Of a DNA stretch of 39,488 bases, positions 1 through 39,488 are shown one piece after another (position 1 is the first letter of the stretch; each line of letters begins with the position of its first letter). The notes under the pieces are model-generated. The model saw only the letters and a list, made by a program, of their open reading frames with translations. It searched no databases and was not told the DNA's origin. The translations under genes and the position numbers were made by a program. This DNA is from Prevotella sp. (GTDB lineage: Bacteria > Bacteroidota > Bacteroidia > Bacteroidales > Bacteroidaceae). The DNA is taken from positions 1-39,488 of the forward strand of contig JAFUVB010000089.1 in assembly GCA_017471245.1 (NCBI GenBank), given 5' to 3'.

Positions 1-37
1 CGTCACAGCCGAGCGCTACTAATTGCCCGAGGCTTCG
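1..37 (+). rRNA. rrl: 23S rRNA, 3' end (partial)
   Basis: The first bases match the conserved 3' terminus of bacterial 23S rRNA (the GCTACTAATTGCCCGAGGCTT region), cut by the window edge. A 5S gene follows on the same strand, as expected for the end of an rRNA operon. The exact 3' end is estimated. Confidence 0.75.
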
Positions 38-191
38 TATCGATGAGTGGCGTGCTTTCCGCCGTTGCGTGTCTGTTTTGTTGCCGTGCGTTAGAGTGTA
101 CGGTATGTGCTTTGTCCGAGTGTGTGTCTGCTGTTTTGCCTCTGGTTGTCACCCTACAGGCGTCGCCGATATGCGGCGTCGCGAAGGTTCT

Positions 192-302
192 TCAGGTGGC
201 TATGGCGGCGGTGTCCCACCTCTTTCCATTCCGAACAGAGAAGTTAAGCCCGCCATCGCCGATGGTACTGCAATGCAATGCGGGAGAGTAGGCAGCTGCC
301 TT
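192..302 (+). rRNA. rrf: 5S rRNA
   Basis: About 110 nt with the 5S signature around CCGAACAGAGAAGTTAAGCC and closing complementary ends: AGGTGGCT near the 5' end pairs with AGCTGCCT at the 3' end, including G-U pairs. It lies about 155 bp after the 23S end and directly before a strong terminator, so it is the last gene of the rRNA operon. Ends are estimated to within a few bases. Confidence 0.93.
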
Positions 303-311
303 TTTTTGACC

Positions 312-355
312 GGTGTCCCCGATGGTGCACAAGCGCCGTCGGGGACACCTTTTTT
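312..355 (+). terminator. rRNA operon terminator
   Basis: A 17-bp stem (312-328 with 333-349, including G-U pairs) closed by an ACAA tetraloop and followed by six T. It is placed 10 bp after 5S rRNA and is a textbook intrinsic terminator. Confidence 0.93.
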
Positions 356-632
356 GTGTATGTGTGCGTGGATATATGTCAGTCGGGTTTTCCTGCTTTC
401 CCGTTGTCCCAATTCCGTTTATGGCTGTAAGTATAGATGAATTGCTGTCAGTATAAGCTTGTATTTCCTTTATGTGTATTATTATTGTCTATATGTTTGT
501 AGTGAATGCGCGAAATGGATATGATTTTAAAATGTTATGTAATTATCGCGTTTTTCTCATGACTCATAGGTTGTTTTTCCCACTTTATTGTTCCGTTAGT
601 TATGATGAAATGGATTTTTTTGGATGAAAAGC
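356..632. other. Intergenic region, no gene seen
   Basis: AT-rich spacer between the rRNA terminator and the promoter of the next gene. The reading frames here are short, overlap the 5S gene or terminator, and have no family resemblance. I see no structured RNA or repeat. Confidence 0.6.
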
Positions 633-663
633 TTTGTGATGTGAAGAAAAAAGTGTTACTTTG
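633..663 (+). promoter_or_regulatory. Bacteroidetes-type promoter of porin-like gene
   Basis: TTTG at 633-636, 19 bp, then TTACTTTG at 656-663, one base off the TAnnTTTG consensus. It lies 40 bp upstream of the start codon at 704. Confidence 0.65.
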
Positions 664-703
664 CAGAAGAAAATAATATTCACAAATAAAATTCTATTAG
701 ATT

Positions 704-1306
704 ATGAAAAAATTATTTATTTCCATCATGATGATGGCTTTTACGCTTCCCTCATTTTGTCAGTTCAGTAGTGGCGGATTTTCTCTTAGTGAGGAGAGTC
801 TTTATTGGGGCGCTCGTTTTGGTATTACAGGTGCTTCGTTGAATGATGACCTGGATTTGGGAATGAAAGCAGGTATGACTCTGGCAGGTGTTGTAGGCCT
901 GCGTCTGTCTGAAACAACTCCCGTCTTCCTTGAAAGTGGTCTTTATTATACAGAGCGCGGTGGAAAGAAGGATGATGTTCGTGTAGGTTATAATAACCTC
1001 GAAGTGCCATTCCTTATCAAATATGGTATTCAAGGCACAGACGAGATTGCAATCTTGCCGTTTATCGGTCCATATTTTTCTTATGCTTTTAGTGGTAAAT
1101 GGAAAGTTGGCGATGCTTCCGGCAGCACTTTCAGAAGTGACGGCTTGAAGCACATGAATATGGGCTTTAAGTTTGGTGTTGGTGCCGAGTATAACAATCT
1201 GTATTTGGAATTAGGCTACCAATTAGGTGTTACCAACGTAAGCCGTGTTGATAAAATTTCAACCCACAGTAATGCTCTTTTTGCCAATTTCGGTGTTAAT
1301 TTCTAA
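704..1306 (+). CDS. Outer membrane beta-barrel (PorT-like) protein
   Basis: 200 residues. An N-terminal signal peptide (Lys-Lys, a hydrophobic stretch, cleavage probably after about residue 19 at SFC-Q) is followed by alternating hydrophobic strands. These include conserved-looking segments around GARFGITGASL, VGLRLSETTPVFLESGLYYTE and a terminal strand ending in Phe. This is the usual pattern of the small outer-membrane beta-barrel family of Bacteroidetes (OMP_b-brl_2 type). It probably sits in the outer membrane as an 8-stranded barrel; what it carries or binds cannot be told. It has its own promoter and a hairpin after the stop, so it is probably monocistronic. Confidence 0.8.
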   Translation: MKKLFISIMMMAFTLPSFCQFSSGGFSLSEESLYWGARFGITGASLNDDLDLGMKAGMTLAGVVGLRLSETTPVFLESGLYYTERGGKKDDVRVGYNNLEVPFLIKYGIQGTDEIAILPFIGPYFSYAFSGKWKVGDASGSTFRSDGLKHMNMGFKFGVGAEYNNLYLELGYQLGVTNVSRVDKISTHSNALFANFGVNF

Positions 1307-1322
1307 TATCAATAACAATCAT

Positions 1323-1356
1323 CAATCCCTCTCAATTGATAATTTGGGAGGGATTG
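1323..1356 (+). terminator. Hairpin terminator after porin-like gene
   Basis: 13-bp stem (1323-1335 with 1344-1356, one G-U) with an 8-nt AT-rich loop, 16 bp after the stop codon. The following T-run is weak, so termination strength is uncertain. Confidence 0.6.
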
Positions 1357-1425
1357 TTCATTGTATGTACCTCTTTAAATGTCTGTCACGATGTTAAGGC
1401 AATAAAAATCTGATATTTCCGTTTT

Positions 1426-2589
1426 ATGTACATGCAATGGACAGATAGAATCCGTCAAGTAAAGATCATGCTTGTGGTTGCAGCAGTAGTTATCGCTGTT
1501 GCAAGTCTTATCGTGTCTCATTATTTGGTACGTGATCTTGCCATTGAGGAAAAAAGCAAGATGGAAGTCTGGGCAGAGGCGATGCGTACACTGAGTCAGC
1601 AAGATGAGAACACCGATTTGACCTTAGTGTTGAAGGTTATTGAGGAGAACAACACGATACCAGTTGTCGTTGTTGACGGGAACGGCAATGTTCAGACGTT
1701 CCGAAATGTCGGGTTGAAAGCAGAGACTTTTGCCGACAGCCTCAGTCAGGCTGCCGTACTTGCGCATCGAATGTCAAACGAAGGGCGATATATCCGTATC
1801 CAACTTGATGACACCCAAGAATATATTGATGTTTGCTATGACGAGTCTGTGATGATCAAGCGCCTCAACTTGTACCCTTATGTTCAGTTGGGGGTGGTGA
1901 TGATCTTCGTTATTGTTGCCATCTTCGCATTGATGACTTCGAAGAAGGCCGAACAGAACAAGGTGTGGGTGGGTCTTTCGAAGGAGACTGCTCACCAGCT
2001 GGGGACGCCAATCAGCAGTTTGATGGCATGGACAGAGATATTGAAAGAGACTTATCCCGACGATAGCCTTATCCCAGAAATGGATAAGGATGTCAAGCGC
2101 CTTCAGCTTATTGCCGAGCGATTCTCAAAGATTGGGTCATTGCCAGAGCCTGTTCCCACAAGTCTCAATGAGGTGATGGCGCATGTTGTAGAATATATGG
2201 ACCGTCGTACATCTCAAAAGGTGAAGATGATTACCCACTTCCCAGCTCAGGATATCATTGTAAAGGTCAACGCATCCCTTTTTGAGTGGGTGATAGAGAA
2301 TCTGTGCAAAAACGCTGTGGATGCCATGGAGGGCAGCGGAACCATCACACTGGATATGCAGGAGCAGGGTGACAGTGTGTCGATAGAGGTCTCTGACACC
2401 GGAAAAGGAATCAAGAAACGCGATATCGGCAATGTGTTCAAACCTGGTTTCACTACCAAAAAGCGCGGCTGGGGTTTGGGTTTGTCACTTGCCAAGCGCA
2501 TTGTGGAAGAGTATCACAAGGGGAAAATCTATGTCAAGAGCTCTGAAGTGGGGAAGGGAACCACATTCAGGATTGAGCTAAAGAAGTGA
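1426..2589 (+). CDS. Membrane sensor histidine kinase
   Basis: 387 residues. Two transmembrane helices (about 14-33 and 152-170) bracket a periplasmic sensor domain of about 115 residues with no recognised fold. The dimerisation/phosphoacceptor segment has KETAHQLGTPISSL with the phosphorylated His at 190. The ATPase domain has the N box (ENLCKNAVDAM, Asn292/Asn296), G1 box DTGKGI (324-329) and G2 box GWGLGLSLAKRIV (348-360). HQLGTP in place of HELRTP is common in Bacteroidetes kinases. No response regulator gene is adjacent, so it is an orphan kinase here. The start ATG at 1426 could instead be the Met two codons later. It converges on the next gene with only 3 bp between stops. Confidence 0.9.
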   Translation: MYMQWTDRIRQVKIMLVVAAVVIAVASLIVSHYLVRDLAIEEKSKMEVWAEAMRTLSQQDENTDLTLVLKVIEENNTIPVVVVDGNGNVQTFRNVGLKAETFADSLSQAAVLAHRMSNEGRYIRIQLDDTQEYIDVCYDESVMIKRLNLYPYVQLGVVMIFVIVAIFALMTSKKAEQNKVWVGLSKETAHQLGTPISSLMAWTEILKETYPDDSLIPEMDKDVKRLQLIAERFSKIGSLPEPVPTSLNEVMAHVVEYMDRRTSQKVKMITHFPAQDIIVKVNASLFEWVIENLCKNAVDAMEGSGTITLDMQEQGDSVSIEVSDTGKGIKKRDIGNVFKPGFTTKKRGWGLGLSLAKRIVEEYHKGKIYVKSSEVGKGTTFRIELKK

Positions 2590-2592
2590 TTT

Positions 2593-4392
2593 TTATTTCG
2601 CCATATCCTCATAATATTGTGAATAACTACGCCCATTAGGAAATACGACTCGCTTTCGTATGCTGAACTTGGAACTGAGAATGTCGTCGCATGCCCGATA
2701 ATACTTGCTTTGAACGTGTCCCAAGGTTAATAGCATGTTTCCTATTAAATCATGTGAGTAGGGTATTTTATTTGCAGCTATGACCTTACTGACAATATCG
2801 CTGAACCTTTCCTGGTATGCATCAGACATCCATAAAAGACAAGGTGAATCGTGCTGGCAATGTACATATTCGCTGCTCATGCCATTCTGTAAAGGCGGGC
2901 GGTTGCTCTTGTCTCTATAGTCGAAGACTTCTTCTCCATGATCAGATATGTAGACGATTACGGCTGTCCTCTTTCTGAAAATGTTGAAAAGATGTTGCAT
3001 CACCATGTCATTATATAATATAGCGTTATCATATTCGGCAATTGCCTGTTCCTTTTCTTCTGTCATCCAAGTTTCTTTGCGCTTTATATCTGTTCGGGAG
3101 AAATGCCTAATTGTGTCTGGATAATTCGATGTAAAAGGAAAATGCTCTCCTTTCAAATGAATAAAAATGAAATTGTTTCTTTGATTGCCGTTGCTTTTGA
3201 CCGTCTCATTGTTCAGAATTGTTTTGCTTTTATGCATACCCGTTACAAGATCGTCGTCATATTGATATGGAATATCAGAAATGTAGTCATAGCAAAGACT
3301 GCTTATCTTGGGAGTCCACATTTCATGAAATGATCCTACATAGTGACGGTCTCCGGCTTGTTGATTGTCCCACATTTCCACATTCCATCCCGCTTTATGG
3401 AATAGCATGGGTATGTATGCACAGTCGCACCACTTTTCATTGTCTGCTAAGTTGTTAAGACTCATTATGTTTTTGAATGAAGGAGTTGTTCTTGGGAAAG
3501 GTGATATTAAATCATCAAGAAGATAGAGATTGCCGTTGTTAATCTCTTTTTCCATGTGGGGCATTGTAGATAGGTAGTATCCGTAGATTGAAGCATGACT
3601 TTTAATGAACGACTCGCCGAGAACGAATACAATGTCTTGCCCTTGTTCATCGCACGATGCCAATTCCGCGTCGCTCGACATTTGCTCTACAGTCTCGTAG
3701 AATTTACTTGCTTCTTTGCTCGATTCCTTGAAGATGTCTATAGCAGCCATTATTCCAGTGATTGAGTTCTCGCCAGAGTAAGTCTTTAATCCTTCATACT
3801 TTGCCATGCTTTTTATGCCAAAAGGTAGCATTATTACTATTGCCAGTACGATTGTCAGTCTGGAAAAGGTTGTGCAAGTGTATTTGATGAGCTTGCGACG
3901 GTATGCACACTCCAATACAACTATGGTCATAATGACAGAGATCAAGAGACCGAGGTATTTCAAACCTGTTTGGCAGAGCAAAAAAGTTTGTACAAATCCT
4001 TGGCTTTCACTGACGTTTGTTTCCATAATTAGGCTTAATACCTGTGGCCCATAATCCATGTCAAATTCCCATAACAAGAATTTCCTTACGATAAAGCACA
4101 TGGCAAGACATGCATAGATTAGAGTTTTTAACCAAAAGGCAGCCTTTGTTGAACATTTTGCAACAATCGTTATGAAGGTTGCGAAAAACACTGAATACAG
4201 TAACGTCACATATAAATCACACGTGACCACATTATCAGGAGTAATCAAAAGACGGAGACCGTCTGGAATGTTGGTTCTCAACGCGCTGAACCACATGGGG
4301 TTCAACATAATAAAAGACATCACGAACAAAGGGAATTCATTCGTCACAGGAGCTGTTGCTATTTCGCAAAGCCGACTTAATTGTTTTCTCAT
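2593..4392 (-). CDS. Phosphoethanolamine transferase-like sulfatase-family membrane protein
   Basis: 599 residues. About five transmembrane helices lie in the first 195 residues (near 22-38, 60-78, 88-104, 145-162, 178-193), followed by a periplasmic alkaline-phosphatase/sulfatase fold domain. Expected metal and catalytic residues are visible: Glu260 (VFVLGES), the Thr nucleophile in PFPRTTPS (Thr302/303), Asp484-His485 in YISDHGEE, and His511/His514. This is the layout of the EptA/YbiP family, which moves phosphoethanolamine from phosphatidylethanolamine to lipid A or a surface glycan. The acceptor is unknown. The first cytosolic segment is longer than usual. Transcription probably starts about 245 nt upstream, in a structured leader described separately. 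Confidence 0.85.
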   Translation of the reverse strand: MRKQLSRLCEIATAPVTNEFPLFVMSFIMLNPMWFSALRTNIPDGLRLLITPDNVVTCDLYVTLLYSVFFATFITIVAKCSTKAAFWLKTLIYACLAMCFIVRKFLLWEFDMDYGPQVLSLIMETNVSESQGFVQTFLLCQTGLKYLGLLISVIMTIVVLECAYRRKLIKYTCTTFSRLTIVLAIVIMLPFGIKSMAKYEGLKTYSGENSITGIMAAIDIFKESSKEASKFYETVEQMSSDAELASCDEQGQDIVFVLGESFIKSHASIYGYYLSTMPHMEKEINNGNLYLLDDLISPFPRTTPSFKNIMSLNNLADNEKWCDCAYIPMLFHKAGWNVEMWDNQQAGDRHYVGSFHEMWTPKISSLCYDYISDIPYQYDDDLVTGMHKSKTILNNETVKSNGNQRNNFIFIHLKGEHFPFTSNYPDTIRHFSRTDIKRKETWMTEEKEQAIAEYDNAILYNDMVMQHLFNIFRKRTAVIVYISDHGEEVFDYRDKSNRPPLQNGMSSEYVHCQHDSPCLLWMSDAYQERFSDIVSKVIAANKIPYSHDLIGNMLLTLGHVQSKYYRACDDILSSKFSIRKRVVFPNGRSYSQYYEDMAK

Positions 4393-4640
4393 AAATGCAG
4401 ATGCGCCTTGCCATCTGCGGAGTTTATGGGGAATTCATCAGAACGGTCTCATGACAAAAAATAAAGCGCAGATGTGCCTTATCTTTTGTCGCGAGGCCGT
4501 GAGAATTGCCCATAATCCCAGATTAGTACACCTGCGCTGTGCGCAGACGCAACTACAATCTTCGGGATTATTTGTCAACAGAAATTTCTCACGTTTCGCG
4601 ACAATCCGAAAATAGCTGACGCTATATTTGTTATTAATGT
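4393..4640 (-). promoter_or_regulatory. Structured leader or small RNA before phosphoethanolamine transferase gene
   Basis: Between the promoter at 4646-4676 and the ATG at 4392 lie three nested structures. (1) A 119-nt rod: TTGTCGCGA 4486-4494 with 4596-4604, CGTGAGAA 4498-4505 with 4586-4593, AATCCC 4514-4519 with 4564-4569, then AGATT, TAGT and CTGCGC helices up to a 3-nt loop. (2) A hairpin with GACAAAA 4453-4459 against TTTTGTC 4484-4490, overlapping the foot of the rod. (3) GCAGATG 4397-4403 against CATCTGC 4412-4418, only a few nt from the start codon. This could be a cis-regulator or a separate small RNA. The short reading frames here are not convincing genes. Confidence 0.55.
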
Positions 4641-4645
4641 TTGTG

Positions 4646-4676
4646 CAAAAATAGTATTTTTTTCTTGAATATGCAA
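4646..4676 (-). promoter_or_regulatory. Promoter of phosphoethanolamine transferase leader
   Basis: Read on the minus strand, TATTTTTG (4653 to 4646) is a perfect -7 box. It has TTG (4676 to 4674) 20 bp upstream as the -33 element. The transcript would start near 4639. Confidence 0.65.
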
Positions 4677-4832
4677 GCATTATGTTCATTATTTTCTAAT
4701 AATCTCTATAGCTCATCCTCCATTTCAGCTGTTTCTTTCAATAAGAGGCAAATAATATGCAAAGAGTTGAATATCAGTTGGTTTGTTTTAGAATATGGAT
4801 ATAAAAGCCTTTTGATATAGGAACTGGTTTGC

Positions 4833-4912
4833 AAAAGCATAGGTTTTGATGTCCAAAAGCATAGGTTTCGAAGCTCAAAAACATAGGTTTTGAATGGTAA
4901 AAGCATAGGTTT
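4833..4912. repeat. Four-copy 22-bp tandem repeat
   Basis: AAAAGCATAGGTTT recurs at 4833, 4855, 4877 and 4899 (third copy AAAAACATAGGTTT), exactly 22 bp apart, with 8 variable bases between copies. It sits in the 560-bp gene-free stretch between two outward-facing promoters (4646-4676 minus, 5202 plus). Frames through it encode only repeat-derived peptides. Nothing else is recognisable in 4680-5200. Confidence 0.9.
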
Positions 4913-5201
4913 TTTTTGCGGCTTGCGTTTTGTTCTGTTTTCAGGTTGATGTTTTTTACCGTTTTTTGTTGATGTTTGCAAGAGTAAGGAGGTGACTTGA
5001 TGACGTTCTCATGCTCATGTCGGCTCCCGCTGTCTATCGGTGTTTCCGACATGGTGGTATGATAATACACTATTGTATATGTGGTTCCGATACGTGAACT
5101 GCAATGGTTGATTATCAGGCAGTTTAAGTAGATTTTTCAGGAATTTTGGTTTAAAAGAATAAAAAATCAAAATGTTTATGGCGTAAATGAAAAAATATTT
5201 G

Positions 5202-5209
5202 TAACTTTG
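5202..5209 (+). promoter_or_regulatory. Promoter -7 box of yceD-rpmF-fabH operon
   Basis: TAACTTTG matches TAnnTTTG exactly; the -33 element is weak (TTTA at 5175-5178). It ends only 8 bp before the ATG at 5218, so the mRNA probably has almost no leader. Confidence 0.75.
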
Positions 5210-5217
5210 CAGCCCGT

Positions 5218-5745
5218 ATGGGAAGTTTGGAGTCCTTTCAGATAGATTTGAAGGGGTTGAAACAGGAAACAACAGTGCTGGAGTATAACCTTGACGATTC
5301 CTTCTTCGGGGCTTTAGACGTATCCGAAGTGAAGGGCGGTTCTCTGCATGTGTCGGTCACTATACGCAAGTCGGCTGGCTTTTTTGAACTGCTTTTCAAT
5401 ATCGATGGTACCGTACGCATTCCATGCGATCTGTGTTTAGACGACATGGAGCAGCCAATAGAGACCGAAAACCGCCTGTTGGCAAAACTTGGAGAGATGA
5501 ACAGCGAGGATGATGATACTGTGATGGTGAGCGAGGATGAAGGAATACTCGATCTGTCATGGTTCATCTACGAGTTTGTGGCATTGGCTATCCCCATCAA
5601 GCATGTGCATGCACCCGGCAAGTGCAATCCTGCTATGATTCACGTTCTGGAAGAACATTCTACTGACCGAAGCAGTGATGAGGAGTCCACCAAGCCTTTA
5701 GACCCGCGCTGGGCAGCACTCATGGAGCTGGATCTTGATGATTGA
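5218..5745 (+). CDS. DUF177/YceD family protein
   Basis: 175 residues. The family's Cys motif appears as PCDLCLDDME and a second conserved Cys as KCNPAM. The acidic C-terminus with PLDPRWAAL is also typical. YceD-family proteins are linked to 23S rRNA accumulation and are almost always encoded just upstream of rpmF, as here. The N-terminus MGSLESFQIDLKGL is as expected for the family, so ATG 5218 is right although it lies 8 bp from the promoter -7 box. It is the first gene of the yceD-rpmF-fabH operon. Confidence 0.9.
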   Translation: MGSLESFQIDLKGLKQETTVLEYNLDDSFFGALDVSEVKGGSLHVSVTIRKSAGFFELLFNIDGTVRIPCDLCLDDMEQPIETENRLLAKLGEMNSEDDDTVMVSEDEGILDLSWFIYEFVALAIPIKHVHAPGKCNPAMIHVLEEHSTDRSSDEESTKPLDPRWAALMELDLDD

Positions 5746-5812
5746 AGCGTCATGGATTCACGCTCGGCAAAAGGAAAATTGCATTCAATTAAACAATTAA
5801 AAATAAGAAATT

Positions 5813-6001
5813 ATGGCACATCCTAAAAGAAGACAGTCGAATACTCGTACTGCGAAGAGAAGAACACATGACAAGGCTGTGGTTCCCACACTTGCCGTTT
5901 GTCCAAATTGCGGTGCTTACCATGTGTATCACACCGTATGTCCTACTTGCGGCTACTATCGCGGCAAGATAGCAATTGTAATGGAAGAAACAGCTGAATA
6001 A
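5813..6001 (+). CDS. rpmF: 50S ribosomal protein L32
   Basis: 62 residues, normal length. It begins [20 protein letters not shown], the L32 signature. It keeps a four-cysteine zinc ribbon (Cys30, Cys33, Cys43, Cys46), so it is the zinc-binding C+ paralogue type. It lies 67 bp after the yceD-like gene, and its TAA shares a base with the fabH ATG (TAATG), suggesting translational coupling. Zinc-free paralogues exist in some bacteria; none is in this window. Confidence 0.98.
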
Positions 6002-7005
6002 TGGGTAATATCAACGCGATAATCACTGGAGTAGGTGGCTATGTCCCTGATTATGTCCTCAATAATGAGGAGTTGTCGAGGATGGTGGACACCAACGACG
6101 AGTGGATCATGTCACGTGTCGGCATCAAGGAGCGCCGGATTCTTAACGAAGAAGGTCTCGGCACGAGCTACATGGCTCGCAAGGCTGCGCGGCAGTTGAT
6201 GCAGAAGACGGGTGTTGATCCCGATACGATTGATGCGCTGATCCTTACAACATCTACAGCCGACTACAAGTTCCCGACCACTGCGAGCATCGTCCTTGGC
6301 AAGCTTGGTCTGAAGAATGCCTTCGCCTTTGACTTCTGGGCAGCCTGTTGTGGCTTCCTTTACTCAATGGATATGGCTGCTTCGATGATCAAGAGCGGCC
6401 GTTGCAAGAAGATTATCGTAATCGGTGCCGACAAGATGTCGTCTATCGTTGACTATAAAGACAGACAGACATGCCCGTTGTTTGGCGACGGTGCCGGTGC
6501 GGTCTTGGTGGAAGCAACGGAAGAGCAGAACATTGGCGTGATTGACAGCTATCTCCGCACAGACGGAAAGGGACTTCCCTTCCTTCATCTGAAGGCAGGA
6601 GGGTCGGTATGTCCTGCAAGCCATTTCACCGTAGACCATCGTCTGCATTACCTCTACCAGGAAGGAAGAACCGTGTTTCGCTATGCCGTGACAAGCATGA
6701 GCAATGATTGCGTGCTGATTGCAGAGCGCAACGGGCTCAACAAGGACAACATCCGGTTCGTTGTTCCTCATCAGGCAAACATCCGTATCATCGAGGCTGT
6801 TGCCAAGCGCTTAGACTTGCCTATGGACAAGGTGATGGTCAACATCGAGCATTTCGGCAATACAAGTGCTGCCACCATTCCTTTGGCTCTCTGGGAATAT
6901 GAGAACCAACTGAAGAAAGGCGACAACCTGATACTTACAGCCTTCGGAGCCGGATTCGTACACGGTGCCTCTTATTACAAGTGGGCATACGACGGAGCAA
7001 AGTAG
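6001..7005 (+). CDS. fabH: Beta-ketoacyl-ACP synthase III
   Basis: 334 residues. FabH condenses an acyl-CoA primer with malonyl-ACP to start fatty acid synthesis. The catalytic triad is visible: Cys116 ([10 protein letters not shown]), His257 (VPHQANIRI) and Asn287 ([11 protein letters not shown]). The residue after the catalytic Cys is another Cys instead of the usual Ala. [11 protein letters not shown] and the C-terminal [11 protein letters not shown] are also conserved. It overlaps the rpmF stop by one base. The rpmF-fabH order is widely conserved and ties membrane synthesis to ribosome production. Confidence 0.97.
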
Positions 7006-7015
7006 TAATAATCAT

Positions 7016-7097
7016 AGGAATCAGAAATTACGAATTATGATTGCACGTGAACAGCCGGTAACGGGCGCGTAATCATGATTTATAATTCCTGATTTCT
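7016..7097. repeat. 27-nt inverted repeat between fabH and era
   Basis: Arms 7016-7042 and 7071-7097 match at about 22 of 27 positions when one is reverse-complemented, around a 28-nt GC-rich centre. It could act as a terminator or processing site for fabH mRNA; there is no clear T-run. The arms look like a dispersed AT-rich palindrome, not a designed terminator. Confidence 0.7.
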
Positions 7098-7118
7098 GTT
7101 TTCTAATCAGAATGAGAT

Positions 7119-8015
7119 ATGCATAAAGCAGGATTTGTAAATATCGTGGGCAACCCCAATGTAGGCAAGTCAACGCTGATGAACCAGCTCGTCGGCGAGC
7201 GAATCAGTATTGCCACGTTCAAGGCTCAGACAACGCGCCACCGCATTATGGGCATTGTCAACACCGATGACATGCAGATAGTGTTCAGCGACACTCCCGG
7301 TGTGCTGAAGCCCAACTACAAGTTGCAGGAATCGATGCTTGCCTTTTCAGAAAGTGCATTGGCAGATGCCGATGTCCTGCTCTATGTAACCGACGTGATA
7401 GAGAATCCGGAGAAGAACCTTGATTTCCTCGACAAAGTCAGGGAAATGACAATTCCCGTGATCTTGCTTATCAATAAGATCGACGAGCTGAAGGATTCCG
7501 CAAATGTTCAGCAGTCGCTGACAGAGATTGTAGAGCGCTGGCATCAACTGCTGCCCAAGGCAGAAATCCTGCCAATCTCAGCAAAGAACAAGTTCGGCAC
7601 AGACATCTTGTTGAAGCGCATCCATGAACTCTTGCCCGACAGCCCGCCCTATTTCGACAAAGATCAGCTCACCGATAAGCCCGCCCGATTCTTTGTCTCA
7701 GAGATTATTCGCGAGAAGATACTACTTTATTACGACAAGGAAGTACCCTATAGCGTAGAAGTGTCGGTGGAGAGTTTCCGTGAAACCGAGAAGAACATCC
7801 ACATCCGGGCAATCATCTACGTGGAGCGCGACAGTCAGAAAGGCATCATCATCGGTCATCAGGGTGTGGCTTTGAAGAAAGTAGGAGCCGAGGCGCGCAA
7901 GTCGCTTGAGCGTTTCTTCGGCAAGAGCATCTATCTGGAGACTTACGTCAAGGTGGACAAGAACTGGCGCAGTTCGCAGAAAGAACTGGATCATTTTGGA
8001 TACAATCCCGAATAA
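7119..8015 (+). CDS. era: GTPase Era
   Basis: 298 residues. The GTPase domain has GNPNVGKST (11-19), TTR in switch I, DTPG (58-61) and NKID (119-122). A C-terminal KH domain contains the GXXG-like IIGHQGVALKKVG. Era binds the 3' end of 16S rRNA and helps 30S maturation. It is followed after 21 bp by der, a common Bacteroidetes pairing of ribosome-assembly GTPases. The start ATG at 7119 gives the expected N-terminus (HKAGFVNIVGNPNVGKS). Confidence 0.97.
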   Translation: MHKAGFVNIVGNPNVGKSTLMNQLVGERISIATFKAQTTRHRIMGIVNTDDMQIVFSDTPGVLKPNYKLQESMLAFSESALADADVLLYVTDVIENPEKNLDFLDKVREMTIPVILLINKIDELKDSANVQQSLTEIVERWHQLLPKAEILPISAKNKFGTDILLKRIHELLPDSPPYFDKDQLTDKPARFFVSEIIREKILLYYDKEVPYSVEVSVESFRETEKNIHIRAIIYVERDSQKGIIIGHQGVALKKVGAEARKSLERFFGKSIYLETYVKVDKNWRSSQKELDHFGYNPE

Positions 8016-8036
8016 AAGAAGAAAGGAGAACGGAAA

Positions 8037-9353
8037 ATGGCAAATTTAGTAGCGATAGTAGGACGTCCCAACGTGGGCAAGTCAACCTTGTTCAACCGCC
8101 TCACCAAGACACGCAGTGCGATTGTCAGCAGTGAAGCAGGCACCACTCGTGACCGTCAGTATGGAAAATGCGACTGGAACGGAAAAGAGTTCTCTGTCGT
8201 CGATACCGGCGGCTGGGTGGTCAACAGCGACGATATCTTCGAGGAAGAAATCCGCAAGCAGGTGATTGTCGCTACCGAAGAGGCCGACATCGTGCTGTTC
8301 CTTGTTGATGTGCTGAACGGACTTACCGATTGGGATGAAGACGTGGCTGCCATTTTGCGCCGCTCAAAGCTTCCTGTAATCCTCGTTGTCAACAAAGTGG
8401 ACAACAACAGTCAGCAATACGATTCCTACGAGTTCTATAAATTAGGACTTGGCGACCCCGTCTGCATCAGTGCCATATCAGGAAGCGGAACCGGCGAACT
8501 GCTTGATACCATCATCGATATGATGAAGGGCATCAACAACGATGACGATGTGGATGAGGATATCCCACGCTTTGCGGTTGTCGGGCGCCCTAACGTGGGC
8601 AAGAGCAGTATCATCAACGCCTTCATTGGCGAGGATCGCCATATCGTGACCGAGATAGCCGGAACCACGCGCGACAGCATCTATACACGCTATAATAAGT
8701 TCGGGTTCGACTTCTACCTTGTCGACACGGCCGGCATCCGCCGAAAGAACAAGGTGACCGAGGATCTGGAGTTCTACAGCGTGATGCGTTCCATCCGCGC
8801 TATTGAAAACAGCGATGTCTGTATTCTGATGATCGACGCCACCCGTGGCATCGAAGGCCAGGATATGAACATCTTCCAGTTGATTCAGAAGAACAACAAG
8901 TCGCTTGTCGTTGTCGTGAACAAATGGGATCTTGTGGAAGACAAGAGCCAGAAAGCCATCACCTTCTTCGAGGATGCCATCCGCAAACGCATGGCTCCGT
9001 TCACCGATTTCCCCATTATCTTTGCATCCGCGTTGACCAAACAACGCATCTTCAAGGTGTTGGAGACAGCAAAACAGGTGTATGACAGCCGCAAGGCAAA
9101 GATTGGTACCACAAAGCTGAACGAAGTGATGCTGCCGCTCATCGAGGCCACTCCGCCGCCATCAATCAAGGGAAAGTACATCAAGATTAAATATTGTTCA
9201 CAGCTTCCCAACACGCAGATTCCTTCGTTTGTGTTCTATGCCAACCTTCCGCAGTATGTCAAGGATCCGTATAAGCGTTTCTTGGAGAACAAAATTCGCG
9301 AGAACTGGCAGCTTACAGGCTCACCGATCAATATCTTCATCCGTCAGAAATAA
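8037..9353 (+). CDS. der: Ribosome biogenesis GTPase Der (EngA)
   Basis: 438 residues with two tandem GTPase domains, unique to Der: [12 protein letters not shown] (9-20), DTGGW and NKVD in the first; [14 protein letters not shown] near 182, DTAGIRRK and NKWD in the second. A C-terminal KH-like domain ([19 protein letters not shown]) follows. Der is needed for 50S assembly. It sits 21 bp after era, and its TAA is followed at once by the next gene, so era, der and the lipoprotein gene form one operon. Confidence 0.97.
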
Positions 9354-9359
9354 GTGTGC

Positions 9360-9755
9360 GTGCGTAAACTGATCACCATTACCATCTGCTTTGTCATTGC
9401 TGCCATCATCGCATGTTCGCGTGACAAGAAAACGGATTTCGCAGCAGCGAAAGCCGCCAAGGAATACTACGACCTATTGTTGCGCGAAGACTATAATGGA
9501 TTTGTAGAAGGCATGAACATGCCGGAGCGCATCCCCGACAGCTATCGCGAACAATTGGTCGACAATGCCCGTATGTTTGTGGGCGAAGTAGGGCAGGAGC
9601 GCCAAGGCATTCGCGAGGTGCGCGTGGTGAATTGCGTAAACGACAGTGCCATGCTCAGCGCCAATGCCTTCCTCATGATTTGCTTTGGCGACAGCACCAT
9701 TGAGGAAGTGGTTGTGCCGATGGTGAAAAGGGGCAAGAAGTGGTACATGAAATAG
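9360..9755 (+). CDS. Small lipoprotein of unknown function
   Basis: 131 residues with GTG as start. There is no ATG near: TAA of der (9351-9353) is in frame, leaving GTG 9354 or GTG 9360. The second gives a clean lipoprotein signal, Met-Arg-Lys, a hydrophobic run, then Ala-Ile-Ile-Ala-Cys with Cys19 as lipidation site. The mature part starts SRDKKTDFAAAKAAKEYYDLLLREDY and ends in alternating strands (VVPMVKRGKKWYMK). That resembles the NTF2-like DUF4878 type seen in Bacteroidetes lipoproteins, a tentative match. It is cotranscribed with der. Its 3' end forms half of an inverted repeat with the convergent gene. Confidence 0.75.
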   Translation: MRKLITITICFVIAAIIACSRDKKTDFAAAKAAKEYYDLLLREDYNGFVEGMNMPERIPDSYREQLVDNARMFVGEVGQERQGIREVRVVNCVNDSAMLSANAFLMICFGDSTIEEVVVPMVKRGKKWYMK

Positions 9756-9776
9756 TGTCGGCCTACTATTTCATGT
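9745..9776. terminator. Bidirectional hairpin formed by two convergent gene ends
   Basis: ACATGAAATAGT (9745-9756) is perfectly complementary to 9765-9776, with an 8-nt loop. Each arm encodes the final Met-Lys-stop of one gene, so both transcripts can form the hairpin. There is no T-run. Confidence 0.6.
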
Positions 9777-10533
9777 GAGCCATCTCCTCTTCTTTAACTT
9801 TCTTGAACAGGTCGCTTGCAAAGATGAAGTCGTTGAGCTTCTGGTTTGTGGAAGTCATGATCTGGTCTTTGTTCCCCGTCCATGCTGCCGTGCCTTTATA
9901 GATGAAGATGATGTTTTCTCCGATTCCCATCACCGAGTTCATGTCGTGCGTGTTGATGATGGTGGTGATTTGCATGTCCTCAGTGATGCCGTGAAGCAGC
10001 TCATCTATGACGAGCGATGTCTTCGGATCGAGTCCTGAGTTAGGCTCATCGCAGAAGAGATACTTCGGTTCGAGAGCTATGGCGCGGGCAATCGCCACGC
10101 GCTTCTGCATTCCTCCTGAAATCTCGCCGGGGAATTTGCTGCCCGCATCCTTCAGGTTCACTCGGTCGAGGCATTCCTGAGCGCGTCGTTGCCGGTCGCG
10201 CAGGTTCTTGGATGAAAACATGTCGAGCGGGAACATCACATTCTCTAACACGGTCATGGAATCGAAAAGAGCGGCACTCTGGAATATCATTCCCATTTCT
10301 CTTCTGAGCATCACCTTCTCTCGCTTGGTCATTGCCACGAAATCGCGCCCGTCGTAGAGTATTTCCCCTTGCGTGGGTTCCAATAGTCCCACGATGTTCT
10401 TCATCAGGACAGTCTTTCCCGAACCGCTCTGCCCGATGATGAGGTTTGTCTTTCCGTTCTCGAATACTGCATTGATGTCTTGCAGCACCTCCTTGTCTTC
10501 GAAGGATTTATAGAGATGTTTAATTTCAATCAT
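9766..10533 (-). CDS. mlaF: ABC transporter ATP-binding protein, MlaF-like
   Basis: 255 residues. Walker A GQSGSGKT (34-41), Q-loop FQSAALFDSMTVLENV, signature EISGGMQKR (137-145), Walker B YLFCDEPNSGLDP (158-170) and switch His196 are all present. The SGGM(Q/K)KRVA signature with DEPxSGLDP is typical of MlaF-type ATPases for lipid transport across the envelope. The true start is ATG at 10533 (MIEIKHLYKSF). The longer frame upstream reads through the permease gene in another frame. The ATG overlaps the permease TGA (ATGA), so the two are translationally coupled. No MlaD-type substrate-binding gene follows, so the set is incomplete here. Confidence 0.92.
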   Translation of the reverse strand: MIEIKHLYKSFEDKEVLQDINAVFENGKTNLIIGQSGSGKTVLMKNIVGLLEPTQGEILYDGRDFVAMTKREKVMLRREMGMIFQSAALFDSMTVLENVMFPLDMFSSKNLRDRQRRAQECLDRVNLKDAGSKFPGEISGGMQKRVAIARAIALEPKYLFCDEPNSGLDPKTSLVIDELLHGITEDMQITTIINTHDMNSVMGIGENIIFIYKGTAAWTGNKDQIMTSTNQKLNDFIFASDLFKKVKEEEMAHMK

Positions 10534-11285
10534 GACAGCAACTGTGTTAGGAATACATCGGTGAACAGGATGAGCACGCTGCTCGTCACCACGGCATTGG
10601 TGCTTGCTTCTCCCACTTCCACGCTTCCGCCTTCCACGGTGTAGCCACAATAGCTGGAAACACTGCTGATGATGAAGGCGAAGACCAGGCTCTTGATGAT
10701 GCTCATCCACAGGAACCACGGCACGAAATCGTGGGTAAGCCCCAGCGTGAGGTCTTCGGGCGGCATCAGGTGTCCGATATACGATGTGGCATAGGCACCG
10801 ATAATACCCATTGCCGATGAGAAGATGACGAGGAAAGGCATCATCGTTACCATGCCCAGAATCTTGGGCAGGATGAGATATTCGGCAGAGTTCACGCCCA
10901 TGATCTCCAATGCGTCAATCTGCTGTGTCACGCGCATGGTTCCGAGTTCTGATGCAATGTTCGATCCCACCTTGCCTGCGAGAATCAGACACATGATACT
11001 GCTCGAGAACTCCAGCAACATTATCTCGCGTGTGGTGTAGCCAGCTACCCAGCGGGGCATCCACGGACTCTCTATGTTTACTTTCATCTGAATACATATC
11101 ACTGCCCCGATGAAGAACGATATGAGCAGCACGATGCCGATGGAGTCTACGCCCAGTGCCTGCATCTCCTTCACATATTTCTTCATGAACATGCGCATGC
11201 GCTCGGGCGCAGAGAATGTGCGCCCCATCAGCAGCAGGTATTTGCCGAAAGCGTAAAGCCATTTATATACGAGGGTATGCTTCAT
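10530..11285 (-). CDS. mlaE: MlaE-family lipid ABC transporter permease
   Basis: 251 residues, normal for MlaE, with about five transmembrane segments. Family motifs include GVDSIGIVLLISFFIGAVI, the central AGKVGSNIASELGTMRVTQQIDALEIMGV, and PRILG-like LPKILGMVTMMPFL. MlaE is the membrane core of the MlaFEDB-type system that moves phospholipids between the inner and outer membranes. It overlaps the ATPase gene by 4 bp. A 21-bp tandem repeat tract lies immediately upstream of its start, and no promoter box could be recognised there. Confidence 0.93.
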   Translation of the reverse strand: MKHTLVYKWLYAFGKYLLLMGRTFSAPERMRMFMKKYVKEMQALGVDSIGIVLLISFFIGAVICIQMKVNIESPWMPRWVAGYTTREIMLLEFSSSIMCLILAGKVGSNIASELGTMRVTQQIDALEIMGVNSAEYLILPKILGMVTMMPFLVIFSSAMGIIGAYATSYIGHLMPPEDLTLGLTHDFVPWFLWMSIIKSLVFAFIISSVSSYCGYTVEGGSVEVGEASTNAVVTSSVLILFTDVFLTQLLS

Positions 11286-11290
11286 TTCAG

Positions 11291-11409
11291 TTCACAGTTC
11301 ATGGTTCTCAGTTCTTTGTTCATGGTTCTCAGTTCTTTGTTTATAGTTCTCAGTTCTTTGTTTATAGTTCTCAGTTCTTTGTTTATAGTTCTCAGCTCAT
11401 TGTTATGGT
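11291..11409. repeat. Heptamer-based 21-bp tandem repeat
   Basis: The unit TTCTCAGTTCTTTGTTTATAG starts at 11305, 11326, 11347 and 11368, with degenerate copies on both sides. Each unit is three heptamers of the form TTnnnnG, so the basic period is 7 bp. It fills the spacer between mlaE and the upstream gene on the minus strand. Frames on the plus strand only spell out the repeat. Confidence 0.9.
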
Positions 11410-11416
11410 TCAGCGT

Positions 11417-12754
11417 TCATGGCTTTTCTCTCTGCGCCTTTAGCTTCTCTATCAAGAACTTGGATGCCCTGTTGCATACCCGGTAGATGTTCTGTGAGAA
11501 TCCGTGGTCGAAAGCTTCAAGTTCATCGTATTCGCTGCCCGGCCATATCTCGTGGAAACGCTCTCCGTAGCTGAACGGCACCACGCGGTCGCCAGTGCCG
11601 TGGATGACTAAAGCCGGACCGTGGTAACGTGCAGCGGTGCTATAGATGGGTAGCCGCTGTGAGGTGAGTATGTAGTCGCGTCCCAGTTTCAATCCGCCCC
11701 ACATCTCGATATATTCCGGCGGGTCGAGCGGATCACCCTCGCTCATTCTTCCCATGATGGATCCGCGAATGGCATCTTCGCGAAGAACGCCTGCCGGAGC
11801 GAGCAGCACCACGGCATCAACGTCGCCTTCTTCCAGTTCACCTGCTGTCATGGCGGCAACCACGCCACCTTGCGAGTGTCCCACCACGGCGATGCCGTCA
11901 ACATATCTCAGGTCGCGCACGTATTCAATCACCTTCGCCGCGTCCTGTATCTCGTTGGGAACGGTCATGTGCTGGAAATCGCCTTCGCTCTTGCCGTGTC
12001 CGTTGAAGTCGAAGCGGATGCTGGCGATGCCGTGCTCAGAGAGCGAGTCGGCAATCAGGTCGAACATCGGTCCCTCTTTCCTTCCGCCGAAACCGTGCAT
12101 CAGCACCACCATGGGGCATTTCTGTCCCTGTTCAAGCTGCGGCTTCTGGATAACGGCATCTAGCTTGCCCTTGCCGCCGTCGATGGTCAGGTGCTCCTTC
12201 ACGGCGTTGATAGCCTTCTTGGGTGCAATGCGCTCCATCATGGTGCGCTCCAGCTTGTCCGACAGCACGGTGCTGAGCATCACTTTCCCCTCAGGGTCGA
12301 TGAGATACATCGACGGAATCCACTTAATGCCGTAGGCGCTGGCAATCTCCGAGTCGCGCATGCGCTTCAGTTCGCTCACCTGCGTATAGGGAATGTCGTA
12401 TTTCTCGATGGCATTCTTCCAGTTGTCGGCATTATCGTCGAATGAAACACCGATGAACTCCACGCCTAACGGATGGAATTTCTCGTAGATGCGCCTTATG
12501 TTGGGAATATCCTTACGGCAGTCGGAGCACCACGATGCCCAGAAATCAATCACCACATACTTGCCTTTTGCCAGTTTGCTGAACTTCACTTTCTTGCCCT
12601 GCGGGGTTTTCAGTTGGAAGTCGGGAGCGGGAGTGCCGGCTTTCAGCAGTTCCGTTGCATACTTCGTGTCGGCATCTTTCATTTGTGGCTGTGCTGCCAT
12701 CTGCATTGAGAAAAGCAACAGCCAAGCGGTTATGAGTCGGAATTTGTTCATCAT
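11417..12754 (-). CDS. Secreted thioredoxin-like / feruloyl-esterase-like fusion protein
   Basis: 445 residues. A signal peptide (about 1-21) is followed by a TlpA/AhpC-type thioredoxin domain (about 35-180) with active site WCSDC (Cys76, Cys79) and cis-Pro147. An alpha/beta hydrolase domain (about 195-440) has oxyanion-side HGFGGRKEG, nucleophile Ser294 in GHSQGG, Asp389 in HGTGDRVVP and His417 in FDHGF. The hydrolase part (IASIRFDFNGHGKSEGDF, MTVPNEIQDA) looks like cinnamoyl/feruloyl esterases of the Est1E/LJ0536 type. Thioredoxin-hydrolase fusion is unusual; its location is probably periplasmic. The stop codon lies at the edge of the 21-bp repeat tract. Start ATG 12754 or the ATG directly after it. 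Confidence 0.85.
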   Translation of the reverse strand: MMNKFRLITAWLLLFSMQMAAQPQMKDADTKYATELLKAGTPAPDFQLKTPQGKKVKFSKLAKGKYVVIDFWASWCSDCRKDIPNIRRIYEKFHPLGVEFIGVSFDDNADNWKNAIEKYDIPYTQVSELKRMRDSEIASAYGIKWIPSMYLIDPEGKVMLSTVLSDKLERTMMERIAPKKAINAVKEHLTIDGGKGKLDAVIQKPQLEQGQKCPMVVLMHGFGGRKEGPMFDLIADSLSEHGIASIRFDFNGHGKSEGDFQHMTVPNEIQDAAKVIEYVRDLRYVDGIAVVGHSQGGVVAAMTAGELEEGDVDAVVLLAPAGVLREDAIRGSIMGRMSEGDPLDPPEYIEMWGGLKLGRDYILTSQRLPIYSTAARYHGPALVIHGTGDRVVPFSYGERFHEIWPGSEYDELEAFDHGFSQNIYRVCNRASKFLIEKLKAQREKP

Positions 12755-12773
12755 CAGTGTATGGTTTAAAAGT

Positions 12774-13952
12774 TTAACGAATATCGCCCGTAGCTATTTT
12801 GTTCCAAACATCACGGTGCTCAAAACTAATTGCAGTGTCATTTTCTAATAGTTTTACATATTCTGGTAATACTAATGCCGGGTTAGTCAGCAGGCGGAGA
12901 TAATACTTTATTGTTGGTATAACGCCATTTATAATCATTTGAGTTCCGAGCAGTCGTTTGACATTTTCAGCTTCTTCCAAAACATCCTGTGATGGTTCAT
13001 GCTGGTGGTTCGTTGTTAATATATAATAACGGTCAACACGGCTTCCTCTGATTTTCTGTTTTGCGCTGTCTACAATAGCCTTGTTTATAGGAATTTGGTG
13101 TTTCACTTCTAACGCTTCGAATGGAGTGCTATCTTCATTTAGTATTTCGATGTCACCAATAGAACCTGTTTGCGCGTCTGCTGCAGAATGCGCTTCCAAT
13201 GCTTTAAGGTGTTTATTCTTGTATCTTTGAAGTTCTGTTATTAAAACAGAATAGATGGCGTGCAATGCCAGCACTGGAAGCCTGGATGCACCTTTCGAAT
13301 CTTTATACTTATAAAAGAAGTGAGTTTCAAAAAGCTGTGAAATCAAGATTACGTCTTGAATATTTGGGGTAGCCAAGATGATTTTGCTCTCCTCTCTCAA
13401 CTCGATTCTTCTAAGCAATAATAATGCAAGTGCAAATAAAGCACTTTCAGGTTTATTTTCGGCTTGGTCGTATACCGTAAGAAATGAATCCTTTATGGAA
13501 CCAATATTTTCATCATACGTAAGTGTATAAGGCTTTGGCCGCTCGAAAGTTCGTGTTTGCCACCCGGATTTTGCCCCATGAAACTCGTGTCGTTCCATCC
13601 ATGGATATACAATCTTTTCAGAAACGACGCGGAAATTGAAACCAGCAGGCCTGTCTGTTAATTTTTGAATCTGTTTTTGATGATATCTGATATCTACATT
13701 TCCTAAATAAACAGATTTTATGGCTAATCCTGTTATGATATTCAAATAGCCAGTAGAGGCTTTTTCACATTGTCTTGCAATGTCTTCAATTGCATCAATA
13801 AACTCCTGACTTAAATGGTCAGCAACAAACAGAGGCATACCTTTTTCCTTTCTGAAAAAATAGTCCTCGGCCATCTGGTAGGCTTCGTTCAGTTTACTAT
13901 TTATTCTTTCTTCCAGATCTTTTGGACTGTTGTCGATTATTGTCTTAGCCAT
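12774..13952 (-). CDS. Putative type II restriction endonuclease
   Basis: 392 residues. The assignment rests on its position: it overlaps the 3' end of a cytosine-5 methyltransferase gene by 8 bp on the same strand. It also has a plausible PD-(D/E)xK core, GDIEI with Asp267 followed by FEALEVKH with Glu282-x-Lys284, in a beta-strand context. The N-terminus (STGYLNIITGLAIKS, VDIRYHQKQIQ) faintly recalls SacI-family endonucleases, a guess that needs a profile search. Base composition is clearly more AT-rich than the surrounding core genes, as is usual for acquired restriction genes. The next gene downstream starts after 19 bp but is unrelated. Confidence 0.7.
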   Translation of the reverse strand: MAKTIIDNSPKDLEERINSKLNEAYQMAEDYFFRKEKGMPLFVADHLSQEFIDAIEDIARQCEKASTGYLNIITGLAIKSVYLGNVDIRYHQKQIQKLTDRPAGFNFRVVSEKIVYPWMERHEFHGAKSGWQTRTFERPKPYTLTYDENIGSIKDSFLTVYDQAENKPESALFALALLLLRRIELREESKIILATPNIQDVILISQLFETHFFYKYKDSKGASRLPVLALHAIYSVLITELQRYKNKHLKALEAHSAADAQTGSIGDIEILNEDSTPFEALEVKHQIPINKAIVDSAKQKIRGSRVDRYYILTTNHQHEPSQDVLEEAENVKRLLGTQMIINGVIPTIKYYLRLLTNPALVLPEYVKLLENDTAISFEHRDVWNKIATGDIR

Positions 13953-15747
13953 ACTTCTGTTCTTTTACTATAAAATTCATTTGTTTATCGTAGGGGAGTG
14001 CAAACGGATATGCAACCATGTATACGCCGTGGGGGATTGCAATATTGGTTTCGTGGCATCTTATGTCATAGCGAAATGTGCGAAGCCTGCGAGCCAATTC
14101 CACGAAGCTGTCCGCCTTGAATTTATCTTTCCACATATCTGTCAATTGCTGTTTGGGAAAGTATACGGAACAATGATTAAAATCCATGTGGTACTTTGCA
14201 AACTGAAACGCAGGTAAGTCTGTCATAATTATGAAATCCTCGATTTCAAAAATTGGGTGCGGTTCTGTAAAGTGTCCGTAGAGTTCAATGAGCGAGTGAT
14301 ATTTGCTACAGTGTTTCACCCATAAGTCTACAGCGTTCCACATCGTCTGTATATCTTGTTCGTAAGTTCCACGCACAATGACTTTGAGAGGGATTCTCTG
14401 AGTTTTGTTTATATCATTAAAGATGGATAAATACAGAATGGCTTCTATTTTATCAGAAGAATCGCATTTCACATCTATTATTACACTGCCGTCAGAAACA
14501 TTTGAAACTTTCATGTTTGGCTTCATAATAATAGATGTCGGACACACGTAAGCTTCAAACTCTTTGGGGGCGAAACTGTGTATGATGTTCAGGTTCTTTT
14601 TGCTCTGTTCTGCCACGTATGTATGAAGGGCTTTCGTCTTTTTCGCTTTCAATCCTTTGCGCTTGTCAAAAGAAAGAATATAATCAGAGCTAAGATACTC
14701 GATTCCTGATGCAATGCCAAAAATTTGCTCTTTTATTGCCAATGCCAGATAGTAGGCTATTTTGGGGCAAACAGAATTCCCTATCTGCCTTATTTGGGCA
14801 GATCGGTCGCCATAGAATGCATGCTCGTCAGGAAATCCTTGGATTCGCTTATATTCAGAAACCGTGAGGTATCTGTTATCCCAATGAAGAGGACCTGTAT
14901 ACTTCCCAGGAGATGCAATGAGCGTCTTGACAGGTGCGTCTGGATTTGCTTTATATAAGAAGTCAGAAAACCTTGATCTGTATGCGAAAATGGGTTCGGG
15001 GTAGCCACGTTTGGCCGTGAAATGCAAGTAGTTGCTGCCAGGCGGTACCAGTGGAAGCAGTTCTGAATAGCGCCCACCGTCAAATCGTGTCTGCATTCTG
15101 TCTTGTTCCGTGAAAGGCAAGTCAGCAATATAATCTCCAACTTTTATGTATGCTTTTTGTTCCTTACTGTCTGGTCCATAAATGGGGCGTGGGAATAGAA
15201 AATCGTGATCAAGTTTGTGACCGACAATAAACATGCGTTCACGTTGCTGAGGAACGCCATAGTCCTCGGCATCAAGAATTCTGTAATTCAGTCGATAGCC
15301 TAATTCTTTGAATGCATTAACGATATCCTGAAAGTCTTTGCCTTTGTTAGTACCTAAAATACCCCTTACGTTTTCAAAAAGGAATGCTTTGGGCTTCAAG
15401 TATTCTACTACTTTGCAGTAGCTCTTAAACAAGTTCCCTCTTTCGTCTAATTTCCCTGCAGCGCCTCCTGCTCTTCTTCCTGATGCAGAGAAGGACTGGC
15501 AAGGCGGTCCTCCAATAATAAGGTCAACGTTGCCGGGTAGCTTGTTTAAGTCAAGGTTGTTAATATCACACTCCTCTACAACGAGACTTTTCGATAGGGT
15601 GATTCCCTTATTGCGTCTTAATGTCTCGCAGCATTCATGGTTGAAATCTGTGGCGAAAAGAATCTGGAAACCAGCTTTTTCAAAACCTATATCCAGTCCT
15701 CCACCACCCGAAAACAGACTGAGGGTGCGTATTTGCTCCTTTTGCAT
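13945..15747 (-). CDS. DNA cytosine-5 methyltransferase with long C-terminal extension
   Basis: 600 residues from ATG 15747. Conserved motifs: I LSLFSGGGGLDIGFEKAGF, IV GGPPCQSFSASGRR with catalytic Cys83, VI ENVRG (125-129), VIII QRERMFIVG, and X IGNSVCPKIAYYLA near 322-335. The target-recognition region lies between motifs VIII and X. About 255 residues follow motif X, where most such enzymes end. This tail has no motif I recognise and may be a fused domain. A GTG 15 bp upstream is also in frame, but it would lie almost on the predicted transcription start, so ATG 15747 is preferred. With the downstream gene it forms a restriction-modification operon. AT-rich and probably transferred. Confidence 0.92.
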   Translation of the reverse strand: MQKEQIRTLSLFSGGGGLDIGFEKAGFQILFATDFNHECCETLRRNKGITLSKSLVVEECDINNLDLNKLPGNVDLIIGGPPCQSFSASGRRAGGAAGKLDERGNLFKSYCKVVEYLKPKAFLFENVRGILGTNKGKDFQDIVNAFKELGYRLNYRILDAEDYGVPQQRERMFIVGHKLDHDFLFPRPIYGPDSKEQKAYIKVGDYIADLPFTEQDRMQTRFDGGRYSELLPLVPPGSNYLHFTAKRGYPEPIFAYRSRFSDFLYKANPDAPVKTLIASPGKYTGPLHWDNRYLTVSEYKRIQGFPDEHAFYGDRSAQIRQIGNSVCPKIAYYLALAIKEQIFGIASGIEYLSSDYILSFDKRKGLKAKKTKALHTYVAEQSKKNLNIIHSFAPKEFEAYVCPTSIIMKPNMKVSNVSDGSVIIDVKCDSSDKIEAILYLSIFNDINKTQRIPLKVIVRGTYEQDIQTMWNAVDLWVKHCSKYHSLIELYGHFTEPHPIFEIEDFIIMTDLPAFQFAKYHMDFNHCSVYFPKQQLTDMWKDKFKADSFVELARRLRTFRYDIRCHETNIAIPHGVYMVAYPFALPYDKQMNFIVKEQKYG

Positions 15748-15772
15748 GTTTCTAATATTCACGTTTGTTTTG

Positions 15773-15780
15773 CAAAGTTA
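15773..15780 (-). promoter_or_regulatory. Promoter -7 box of restriction-modification operon
   Basis: On the minus strand TAACTTTG matches the consensus exactly. TTTG lies 23 bp further upstream (15804-15807), slightly too far. The transcript would start near 15766, favouring ATG 15747 as methyltransferase start. Beyond it (15810-16030) I see no gene or clear structure. Confidence 0.65.
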
Positions 15781-16036
15781 CGAAGTTTTTTTCTAAATAC
15801 ATACAAAGCTTTGCATTTTTGCATTATTTTAAAAAACAAAGTCTACTATGAGCAAGCCGACCTTGCGATTGCTATTGACCTTTAACCATTGAACTTTAAG
15901 AAATGCCCCTTTTAAGTGCAAGGCATAGGTCTTTTTAATTCCCCCACACAGAAATAGGTTGAAATGTATTTTGAAACACCTTCTTTGCATGCCCCGTAGT
16001 GCCGTTTTCGTTCCCCCGAACCGCCGCAATGGAAAA

Positions 16037-16124
16037 GTAAATCAAATTGATTTGCTGAGTAAATTAAATTGATTTGAAAAGTAAATTAAATTGATTTGCG
16101 CGGTAAATTAAATTGATTTGCTGA
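16037..16124. repeat. Four-copy 22-bp repeat array, copy A
   Basis: Units start at 16037, 16059, 16081 and 16103. Each has an 18-bp near-palindromic AT-rich core (GTAAATTAAATTGATTTG, first copy with C for T) and a 4-bp spacer (CTGA, AAAA, CGCG, CTGA). A related array with the same period is at 38889-38976. Confidence 0.92.
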
Positions 16125-16163
16125 AGCAGAATGTCTCCGCGGAGCATGAAAACCGCCATAATG

Positions 16164-16290
16164 GAAGCAAGAAGCAAGAGGCAAGAAGCAAGAGAATAGA
16201 ACTCTGATATAGGCATAATATAGAGCGTTGTATCACAGAACATATCTCTTGCCTCTTGCCTCTTGCTTCTTGCCTCTTGCTTCTTGCCTC
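16164..16290. repeat. Inverted arms made of heptamer repeats
   Basis: GCAAGAA/GCAAGAG heptamers at 16164-16194 face the complementary CTCTTGC/TTCTTGC heptamers at 16246-16290 across a 51-nt loop. The right arm runs into the flippase stop codon, so flippase mRNA can fold into a long 3' hairpin, a possible terminator or stabiliser. Confidence 0.85.
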
Positions 16291-17735
16291 TAAAAACCCA
16301 CTTTTCCTCTGTTCGTTACGAACCGGAGGCACTCCTTGAATATCTCGACGCGCAGCAGCCACATGGCGGCCACATAGAGCGCGGCGGCAATGATGACGCG
16401 CGCAAAGAGCAGCAGCCACAGGTTGGAAATGGCGCGGGTGAGCAGCCACGTGAGAGCCATTACCGACGCTGTGATGAGGAGGAAGGGGAGCAGGTCGCGG
16501 AGCGTGTCGCGCAGGCGCAGCCCGATGAGCCGGCGTGCTACCCATTGCCACACGGAAAGCCACAGAATGGTGAACAGCGAATAGGCGATGACCATCACCA
16601 GCATGCCCTGGCTGTGGATGATGAGGATGAGCAGGATGAGCAGCACTATCTGCGCGATGTTGCCCCACATGTAGATGTCGCTGCGCCCGCTGCTGATGGT
16701 GAGGTTCTGATAGAGCGCATAGAAGGGGACAAAGGCTCCGCCGATGCAAAGCACCTGCAGGAGGGGAACGCTGTCGGTCCACCGTTCACCGATGGTGAGC
16801 AGGATGAACTCGCGCGCCACCAGCATGAACCCCAGCATCACGGGAAAGGAGAGAAACGCCGTGAAGCGCAAGAGCTTGCGGAACACGCGCCGCTCGCGGT
16901 CGCTGTCGCCCCGGATTGATGCGAGCACGGGCTGTGCAATCTGCATGAGCGTTCCTGAAATGAACGAGTTGGCCTTGGTGTTCCACGAATATGCCTGCGT
17001 ATAGTTGCCCACGTCCTTGATGGGGAACAGTCGCCCGAATATGAAGGTGAGAATGTTGCCGCTGAGGGTGTTGATGATGCTCGTGACGAGAATCTTCACG
17101 CTGAAGGGGAACATGCGCCTGACGGGAGCAAAGTCGATGCGGAGCGAGGGGAACCATCGCGTGTAGTAGCAGCGGCCGATGTTCATCACGGTGATGTAGA
17201 CAATCTGCTGCCATGCCAGGCTCCAGTATGCCTTGCCGTTGAGGGCGAGAATGATGCCGGTGATGCCCGAGCAGAGCAGCGCGATGAACGAGATGATGGC
17301 AATCTCGCGGTTCATCATGTTCTTGATCATGTAGGCGTTCTGCACGATGCCCAACGAGGAGATGACGAATCCCAGGAAGACAAACCGCGACACCGAGACG
17401 AGGCAGGGCTGGTGGAAAAAAGCTGCAATGAGCGGGGCGCATGCGAAGAGTACGGCATAGATGGAGACGCTGGCAATCACGTTGAACCAGAACACTGAGT
17501 TGTAGTCGCGGTGGGTGGGCGGGTTCAGGTTGACCAGTGCCTGCGAGAATCCGCTGCTCTGCAGGTTTCCCGCAATGAGGGTGAAGATGGTGAGCACGCC
17601 CACGATGCCGTAGTCAGCAGGCGTGAGCAGCCGTCCGAGGAAGATGCCGAAGACGATGTTCAGCACCTGCACGGTTCCGTTGTTCATGGCTCCCCAGAAG
17701 AGCCCTTTTGCCGTTTTCTCTTTCAGTGACTCCAT
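16290..17735 (-). CDS. Oligosaccharide flippase (Wzx/PST family)
   Basis: 481 residues with about 12-14 hydrophobic helices spread over the whole length. The N-terminus (KEKTAKGLFWGAMNN, FGIFLGRLLTPADYGIVG) is characteristic of WzxC-type polysaccharide exporters, which flip undecaprenyl-linked oligosaccharides across the inner membrane. It has its own promoter, interlocked with that of a divergent operon for glycan modification (cytidylyltransferase, PP-loop protein, LicD). That suggests they act on the same surface polysaccharide. The C-terminus ends at the inverted heptamer repeat. Confidence 0.9.
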   Translation of the reverse strand: MESLKEKTAKGLFWGAMNNGTVQVLNIVFGIFLGRLLTPADYGIVGVLTIFTLIAGNLQSSGFSQALVNLNPPTHRDYNSVFWFNVIASVSIYAVLFACAPLIAAFFHQPCLVSVSRFVFLGFVISSLGIVQNAYMIKNMMNREIAIISFIALLCSGITGIILALNGKAYWSLAWQQIVYITVMNIGRCYYTRWFPSLRIDFAPVRRMFPFSVKILVTSIINTLSGNILTFIFGRLFPIKDVGNYTQAYSWNTKANSFISGTLMQIAQPVLASIRGDSDRERRVFRKLLRFTAFLSFPVMLGFMLVAREFILLTIGERWTDSVPLLQVLCIGGAFVPFYALYQNLTISSGRSDIYMWGNIAQIVLLILLILIIHSQGMLVMVIAYSLFTILWLSVWQWVARRLIGLRLRDTLRDLLPFLLITASVMALTWLLTRAISNLWLLLFARVIIAAALYVAAMWLLRVEIFKECLRFVTNRGKVGF

Positions 17736-17766
17736 TGTTTTTTCGCGTAAAGCACGAAATCAAGTG

Positions 17767-17797
17767 CAAAAATAATACGAAATGTTTGAAGTTCAAA
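17767..17797 (-). promoter_or_regulatory. Promoter of flippase gene
   Basis: On the minus strand: TTTG (17797 to 17794), 19 bp, TATTTTTG (17774 to 17767). Both elements are perfect. The leader to the ATG at 17735 would be about 25 nt. Confidence 0.8.
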
Positions 17798-17815
17798 ATA
17801 TTTTCCTTACTTTTG
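17785..17815 (+). promoter_or_regulatory. Promoter of cytidylyltransferase operon
   Basis: TTTG at 17785-17788, 19 bp, TACTTTTG at 17808-17815; both perfect. Its -33 region overlaps that of the divergent flippase promoter, so polymerase cannot occupy both at once. Confidence 0.82.
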
Positions 17816-17841
17816 CAGCAGAATCACAACATAAAAGAGAT

Positions 17842-18276
17842 ATGACAATTGGATATACCACGGGTGTGTATGATCTTTTCCACATCGGTCATCTGAACCT
17901 CCTGAAGAATGCCAAGGGCATGTGCGACAAGCTGATCGTGGGCGTGACGGTGGATGAGCTGGTGGCATACAAGGGCAAGCAGGCGATGATACCGTTTGAA
18001 GACCGCATCGAGATTGTGCGCAGCATCAAATACGTGGATGCCGCCGTGCCGCAGTATGACATGGACAAGCTGTCGGCATGCAAGAAACTGGGGGCGAAGT
18101 TCCTCTTTGTGGGCGACGACTGGTATGGCACAGAGAAATGGCAGGAGTATGAAAAGCAGTTTCAGGCTGAGGGCATACAGATAGTTTATTTCCCCTATAC
18201 CAAGGGCGTTTCTTCCACACAGATCACCCGTGCGCTGGAGGCGGTGCGCGGTCATAACCTTGAAGACGTAAAATAA
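17842..18276 (+). CDS. TagD-like glycerol-3-phosphate/alcohol-phosphate cytidylyltransferase
   Basis: 144 residues, close to the usual TagD size. Nucleotidyltransferase motifs HIGH (14-17, in YDLFHIGHLNLL), RxxxxRSIKYVD and GVSSTQI (122-128) identify a CTP:phosphoalcohol cytidylyltransferase; GDDWYGTEKW fits the glycerol-3-phosphate subgroup. It should make a CDP-alcohol such as CDP-glycerol. Start is ATG 17842; a longer frame from 17782 begins upstream of the promoter -7 box. Its TAA overlaps the next ATG (TAATG). With a LicD gene two genes on, it likely supplies the activated donor. Confidence 0.88.
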   Translation: MTIGYTTGVYDLFHIGHLNLLKNAKGMCDKLIVGVTVDELVAYKGKQAMIPFEDRIEIVRSIKYVDAAVPQYDMDKLSACKKLGAKFLFVGDDWYGTEKWQEYEKQFQAEGIQIVYFPYTKGVSSTQITRALEAVRGHNLEDVK

Positions 18277-19331
18277 TGCGTATGATTGACAAAGATTTCT
18301 GTTTGAGTTCGTATATAGCCTACCGCTATATATGCAAGCCCGACGTTGACTTCTATGAGGGCATGCACCACGAGCTGTTCACTCCCGTTGCCATGAGCGA
18401 GCGCATTCCCGTGGGGACGGCGCAGGAGATAGACCAGATGATACAAAGGCAGTTTGACGCCCTGTATGCGAAATATGAGTCGATAGGCATCCTGCTGTCG
18501 GGCGGAATGGACAGCGCCATCCTTGCCGCTTATCTGCGCAAGGGGAGCCATGCCTATACGTTTACGGCTCAGGGCACCGAGGTGTTTAATGCCGACGAGC
18601 AGCGCGCCCGCCACTATTGCGAGAAGTTCGGGCTGGTGCATCATTTCGTGGACATCTCAATGGACGACTACCGGCAGCTCACCCCCACGGTGATGAAGGC
18701 GAAATGTGCGCCGGTGCACAGTATAGAACCGCAGATCTACAAGGCAGCCATGGCGGCAAAGCGCGATGGAGTGGAACTGATGATCGTGGGCGAGAGCTCC
18801 GACCTGATCTTCGGCGGCATGGATCAGCTGTTGTCGAAAGACTGGCTGTTTGATGATTTCGTGCGCCGCTACACCTTCCTCGACCCGCAAATGGTGCTCA
18901 CGCATCCAGTAGATGTGAGTGGGCTGTTCGAAAAATACCGCCGGGGCGAGCACATCGACTTCATGACGTTCATGGACGAGGTGTTCTCCATTGAGAGCTC
19001 CAGCTCCTATCTGAATGCTTTCGGCGTGGCAGGCATGCCCTATTACGACCCGTATGCCAACCTGGTGATGCGCGATGAGTTGGATCTGGAAAGGGTGCGC
19101 AGCGGCGAACCGAAGTATCTCATCCGCAACCTCTATGCCATAAAATACCCTGAAGTGCCCATTCCCGACAAGATTCCCATGCCGCGTCCCGTTGACAAGG
19201 TGTTCAAGGAGTGGGGCGGTCCGCAAAGAGAGGAATTCAGAAATGACATCCCCATGCAGCAGCTCACGGGTAACCAGAAGTGGCAGCTGTGGTGCGCGGA
19301 GCAGTTCCTGCAAATGAACGAACCCAAATAA
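18276..19331 (+). CDS. PP-loop (asparagine-synthase-like) amidotransferase domain protein
   Basis: 351 residues. The ATP-pyrophosphatase motif LLSGGMDSAILAAYL (SGGMDS at 75-80) and the later LMIVGESSDLIFGG match the synthase half of asparagine synthetase. The N-terminal glutaminase domain (Cys2 nucleophile) is missing, so it is not a complete AsnB. Such stand-alone PP-loop proteins occur in glycan clusters, where they are thought to aminate or amidate a sugar or acid. The substrate is unknown. It is coupled to the cytidylyltransferase by a one-base overlap and followed after 7 bp by licD, so all three act together. Confidence 0.82.
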   Translation: MRMIDKDFCLSSYIAYRYICKPDVDFYEGMHHELFTPVAMSERIPVGTAQEIDQMIQRQFDALYAKYESIGILLSGGMDSAILAAYLRKGSHAYTFTAQGTEVFNADEQRARHYCEKFGLVHHFVDISMDDYRQLTPTVMKAKCAPVHSIEPQIYKAAMAAKRDGVELMIVGESSDLIFGGMDQLLSKDWLFDDFVRRYTFLDPQMVLTHPVDVSGLFEKYRRGEHIDFMTFMDEVFSIESSSSYLNAFGVAGMPYYDPYANLVMRDELDLERVRSGEPKYLIRNLYAIKYPEVPIPDKIPMPRPVDKVFKEWGGPQREEFRNDIPMQQLTGNQKWQLWCAEQFLQMNEPK

Positions 19332-19338
19332 CACGGAA

Positions 19339-20235
19339 ATGCATCAGGTTGAAATAAAAGGTGAGATGAGCAAGCGGTGGAACCGCATCATCACCGATGT
19401 GCTGCAGTTCTATATCGGGTTGTGCAAGAAGCACAACCTGCGCTATTTCATTGCCTACGGCTCGGCCATCGGCGCCGCACGCCACCACGGCATCATTCCT
19501 TGGGACGACGACATCGACGTGGTGATGCCGCGCCCCGACTATGAACGCTTCTTGGAAATATGCAAGACGGAGAATCTGGGCGACTACGAGCTGATGACGC
19601 CCTATAACACGCCGAACTATTTCCTGCCCTTTGCCAAACTATGCAACAAAAACACAACACTGCTCGAAAGCGACGACTTCCGCTGCATACTGGGATTGTA
19701 TATCGACATCTTCGTCTACGACGGCATGATTGGCGACAAGGCGGTGAGCGACGAACTCAGAAGGCAGTATGTGAAATATTGGAACCGCTTCACCGTGGCA
19801 TCATCCCATTACTCCTGGGAGCGCATCAAGGGCGAACTGCGACAGGGTAAGTATAAGGAACTGATGCACTATTTCCTTTTGTCGCTCAACAGGGAAGGCT
19901 TCCGCAGGAAGTTCCTGAAGAAGATGCACGACATCACGCATGCATACGACTACGACAAGACCGACCTCATCGTGAAGTATCCGCCGGGATATGGCGAGCG
20001 CGAAGTGATTCCGAAATCATGGGTGGAAGAATCGGTTGAACTGCCCTTCGAGAACATCAGCGTGGCGATACAGAAAGACTATGAAAAGGTGCTCAACCAC
20101 TATTTCGGCGACTACAAGCAGCTGCCGCCCGAAGAGGAGCGCCACACCACTCATCTGAAGGCGTATGTCAACATGGATGGCAGAGAGACGATAGGCGAGG
20201 TGATGCGCAAAATAAGGCAGAAAAAGAACAAATAA
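19339..20235 (+). CDS. LicD family phosphotransferase
   Basis: 298 residues. The hallmark is YGSAIGAARHHGIIPWDDDIDV, with the metal-binding Asp cluster at 56-60, a nucleotidyltransferase-fold active site. LicD proteins transfer a phospho-group such as phosphocholine or phosphoglycerol from a CDP carrier to a surface polysaccharide. The CDP carrier here is probably made by the TagD-like enzyme two genes upstream. The acceptor is unknown. Last gene of the three-gene operon. Confidence 0.9.
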   Translation: MHQVEIKGEMSKRWNRIITDVLQFYIGLCKKHNLRYFIAYGSAIGAARHHGIIPWDDDIDVVMPRPDYERFLEICKTENLGDYELMTPYNTPNYFLPFAKLCNKNTTLLESDDFRCILGLYIDIFVYDGMIGDKAVSDELRRQYVKYWNRFTVASSHYSWERIKGELRQGKYKELMHYFLLSLNREGFRRKFLKKMHDITHAYDYDKTDLIVKYPPGYGEREVIPKSWVEESVELPFENISVAIQKDYEKVLNHYFGDYKQLPPEEERHTTHLKAYVNMDGRETIGEVMRKIRQKKNK

Positions 20236-20270
20236 CAATTTTTATCTGCCATGAACGGCTGATTGTGGAT

Positions 20271-20287
20271 TATTTTTGCTATTTTTG
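20271..20287 (+). promoter_or_regulatory. Two candidate -7 boxes before pta
   Basis: TATTTTTG occurs at 20271-20278 and again at 20280-20287, both exact matches to TAnnTTTG. No TTTG is seen at the right distance for either. The second lies 38 bp before the pta start. Confidence 0.5.
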
Positions 20288-20325
20288 CAAATCCGATATT
20301 ACAAAACTTATATAAACTACAAACT

Positions 20326-21333
20326 ATGGAATTGATTCAACAAATCATTGAACGCGCTAAAAGCAACAAACAGCGCATCGTGCTCCCCGAAGCAGAGGAG
20401 GAGCGCACACTGACTGCCGCCGACCGCGTGCTGGCCGACGACATTGCCGACATCATCCTGATTGGTAATCCCGAAAAGGTGAATGCACTGGCAGAAGAGA
20501 AGGGACTGAAGAACATCGGTAAGGCTACGCTCATCGATCCGCTGAACTGCGAGAAGAGCGAGGAGTATGCCGCACTGCTGGCTGAGCTGCGCAAGAAGAA
20601 GGGAATGACCATCGAGCAGGCTCGCGAACTGGTGAAGAACCCGCTGTATTTGGGTTGTATGATTATCAAGACAGGCGATGCCGACGGGCAGATCAGCGGT
20701 GCTTTGTCAACAACCGGCGAAACGCTTCGCCCGGCACTCCAGATTATCAAGACTGCTCCGGGCATCACTTGCGTGAGCGGTGCCATGCTGCTGATTACGA
20801 AGAAGCCTGAATACGGAGAGAATGGCGTGCTCGTGGTGGGCGACGTGGCTGTAACGCCGATGCCCGATGCCAACCAGCTGAGCCAGATAGCTGTATGCAC
20901 GGCACAGACGGCAAAGAGTGTGGCAGGCTTTGAGGATCCCCGCGTGGCGATGCTGAGTTTCTCCACCAAGGGTAGCGCAACGCATGAGGTGGTGGATAAG
21001 GTAATCGAGGCAACCCGCCTTGCAAAGGAAATGGATCCCACACTGAAGATCGACGGAGAGTTGCAGGCTGATGCCGCCCTCGTTCCCAGTGTAGGCAAGA
21101 AGAAGGCTCCTGGCAGTGAGATTGCCGGCAATGCCAATGTGCTGGTTTATCCTAACCTCGAAGTGGGCAACATCTCTTACAAGCTCGTTCAGCGCTTGGG
21201 TGATGCCATTGCCATCGGTCCGATTCTCCAGGGTATTGCCCGTCCGGTGAACGACCTCAGCCGTGGCTGCTCGGTGGATGACATCTACTATCTGGTAGCC
21301 ATCACTGCCTGCCAGGCCATGGATGCGAAGTAA
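20326..21333 (+). CDS. pta: Phosphate acetyltransferase
   Basis: 335 residues, the short form without the N-terminal regulatory domain. Family segments include RIVLPEAEEERTL at the N-terminus, DGQISGALSTTGETLRPALQ and KAPGSEIAGNANVLVYPNLEVGN-type sequence near the end. It converts acetyl-CoA and phosphate to acetyl phosphate. Start ATG 20326 follows the -7 box; a frame beginning at 20263 would start upstream of the promoter. ackA, its pathway partner, lies downstream but is separated by a GxxExxY gene in an inverted-repeat cassette. Confidence 0.97.
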   Translation: MELIQQIIERAKSNKQRIVLPEAEEERTLTAADRVLADDIADIILIGNPEKVNALAEEKGLKNIGKATLIDPLNCEKSEEYAALLAELRKKKGMTIEQARELVKNPLYLGCMIIKTGDADGQISGALSTTGETLRPALQIIKTAPGITCVSGAMLLITKKPEYGENGVLVVGDVAVTPMPDANQLSQIAVCTAQTAKSVAGFEDPRVAMLSFSTKGSATHEVVDKVIEATRLAKEMDPTLKIDGELQADAALVPSVGKKKAPGSEIAGNANVLVYPNLEVGNISYKLVQRLGDAIAIGPILQGIARPVNDLSRGCSVDDIYYLVAITACQAMDAK

Positions 21334-21374
21334 GTGAAGAATGAAGAGTTTTAAAATAATCAATAAACAATCAA

Positions 21375-21932
21375 GAAACGAATTAAAATAATTGGAATAA
21401 TTCTTCCCACGAATTAGAATAATATTTTCTTATGACAAAGCAAGAGTATCAAGATATGTATGAGGCGGTGGGAATAGCTATGGAAGTGCATAAGACATTG
21501 GGACGAGGCATGGCTGAGCCTATATATCAAGAGGCTTTTGCTTTGGAGATGAGACTAAGAGGTCAACATATCGAAAAGGAGAAAGAACTAAGACTGTATT
21601 ATAAAGGTTGGCTGATGGAAAAAACATACTTTGCCGATTTCTATTATAAAGGCATTGTTATTGAATTCAAATCTGTTGAGGAGATTACCTCCAATCATCG
21701 GGCACAGCTTATGAATTACATGCGTATTTCTAAGGCAGAAAGAGGACTTATCTTTAACTTCGGAGAAAAGCAGCTTCACACAGAACGCTACCTCTATCTC
21801 CCAGAAGATGACGACTTCATTCTTTTGAATCAAAATAATTATCAGTACTTTATCTCAGAATAGTCTTTATTCTCATTATTAGTTATTATTCTCATTTGTG
21901 GGAAAATTATTCAAATTATTCGCATTTGTTTC
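21375..21932. mobile_element. GxxExxY cassette bounded by 48-49-bp inverted repeats
   Basis: The left arm 21375-21423 and right arm 21885-21932 are near-perfect inverted copies; within the inner 37 bp only about four positions differ, including one 1-bp gap. They enclose a single small gene and split pta from ackA. No transposase is present and no target-site duplication was identified. It resembles a non-autonomous insertion. Confidence 0.65.
21432..21863 (+). CDS. GxxExxY family protein (PD-(D/E)xK-like)
   Basis: 143 residues. The family name motif is visible as GMAEPIY (Gly26, Glu29, Tyr32), followed by EAFALEMRLRG. A nuclease-like core has Asp69 (YFADFYYKG), Glu78-x-Lys80 (VIEFKSVEEI) and a Gln in HRAQLMNYMRIS. 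GxxExxY proteins are small, often present in many copies per genome, and of unknown function; the fold suggests a nuclease. The gene starts 8 bp after the left inverted repeat and stops 21 bp before the right one. It is more AT-rich than pta and ackA, consistent with insertion. Confidence 0.88.
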   Translation: MTKQEYQDMYEAVGIAMEVHKTLGRGMAEPIYQEAFALEMRLRGQHIEKEKELRLYYKGWLMEKTYFADFYYKGIVIEFKSVEEITSNHRAQLMNYMRISKAERGLIFNFGEKQLHTERYLYLPEDDDFILLNQNNYQYFISE

Positions 21933-21950
21933 AGTAAATTAAAACAGACT

Positions 21951-23141
21951 ATGAAAATTTTGGTATTAAACTGTGGCAGCAGTTCTATAAAATATGCATT
22001 ATACAACATGGATGACCGGTCAGTGATGACCAGTGGCGGTGCCGAGCGTGTAGGATTGGAAGGCGCCTTCGTGAAAGTGAAACTGGCAAACGGCGAGAAG
22101 AAGCAGATCATGCACGATATCCCGGAACATACTGAGGGCGTGAAGTTCATCTTCTCCCTGCTCACCGATCCGGAGATTGGCGTGATAAAAGACCTGAAGG
22201 AGATTGATGCCGTGGGTCACCGCATGGTGCATGGCGGCGAGAAATTTAATAAGAGCGTGGTGCTCAACGACGAAGTGCTTGAAACCTTTGAGGCTTGCAT
22301 CGACCTGGCTCCACTCCATAACCCAGCCAACCTGAAAGGAGTGCATGCCGTTTCCGAGCTGATGCCGGGACTGCCGCAGGTGGGTGTGTTCGACACTGCC
22401 TTCCACCAGACCATGCCGAAAAAGGCATTCATGTATGCCCTTCCGTATAACCTCTACAAGCAGTATGGCGTGCGCCGCTATGGTTTCCATGGCACCAGCC
22501 ACCGCTATGTGGCTCAGCGCGTATGCGAATTCCTCGACGTGAACCCCAAGGGCAAGCGCATCATCACATGCCATATCGGTAACGGCGGTTCCATTGCTGC
22601 TGTTCAGGATGGCAAGTGCGTGGACACCTCCATGGGTCTCACCCCGTTGGAAGGCTTGATGATGGGTACCCGTTCAGGTGATGTCGACGGTGGTGCCATC
22701 ACTTTCTTGCAGAAGAAACTCGATTTGGATGCCGACGGTATGTCGAACCTGCTGAACAAGCAGAGCGGTGTGCTGGGTATTACCGGCGAGAGCAGCGACA
22801 TGCGCGATGTGGAGAATGCTGCTGCTGAGGGCAACGAGCGCGCTCAGCTGGCACTCGACATGTATTTCTACCGCATCAAGAAATACATCGGAGCCTATGC
22901 AGCAGCCATGGGCGGCGTGGATATCATCGTGTTCACAGCCGGTGTGGGAGAGAACCAGATCGGCATGCGTGAGGATGTATGCAAGGGACTGGAGTTCCTC
23001 GGTGTGAAATTCGATGCCGAGAAGAACAAGGTGCGCGGCGAAGAGGCTGTTATCTCTGCCGACGGCAGCAAGGTAACGGTATGCGTCATCCCCACCGATG
23101 AAGAGCTGATGATTGCCACCGACACCATGAATCTGCTGTAA
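21951..23141 (+). CDS. ackA: Acetate kinase
   Basis: 396 residues, normal length. Conserved segments: LNCGSSSIKYAL at the N-terminus, VGHRMVHGGEKF, FDTAFHQTMP, YGFHGTSHRYV, CHIGNGGSIAAV, GLMMGTRSGDVDGG and FTAGVGENQ. It makes ATP and acetate from acetyl phosphate, the energy-yielding end of fermentation. It is usually cotranscribed with pta. Here the intervening cassette leaves 617 bp between the two genes, and transcription may depend on read-through or on a start within the right inverted repeat. Confidence 0.98.
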   Translation: MKILVLNCGSSSIKYALYNMDDRSVMTSGGAERVGLEGAFVKVKLANGEKKQIMHDIPEHTEGVKFIFSLLTDPEIGVIKDLKEIDAVGHRMVHGGEKFNKSVVLNDEVLETFEACIDLAPLHNPANLKGVHAVSELMPGLPQVGVFDTAFHQTMPKKAFMYALPYNLYKQYGVRRYGFHGTSHRYVAQRVCEFLDVNPKGKRIITCHIGNGGSIAAVQDGKCVDTSMGLTPLEGLMMGTRSGDVDGGAITFLQKKLDLDADGMSNLLNKQSGVLGITGESSDMRDVENAAAEGNERAQLALDMYFYRIKKYIGAYAAAMGGVDIIVFTAGVGENQIGMREDVCKGLEFLGVKFDAEKNKVRGEEAVISADGSKVTVCVIPTDEELMIATDTMNLL

Positions 23142-23160
23142 TTGAGTAGATAATCATAAT

Positions 23161-23199
23161 AAGCGAAGCCTCCGTTCCATCTGGGCGGAGGCTTCGCTT
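23161..23199. terminator. Bidirectional terminator between ackA and lpxH-like gene
   Basis: A perfect 14-bp stem, AAGCGAAGCCTCCG (23161-23174) with 23186-23199, and an 11-nt loop, between convergent genes. Downstream T content is modest. Confidence 0.8.
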
Positions 23200-23244
23200 G
23201 TCAAATATGGATCAAACGCTGGTTTGTTTCATTTTCTAAAAACA

Positions 23245-24012
23245 CTATAGCTTACTTTCTCCCTCCACGTATTCTTCTAAGAAGATGTGCTCGCCGTCGA
23301 ACACCACGTAGGTGAACTGCCATATCCAGTCGCCGATGATCATCATGCGGGTCTTGCGGCTGAGCATCAGGTCAAGTTCAATGTGGCGATGGCCATAGAT
23401 GAAATAGTCGATGTCGGGGTGGGTCTTCAGATAGTCCTTTGTATAGAGCACCAGAAACTCCTTGTCTTCTCCCATATACGGCGGTTCTTTCCCTTCGGCA
23501 CGTTTCAGGCGCGAGTGCTTTGCCCATGTCAGACCGAACCACATCGACCAGCGCGGATGCAGCGTTGAGAACAGCCGCTGGCACGTGCGGTTGTGAAACA
23601 AGCGGCGGATGAACTTGAATTTCTTGTCGGGGTCGCCCAGTCCGTCGCCGTGAGCCAAGAGAAATACCTTGCCGTAAATCTCAGTGGTGAGCGGTTGTTT
23701 GTGAAGGATTACTCCGCACTCTTCTTCCAAGTAGCCATACATCCATATATCATGATTGCCGGTGAAGTAGTGAACTTCAACGCCCAAGTCGGTCAGCTCG
23801 GAAATCTTTCCGAGGAAGCGGGTGTAGCCCTTGGGAACGGCATATTTCCATTCGTACCAGAAATCAAACATGTCGCCCAGCAGGTAGACCGCCGATGCCT
23901 TGTGCTTGATGCTGTCGAGGAAGCGCACAAGCCTGCGCTCCTGCATGCGCTGATGCGGAATAGCCCATGAGCCGAGATGGGCATCGCTGAGTATATATAC
24001 TTTCTTGTTCAT
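23245..24012 (-). CDS. lpxH: UDP-2,3-diacylglucosamine diphosphatase (LpxH-like)
   Basis: 255 residues. The calcineurin-type metallophosphatase motifs are complete: SDAHLG (Asp10, His12), GDMFDF (Asp47), GNHD (85-88), LAHGDGLG and YGHRH. LpxH hydrolyses UDP-diacylglucosamine to lipid X in lipid A synthesis at the inner membrane. LLGDMFDFWYEWKYAVPKG is typical of Bacteroidetes LpxH/LpxH2-type proteins. The ATG shares a base with the TGA of the upstream DUF59 gene, so they are cotranscribed. Confidence 0.88.
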   Translation of the reverse strand: MNKKVYILSDAHLGSWAIPHQRMQERRLVRFLDSIKHKASAVYLLGDMFDFWYEWKYAVPKGYTRFLGKISELTDLGVEVHYFTGNHDIWMYGYLEEECGVILHKQPLTTEIYGKVFLLAHGDGLGDPDKKFKFIRRLFHNRTCQRLFSTLHPRWSMWFGLTWAKHSRLKRAEGKEPPYMGEDKEFLVLYTKDYLKTHPDIDYFIYGHRHIELDLMLSRKTRMMIIGDWIWQFTYVVFDGEHIFLEEYVEGESKL

Positions 24013-24332
24013 CAGTCAAATCCCAGTTCTACTCGTGCCTCTTCCGACATCATGCTCTGATCCCATGCGGGTTCGAACACGAGGTTTACATTAACGCTGT
24101 TCACGCCTTCCACACTTTCTATCTTGGTTCGCACGTCCTCAAGGATGAAGTCGGCAGCAGGACAGTTAGGAGCGGTGAACGTCATGTCGACATCCACATT
24201 TCCATCTTCCTGCACGTCTATTTTGTAGATCATGCCAAGGTCGTAGATGTTTACGGGAATCTCCGGGTCATATACGGTCTTCAGCACGTCTACGATGCGT
24301 TCCTCTATTGTTACTTTCTCTTCTTGATTCAT
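24012..24332 (-). CDS. DUF59/MIP18-family Fe-S assembly protein (SufT/PaaD-like)
   Basis: 106 residues from ATG 24332. The family core is KTVYDPEIPVNIYDLGMIY and MTFTAPNCPAADFI with the conserved Cys, ending in WDQSMMSEEARVELGFD. These proteins help mature iron-sulfur proteins. Another ATG at 24341 is in frame, but the promoter -7 box (24343-24350) lies directly on it, so the later start is preferred even though it leaves a very short leader. First gene of a two-gene operon with lpxH. Confidence 0.88.
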   Translation of the reverse strand: MNQEEKVTIEERIVDVLKTVYDPEIPVNIYDLGMIYKIDVQEDGNVDVDMTFTAPNCPAADFILEDVRTKIESVEGVNSVNVNLVFEPAWDQSMMSEEARVELGFD

Positions 24333-24342
24333 ATTCTGCATG

Positions 24343-24350
24343 CAAATTTA
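24343..24350 (-). promoter_or_regulatory. Candidate -7 box of DUF59-lpxH operon
   Basis: TAAATTTG on the minus strand fits TAnnTTTG exactly; no TTTG is visible at the -33 position. It lies only about 10 bp from the chosen start codon. Confidence 0.5.
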
Positions 24351-24449
24351 CGAATTATTATTGAAAAAACACGAAAAAGCAGAACATTTTTAGGCTTTAT
24401 CCGATGGTTCACGGTGGTTTGACGTAAGTGGATGCTGCACGTAGGGGAG

Positions 24450-25139
24450 TTAAAGCCGCCCTTGTTCGTGGTAGCTGTAGTAGGCTCCGTCGGTGACGAT
24501 GATATGGTCGAGCAGGTGTAGCCGCATAATGTCGCAAGCCTTCTTCACGCGCTCGGTGAGCCGGTCGTCTTCCTTGCTGGGCGAGATGTTGTTGCTGGGA
24601 TGATTATGGCAGAGAGCTACGACGGTGGCGTTGCTGAGCAGGGCTTCTTTCATGATGATGCGTATGTCGACGGCTGTCTCTGTAATGCCGCCGTGGGAGA
24701 TGCGCACGGTTTTTATCAGGCGGAAGTTCTGGTTCATCAGCAGCACCCATGCCTCTTCCACGTCAAGGTCTTGCATGCGTGTGTGCATATAATCATAAAT
24801 GTCGGGGGCTGTATTCATCCGCCTGCGTTCTTCGGCTTTCTCCCGCTGTCGGCGCTTGCCCAGTTCGCAGGCGGCAAGGATGGTGATGGCCTTTGCTGGT
24901 CCCACGCCGTTATACTGGCACAGGTCGGCAATGGTCTTCTTGCCCAGTGTGTTCAGGTTGTTATTGCAGTCGTTCATGATGCGTTTCATCAGGTCTACGG
25001 CTGTTTCATGGGGTGAGCCGGAACCCACTAAGATTGCCAGCAGCTCAGCATTGCTCAGTGCCTCTGCTCCCAACCGCTCCAGTTTTTCGCGCGGTCGGTC
25101 TTCTTCTGCCCACTGATTGATGTTTAGTTTCTCGCTCAT
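24450..25139 (-). CDS. radC: RadC family protein (JAB/MPN domain)
   Basis: 229 residues. An N-terminal helix-hairpin-helix-like part (YNGVGPAKAITILAACELG, about 76-94) is followed by a JAB/MPN metalloprotease-like domain. That domain has the HxHPSxxxxPSxxD signature, CHNHPSNNISPSKEDD (His178, His180, Asp191). Despite the name, a DNA repair role is not established. Its ATG overlaps the TGA of the upstream glycosyltransferase gene (ATGA). Confidence 0.95.
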   Translation of the reverse strand: MSEKLNINQWAEEDRPREKLERLGAEALSNAELLAILVGSGSPHETAVDLMKRIMNDCNNNLNTLGKKTIADLCQYNGVGPAKAITILAACELGKRRQREKAEERRRMNTAPDIYDYMHTRMQDLDVEEAWVLLMNQNFRLIKTVRISHGGITETAVDIRIIMKEALLSNATVVALCHNHPSNNISPSKEDDRLTERVKKACDIMRLHLLDHIIVTDGAYYSYHEQGRL

Positions 25140-26179
25140 TTATAGAAGTTTTTTTCAAACGCTGTGAATGCGTCTTGCTTTCTCACACATCGTTTCCACC
25201 ATGCTTCTAAGAATCCGAATCCGTAACCCATGAGTTGGGTGAATGCAGCGACGATGCTCTTAATGCCTATGGTGATGCTGCGGTTCTTGATGCTGGAGTC
25301 GATGAAAATCAGAAGGGAATACAGCAGAATGGGAACCCAAGGCAGCAGGAAGATGGCTTTCCATAACGGATAGTGGGCAGGGGCATAGTGCATCATGGCG
25401 CGTCCAAAAGCTGAGATGATGACCAGGGCGATGACTCCCACGGTGAACACCATCGGCAACAAGTGTACAAGTTTCATGGTTCCTGGATGCAATTTCTCCA
25501 AATTGATGCGGGCAATGCCGCTGTTATACACTTGCCTGAAGAACTTGCGGAAGTCGGTGCGCCGCTTGTGCCATACCCATGCCTCGGGGAACAGGCGAGG
25601 CTCGTAGCCGGCTTCCACAATGCGGTAGGAGAAGTCGATATCCTCGCCGAAGCGCATTTTTGAGAATCCGCCAAGTTGCTGGTAGATGTCGCGGCGGATA
25701 CCCATGTTGAACGAGCGGGGGAAGAACTTGTCGAGTTTCTTCTTTCCGCCACGAATGCCGCCTGTGGTGAAGAAACTGGTCATGGAATAGGAGATTGCCT
25801 TCTGTGTCGGCGTGAACGATTCGTGGGCGCGGTCGGGACCGCCGAAGGCATCAGCAGGTTGGCGCTGCAGCTCGTTTTCCACCTCTTTTATATACGTGCG
25901 CGGGAGGACAACGTCGCTGTCAAGCACAATCAGATATTCCCCACTGGCACGTTCTGCGCCATAATTGCGGCTTTGCCCAGGACCGCTGTTGGGTTTCATG
26001 AAATATTTCAGGTCAAGCTGTCCGGCGTATTTCTCACATACATCTTTGCATGGAGTGGATGAACCGTCCTCAACAATTATTACCTCGAAGCCCTTTTCTG
26101 TCTGTTCAGTCAGGCTTTTCAGCAGTTCATCCACTTCATCGGGTCGGTTGTAAACGGGAACAATAATGGAGTATTTCAT
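25136..26179 (-). CDS. Glycosyltransferase family 2 membrane protein
   Basis: 347 residues. A GT-A catalytic domain (1 to about 220) begins YSIIVPVYNRPDEV and has the metal-binding LDSDV (DSD 87-89) and GEDIDFSYR (Glu179-Asp180), so both key acidic sites are intact. The C-terminal third has about three transmembrane helices (near 238-260, 275-300, 305-330), anchoring it to the inner membrane. It adds a sugar to a lipid-linked or surface glycan; donor and acceptor are not predictable. It overlaps radC by 4 bp. Confidence 0.9.
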   Translation of the reverse strand: MKYSIIVPVYNRPDEVDELLKSLTEQTEKGFEVIIVEDGSSTPCKDVCEKYAGQLDLKYFMKPNSGPGQSRNYGAERASGEYLIVLDSDVVLPRTYIKEVENELQRQPADAFGGPDRAHESFTPTQKAISYSMTSFFTTGGIRGGKKKLDKFFPRSFNMGIRRDIYQQLGGFSKMRFGEDIDFSYRIVEAGYEPRLFPEAWVWHKRRTDFRKFFRQVYNSGIARINLEKLHPGTMKLVHLLPMVFTVGVIALVIISAFGRAMMHYAPAHYPLWKAIFLLPWVPILLYSLLIFIDSSIKNRSITIGIKSIVAAFTQLMGYGFGFLEAWWKRCVRKQDAFTAFEKNFYK

Positions 26180-26245
26180 GATTTAGGGAGTATTTGGGTT
26201 AGCACGTTGTAAAAAGGAAGAATTGGAGAATGGGAGATGGAACGG

Positions 26246-26326
26246 AAAAACGAAGAGTGAAGAATTGCGATGAGCGCCTGTTGATGTAATCAATTCAGCA
26301 ATCTCAATTCTTCACTCAGCGTTTTT
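26246..26326 (-). terminator. Terminator downstream of efp
   Basis: Arms 26246-26267 and 26305-26326 are complementary at 20 of 22 positions around a 37-nt loop. On the minus strand the second arm ends in TTTTT; the same holds on the plus strand. It separates efp from the glycosyltransferase gene. Confidence 0.75.
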
Positions 26327-26340
26327 AGAACTTTGTTTTT

Positions 26341-26907
26341 TTACTCTTTCACTCTCTGCAGGTAGCTGCCGTCGCGCGTGTCAACCTGAATCAGGTCGCC
26401 TTCGTTGATGAAGAGCGGTACGCGCACCTCAACACCTGTTTCCAGTGTGGCTGGTTTCGTGGCGTTGGTGGCAGTGTCACCCTTGATACCCGGCTCGCTG
26501 TGGGTAATGCGCAGGTTGGTCTTGACCGGCATTTCTGCATAGAGAATGGTGTTGGTGTCAGCATCGCTCACCACTTCCACCACGTCGCTTTCCTTCATGA
26601 AGTCAACACCGGTGATCAGCTCCTTGGCGATGGGAATCTGGTCGTAGGTCTCCTGGTTCATGAAGATGTAGTCGGCACCTTCCTGATAGAGATACTGGTA
26701 GGGGCGGCGCTCCACGCGTACATCCTCCAGAGACTCACCAATGTTGAAACGCTTTTCCAGCACTCTGCCGCTGACAACGTCTTTCAGGGTAGTGCGCATG
26801 ATGGTATTGCCCTTGCCTGGTTTAACGTGCAGGAAGTCAATACAGAAGTACAATTTGCCATCCATTCGGATGCAAGTACCTTTTTTAATGTCTTGTGATT
26901 TAATCAT
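26341..26907 (-). CDS. efp: Elongation factor P
   Basis: 188 residues, the standard EF-P length. It begins MIKSQDIKKGTCIRMDGKLY and has the tip loop VKPGKGNTIMRTT with Lys32 at the position that is modified in many species. The C-terminal OB domain carries GDLIQVDTRDGSYLQRVKE. EF-P relieves ribosome stalling at polyproline. The start is ATG 26907: the frame stays open far upstream into rpmH and beyond but has no coding character there. It diverges from rpmH. Confidence 0.97.
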   Translation of the reverse strand: MIKSQDIKKGTCIRMDGKLYFCIDFLHVKPGKGNTIMRTTLKDVVSGRVLEKRFNIGESLEDVRVERRPYQYLYQEGADYIFMNQETYDQIPIAKELITGVDFMKESDVVEVVSDADTNTILYAEMPVKTNLRITHSEPGIKGDTATNATKPATLETGVEVRVPLFINEGDLIQVDTRDGSYLQRVKE

Positions 26908-26949
26908 AATTTTTTTATCTAATTCTATAATTATTGGCGTTTTGCGGTG

Positions 26950-26957
26950 CAAAGGTA
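26950..26957 (-). promoter_or_regulatory. Promoter -7 box of efp
   Basis: TACCTTTG on the minus strand matches the consensus, 43 bp upstream of the start. No TTTG lies at the correct -33 distance. Confidence 0.6.
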
Positions 26958-27008
26958 GTAAGAATTTAGAAAAAAACATAAAACTTTTGACTAAAAGTTG
27001 CATAAAAC

Positions 27009-27039
27009 TTTGGTATTTAAAAAGAAATGAGTAATTTTG
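27009..27039 (+). promoter_or_regulatory. Promoter of rpmH
   Basis: TTTG at 27009-27012, 19 bp, TAATTTTG at 27032-27039: a perfect match, giving a leader of about 50 nt before rpmH. Confidence 0.82.
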
Positions 27040-27095
27040 CACCCCAAATCGGAGTGAAATCCAGAAGATATAACAAAATAAAAATAGATAAAGCA

Positions 27096-27251
27096 ATGAA
27101 AAGAACATTTCAGCCACACAACAGAAGAAGAGTGAACAAGCACGGATTCCGTGAGAGAATGGCAACCAAGAACGGTCGCCGCGTATTGGCATCTCGTCGT
27201 GCCAAGGGTCGTAAGAAACTGACTGTTTCCGACGAGAACCACGGAAAGTAA
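27096..27251 (+). CDS. rpmH: 50S ribosomal protein L34
   Basis: 51 residues. [20 protein letters not shown] and [20 protein letters not shown] are the L34 signature. ATG 27096 is the start; the frame from 27027 begins upstream of the transcription start. It is not beside dnaA or rnpA as in many bacteria. It is followed by a strong terminator and is therefore probably monocistronic. Confidence 0.97.
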
Positions 27252-27302
27252 TTGCCCATAGAGGTGAATAATCGTGCCCTCTGAAGAAAAAACAGCGGGA
27301 AA

Positions 27303-27348
27303 ACAGAAAGAAGTAAGGCAAAGACTTTGCTTCTTTCTGTTTTTTTTG
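27303..27348 (+). terminator. rpmH terminator
   Basis: ACAGAAAGAAG (27303-27313) pairs perfectly with 27330-27340 and runs into eight T (27341-27348). The next gene's promoter overlaps it. Confidence 0.88.
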
Positions 27349-27356
27349 TACTTTTG
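27326..27356 (+). promoter_or_regulatory. Promoter of PASTA gene operon
   Basis: TTTG at 27326-27329, 19 bp, TACTTTTG at 27349-27356: a perfect match. The -33 box lies just inside the rpmH terminator hairpin and the spacer contains its T-run. Confidence 0.82.
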
Positions 27357-27373
27357 CAACATCAATCGTAATT

Positions 27374-28078
27374 ATGACGGTATCTGAATTCTTTGGCAAG
27401 TTCAAGAGCTGGTATCTGTGGAGCAATCTCTTTGCCATGCTCATTGTCGTGGTGCTGTTGTGTGTCGGTGTGAAATATGGCATCGACCTGTATACGCACC
27501 ACGGCGAAAAGGTGCATGTGCCTAACGTCAGGCACAAGTCGTTTGCTGATGCAGAGCATATCCTTAACGGTTTGGGGTTGGAAGTGAGCATCAGCGATAC
27601 GGGGTATGTGAAGACTTTGCCTCCCGATTGCATATTGGAACAGTCGATACTCCCAGGAACCATCGTGAAGTCGGGAAGAATCATCTATGTGGTCATCAAC
27701 GCTGCCACCACACCGACACTCTCCATTCCCGATGTGGTGGATAACAGCAGTTACCGTGAAGCACGTGCCAAGCTCATAGCCATGGGATTCAAAGTGGGCG
27801 ATCCGCAGTATGTGCCTGGGGAAAAGGACTGGGTGTATGGAATCAGGTGGAAAGACAAGATGCTGGTCACCGGGCAGAAGGTTCCTGTGGATGCACTGCT
27901 GATTATTCAGGTGGGCGACGGTATGCGCGACTTGAACGACTCCGTGGCCTATACCTATAAGAAATACGATGACTTCGATGAGGTGGATGAGGATGTTCCC
28001 GCTGAGCAGCCAGAGCCAGCTGAATTCCCCTTAGAAGAAGAAACAGATGAATTTGAAGAAGTGACTGAACCGGAATGA
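27374..28078 (+). CDS. Membrane-anchored PASTA-domain protein
   Basis: 234 residues. A short cytoplasmic N-terminus and one transmembrane helix (about 19-37) precede two PASTA domains (about 46-111 and 115-183). PASTA domains bind peptidoglycan or beta-lactam-like ligands. A very acidic tail (from about 195, rich in Asp, Glu and Pro) follows and no kinase domain is present. It overlaps the next gene by 4 bp (ATGA). Its location before an RluD-type enzyme and ddl in one operon is common in Bacteroidetes and suggests a role near cell-wall synthesis. Confidence 0.88.
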   Translation: MTVSEFFGKFKSWYLWSNLFAMLIVVVLLCVGVKYGIDLYTHHGEKVHVPNVRHKSFADAEHILNGLGLEVSISDTGYVKTLPPDCILEQSILPGTIVKSGRIIYVVINAATTPTLSIPDVVDNSSYREARAKLIAMGFKVGDPQYVPGEKDWVYGIRWKDKMLVTGQKVPVDALLIIQVGDGMRDLNDSVAYTYKKYDDFDEVDEDVPAEQPEPAEFPLEEETDEFEEVTEPE

Positions 28079-29139
28079 CAGAGCCTGCCATTGATGACAT
28101 AGAATTGGAGGAAAGTGGACAGCTGTATGAACACTTTCGCATTGTTGCCGACAAGGGACAAGTGCCTTTGCGTGTAGACAAGTTTCTCTTTGACCATCTG
28201 CAGTATTCCAGTCGCAACCGCATCCAAAAGGCTGCCGATGCCGGTTTCGTGCATGTGAACGACCATCCCGTGAAAAGCAATTATAAGGTTCGTCCGATGG
28301 ATGTGGTCACCTTGATGCTCGACCGCCCGCGTTATGATGATACCATTGAGGCAGAGGATATCCCTTTGAACGTGATTTACGAAGATGATGACCTGATGGT
28401 AATCAACAAGGAGGCAGGAATGGTGGTGCATCCCGGATGCGGAAACTATCACGGCACGCTGGTCAACGCCGTGGCTTGGCACTTGCGAGGCATGTCTACC
28501 TACGATCCCAACGACCCGGAAGTGGGCTTGGTGCATCGCATAGACAAAGATACAAGCGGCTTGCTGGTGGTGGCGAAGACAGCCGATGCCAAGACAAAGC
28601 TCGGCGTGCAGTTCTTCAACAAGACGACTCACCGCAGCTATCATGCCATGGTTTGGGGCAACTTCACCGAAGATGAGGGGCGAATAGAAGGCAATATCGG
28701 CCGTGATCCCAAGGATCGTCTTCGCATGTCGGTGTTCCCACCTGATAGTGAAATAGGAAAACCCGCCGTTACGCATTACCGTGTGCTGGAGCGTTTTGGC
28801 TATGTCACGCTGGTGGAATGCATTCTTGAGACAGGTCGCACCCACCAGATCAGGGCGCACATGAAGCATATCGGGCACCCGTTATTCGGTGATGAGCGCT
28901 ATGGCGGCACAGAGATACTGCGCGGTGAGCGATCTGCATCTTACAAGGCGTTTGTTCAGAACGGCTTCCGCCTTTGTCCCCGTCAGGCATTGCATGCCAA
29001 AACGTTAGGTTTCGTGCATCCCACGACGGGCAGACAAATGGACTTTTCAAGCGAATTGCCCGACGACATGAAACAGCTGGTTGAGAAATGGCGAGGGTAT
29101 ATCAACGGAACCACGCGCGATACCTTTGAAGAATCATGA
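28075..29139 (+). CDS. RluA/RluD family rRNA pseudouridine synthase
   Basis: 354 residues. An N-terminal S4 RNA-binding domain (LRVDKFLFDHLQYSSRNRIQ, about 32-80) is followed by the catalytic domain with HRIDKDTSGLLVVAK (154-168, catalytic Asp157) and GRTHQIRAHMKHIGHPLFGD. This is the RluD-type layout, modifying 23S rRNA helix 69 in E. coli; the exact target here is inferred. A C-terminal stretch of about 30 residues extends past the core. Translationally coupled to the PASTA gene. Confidence 0.94.
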   Translation: MTEPAIDDIELEESGQLYEHFRIVADKGQVPLRVDKFLFDHLQYSSRNRIQKAADAGFVHVNDHPVKSNYKVRPMDVVTLMLDRPRYDDTIEAEDIPLNVIYEDDDLMVINKEAGMVVHPGCGNYHGTLVNAVAWHLRGMSTYDPNDPEVGLVHRIDKDTSGLLVVAKTADAKTKLGVQFFNKTTHRSYHAMVWGNFTEDEGRIEGNIGRDPKDRLRMSVFPPDSEIGKPAVTHYRVLERFGYVTLVECILETGRTHQIRAHMKHIGHPLFGDERYGGTEILRGERSASYKAFVQNGFRLCPRQALHAKTLGFVHPTTGRQMDFSSELPDDMKQLVEKWRGYINGTTRDTFEES

Positions 29140-29185
29140 GCATAAATGTAGCATTCAATATAGTAATATATAATATAATAAGGTT

Positions 29186-30178
29186 ATGATACAATTAAAG
29201 AGAACAATAGCCATCGTCTGCGGGGGAGACTCTTCGGAGTATAACGTTTCCATGCGTTCTGCACAGGGATTGTATTCTTTCTTCGACAAGGAGAGATACA
29301 ATGTGTATATCGTTGTAGTGCGTGGAATGGATTGGTATGTGGAACTGAGCGACGGTACCACAACGTCTATCGACCGCAATGATTTCTCGTTTAAGGAAAA
29401 CGGCAAGTTGGTGGTGTTCGACTACGCATATATCACCATTCATGGCACTCCGGGAGAAAACGGAATCCTTCAAGGGTATTTTGAGCTGATACACCTTCCC
29501 TACAGCACAAGTGGCGTGCTGGTAGAGGCGATGACTTTCGACAAGTTCGTGCTCAATCAGTATCTGCGCAGCTACGGTGTCAGCGTGGCCGACAGCCTGT
29601 TGATCCGCAAGGGCTATGAAGAGATTGTGAGCGACGACGAGATTGAAGAGCGCATCGGCATGCCTTGTTTTGTGAAACCTGCTGCCGACGGTTCCAGCTT
29701 CGGCGTTTCCAAGGTGAAGAACAAGGATCAGCTGGCTCCCGCCATCCGCAAGGCAATGATGGAAAACGAAGATGTGATGGTGGAAAGCTATTTAGAGGGA
29801 ATTGAAATCTCTATCGGCTGTTACAAGACGAAGCAGAAGTCTGTTGTATTCCCGCCTACGGAAGTGGTAACAAGCAATGAGTTTTTCGATTATGATGCCA
29901 AGTATAACGGTCAGGTACAGGAGATCACGCCTGCCCGTATTTCTGAGGAGATCACCGAGCGTGTGAAGAAAATCACCAGCCACATCTATGATATCCTGCA
30001 TTGCAACGGCATCATCCGCATTGACTATATCATCAGCAGCGAAGGAAAGATCAGCATGCTGGAAGTGAACACCACTCCGGGCATGACCGCCACCAGTTTC
30101 ATTCCACAGCAGGTGCGCGCCGCAGGTCTTGATATCAAGGAAGTGCTGACAGAGATTGTGGAGAATCAGTTCAATTAA
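29186..30178 (+). CDS. ddl: D-alanine--D-alanine ligase
   Basis: 330 residues. ATP-grasp enzyme making D-Ala-D-Ala for peptidoglycan. Visible: IAIVCGGDSSEYNVSMRSA at the N-terminus (normally GGxSxEHxVS, here Tyr replaces His), GENGILQGYFELI, FVKPAADGSSFGVSKVK in the ATP site, and C-terminal IDYIISSEGKISMLEVNTTPGMT with the metal-binding Glu and Asn. The start ATG 29186 lies 46 bp after the pseudouridine synthase stop. Confidence 0.95.
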   Translation: MIQLKRTIAIVCGGDSSEYNVSMRSAQGLYSFFDKERYNVYIVVVRGMDWYVELSDGTTTSIDRNDFSFKENGKLVVFDYAYITIHGTPGENGILQGYFELIHLPYSTSGVLVEAMTFDKFVLNQYLRSYGVSVADSLLIRKGYEEIVSDDEIEERIGMPCFVKPAADGSSFGVSKVKNKDQLAPAIRKAMMENEDVMVESYLEGIEISIGCYKTKQKSVVFPPTEVVTSNEFFDYDAKYNGQVQEITPARISEEITERVKKITSHIYDILHCNGIIRIDYIISSEGKISMLEVNTTPGMTATSFIPQQVRAAGLDIKEVLTEIVENQFN

Positions 30179-30247
30179 TCACTAAACCATAAGGGGAAAT
30201 CAGGGGGCTCGCTTCCTGCTTTCCTCTTTTTCTTAATCCATGAGTCT

Positions 30248-31414
30248 ATGAACATCCCATCAAAATTTGATGACATACGCCCCTTCGAGCCTAATGAGCT
30301 TCCCGAAGTGTACGACCGTCTGCTTGCTTACCAGCAGTTTCAGTCGGTGCTGGGCTTTCTGTATCCGCAGGTTTCCCTTGACATGATTGCCAGGAAGATG
30401 AAGGCATGCCGCACCAATATGGATTTCCAGCTTGCTTTCTGCTATGATTTCTTGAAGAATCTCATGGCAAAGGCAAGCCAAGGCCTCGACATGGATGTAT
30501 CAAACGTTGACACCGGCAGCCGTTATACATTCATCAGCAACCACCGCGACATTGTGCTGGACTCGGCACTGCTCGATGTGTTGTTAGTGGAGGCAGGCTT
30601 CAAGACCACTTGCGAGATTGCCATTGGCGACAATCTCTTGTCACTGCCTTGGGTGAAGGATCTCGTGCGTGTCAACAAGTCGTTCATCGTGGAGCGCTCT
30701 CTTCCTCCGCGCCAGATGTTGCTTGCCAGCAAGAGACTGTCAGAATACATGCACTTCGTCATCAGCGAGAAGAACGATAACATCTGGATTGCGCAGCGCG
30801 AGGGTAGGGCAAAAGACAGCAACGACCGCACACAGAGTGCCATCCTCAAGATGATGGCGATGGCTGCCGATGAGAATCATCCATCCGAGTCGCCTGTTGA
30901 GCGGCTGCGTCAGCTTCACATCGTTCCCCTTTCCATCAGCTACGAGTTCGATCCCTGCGATTTCCTGAAGGCGCGCGAGTTCCAGCTGAAACGTGATGTA
31001 GAGGGATGGAAGAAGAGCAAGCAAGACGATGTGGTGAGCATGCAGACTGGTATCATGGGTTATAAGGGACATGTTCACTATCATTGCGCACCATGCCTTG
31101 ACGGTTTCCTGGATCAGTTGTCGCCTGATATTCCCAAGACGGAAGTGTTTGATGTCATCGCAGCCCAGATCGACAGGGAGATACATCGCAACTACCGGCT
31201 TTATCCCAGCAACTATGTTGCCCTCGACATGCTCAGCGAGACAGATGCATTTGCCCACCAGTATACTCCTGAATACAAGCAGCAGTTCGCTCAGTATATC
31301 GATGCGCAGCTTGCAAAGATCACCGATGTTCCCGATAAGGATGAGGCTTTCCTTCGCGAGTGCATGCTCACGATGTATGCCAATCCCGCAGTGAACCATC
31401 TTGCGGCAAAATAA
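30248..31414 (+). CDS. 1-acylglycerol-3-phosphate acyltransferase-like protein
   Basis: 388 residues. The acyltransferase site appears as FISNHRDIVLDSALL (His99, Asp101 or Asp105), a Bacteroidetes variant of the HX4D motif, followed by ERSLPPRQMLLASKRLSEYM and WIAQREGRAKDSNDRTQ, matching the later PlsC blocks. It should acylate a glycerol-phosphate-type lipid at the inner membrane. The protein is longer than plain PlsC (about 240 residues), with an N-terminal helical domain of about 85 residues and a C-terminal one. Last gene of the PASTA-rluD-ddl run; a repeat hairpin follows the stop. Confidence 0.85.
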   Translation: MNIPSKFDDIRPFEPNELPEVYDRLLAYQQFQSVLGFLYPQVSLDMIARKMKACRTNMDFQLAFCYDFLKNLMAKASQGLDMDVSNVDTGSRYTFISNHRDIVLDSALLDVLLVEAGFKTTCEIAIGDNLLSLPWVKDLVRVNKSFIVERSLPPRQMLLASKRLSEYMHFVISEKNDNIWIAQREGRAKDSNDRTQSAILKMMAMAADENHPSESPVERLRQLHIVPLSISYEFDPCDFLKAREFQLKRDVEGWKKSKQDDVVSMQTGIMGYKGHVHYHCAPCLDGFLDQLSPDIPKTEVFDVIAAQIDREIHRNYRLYPSNYVALDMLSETDAFAHQYTPEYKQQFAQYIDAQLAKITDVPDKDEAFLRECMLTMYANPAVNHLAAK

Positions 31415-31416
31415 TC

Positions 31417-31490
31417 AACAACGGATTTCACGGATTTTACGGATGTATGCCAGTGCAGCCTAATCCGTTTCATCCGTGAAATCCGTTGTT
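31417..31490. repeat. Hairpin of 9-bp repeats (ACGGATT family), copy 1
   Basis: Arms 31417-31444 and 31463-31490 are complementary at 25 of 28 positions; each arm is three ACGGAT-type 9-bp units after AACA. It lies 2 bp after the acyltransferase stop and 15 bp before the stop of the convergent small gene, so it may terminate both. A second copy is at 36246-36326. Confidence 0.88.
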
Positions 31491-31505
31491 TATGAGAATT
31501 GCGGT

Positions 31506-31655
31506 TTATTCCTGCATCCAGCGCCAGATGGAGTTCTCCTTTCCATTGGCACCTCCTTCCGAGATTTCACCTTCAAATAAATCACTGCCGGTAGTCATTA
31601 CCGATTGCTCCATCATGCATTTCCTGATGGAAGGCTGAAAATATTCTTTCTTCAT
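31506..31655 (-). CDS. 49-residue peptide gene downstream of BspA-like gene
   Basis: The frame starts ATG 31655, 14 bp after the BspA-like stop, and ends TAA 31506. The peptide begins MKKEYFQPSIRKCMMEQSVM and ends SIWRWMQE, with a Gly/Glu-rich middle. Short proteins starting MKKEY-x-P-x-I are frequent in Bacteroides and Prevotella, often beside surface-protein genes; their function is unknown. There is no signal peptide. Likely cotranscribed with the BspA-like gene. Moderate confidence because it is short. Confidence 0.6.
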   Translation of the reverse strand: MKKEYFQPSIRKCMMEQSVMTTGSDLFEGEISEGGANGKENSIWRWMQE

Positions 31656-31669
31656 AGCTGTAGTTGTTT

Positions 31670-34600
31670 TCAATTCTTGTTCATCACTTTCTTGCCGTTC
31701 ACGATAACGATGCCTTTGTAGCTGCTACCCACGCGCTGACCTTGCAGGTTGTACTTTGCAGCAGCCTCTTCCGTTCCGTTTGCCTTTGCTGCCTCGCTGA
31801 TTCCCGTGGTATTTCCATCGCTGAACTCCACGGCAATGCCCTTGCTGCTTGCTGCATAGCTGGCTTCGGACAGAACGAAATAGCCGCGACCGGCACCAAT
31901 CTTTACGCCGTTGTCGCTCACCACCTTTTTCAGTTTTCCGTCTGAGGCATCATAGCAGAAGGCTCCGTTGGGTACATATCCGGCTTCCGCCACGCCGAGG
32001 AACTCGTTGCCGCCTGCAGCTTCCATCTTCACCGGGCGCTCCACCAGCACGTTTTCTGCTGTGATCTGTGCGCCGTTTGGCTTGAGTATGTAGGGCGTGT
32101 TGGCGTTGGTAGTGCCACTGATGGCACTGAACTTGATTCCGTTGCCAGCATCGTTCAGTCCCTTGAAGTCATATACCTTGCCGAATGCCGATGCATCGAA
32201 GGCAAAGGGGAGATACACCGTTGACTTCTGTCCTTCAGTGAACACGCGGCTGTAGCTCACTTTCTCTGCCGTAAACGGTGTGGTGATAATCGTCAGTTCA
32301 TCTTCATCTGTCAGTCGCAGATCCTCGCATGTGCTGTTGCCGTCGGCATCAGTGAGCACGATGTTGTAGGGTTCGTGATAAAGATGATCGTGCATGTCAA
32401 CATAAAAGTCGCTGACAGTTGTTCCCATAGGTAGATAGAGCAAGGATGTCGCAGGGACTTGATATAACACCCACTCCATATCCGTGACATTACTCGTGTT
32501 ATAATTGCTCAAGTCAAGGCTGGTTAGGGAAGAACATTTATAGAACATATAGCTCATAGTCGTGACATTGCTTGTGTTGAAGCTGCTCACATCAAGGCTG
32601 GTTAATGAACGGCAGCTTGAGAACATGCCGAACATATTCGTGACATTGCTCGTGTCGAAGTTGCTCACATCAAGGCTTGTCAGGGAAGTACAGCTTTCGA
32701 ACATTCCGCTTATAGTCGTGACATTGCTCGTGTTGAAATTGCTCACATCAAGGCTTGTCAAGGATGAACAGTCGAGGAACATATACTCCATATCCGTGAC
32801 ATTACTCGTGTTGAAATTGCTCAAATCAAGCCTTGTCAAGGAAGAGCAACCTCTGAACATGCTGTTCATATTCGAGACATTGCTCGTGTTGAAGTTGCTT
32901 ACATCAAGGCTGGTCAAGGAAGAACAGCCACCAAACATGTATTCCATATTCGTTACACTGCTTGTGTCAAAATTGCTTAAGTCAAGATTGGTTATGACAG
33001 TACAATCCCTAAACATCCAATCCATAGTCGTGACATTGCTTGTGTTGAAATTGCTCACATCAAGGCTGGTCAAGGAAGAACATCCAAAGAACATCCAACC
33101 CATACCCGTGACATTGCTTGTGTTGAAGTTGCTCAAGTTGAGGCTGATCAATGATGAGCAGCTTTCGAACATTCCGCTCATAGTCGTGACATTGCTCGTG
33201 TTGAAATTGCTCACATCAAGGCTGGTCAAGGATGAACATCCATGGAACATTCCTTGCATAGTCGTGACATTGCTTGTGTTGAAGCTGCTCACATCAAGGC
33301 TGGTTAAGGAACGGCAGCTTAGGAACATTCCTTGCATAGTCGTGACATTGCTTGTATTGAAGCTGCTCACATCAAGGCTGGTTAAGGAAGAACATCCATA
33401 GAACATTCCAAACATATCTGTGACATTTTCTGTATTGAAGTTGCTCACATCAAGGCTGGTCAAGTTTCGGCAATCCTGGAACATATTGCGCATACCTGTG
33501 GCTTTGCTTGTGTCAAAATGGCTCACATCAAGGCTTGTCAAACTACGGCAAGATATAAACATACCCAGAAAATCTGTAACATTACTCGTGTTAAACCTGC
33601 TGACATCCAGACTTTTTAGGTTCCAACAGCCATTGAACATCCACACCATACCTCTATCCTTTACTTTATCTGTGGTGAATCCGCTGATGTCAAGGTTTTC
33701 CAGATTGTAACACAGGTTGAACATTAATTGCATATCGGTGACGTTTTCCGTGTTGAAGCTGCTTAGGTCAAGATTAGTTATGGCTTTACAATTTCTAAAC
33801 ATCGTTGCCATAGTCGTGACATTGCTTGTATTGAAGTTGCTTACATCAAGGCTTGTCAAGGAAGAACAGCCAACAAACATAGATGCCATATTTGTTACGC
33901 TGCTTGTGTCAAAATTGCTTAAGTCAAGGCTTGTCAAGGAAGAACAGCTACCAAACATGTACCTCATAGTCGTTATATCTCTCGTATCTATGTATTCAAG
34001 CCCTTTGATGGAAGAGAGTTTGCTGCACCCATAAAAGCTTATTTGTATTGGTCGATTGCTTCCTGTTGTCTTATAGAACTCCACTTCCTCTAATGAACTG
34101 CTTACCACGTCGAACATTATTCTTGCCTTAACTGCCGAAGGCAGTACGATTCTCTTTAGGTTGGTACATCCCTTGAATACGGTTAAAAAATCTGCCATGG
34201 TCTTTACTCCGGCAGGAATCACGATTTCCTCCAAGCTGCTGCAGCCTGCAAACTCATATTCGCCGATGTTTGTCAGTGTGCTGGGCAAGGTAATAGATTT
34301 CAAGTTGGTGCACCCCTCGAAGTGATGACCGTTGCCAGTGAAGTCAGCTCCATCGGGAATCACGATGCTTTCCAGCGACGAGCATCCGGCAAAGGCATAT
34401 TCACCGATTGTATAGCGGGTGTCCGTAAAGTGGTGCAACGGCCAGGAGAACGAGATGGATGTAATGTTTGCGCAGCCCCTAAACGCATTGGCACTGATGC
34501 CTACCACATTATGAGTTACCCCCATTTTTTCACTCGCATAGTTGTAATAGGTAACCTGCGTGGGTATTTCAACTGTGTTTGAGCACCATTCTGTCACGCT

Positions 34601-34834
34601 TTCCCACGACAAGTCTGTCGTCACGGCTTTCTTTAGTGCATAGGGAGCCACCATGGCCTGGAAAGCAACAGAATCTTCATTCCATGAAGTAGGGGTGTAC
34701 CAAATTGAGTAATCATGCTTTGATGACATCTCCACCCTAAAGTCTCCAACGGGAGTATCAAATCCTCCCGGTGTCACACTTTGCGTTTGCAAAGCAAATA
34801 CCATAAGCATCAGTAGTAATAGATTCTTTTTCAT
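31670..34834 (-). CDS. BspA-family leucine-rich-repeat surface protein
   Basis: 1054 residues. A signal peptide (about 1-19) is followed by an N-terminal domain with LRR_5 repeats (AFAGCSSLESIVIP type, about 110-280). About 19 copies of a 24-residue DUF285-type repeat follow, consensus MFxGCSSLTSLDVSNFNTSNVT (about 293-750). The C-terminal region of about 280 residues ends in YNLQGQRVGSSYKGIVIVNG and KKVMNKN, a pattern seen at the C-termini of secreted Prevotella proteins and possibly linked to export or anchoring. BspA-like proteins bind fibronectin, fibrinogen or other bacteria. The gene has its own promoter and a ~400-nt structured leader with an internal terminator. Repeat number is prone to change by recombination. 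Confidence 0.93.
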   Translation of the reverse strand: MKKNLLLLMLMVFALQTQSVTPGGFDTPVGDFRVEMSSKHDYSIWYTPTSWNEDSVAFQAMVAPYALKKAVTTDLSWESVTEWCSNTVEIPTQVTYYNYASEKMGVTHNVVGISANAFRGCANITSISFSWPLHHFTDTRYTIGEYAFAGCSSLESIVIPDGADFTGNGHHFEGCTNLKSITLPSTLTNIGEYEFAGCSSLEEIVIPAGVKTMADFLTVFKGCTNLKRIVLPSAVKARIMFDVVSSSLEEVEFYKTTGSNRPIQISFYGCSKLSSIKGLEYIDTRDITTMRYMFGSCSSLTSLDLSNFDTSSVTNMASMFVGCSSLTSLDVSNFNTSNVTTMATMFRNCKAITNLDLSSFNTENVTDMQLMFNLCYNLENLDISGFTTDKVKDRGMVWMFNGCWNLKSLDVSRFNTSNVTDFLGMFISCRSLTSLDVSHFDTSKATGMRNMFQDCRNLTSLDVSNFNTENVTDMFGMFYGCSSLTSLDVSSFNTSNVTTMQGMFLSCRSLTSLDVSSFNTSNVTTMQGMFHGCSSLTSLDVSNFNTSNVTTMSGMFESCSSLISLNLSNFNTSNVTGMGWMFFGCSSLTSLDVSNFNTSNVTTMDWMFRDCTVITNLDLSNFDTSSVTNMEYMFGGCSSLTSLDVSNFNTSNVSNMNSMFRGCSSLTRLDLSNFNTSNVTDMEYMFLDCSSLTSLDVSNFNTSNVTTISGMFESCTSLTSLDVSNFDTSNVTNMFGMFSSCRSLTSLDVSSFNTSNVTTMSYMFYKCSSLTSLDLSNYNTSNVTDMEWVLYQVPATSLLYLPMGTTVSDFYVDMHDHLYHEPYNIVLTDADGNSTCEDLRLTDEDELTIITTPFTAEKVSYSRVFTEGQKSTVYLPFAFDASAFGKVYDFKGLNDAGNGIKFSAISGTTNANTPYILKPNGAQITAENVLVERPVKMEAAGGNEFLGVAEAGYVPNGAFCYDASDGKLKKVVSDNGVKIGAGRGYFVLSEASYAASSKGIAVEFSDGNTTGISEAAKANGTEEAAAKYNLQGQRVGSSYKGIVIVNGKKVMNKN
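32590..33958. repeat. 72-bp coding tandem repeats of BspA-like gene
   Basis: About 19 copies of a 72-bp unit, very similar at DNA level (recurring GACATTGCTCGTGTTGAA and CACATCAAGGCT blocks on the plus strand), encode the 24-residue repeats. The similarity also keeps a spurious 279-codon frame open on the opposite strand. Confidence 0.93.
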
Positions 34835-35242
34835 GCTTTGTTTCGTTTTTTAGTTTTGCCTTGGCAACCCCTGCAAAGCGTGAATGAATTTGATGTTATT
34901 ATCGGTTGGCATGATACATGAAAAAAGCGCGGGTTGCTGTATCCTGTTACTCGTCCCGCGTTTCGGGCGTCTCGCATTGCCCATCTTGCCAAGGAGGAGC
35001 AACGCAGAAGCCCACGCTGATATGTATATATAACCACATACCGTCTGCCTCCATAATGAAAACAGACACGATAAGGGCTGTATAAAACATACCCATGAAC
35101 ATCTATCGCTGCTTTGCTTTCCGGCAAGATCTGGAGTTTGCGAGACTTCGAAACGCCAAAGAACAAAGCGTCAGATAAACGCCTGATCATATAAAATGCG
35201 TCCCTTACCCTCCGCTTCTACAAGAGCAGCTTAGGGCTGAGA
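34835..35242 (-). promoter_or_regulatory. Attenuator-like leader of BspA-like gene
   Basis: About 408 nt lie between the predicted transcription start and the ATG. An intrinsic terminator (CGCGGG 34955-34960 with 34928-34933, then six T at 34921-34926) sits about 85 nt before the gene. An upstream segment (35139-35156) is complementary to 34958-34976 in blocks of 8 and 7 bp. That pairing would take three bases of the terminator stem, so it could act as antiterminator. A further 9-bp pairing joins 34986-34994 with 34859-34867 near the start codon. A 119-codon frame through this region is not a convincing gene. Confidence 0.65.
34921..34960 (-). terminator. Terminator inside BspA leader
   Basis: Read on the minus strand: 6-7-bp GC-only stem, 21-nt loop, then six T. 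Placement inside a leader suggests conditional termination. Confidence 0.75.
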
Positions 35243-35247
35243 CGTTG

Positions 35248-35279
35248 CAAATTTACGAAAAAAGAGTCAAAGCTCCAAA
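35248..35279 (-). promoter_or_regulatory. Promoter of BspA-like gene
   Basis: On the minus strand TTTG (35279 to 35276), 20 bp, TAAATTTG (35255 to 35248): both perfect. Start of transcription near 35242. Confidence 0.8.
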
Positions 35280-35356
35280 TAAATACGTGTTTTTCTTAGT
35301 TCATCAGCAATTCCGTTGCTTAAAATTATTGTTAGTCTGCGACGCTACATAAATAT

Positions 35357-35424
35357 ACGTGAATGAACATGAATTACTCGTAAATATTAACGATTCATTC
35401 GCGTTCATTTATGTTCATTCGCGT
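35357..35424. repeat. Hairpin of GTTCATTCGCG-type repeat
   Basis: ACGTGAATGAACAT (35357-35370) pairs at 13 of 14 positions with 35411-35424, around further partial repeats of the GTTCATT type. It lies between the BspA promoter and the downstream end of the next minus-strand gene. Confidence 0.75.
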
Positions 35425-35530
35425 TTTGCCGTAACCAATATATAGATAATGTATTAACTGTATTATCCATGAACGAATTATTCAGAACAGAAAACAATGG
35501 TTAAAGTGTCTTTTTGCAGGGAAGATGCTT

Positions 35531-36025
35531 TCAGAGAGCCAGATGGTAGAGGTCGGTTTTGATGAGTTCATTGAAGGCATCCACCAGTTCGTTTATCATC
35601 GGATTGTGCTTGCTGATGAACATGGATACGAACAATTTGTATTCATCGCAATCGAGCGCAGCATCCATTTTCAGAACAGAACCGTCGTTGTAGGTTTTAA
35701 ACCAGCGGTCGAATCGTTTGCGCCTTTTCCCTTCCTTGCCATCCAGAGTGTCGCAAGCCATCAACATGGAATTCTCGTAATGCCTGAAAAAGCTGCGGAG
35801 GATTTCAAAGATGGTCACGCCGATACGTGCATCAAGCGAATGCGTTGTTTCATCTACATCTCCTTCAGGTTCAATATTGAACGAATAAGATTTTTGAAAC
35901 ATAGGGTGCAGATGAGAGGCACTAAGAAAGTAGGCACGGTATTTGATACCGTCCCTCGTGGTGAAACTATAATCGAGAGGGTCAGTCTCGATAATCTTAT
36001 ATGGGCTTAGCGAACCGTAGACCAC
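35531..36025 (-). CDS. DUF6169-like hypothetical protein
   Basis: 164 residues if started at GTG 36025. An ATG at 36094 is also in frame but would overlap the upstream gene by 98 bp, and the extra residues look like a frame-shifted reading of that gene. Core features: SPYKIIETDPLDYSFTTRDGIKYRAYFL, SFNIEPEG, DARIGVTIFEILRSFFRHYENSM, CDTLDGKEGKRRKRFDRWF. I associate this pattern with the DUF6169 family of Bacteroidetes, from memory. Mixed alpha/beta, no signal peptide, no membrane segment, so cytoplasmic. It forms an operon with the preceding 47-residue protein. The arrangement resembles toxin-antitoxin pairs, but no toxin motif is visible. Confidence 0.7.
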   Translation of the reverse strand: MVYGSLSPYKIIETDPLDYSFTTRDGIKYRAYFLSASHLHPMFQKSYSFNIEPEGDVDETTHSLDARIGVTIFEILRSFFRHYENSMLMACDTLDGKEGKRRKRFDRWFKTYNDGSVLKMDAALDCDEYKLFVSMFISKHNPMINELVDAFNELIKTDLYHLAL

Positions 36026-36140
36026 GTTCTTCTGCCAATTTAGCCAAATCACCACCTGTGCGAATACACTCTCTGATAGCCCTTTTGTCTTCAATCATCT
36101 GAATGAAAACGGACTGCTTTTTGGTCTTTACTTCGCTCAT
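35997..36140 (-). CDS. 47-residue partner protein of the DUF6169-like gene
   Basis: Starts ATG 36140 (MSEVKTKKQSVFIQMI) and ends GLRFAKPI. Charged and helical, it has the pattern IRECIRTGGDLAKLAEERGL, as in small regulatory or antitoxin-like proteins. A perfect promoter precedes it by about 40 bp, supporting this start over the longer frame from 36212. Its 3' end overlaps the following gene, suggesting coupled translation. Function unknown. Confidence 0.72.
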   Translation of the reverse strand: MSEVKTKKQSVFIQMIEDKRAIRECIRTGGDLAKLAEERGLRFAKPI

Positions 36141-36181
36141 TGCTATCGTCTTTTGATTCAAAAAATCATATTTCAGCCTTG

Positions 36182-36213
36182 CAAAGATAGAGGTTTTCGG
36201 GCAAAACGCCAAA
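36182..36213 (-). promoter_or_regulatory. Promoter of two-gene hypothetical operon
   Basis: On the minus strand TTTG (36213 to 36210), 20 bp, TATCTTTG (36189 to 36182); both perfect. Leader of about 36 nt to ATG 36140. Confidence 0.8.
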
Positions 36214-36245
36214 GAATTGCGCGTTTTTCTTTGTGTTAGTTTTTC

Positions 36246-36326
36246 ATCAACAACGAATTATACGGATTATGCAGATTCTGGCACTGACTGCAAACATCCG
36301 TAAAATCCGTATAATCCGTTGTTGAT
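36246..36326. repeat. Hairpin of 9-bp repeats (ACGGATT family), copy 2
   Basis: Left arm 36246-36276 and right arm 36294-36326 share ATCAACAACG and three ACGGATT-type units in opposite orientation. The sequence is clearly homologous to 31417-31490. It lies between the tdh 3' end and the promoter of the hypothetical pair and may terminate tdh. Confidence 0.86.
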
Positions 36327-36396
36327 AAATTGATTCGTTTAATTCGAATTATTGGTGGTCGAAAGAAGAGATTTGAAAGTACAGAAGTTAATCCCG

Positions 36397-37350
36397 TTAC
36401 TTCAGTTTCTCTTCCAAGTGCTCCAGCATGTCGATGGTCATGCGCTTCAGGTCATAGTCGGGAGCCCAGCCCCATTCGCGGCGTGCGCAAGTGTCGTCCA
36501 TCTTGTCGGGCCAGCTCTCTGCGATGCTCTGCTTCAGCGGATCCACCTGATACTCCATCTCAAACTGCGGACGGTGCTTCTTGATCTCTGCGAAGATGGT
36601 TTCGGGGGCGAAGCTCATGGCTGTTACGTTGAATGCATTGTGGTGAACGAACTTGGTGGGATCGGCTTCCATGATGCTGATGGCGGCTTTCAGTGCATCG
36701 GGCATGTACATCATGTCGAGCAGCGTTCCCTCAGCGATGGGGCAGATGAACTTTTCGCCCTTCACGGCGCTATAGTAGATGTCAACGGCATAGTCGGTGG
36801 TGCCGCCGCCCGGAGGCGTCACGTATGAGATGATGCCCGGGAATCTCACCGAGCGCGTGTCAACGCCATATTTCTTCTGGTAGTAGTCGCTCAGCATCTC
36901 TGTGGTAACCTTTGAGATACCGTAGATGGTCTGCGGACGCTGGATGGTGTCCTGTGGCGTTCCCCTGTGGGGAGTGTGCTTGCCGAAAGAACCGATACTG
37001 CTCGGTGTGAACACGGCGCACTTGTTTTCGCGCGCCACTTCCAGAATGTTCCACAATCCGTCAATGCCGATCTTCCAAGCCAGCTTCGGCTTCGACTCGG
37101 CAACCACCGACAGCAGGGCGGCAAGATTGTAGATGGCATCAATGTTGTATTTCTTCACAACATCGGCAATCATCTCTCCGTTGGTGACATCAGCTAATGC
37201 CGACGGACCGCCTTCCTTCAGTTCGCCTTGGGGTTCTGCACCGGTGATATAGCCGGCTACTACGTGGTCGTTACCATAGATTCTCCTCAGTTCTCGGGTG
37301 AGTTCAGAGCCAATCTGCCCTGTTGACCCAATAACAAGAATATTTTTCAT
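36397..37350 (-). CDS. tdh: L-threonine 3-dehydrogenase, SDR type
   Basis: 317 residues. Extended short-chain dehydrogenase fold: NAD-binding GSTGQIG (8-14), catalytic Tyr143-x3-Lys147 in YGISK, and the family blocks TPSSIGSFG, VRFPGIISY and the C-terminal DDTCARREWGWAPDYDL. This matches NAD-dependent threonine dehydrogenases of the epimerase type, unlike the zinc enzyme of E. coli. It oxidises threonine to 2-amino-3-oxobutyrate, the substrate of the kbl product encoded divergently beside it. A -7-like TTATTTTG lies about 40 bp upstream. Confidence 0.93.
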   Translation of the reverse strand: MKNILVIGSTGQIGSELTRELRRIYGNDHVVAGYITGAEPQGELKEGGPSALADVTNGEMIADVVKKYNIDAIYNLAALLSVVAESKPKLAWKIGIDGLWNILEVARENKCAVFTPSSIGSFGKHTPHRGTPQDTIQRPQTIYGISKVTTEMLSDYYQKKYGVDTRSVRFPGIISYVTPPGGGTTDYAVDIYYSAVKGEKFICPIAEGTLLDMMYMPDALKAAISIMEADPTKFVHHNAFNVTAMSFAPETIFAEIKKHRPQFEMEYQVDPLKQSIAESWPDKMDDTCARREWGWAPDYDLKRMTIDMLEHLEEKLK

Positions 37351-37548
37351 GCTATTGTTAATAAGTTATTTGTTTGAATTATGGTGCAAAATAAATGCTT
37401 TTTTTTGACATAATGTCACTTTGAAGTATAAAAAAAGTATAAAATCTCGCCTTTCTGCTAAATTATTTACAGAAAAAGGCCCTTGTTCCGAAAATTTTGA
37501 CTTACTTTGCATACATAAAACCATCTGTTATTAACTTCAATAAATCGT

Positions 37549-38736
37549 ATGTACGGAAAAATGAAAGATTATCTCTGCAACACGATTGCGGAGATTCGTG
37601 AAGCCGGACTTTACAAGGAGGAACGTCTCATTGAGAGCCCGCAGAAAGCCGCTATTCAGGTGAAGGGAAAGGAAGTGCTCAACTTCTGTGCCAACAACTA
37701 TCTGGGTCTGTCAGACCATCCGCGCCTCATCGAGGGTGCCAAGAAGATGATGGATCGCCGCGGTTTCGGTATGTCGAGTGTTCGCTTCATCTGCGGCACG
37801 CAGGACATCCACAAGGAACTGGAGGCTGCCATCTCTGATTATTTCAAGACCGAGGACACCATTCTCTATGCTGCCTGCTTCGATGCCAACGGCGGTGTGT
37901 TCGAACCATTGTTCACCGAGGAGGATGCCATCATTAGCGATGCCCTCAACCACGCTTCCATCATCGACGGCGTGCGCCTGTGCAAGGCCAAGCGCTATCG
38001 CTATGCCAATGCCGACATGGCTGAGTTGGAGAAATGCCTGCAGGAGGCTCAGGCCCAGCGCTTCCGCATCATCGTTACCGACGGTGTGTTCTCAATGGAC
38101 GGCAACGTGGCCCCGATGGACAAGATTTGCGATCTGGCCGAAAAATATGATGCCCTGGTGATGGTAGACGAAAGCCATTCGGCTGGTGTCGTCGGCGCTA
38201 CAGGCCACGGCGTGAGCGAGTTCTTCAACACCTACGGGCGCGTGGACATCTATACCGGTACTCTGGGCAAGTCGTTTGGCGGTGCCTTGGGCGGATTCAC
38301 CACCGGCCGCAAGGAAATCATCGAACTGCTGCGCCAGCGCTCTCGTCCATACCTCTTCTCCAACTCGCTCGCTCCGAGCATCATCGGCGCATCTCTTGAG
38401 GTGTTCAAGATGCTCAAGGAGAGCAATGAGATTCACGACCGTCTGGTGGAGAACGTGAACTATTTCCGCGACAAGATGATGGCTGCCGGCTTCGACATCA
38501 AGCCCACTCAGAGTGCCATCTGTGCCGTGATGCTCTACGATGCCAAGCTGTCTCAGGTATACGCTGCCAAAATGCAGGAAGAAGGCATCTATGTGACAGG
38601 CTTCTATTATCCCGTTGTGCCGAAGGAGCAGGCGCGTATCCGTGTGCAGATTTCTGCCGGACACAATCGCGAACAGCTCGACCGCTGCATCGCCGCCTTT
38701 GTGAAGGTGGGCAAGGAGCTCGGCGTGCTGAAATAA
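37549..38736 (+). CDS. kbl: Glycine C-acetyltransferase (2-amino-3-ketobutyrate CoA ligase)
   Basis: 395 residues. PLP-dependent alpha-oxoamine synthase: LNFCANNYLGLSDHP, RFICGTQDIHKELE, VDESHSAG (Asp207, His210) and the PLP lysine Lys241 in TGTLGKSFGGALGG. It cleaves 2-amino-3-oxobutyrate with CoA to glycine and acetyl-CoA, completing threonine breakdown with the divergent tdh. Upstream TTACTTTG (37502-37509) is a near-consensus -7 box 40 bp before the ATG. A strong terminator follows. Confidence 0.96.
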   Translation: MYGKMKDYLCNTIAEIREAGLYKEERLIESPQKAAIQVKGKEVLNFCANNYLGLSDHPRLIEGAKKMMDRRGFGMSSVRFICGTQDIHKELEAAISDYFKTEDTILYAACFDANGGVFEPLFTEEDAIISDALNHASIIDGVRLCKAKRYRYANADMAELEKCLQEAQAQRFRIIVTDGVFSMDGNVAPMDKICDLAEKYDALVMVDESHSAGVVGATGHGVSEFFNTYGRVDIYTGTLGKSFGGALGGFTTGRKEIIELLRQRSRPYLFSNSLAPSIIGASLEVFKMLKESNEIHDRLVENVNYFRDKMMAAGFDIKPTQSAICAVMLYDAKLSQVYAAKMQEEGIYVTGFYYPVVPKEQARIRVQISAGHNREQLDRCIAAFVKVGKELGVLK

Positions 38737-38760
38737 GGATTCTATCAAGAAAGCATTTCA

Positions 38761-38793
38761 GGGCGGCATTTCCCATCTGCGGAAGTGCCGCCC
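38761..38793 (+). terminator. kbl terminator
   Basis: 13-bp stem including one G-U (38761-38773 with 38781-38793) and a 7-nt loop, 24 bp after the stop, followed by TCGCTTTT. Confidence 0.85.
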
Positions 38794-38888
38794 TCGCTTT
38801 TCCGAAGATCTCTTTTTATCGTCCCGATATACCGCTTTCGTTGCTTCGGGGAGTCGTTTTTCTTTCTCCAAACCAATCTCTTGTTTCA

Positions 38889-38976
38889 GCAAATCAATTT
38901 AATTTGCGCGGTAAATCAATTTAATTTGAAAAACAAATTAATTTAATTTGCACGGTAAATCAATTTGATTTACTTG
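38889..38976. repeat. Four-copy 22-bp repeat array, copy B
   Basis: Units start at 38889, 38911, 38933 and 38955, with an 18-bp core GTAAATCAATTTAATTTG (variants) and 4-bp spacers CGCG, AAAA, CACG, CTTG. Period, core and two spacers match the array at 16037-16124. The gene-free stretch around it (38800-39177) shows nothing else. Confidence 0.92.
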
Positions 38977-39177
38977 AGCATAGTGGCTACTTGAGCATGC
39001 AATTCACTGATTTTGAGCCTTCAGAGCGGCACTATTATCGCTAATGCTGAGGCTGAATATGAAGAGTAGGGGAGTGATTTCTTTGATTGTGAGTTGGTGA
39101 TTTTGGGATCGGTGGTAGTGAATATGTGTTAACGGACGTGTAATTTTTATAAATCAAAGGCTGTAGTCTGTTTGTTT

Positions 39178-39209
39178 CTTGCGGGATTCGTAAAGAATTA
39201 GTAAATTTG
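39178..39209 (+). promoter_or_regulatory. Promoter of candidate non-coding RNA
   Basis: CTTG at 39178-39181, 20 bp, TAAATTTG at 39202-39209 (exact -7 consensus). No convincing gene follows within the window. Confidence 0.65.
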
Positions 39210-39215
39210 CGAATC

Positions 39216-39448
39216 AGAGTGTGTTAAGGCGGAATGTCCTTTGAATTGCCTTTTCCTGAATTGACTTGACAGTTTTCACCGTGTTAAACTGAATAGCTTG
39301 TCAACATAATTTACATCGTACTGAAAACCTTGTCAGTTGTTGTTTCAGCTTCCTAAAAGGCTTGACGTATATGAAAATATCGGACAAATCCCGAGACCGC
39401 CTTTTCTTCGGCAAAGCCGGGCGGGGCTCGATGCCCCGTCTGGCTTTT
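39216..39448 (+). ncRNA. Candidate rod-shaped non-coding RNA
   Basis: Between promoter and terminator the sequence folds into nested helices: AAGGCGG 39226-39232 with 39397-39403; TGTCC 39235-39239 with 39382-39386; GCCTTTT 39248-39254 with 39355-39361; CTGAA 39256-39260 with 39344-39348; TGACA 39267-39271 with 39331-39335; and GTTTTCA 39272-39278 with TGAAAAC 39322-39328. The result is one long rod with internal loops, about 180 nt, a shape and size recalling 6S RNA. The identity is not established. It may instead be the leader of a gene beyond the window edge. Confidence 0.55.
39415..39448 (+). terminator. Terminator of candidate non-coding RNA
   Basis: AGCCGGGCGGGGC (39415-39427) pairs over 13 positions (two G-U) with 39433-39445, 5-nt loop, then TTTT. 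Confidence 0.82.
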
Positions 39449-39488
39449 GATGGTGTCATCGGCATAAAACCGTCGTCCACCTTTCTTC

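Follow-up and report, generated by a model that had tools for sequence, protein, structure and literature searches.

The leader that precedes a gene for a BspA-like protein in a Prevotella sp. contig is very probably a cis-acting transcription attenuator built from four competing RNA strands, a reading that draws on sequence comparison and predicted pairing and to which a probability of roughly 0.8 is assigned. This leader, which lies in the window (here, the whole 39,488-nt stretch of DNA that was analysed), is one member of a widespread class of leader RNAs that, judged on the same comparative grounds, is real and that is apparently undescribed as far as Rfam 15 and open-licence papers extend. 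An initial annotation of the window had proposed that mutually exclusive helices attenuate transcription of a surface adhesin gene. Its observation is partly confirmed and its interpretation partly supported, with the idea of an attenuator holding and widening to a family of elements, each a switch of approximately 280 nt (Table 1).

Table 1. Features of the leader and its downstream gene, with positions in the window and the basis of each assignment.
Feature	Position	Strand	Basis
Promoter, TTTG-N20-TAAATTTG	35248..35279	(-)	sequence; TAnnTTTG conserved upstream in homologs
5' leader hairpin, sequence-variable	35200..35243	(-)	MFE fold of the window leader
Strand 0, comprising local hairpin H1 (35184-35166) and the 5' strand of H2; partner, strand 1	35155..35184	(-)	covariation
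5' strands of H4 and H5, within the loop of hairpin 0:1; the blocking strand of the initial annotation	35139..35157	(-)	covariation
5' strand of H3	35123..35131	(-)	covariation
Strand 1; partner, strand 0 or strand 2	35087..35113	(-)	duplex energy, pairing of H6/H7
Strand 2, with GCGUGGGCUUCUGCGUUGCUC core; partner, strand 1 (antiterminator) or strand 3 (terminator)	34993..35025	(-)	duplex energy, pairing, co-evolution
3' strands of H3 (34990-34980) and of H5 and H4 (34976-34958), within the loop that joins strand 2 to strand 3	34958..34990	(-)	covariation
Strand 3; alternatively, the local hairpin named in the initial annotation	34927..34959	(-)	covariation
U-tract adjoining strand 3 (predicted intrinsic terminator)	34921..34926	(-)	sequence; T-rich in alignment A4
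Post-terminator hairpin with GGGG in its loop, before the start codon	34858..34879	(-)	recurs in homologs
BspA-like protein gene, 1054 aa, taken as the regulated gene	31670..34834	(-)	ORF; family name follows the initial annotation

The leader, its promoter, and its distribution

The promoter boxes comprise TTTG at 35279-35276 and TAAATTTG at 35255-35248, separated by a 20-nt spacer, a combination of the Bacteroidetes type, and transcription would be expected to start near 35243. This promoter, absent from the output of a generic sigma-70 scan, had been pointed out in the initial annotation, and it recurs in the family: of 152 homologs, 142 have TAnnTTTG in the 190 nt that precede the element, versus 8.7% of shuffles, and 96 of these 142 have TTG in the -33 window. 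The leader (34835-35243, (-) strand) extends for about 409 nt up to the ATG at 34834, in agreement with the 400 nt or so first given for it, and its MFE is -145.7 kcal/mol (z of -5.8 versus dinucleotide shuffles). Past the terminator, a stem of at least 5 pairs around GGG was detected in 109 of 158 homologs versus 14% of shuffles. An ORF of 119 aa at 34831-35190 was rejected as a gene based on a count over the family, in which ORFs of at least 30 codons with an early ATG were present in 31 of 158 copies versus 44 of 158 shuffles. The expectation that no Rfam family would fit was borne out, with neither the window leader nor 31 homologous loci matching any of the 4227 families of Rfam 15 at gathering score and with nothing returned for the window leader up to an E-value of 5. 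The sole Rfam match in the window is a 5S rRNA gene at 192-304 (+).

A BLAST search with the leader identified further copies in its own genome, preceding genes whose translations suggest an MBOAT protein in one case and a LytTR regulator in another, and matches in 15 of 60 genomes, its own included. A covariance model of the 3' core only (R1), for which 23 of the 26 copies extracted were used and which matches its own training copies by construction, has matches in 307 of 398 genomes of the genus (128 of 175 among good-quality genomes) and in 62 of 295 genomes and 38 of 184 genera of the order, the own genome being included in the genus and order counts. In a draw of 296 genomes from the phylum, the own genome alone had a match at E ≤1e-5, the rows listed being of the same family or class. 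The copy numbers per genome are lower bounds because at most 9 candidates per genome were scored in the genus census and at most 12 in the order census. Among the matches listed, carriers include Phocaeicola oris, Hallella mizrahii, Xylanibacter rodentium, Paraprevotella xylaniphila, Bacteroides acidifaciens, and Prevotella lacticifex. At E ≤1e-3, there are 16 matches in Bacteroides sp. GM023 (many of them weak and of a divergent subtype), 9 each in X. rodentium, P. xylaniphila, and P. lacticifex, 8 in the own genome (of 62 matches), 7 in B. acidifaciens, and 2 each in H. mizrahii and P. oris. A single contig of one genome (G026, contig C39; L019, L026, L027, and L029) carries at least three copies, two of them approximately 2.3 kb apart, with different genes behind them. 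In another genome (G022; L013 and L313), a gene whose product begins MSQNKTV is preceded by a shortened copy that retains the promoter and the strand 3 hairpin but is missing the core; a leader without the switch may therefore exist.

Two mutually exclusive folds and a predicted terminator

Strands 0 and 1 can pair to form hairpin I and strands 2 and 3 to form hairpin II, or strand 1 can pair with strand 2. The 0:1 helix (GGCGUUUAUC:GAUAGAUGCC) is paired in 91.0% of cells, with changes on both sides in 6 of 10 pairs, and H2 is paired in 88.4% of cells, with both-side changes in 8 of 9 pairs. The strand 1:2 helices, H6 and H7, are paired in 99.4% and 93.5% of cells, respectively, and their changes are mostly one-sided (both-side changes in 0 of 5 and 2 of 7 pairs). 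The two strand 2:3 helices, which in the window join 35017-35011 to 34933-34927 and 35003-34997 to 34952-34946, are paired in 98.7% and 98.3% of cells and have both-side changes in 3 of 7 and 5 of 9 pairs, in few cells each. The loops of the two hairpins are complementary to one another through H3, H4, and H5. Here, H4 and H5 are paired in 97.5% and 98.7% of cells with both-side changes in 13 of 14 pairs, and H3, which pairs 34990-34983 with 35130-35123, has such changes in 6 of 6 pairs (84.9% of cells paired for five pairs and 76.7% for one). That strand 0 resembles strand 2 and that hairpin I resembles hairpin II would be consistent with an origin by tandem duplication of one hairpin.

MI was calculated from 158 of 181 elements (effective number 130), with partial, low-scoring, N-bearing, and near-duplicate elements left out. 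The pairs of H4 and H5 rank top (z up to 46), followed by H3 and a small apical stem in the H2 loop; lower values (z about 4-9) were obtained for H2, for a contact that the H1 loop makes with strand 1, and for a hairpin within strand 3. The pairing of 35139-35156 with 34958-34976, initially read as a means of blocking the terminator, is real and is identical with H4/H5, the strongest covariation in the family. A 9-bp helix between 34986-34994 and 34859-34867, close to the start codon, fared differently: it is present in the window, but at least 8 Watson-Crick pairs can form in only 1 of 158 homologs, the window itself (swapped control, 0.4%). It was rejected as a chance pairing, and most of 34986-34994 belongs to the conserved H3. 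The MI list also includes column pairs that do not base pair (e.g., 76:220 and 35:111), which were taken as subfamily effects, and the pairings of strand 2 are unranked because that strand is too conserved.

Both folds were evaluated on alignment A4, a structure-free MAFFT alignment of 100 of 109 elements past an identity filter. The fold that combines 1:2 with H3-H5 is paired in 93.2% of cells (79.5% shuffled) and has both-side changes in 27 of 44 pairs, amounting to 679 cells versus 218 shuffled and at most 129 slid; the signal comes mostly from H3-H5, given that H6 and H7 vary mainly on one side. The fold that combines 2:3 with H2, H1, and the H1 loop contact is paired in 93.9% of cells (91.5% shuffled), with 132 both-side-change cells versus 58 shuffled and at most 54 slid. 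In a version with the extended 0:1 helix, 93.3% of cells are paired (90.8% shuffled), and both-side-change cells number 151 versus 72 shuffled and at most 66 slid. The two folds exclude one another because strand 1 is common to 0:1 and 1:2 and strand 2 is common to 1:2 and 2:3. Further, on geometric grounds, the 31-nt loop under the 9-bp H2 could hardly hold the approximately 20 pairs that H3-H5 make to a distant strand. The initial annotation had staked its attenuator of mutually exclusive helices on conservation or covariation of the paired blocks in related genomes, and on this point the family decides in its favour, with both folds outperforming shuffled and slid controls.

Strand 2 is near-invariant in typical copies. 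Double changes that bear on either of its pairings are therefore few, and the swap test has little power in these copies, with own and swapped partners giving -22.3 and -21.4, respectively, for 5':core and -30.2 and -29.4 for core:3'. The 11 divergent, Bacteroides-type copies are more informative, near-identical cores in 4 of them included. In these copies, the own 1:2 duplex gives -34.7 kcal/mol versus -22.9 kcal/mol swapped and the own 2:3 duplex -34.0 versus -23.1 kcal/mol, the own partner beating every swap in 8 and 7 of the 11 copies, respectively; for 0:1, the values are -21.9 and -16.6 kcal/mol, and the own partner beats every swap in 3 of 11 only. The divergent copies were initially compared by eye, and over all 20 copies of that comparison the own partner beats every swap in 13 (1:2) and 9 (2:3). 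By this measure, the 1:2 and 2:3 pairings co-evolve in the divergent Bacteroides copies. As isolated duplexes in the window, the two are of nearly equal stability (1:2, -29.0 kcal/mol; 2:3, -27.4 kcal/mol). Once H3-H5 are added in, a pseudoknot-free approximation puts the antiterminator fold below the other in energy in 156 of 158 copies, with a mean difference of 12.6 kcal/mol.

The terminator had been placed at 34921-34960 (-), where a terminator-like hairpin followed by U6 is indeed present and covaries in homologs (columns 232:258, with UA 90 and CG 31, and 235:255). This local hairpin, which has two base positions in common with H4, is absent from the results of a scan for consensus terminators because its loop is longer than the scan permits. 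The sole terminator-like site in that scan is H1 (35184-35166), at chance level (1 found, 1.0 expected). The strand 2:3 hairpin abuts the U-tract exactly and persists in the divergent copies, in which the local hairpin is not evident by eye, and for these reasons the 2:3 hairpin, the better conserved of the two, is taken as the more likely terminator. The 2:3 helices are paired in 98% of cells and adjoin the U-tract, so that in silico a terminator lies inside the leader, as an attenuator calls for. It should be noted that the 2:3 loop, of approximately 40 nt, is unusual for intrinsic terminators. The local hairpin, which also covaries, could be the terminator, and the roles of the folds would then shift.

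Under the attenuator model, two states would compete. In the first, hairpin I would form and be followed by hairpin II running straight into the U-tract, and transcription would terminate approximately 320 nt into the leader. In the second, strand 1 would pair with strand 2 and this helix would be lengthened by pairing of loop I with loop II (H3, H5, and H4), giving one long hairpin that would withhold strand 2 from strand 3 and allow RNA polymerase to continue into the gene. Termination and readthrough presumably both occur, and a signal would tip the balance between them, most likely by making hairpin I more stable or by unravelling it. Because the pseudoknot-free model has the antiterminator fold as its ground state, the analysis leans toward a switch that would be on unless the signal holds hairpin I.

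Downstream genes and alternative explanations

Downstream ORFs were picked by a simple script for the 165 of 178 elements with enough flank. Of the 165 copies, 133 have the next ORF starting on the same strand within 120 nt downstream, at a distance of 50-80 nt in 94 of these, and a longer antisense ORF is present in 3. A promoter and an untranslated leader directly before a same-strand gene is the arrangement anticipated for an attenuator. A Pfam scan of the first 150 of the 165 downstream proteins, trimmed to 330 aa, matched 91 families, of which 25 were listed, among them LRR_5 (14), T9SS sorting tail (6), AbiH (5), BACON_2 (5), BACON (4), DUF2971 (4), and FHA, SrfB, NusG, and LytTR (3 each). 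The first 330 aa of the BspA-like protein were among the sequences scanned, and the 14 LRR_5 matches are a count without itemised members. PADLOC matched 59 models, none of them in more than 5 of the 150 proteins. Proteins resembling AbiH, picked by their start sequence, follow the element at L010, L031, L038, L056, and L093. By a crude, heuristic signal-peptide rule, exported-looking proteins are enriched behind the element over neighbouring ORFs (68 of 132 downstream versus 118 of 381 other ORFs at loci of at least 5 kb; Fisher p of 4e-5). This diversity of families is at odds with the adhesin-specific control envisaged at first, and on its strength a riboswitch for a single pathway was rejected.

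For two of the genes behind the element, orthologs were sought in 150 genomes per gene. The element is present at 2 of 7 ortholog loci of the first gene, one of them partial and identical with L013, and at 2 of 4 of the second, both already in the census (L008 and L047). At ortholog loci outside the census, it is present in 1 of 6 and 0 of 2, one of the six having less than 260 nt of upstream sequence. That orthologs are often without the element weighs against the attenuator reading and also points to a regulon with fast turnover.

Among alternative explanations, a metabolite or second-messenger riboswitch is a special case of the attenuator in which hairpin I and the conserved H2 loop would form a candidate aptamer and the remainder an expression platform. 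Second-messenger riboswitches are known in several copies per genome, and the occurrence of the element in several copies per genome before unrelated genes, together with near-invariant bases in its 5' domain, makes this refinement a serious, if minority, possibility. Against it, the Bacteroides copies show compensated drift in strand 2 and over much of hairpin I, which leaves few sequence-fixed positions for a ligand pocket.

It is less likely that a NusG paralog, acting as an antitermination factor like UpxY or LoaP, recognises the leader and lets polymerase past the terminator, sometimes heading the operon itself. In 15 element-rich genomes, 18 NusG matches were judged by reading to be other than housekeeping, and 7 of them stand immediately behind the element (an eighth is marginal); in 8 genomes, the element lies upstream of 6 of 30 NusG-family loci (a seventh is marginal), with the earliest possible start codon inside the element at 3 of these 6 by a simple ORF call. 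Over both surveys there are 11 distinct NusG loci with the element, two of which recur by identical coordinates, and their translations, as read rather than searched by family, indicate that the paralogs head exopolysaccharide or PP2C/kinase (kinase/phosphatase) operons. UpxY is reported to keep transcription from ending prematurely in the leaders that precede upxY (PMC7819879). The presence of a paralog, however, does not track that of the element. Fifteen genomes that lack the element have 25 NusG matches versus 30 in as many element-rich ones, and a second NusG-like match turned up in all 8 element-lacking genomes that were searched more closely. Three genomes with 7-9 element matches have a paralog in two pieces (G068), weak ones only (G095), or none (G416, 91% complete). 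The element was found at neither of the 2 loci fetched of 11 paralog matches from element-lacking genomes, Bacteroides upxY-type genes have no element match in the flank fetched, and NusG accounts for 3 of 150 downstream proteins. A NusG paralog as a universal trans-factor was consequently rejected, and the paralog is better viewed as a target, perhaps a local partner, of the element.

The NusG paralogs directly behind the element (L256-L260, L263, L264, L294-L296, and L311), several of which head long operons, read as proteins of about 230-300 aa, most with an N-terminal extension that bears a recurring GVS segment. The UpxY-type paralogs of two Bacteroides genomes (L290, L291, L297, L298, L304, and L310), with no element match in the fetched flank, have a common start segment, approximately GTGEGVAHSKRW or a variant. 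Paralog frames look interrupted at G068 C1:1350066-1350604 (two pieces) and at G000 C77:21054-21608 (one stop); the two genomes have 7-8 matches to the element.

The remaining explanations are improbable to varying degrees. The promoter and terminator-like 3' end would suit a free-standing small RNA that ends at the U-tract and acts in trans with its neighbour gene incidental, yet the tight same-strand spacing to the next ORF and the recurring hairpin past the terminator make this improbable. A palindromic, MITE-like mobile element that carries a promoter by chance would account for the many dispersed copies and the complementary element ends (P1), but is highly improbable given compensatory evolution in two folds, the spacing to start codons, a best own-genome copy that is 73% identical over approximately 220 nt rather than near-identical, and the lack of any blastn match among phage or plasmid records, which also led to the rejection of a phage or plasmid origin. 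Equally remote is ribosome-mediated attenuation through a leader peptide, which the four-strand layout brings to mind, since the first 90 nt are without an ATG in 60 of 158 copies versus 30 of 158 shuffles, early-ATG ORFs are no commoner than in shuffles (counts above), and no conserved leader peptide emerged when ORF presence and length were compared (n=158).

For the four-strand attenuator, the very different genes behind its copies suggest a signal that is probably global, such as a small second messenger or an RNA-binding or elongation protein, and not the output of a single pathway. A broader proposal, held tentatively at a little under even odds, is that the element represents a new class of RNA switch that responds to a signal, spans the order Bacteroidales, and has its own global regulon of adhesins, lipoproteins, abortive-infection-like genes, and NusG-paralog operons. 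The two states would be two hairpins with complementary loops and one merged hairpin, kissing of the loops would nucleate the switch, and terminated leaders might pair with other leaders in trans. Bacteroidales dominate the gut, and few of their cis-regulatory RNAs are known to have been characterised; if the element works as proposed, a large regulon of surface and defence-like genes is defined and the signal becomes accessible to direct tests.

Comparison with known regulatory RNAs

Attenuators of the trp type have leaders with four competing strands, and the arrangement here is the same: 0:1 and a 2:3 terminator compete with a 1:2 antiterminator, and a U-tract follows the last strand. The element differs in that no conserved leader peptide was found in it, in that the loops of its hairpins are complementary (H3-H5) and lengthen the antiterminator, and in that it forms a multi-copy family before unrelated genes. 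Riboswitches for c-di-GMP and c-di-AMP likewise occur in several copies per genome before varied genes that include those for surface proteins, whereas the element is larger and many of its bases are free to change in pairs.

Other structured RNAs of Bacteroidales include Bacteroidales-1 (RF01693), Bacteroid-trp (RF01692), and further Bacteroidetes motifs in Rfam, yet the element matches no Rfam family. Searches of the open-licence PMC literature gave no paper recognisable as describing this RNA. The HMP2 candidates (PMC8040213) and the Bacteroides-2 and GUCCY-hairpin candidates (PMC2864571) also come from Bacteroidetes and could include pieces of the element, so that overlap with these candidate lists is possible; the passages on these candidates do not describe a two-fold switch. 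Leaders dependent on UpxY or LoaP share with the element an intrinsic terminator in a long leader, and some copies of the element precede a NusG paralog. LoaP is reported to require a small leader hairpin (PMC12691694), and UpxY to act on the leaders that precede upxY (PMC7819879). The element differs in that it has an adjacent paralog in 3 of 150 copies and is a 280-nt switch, not a single hairpin.
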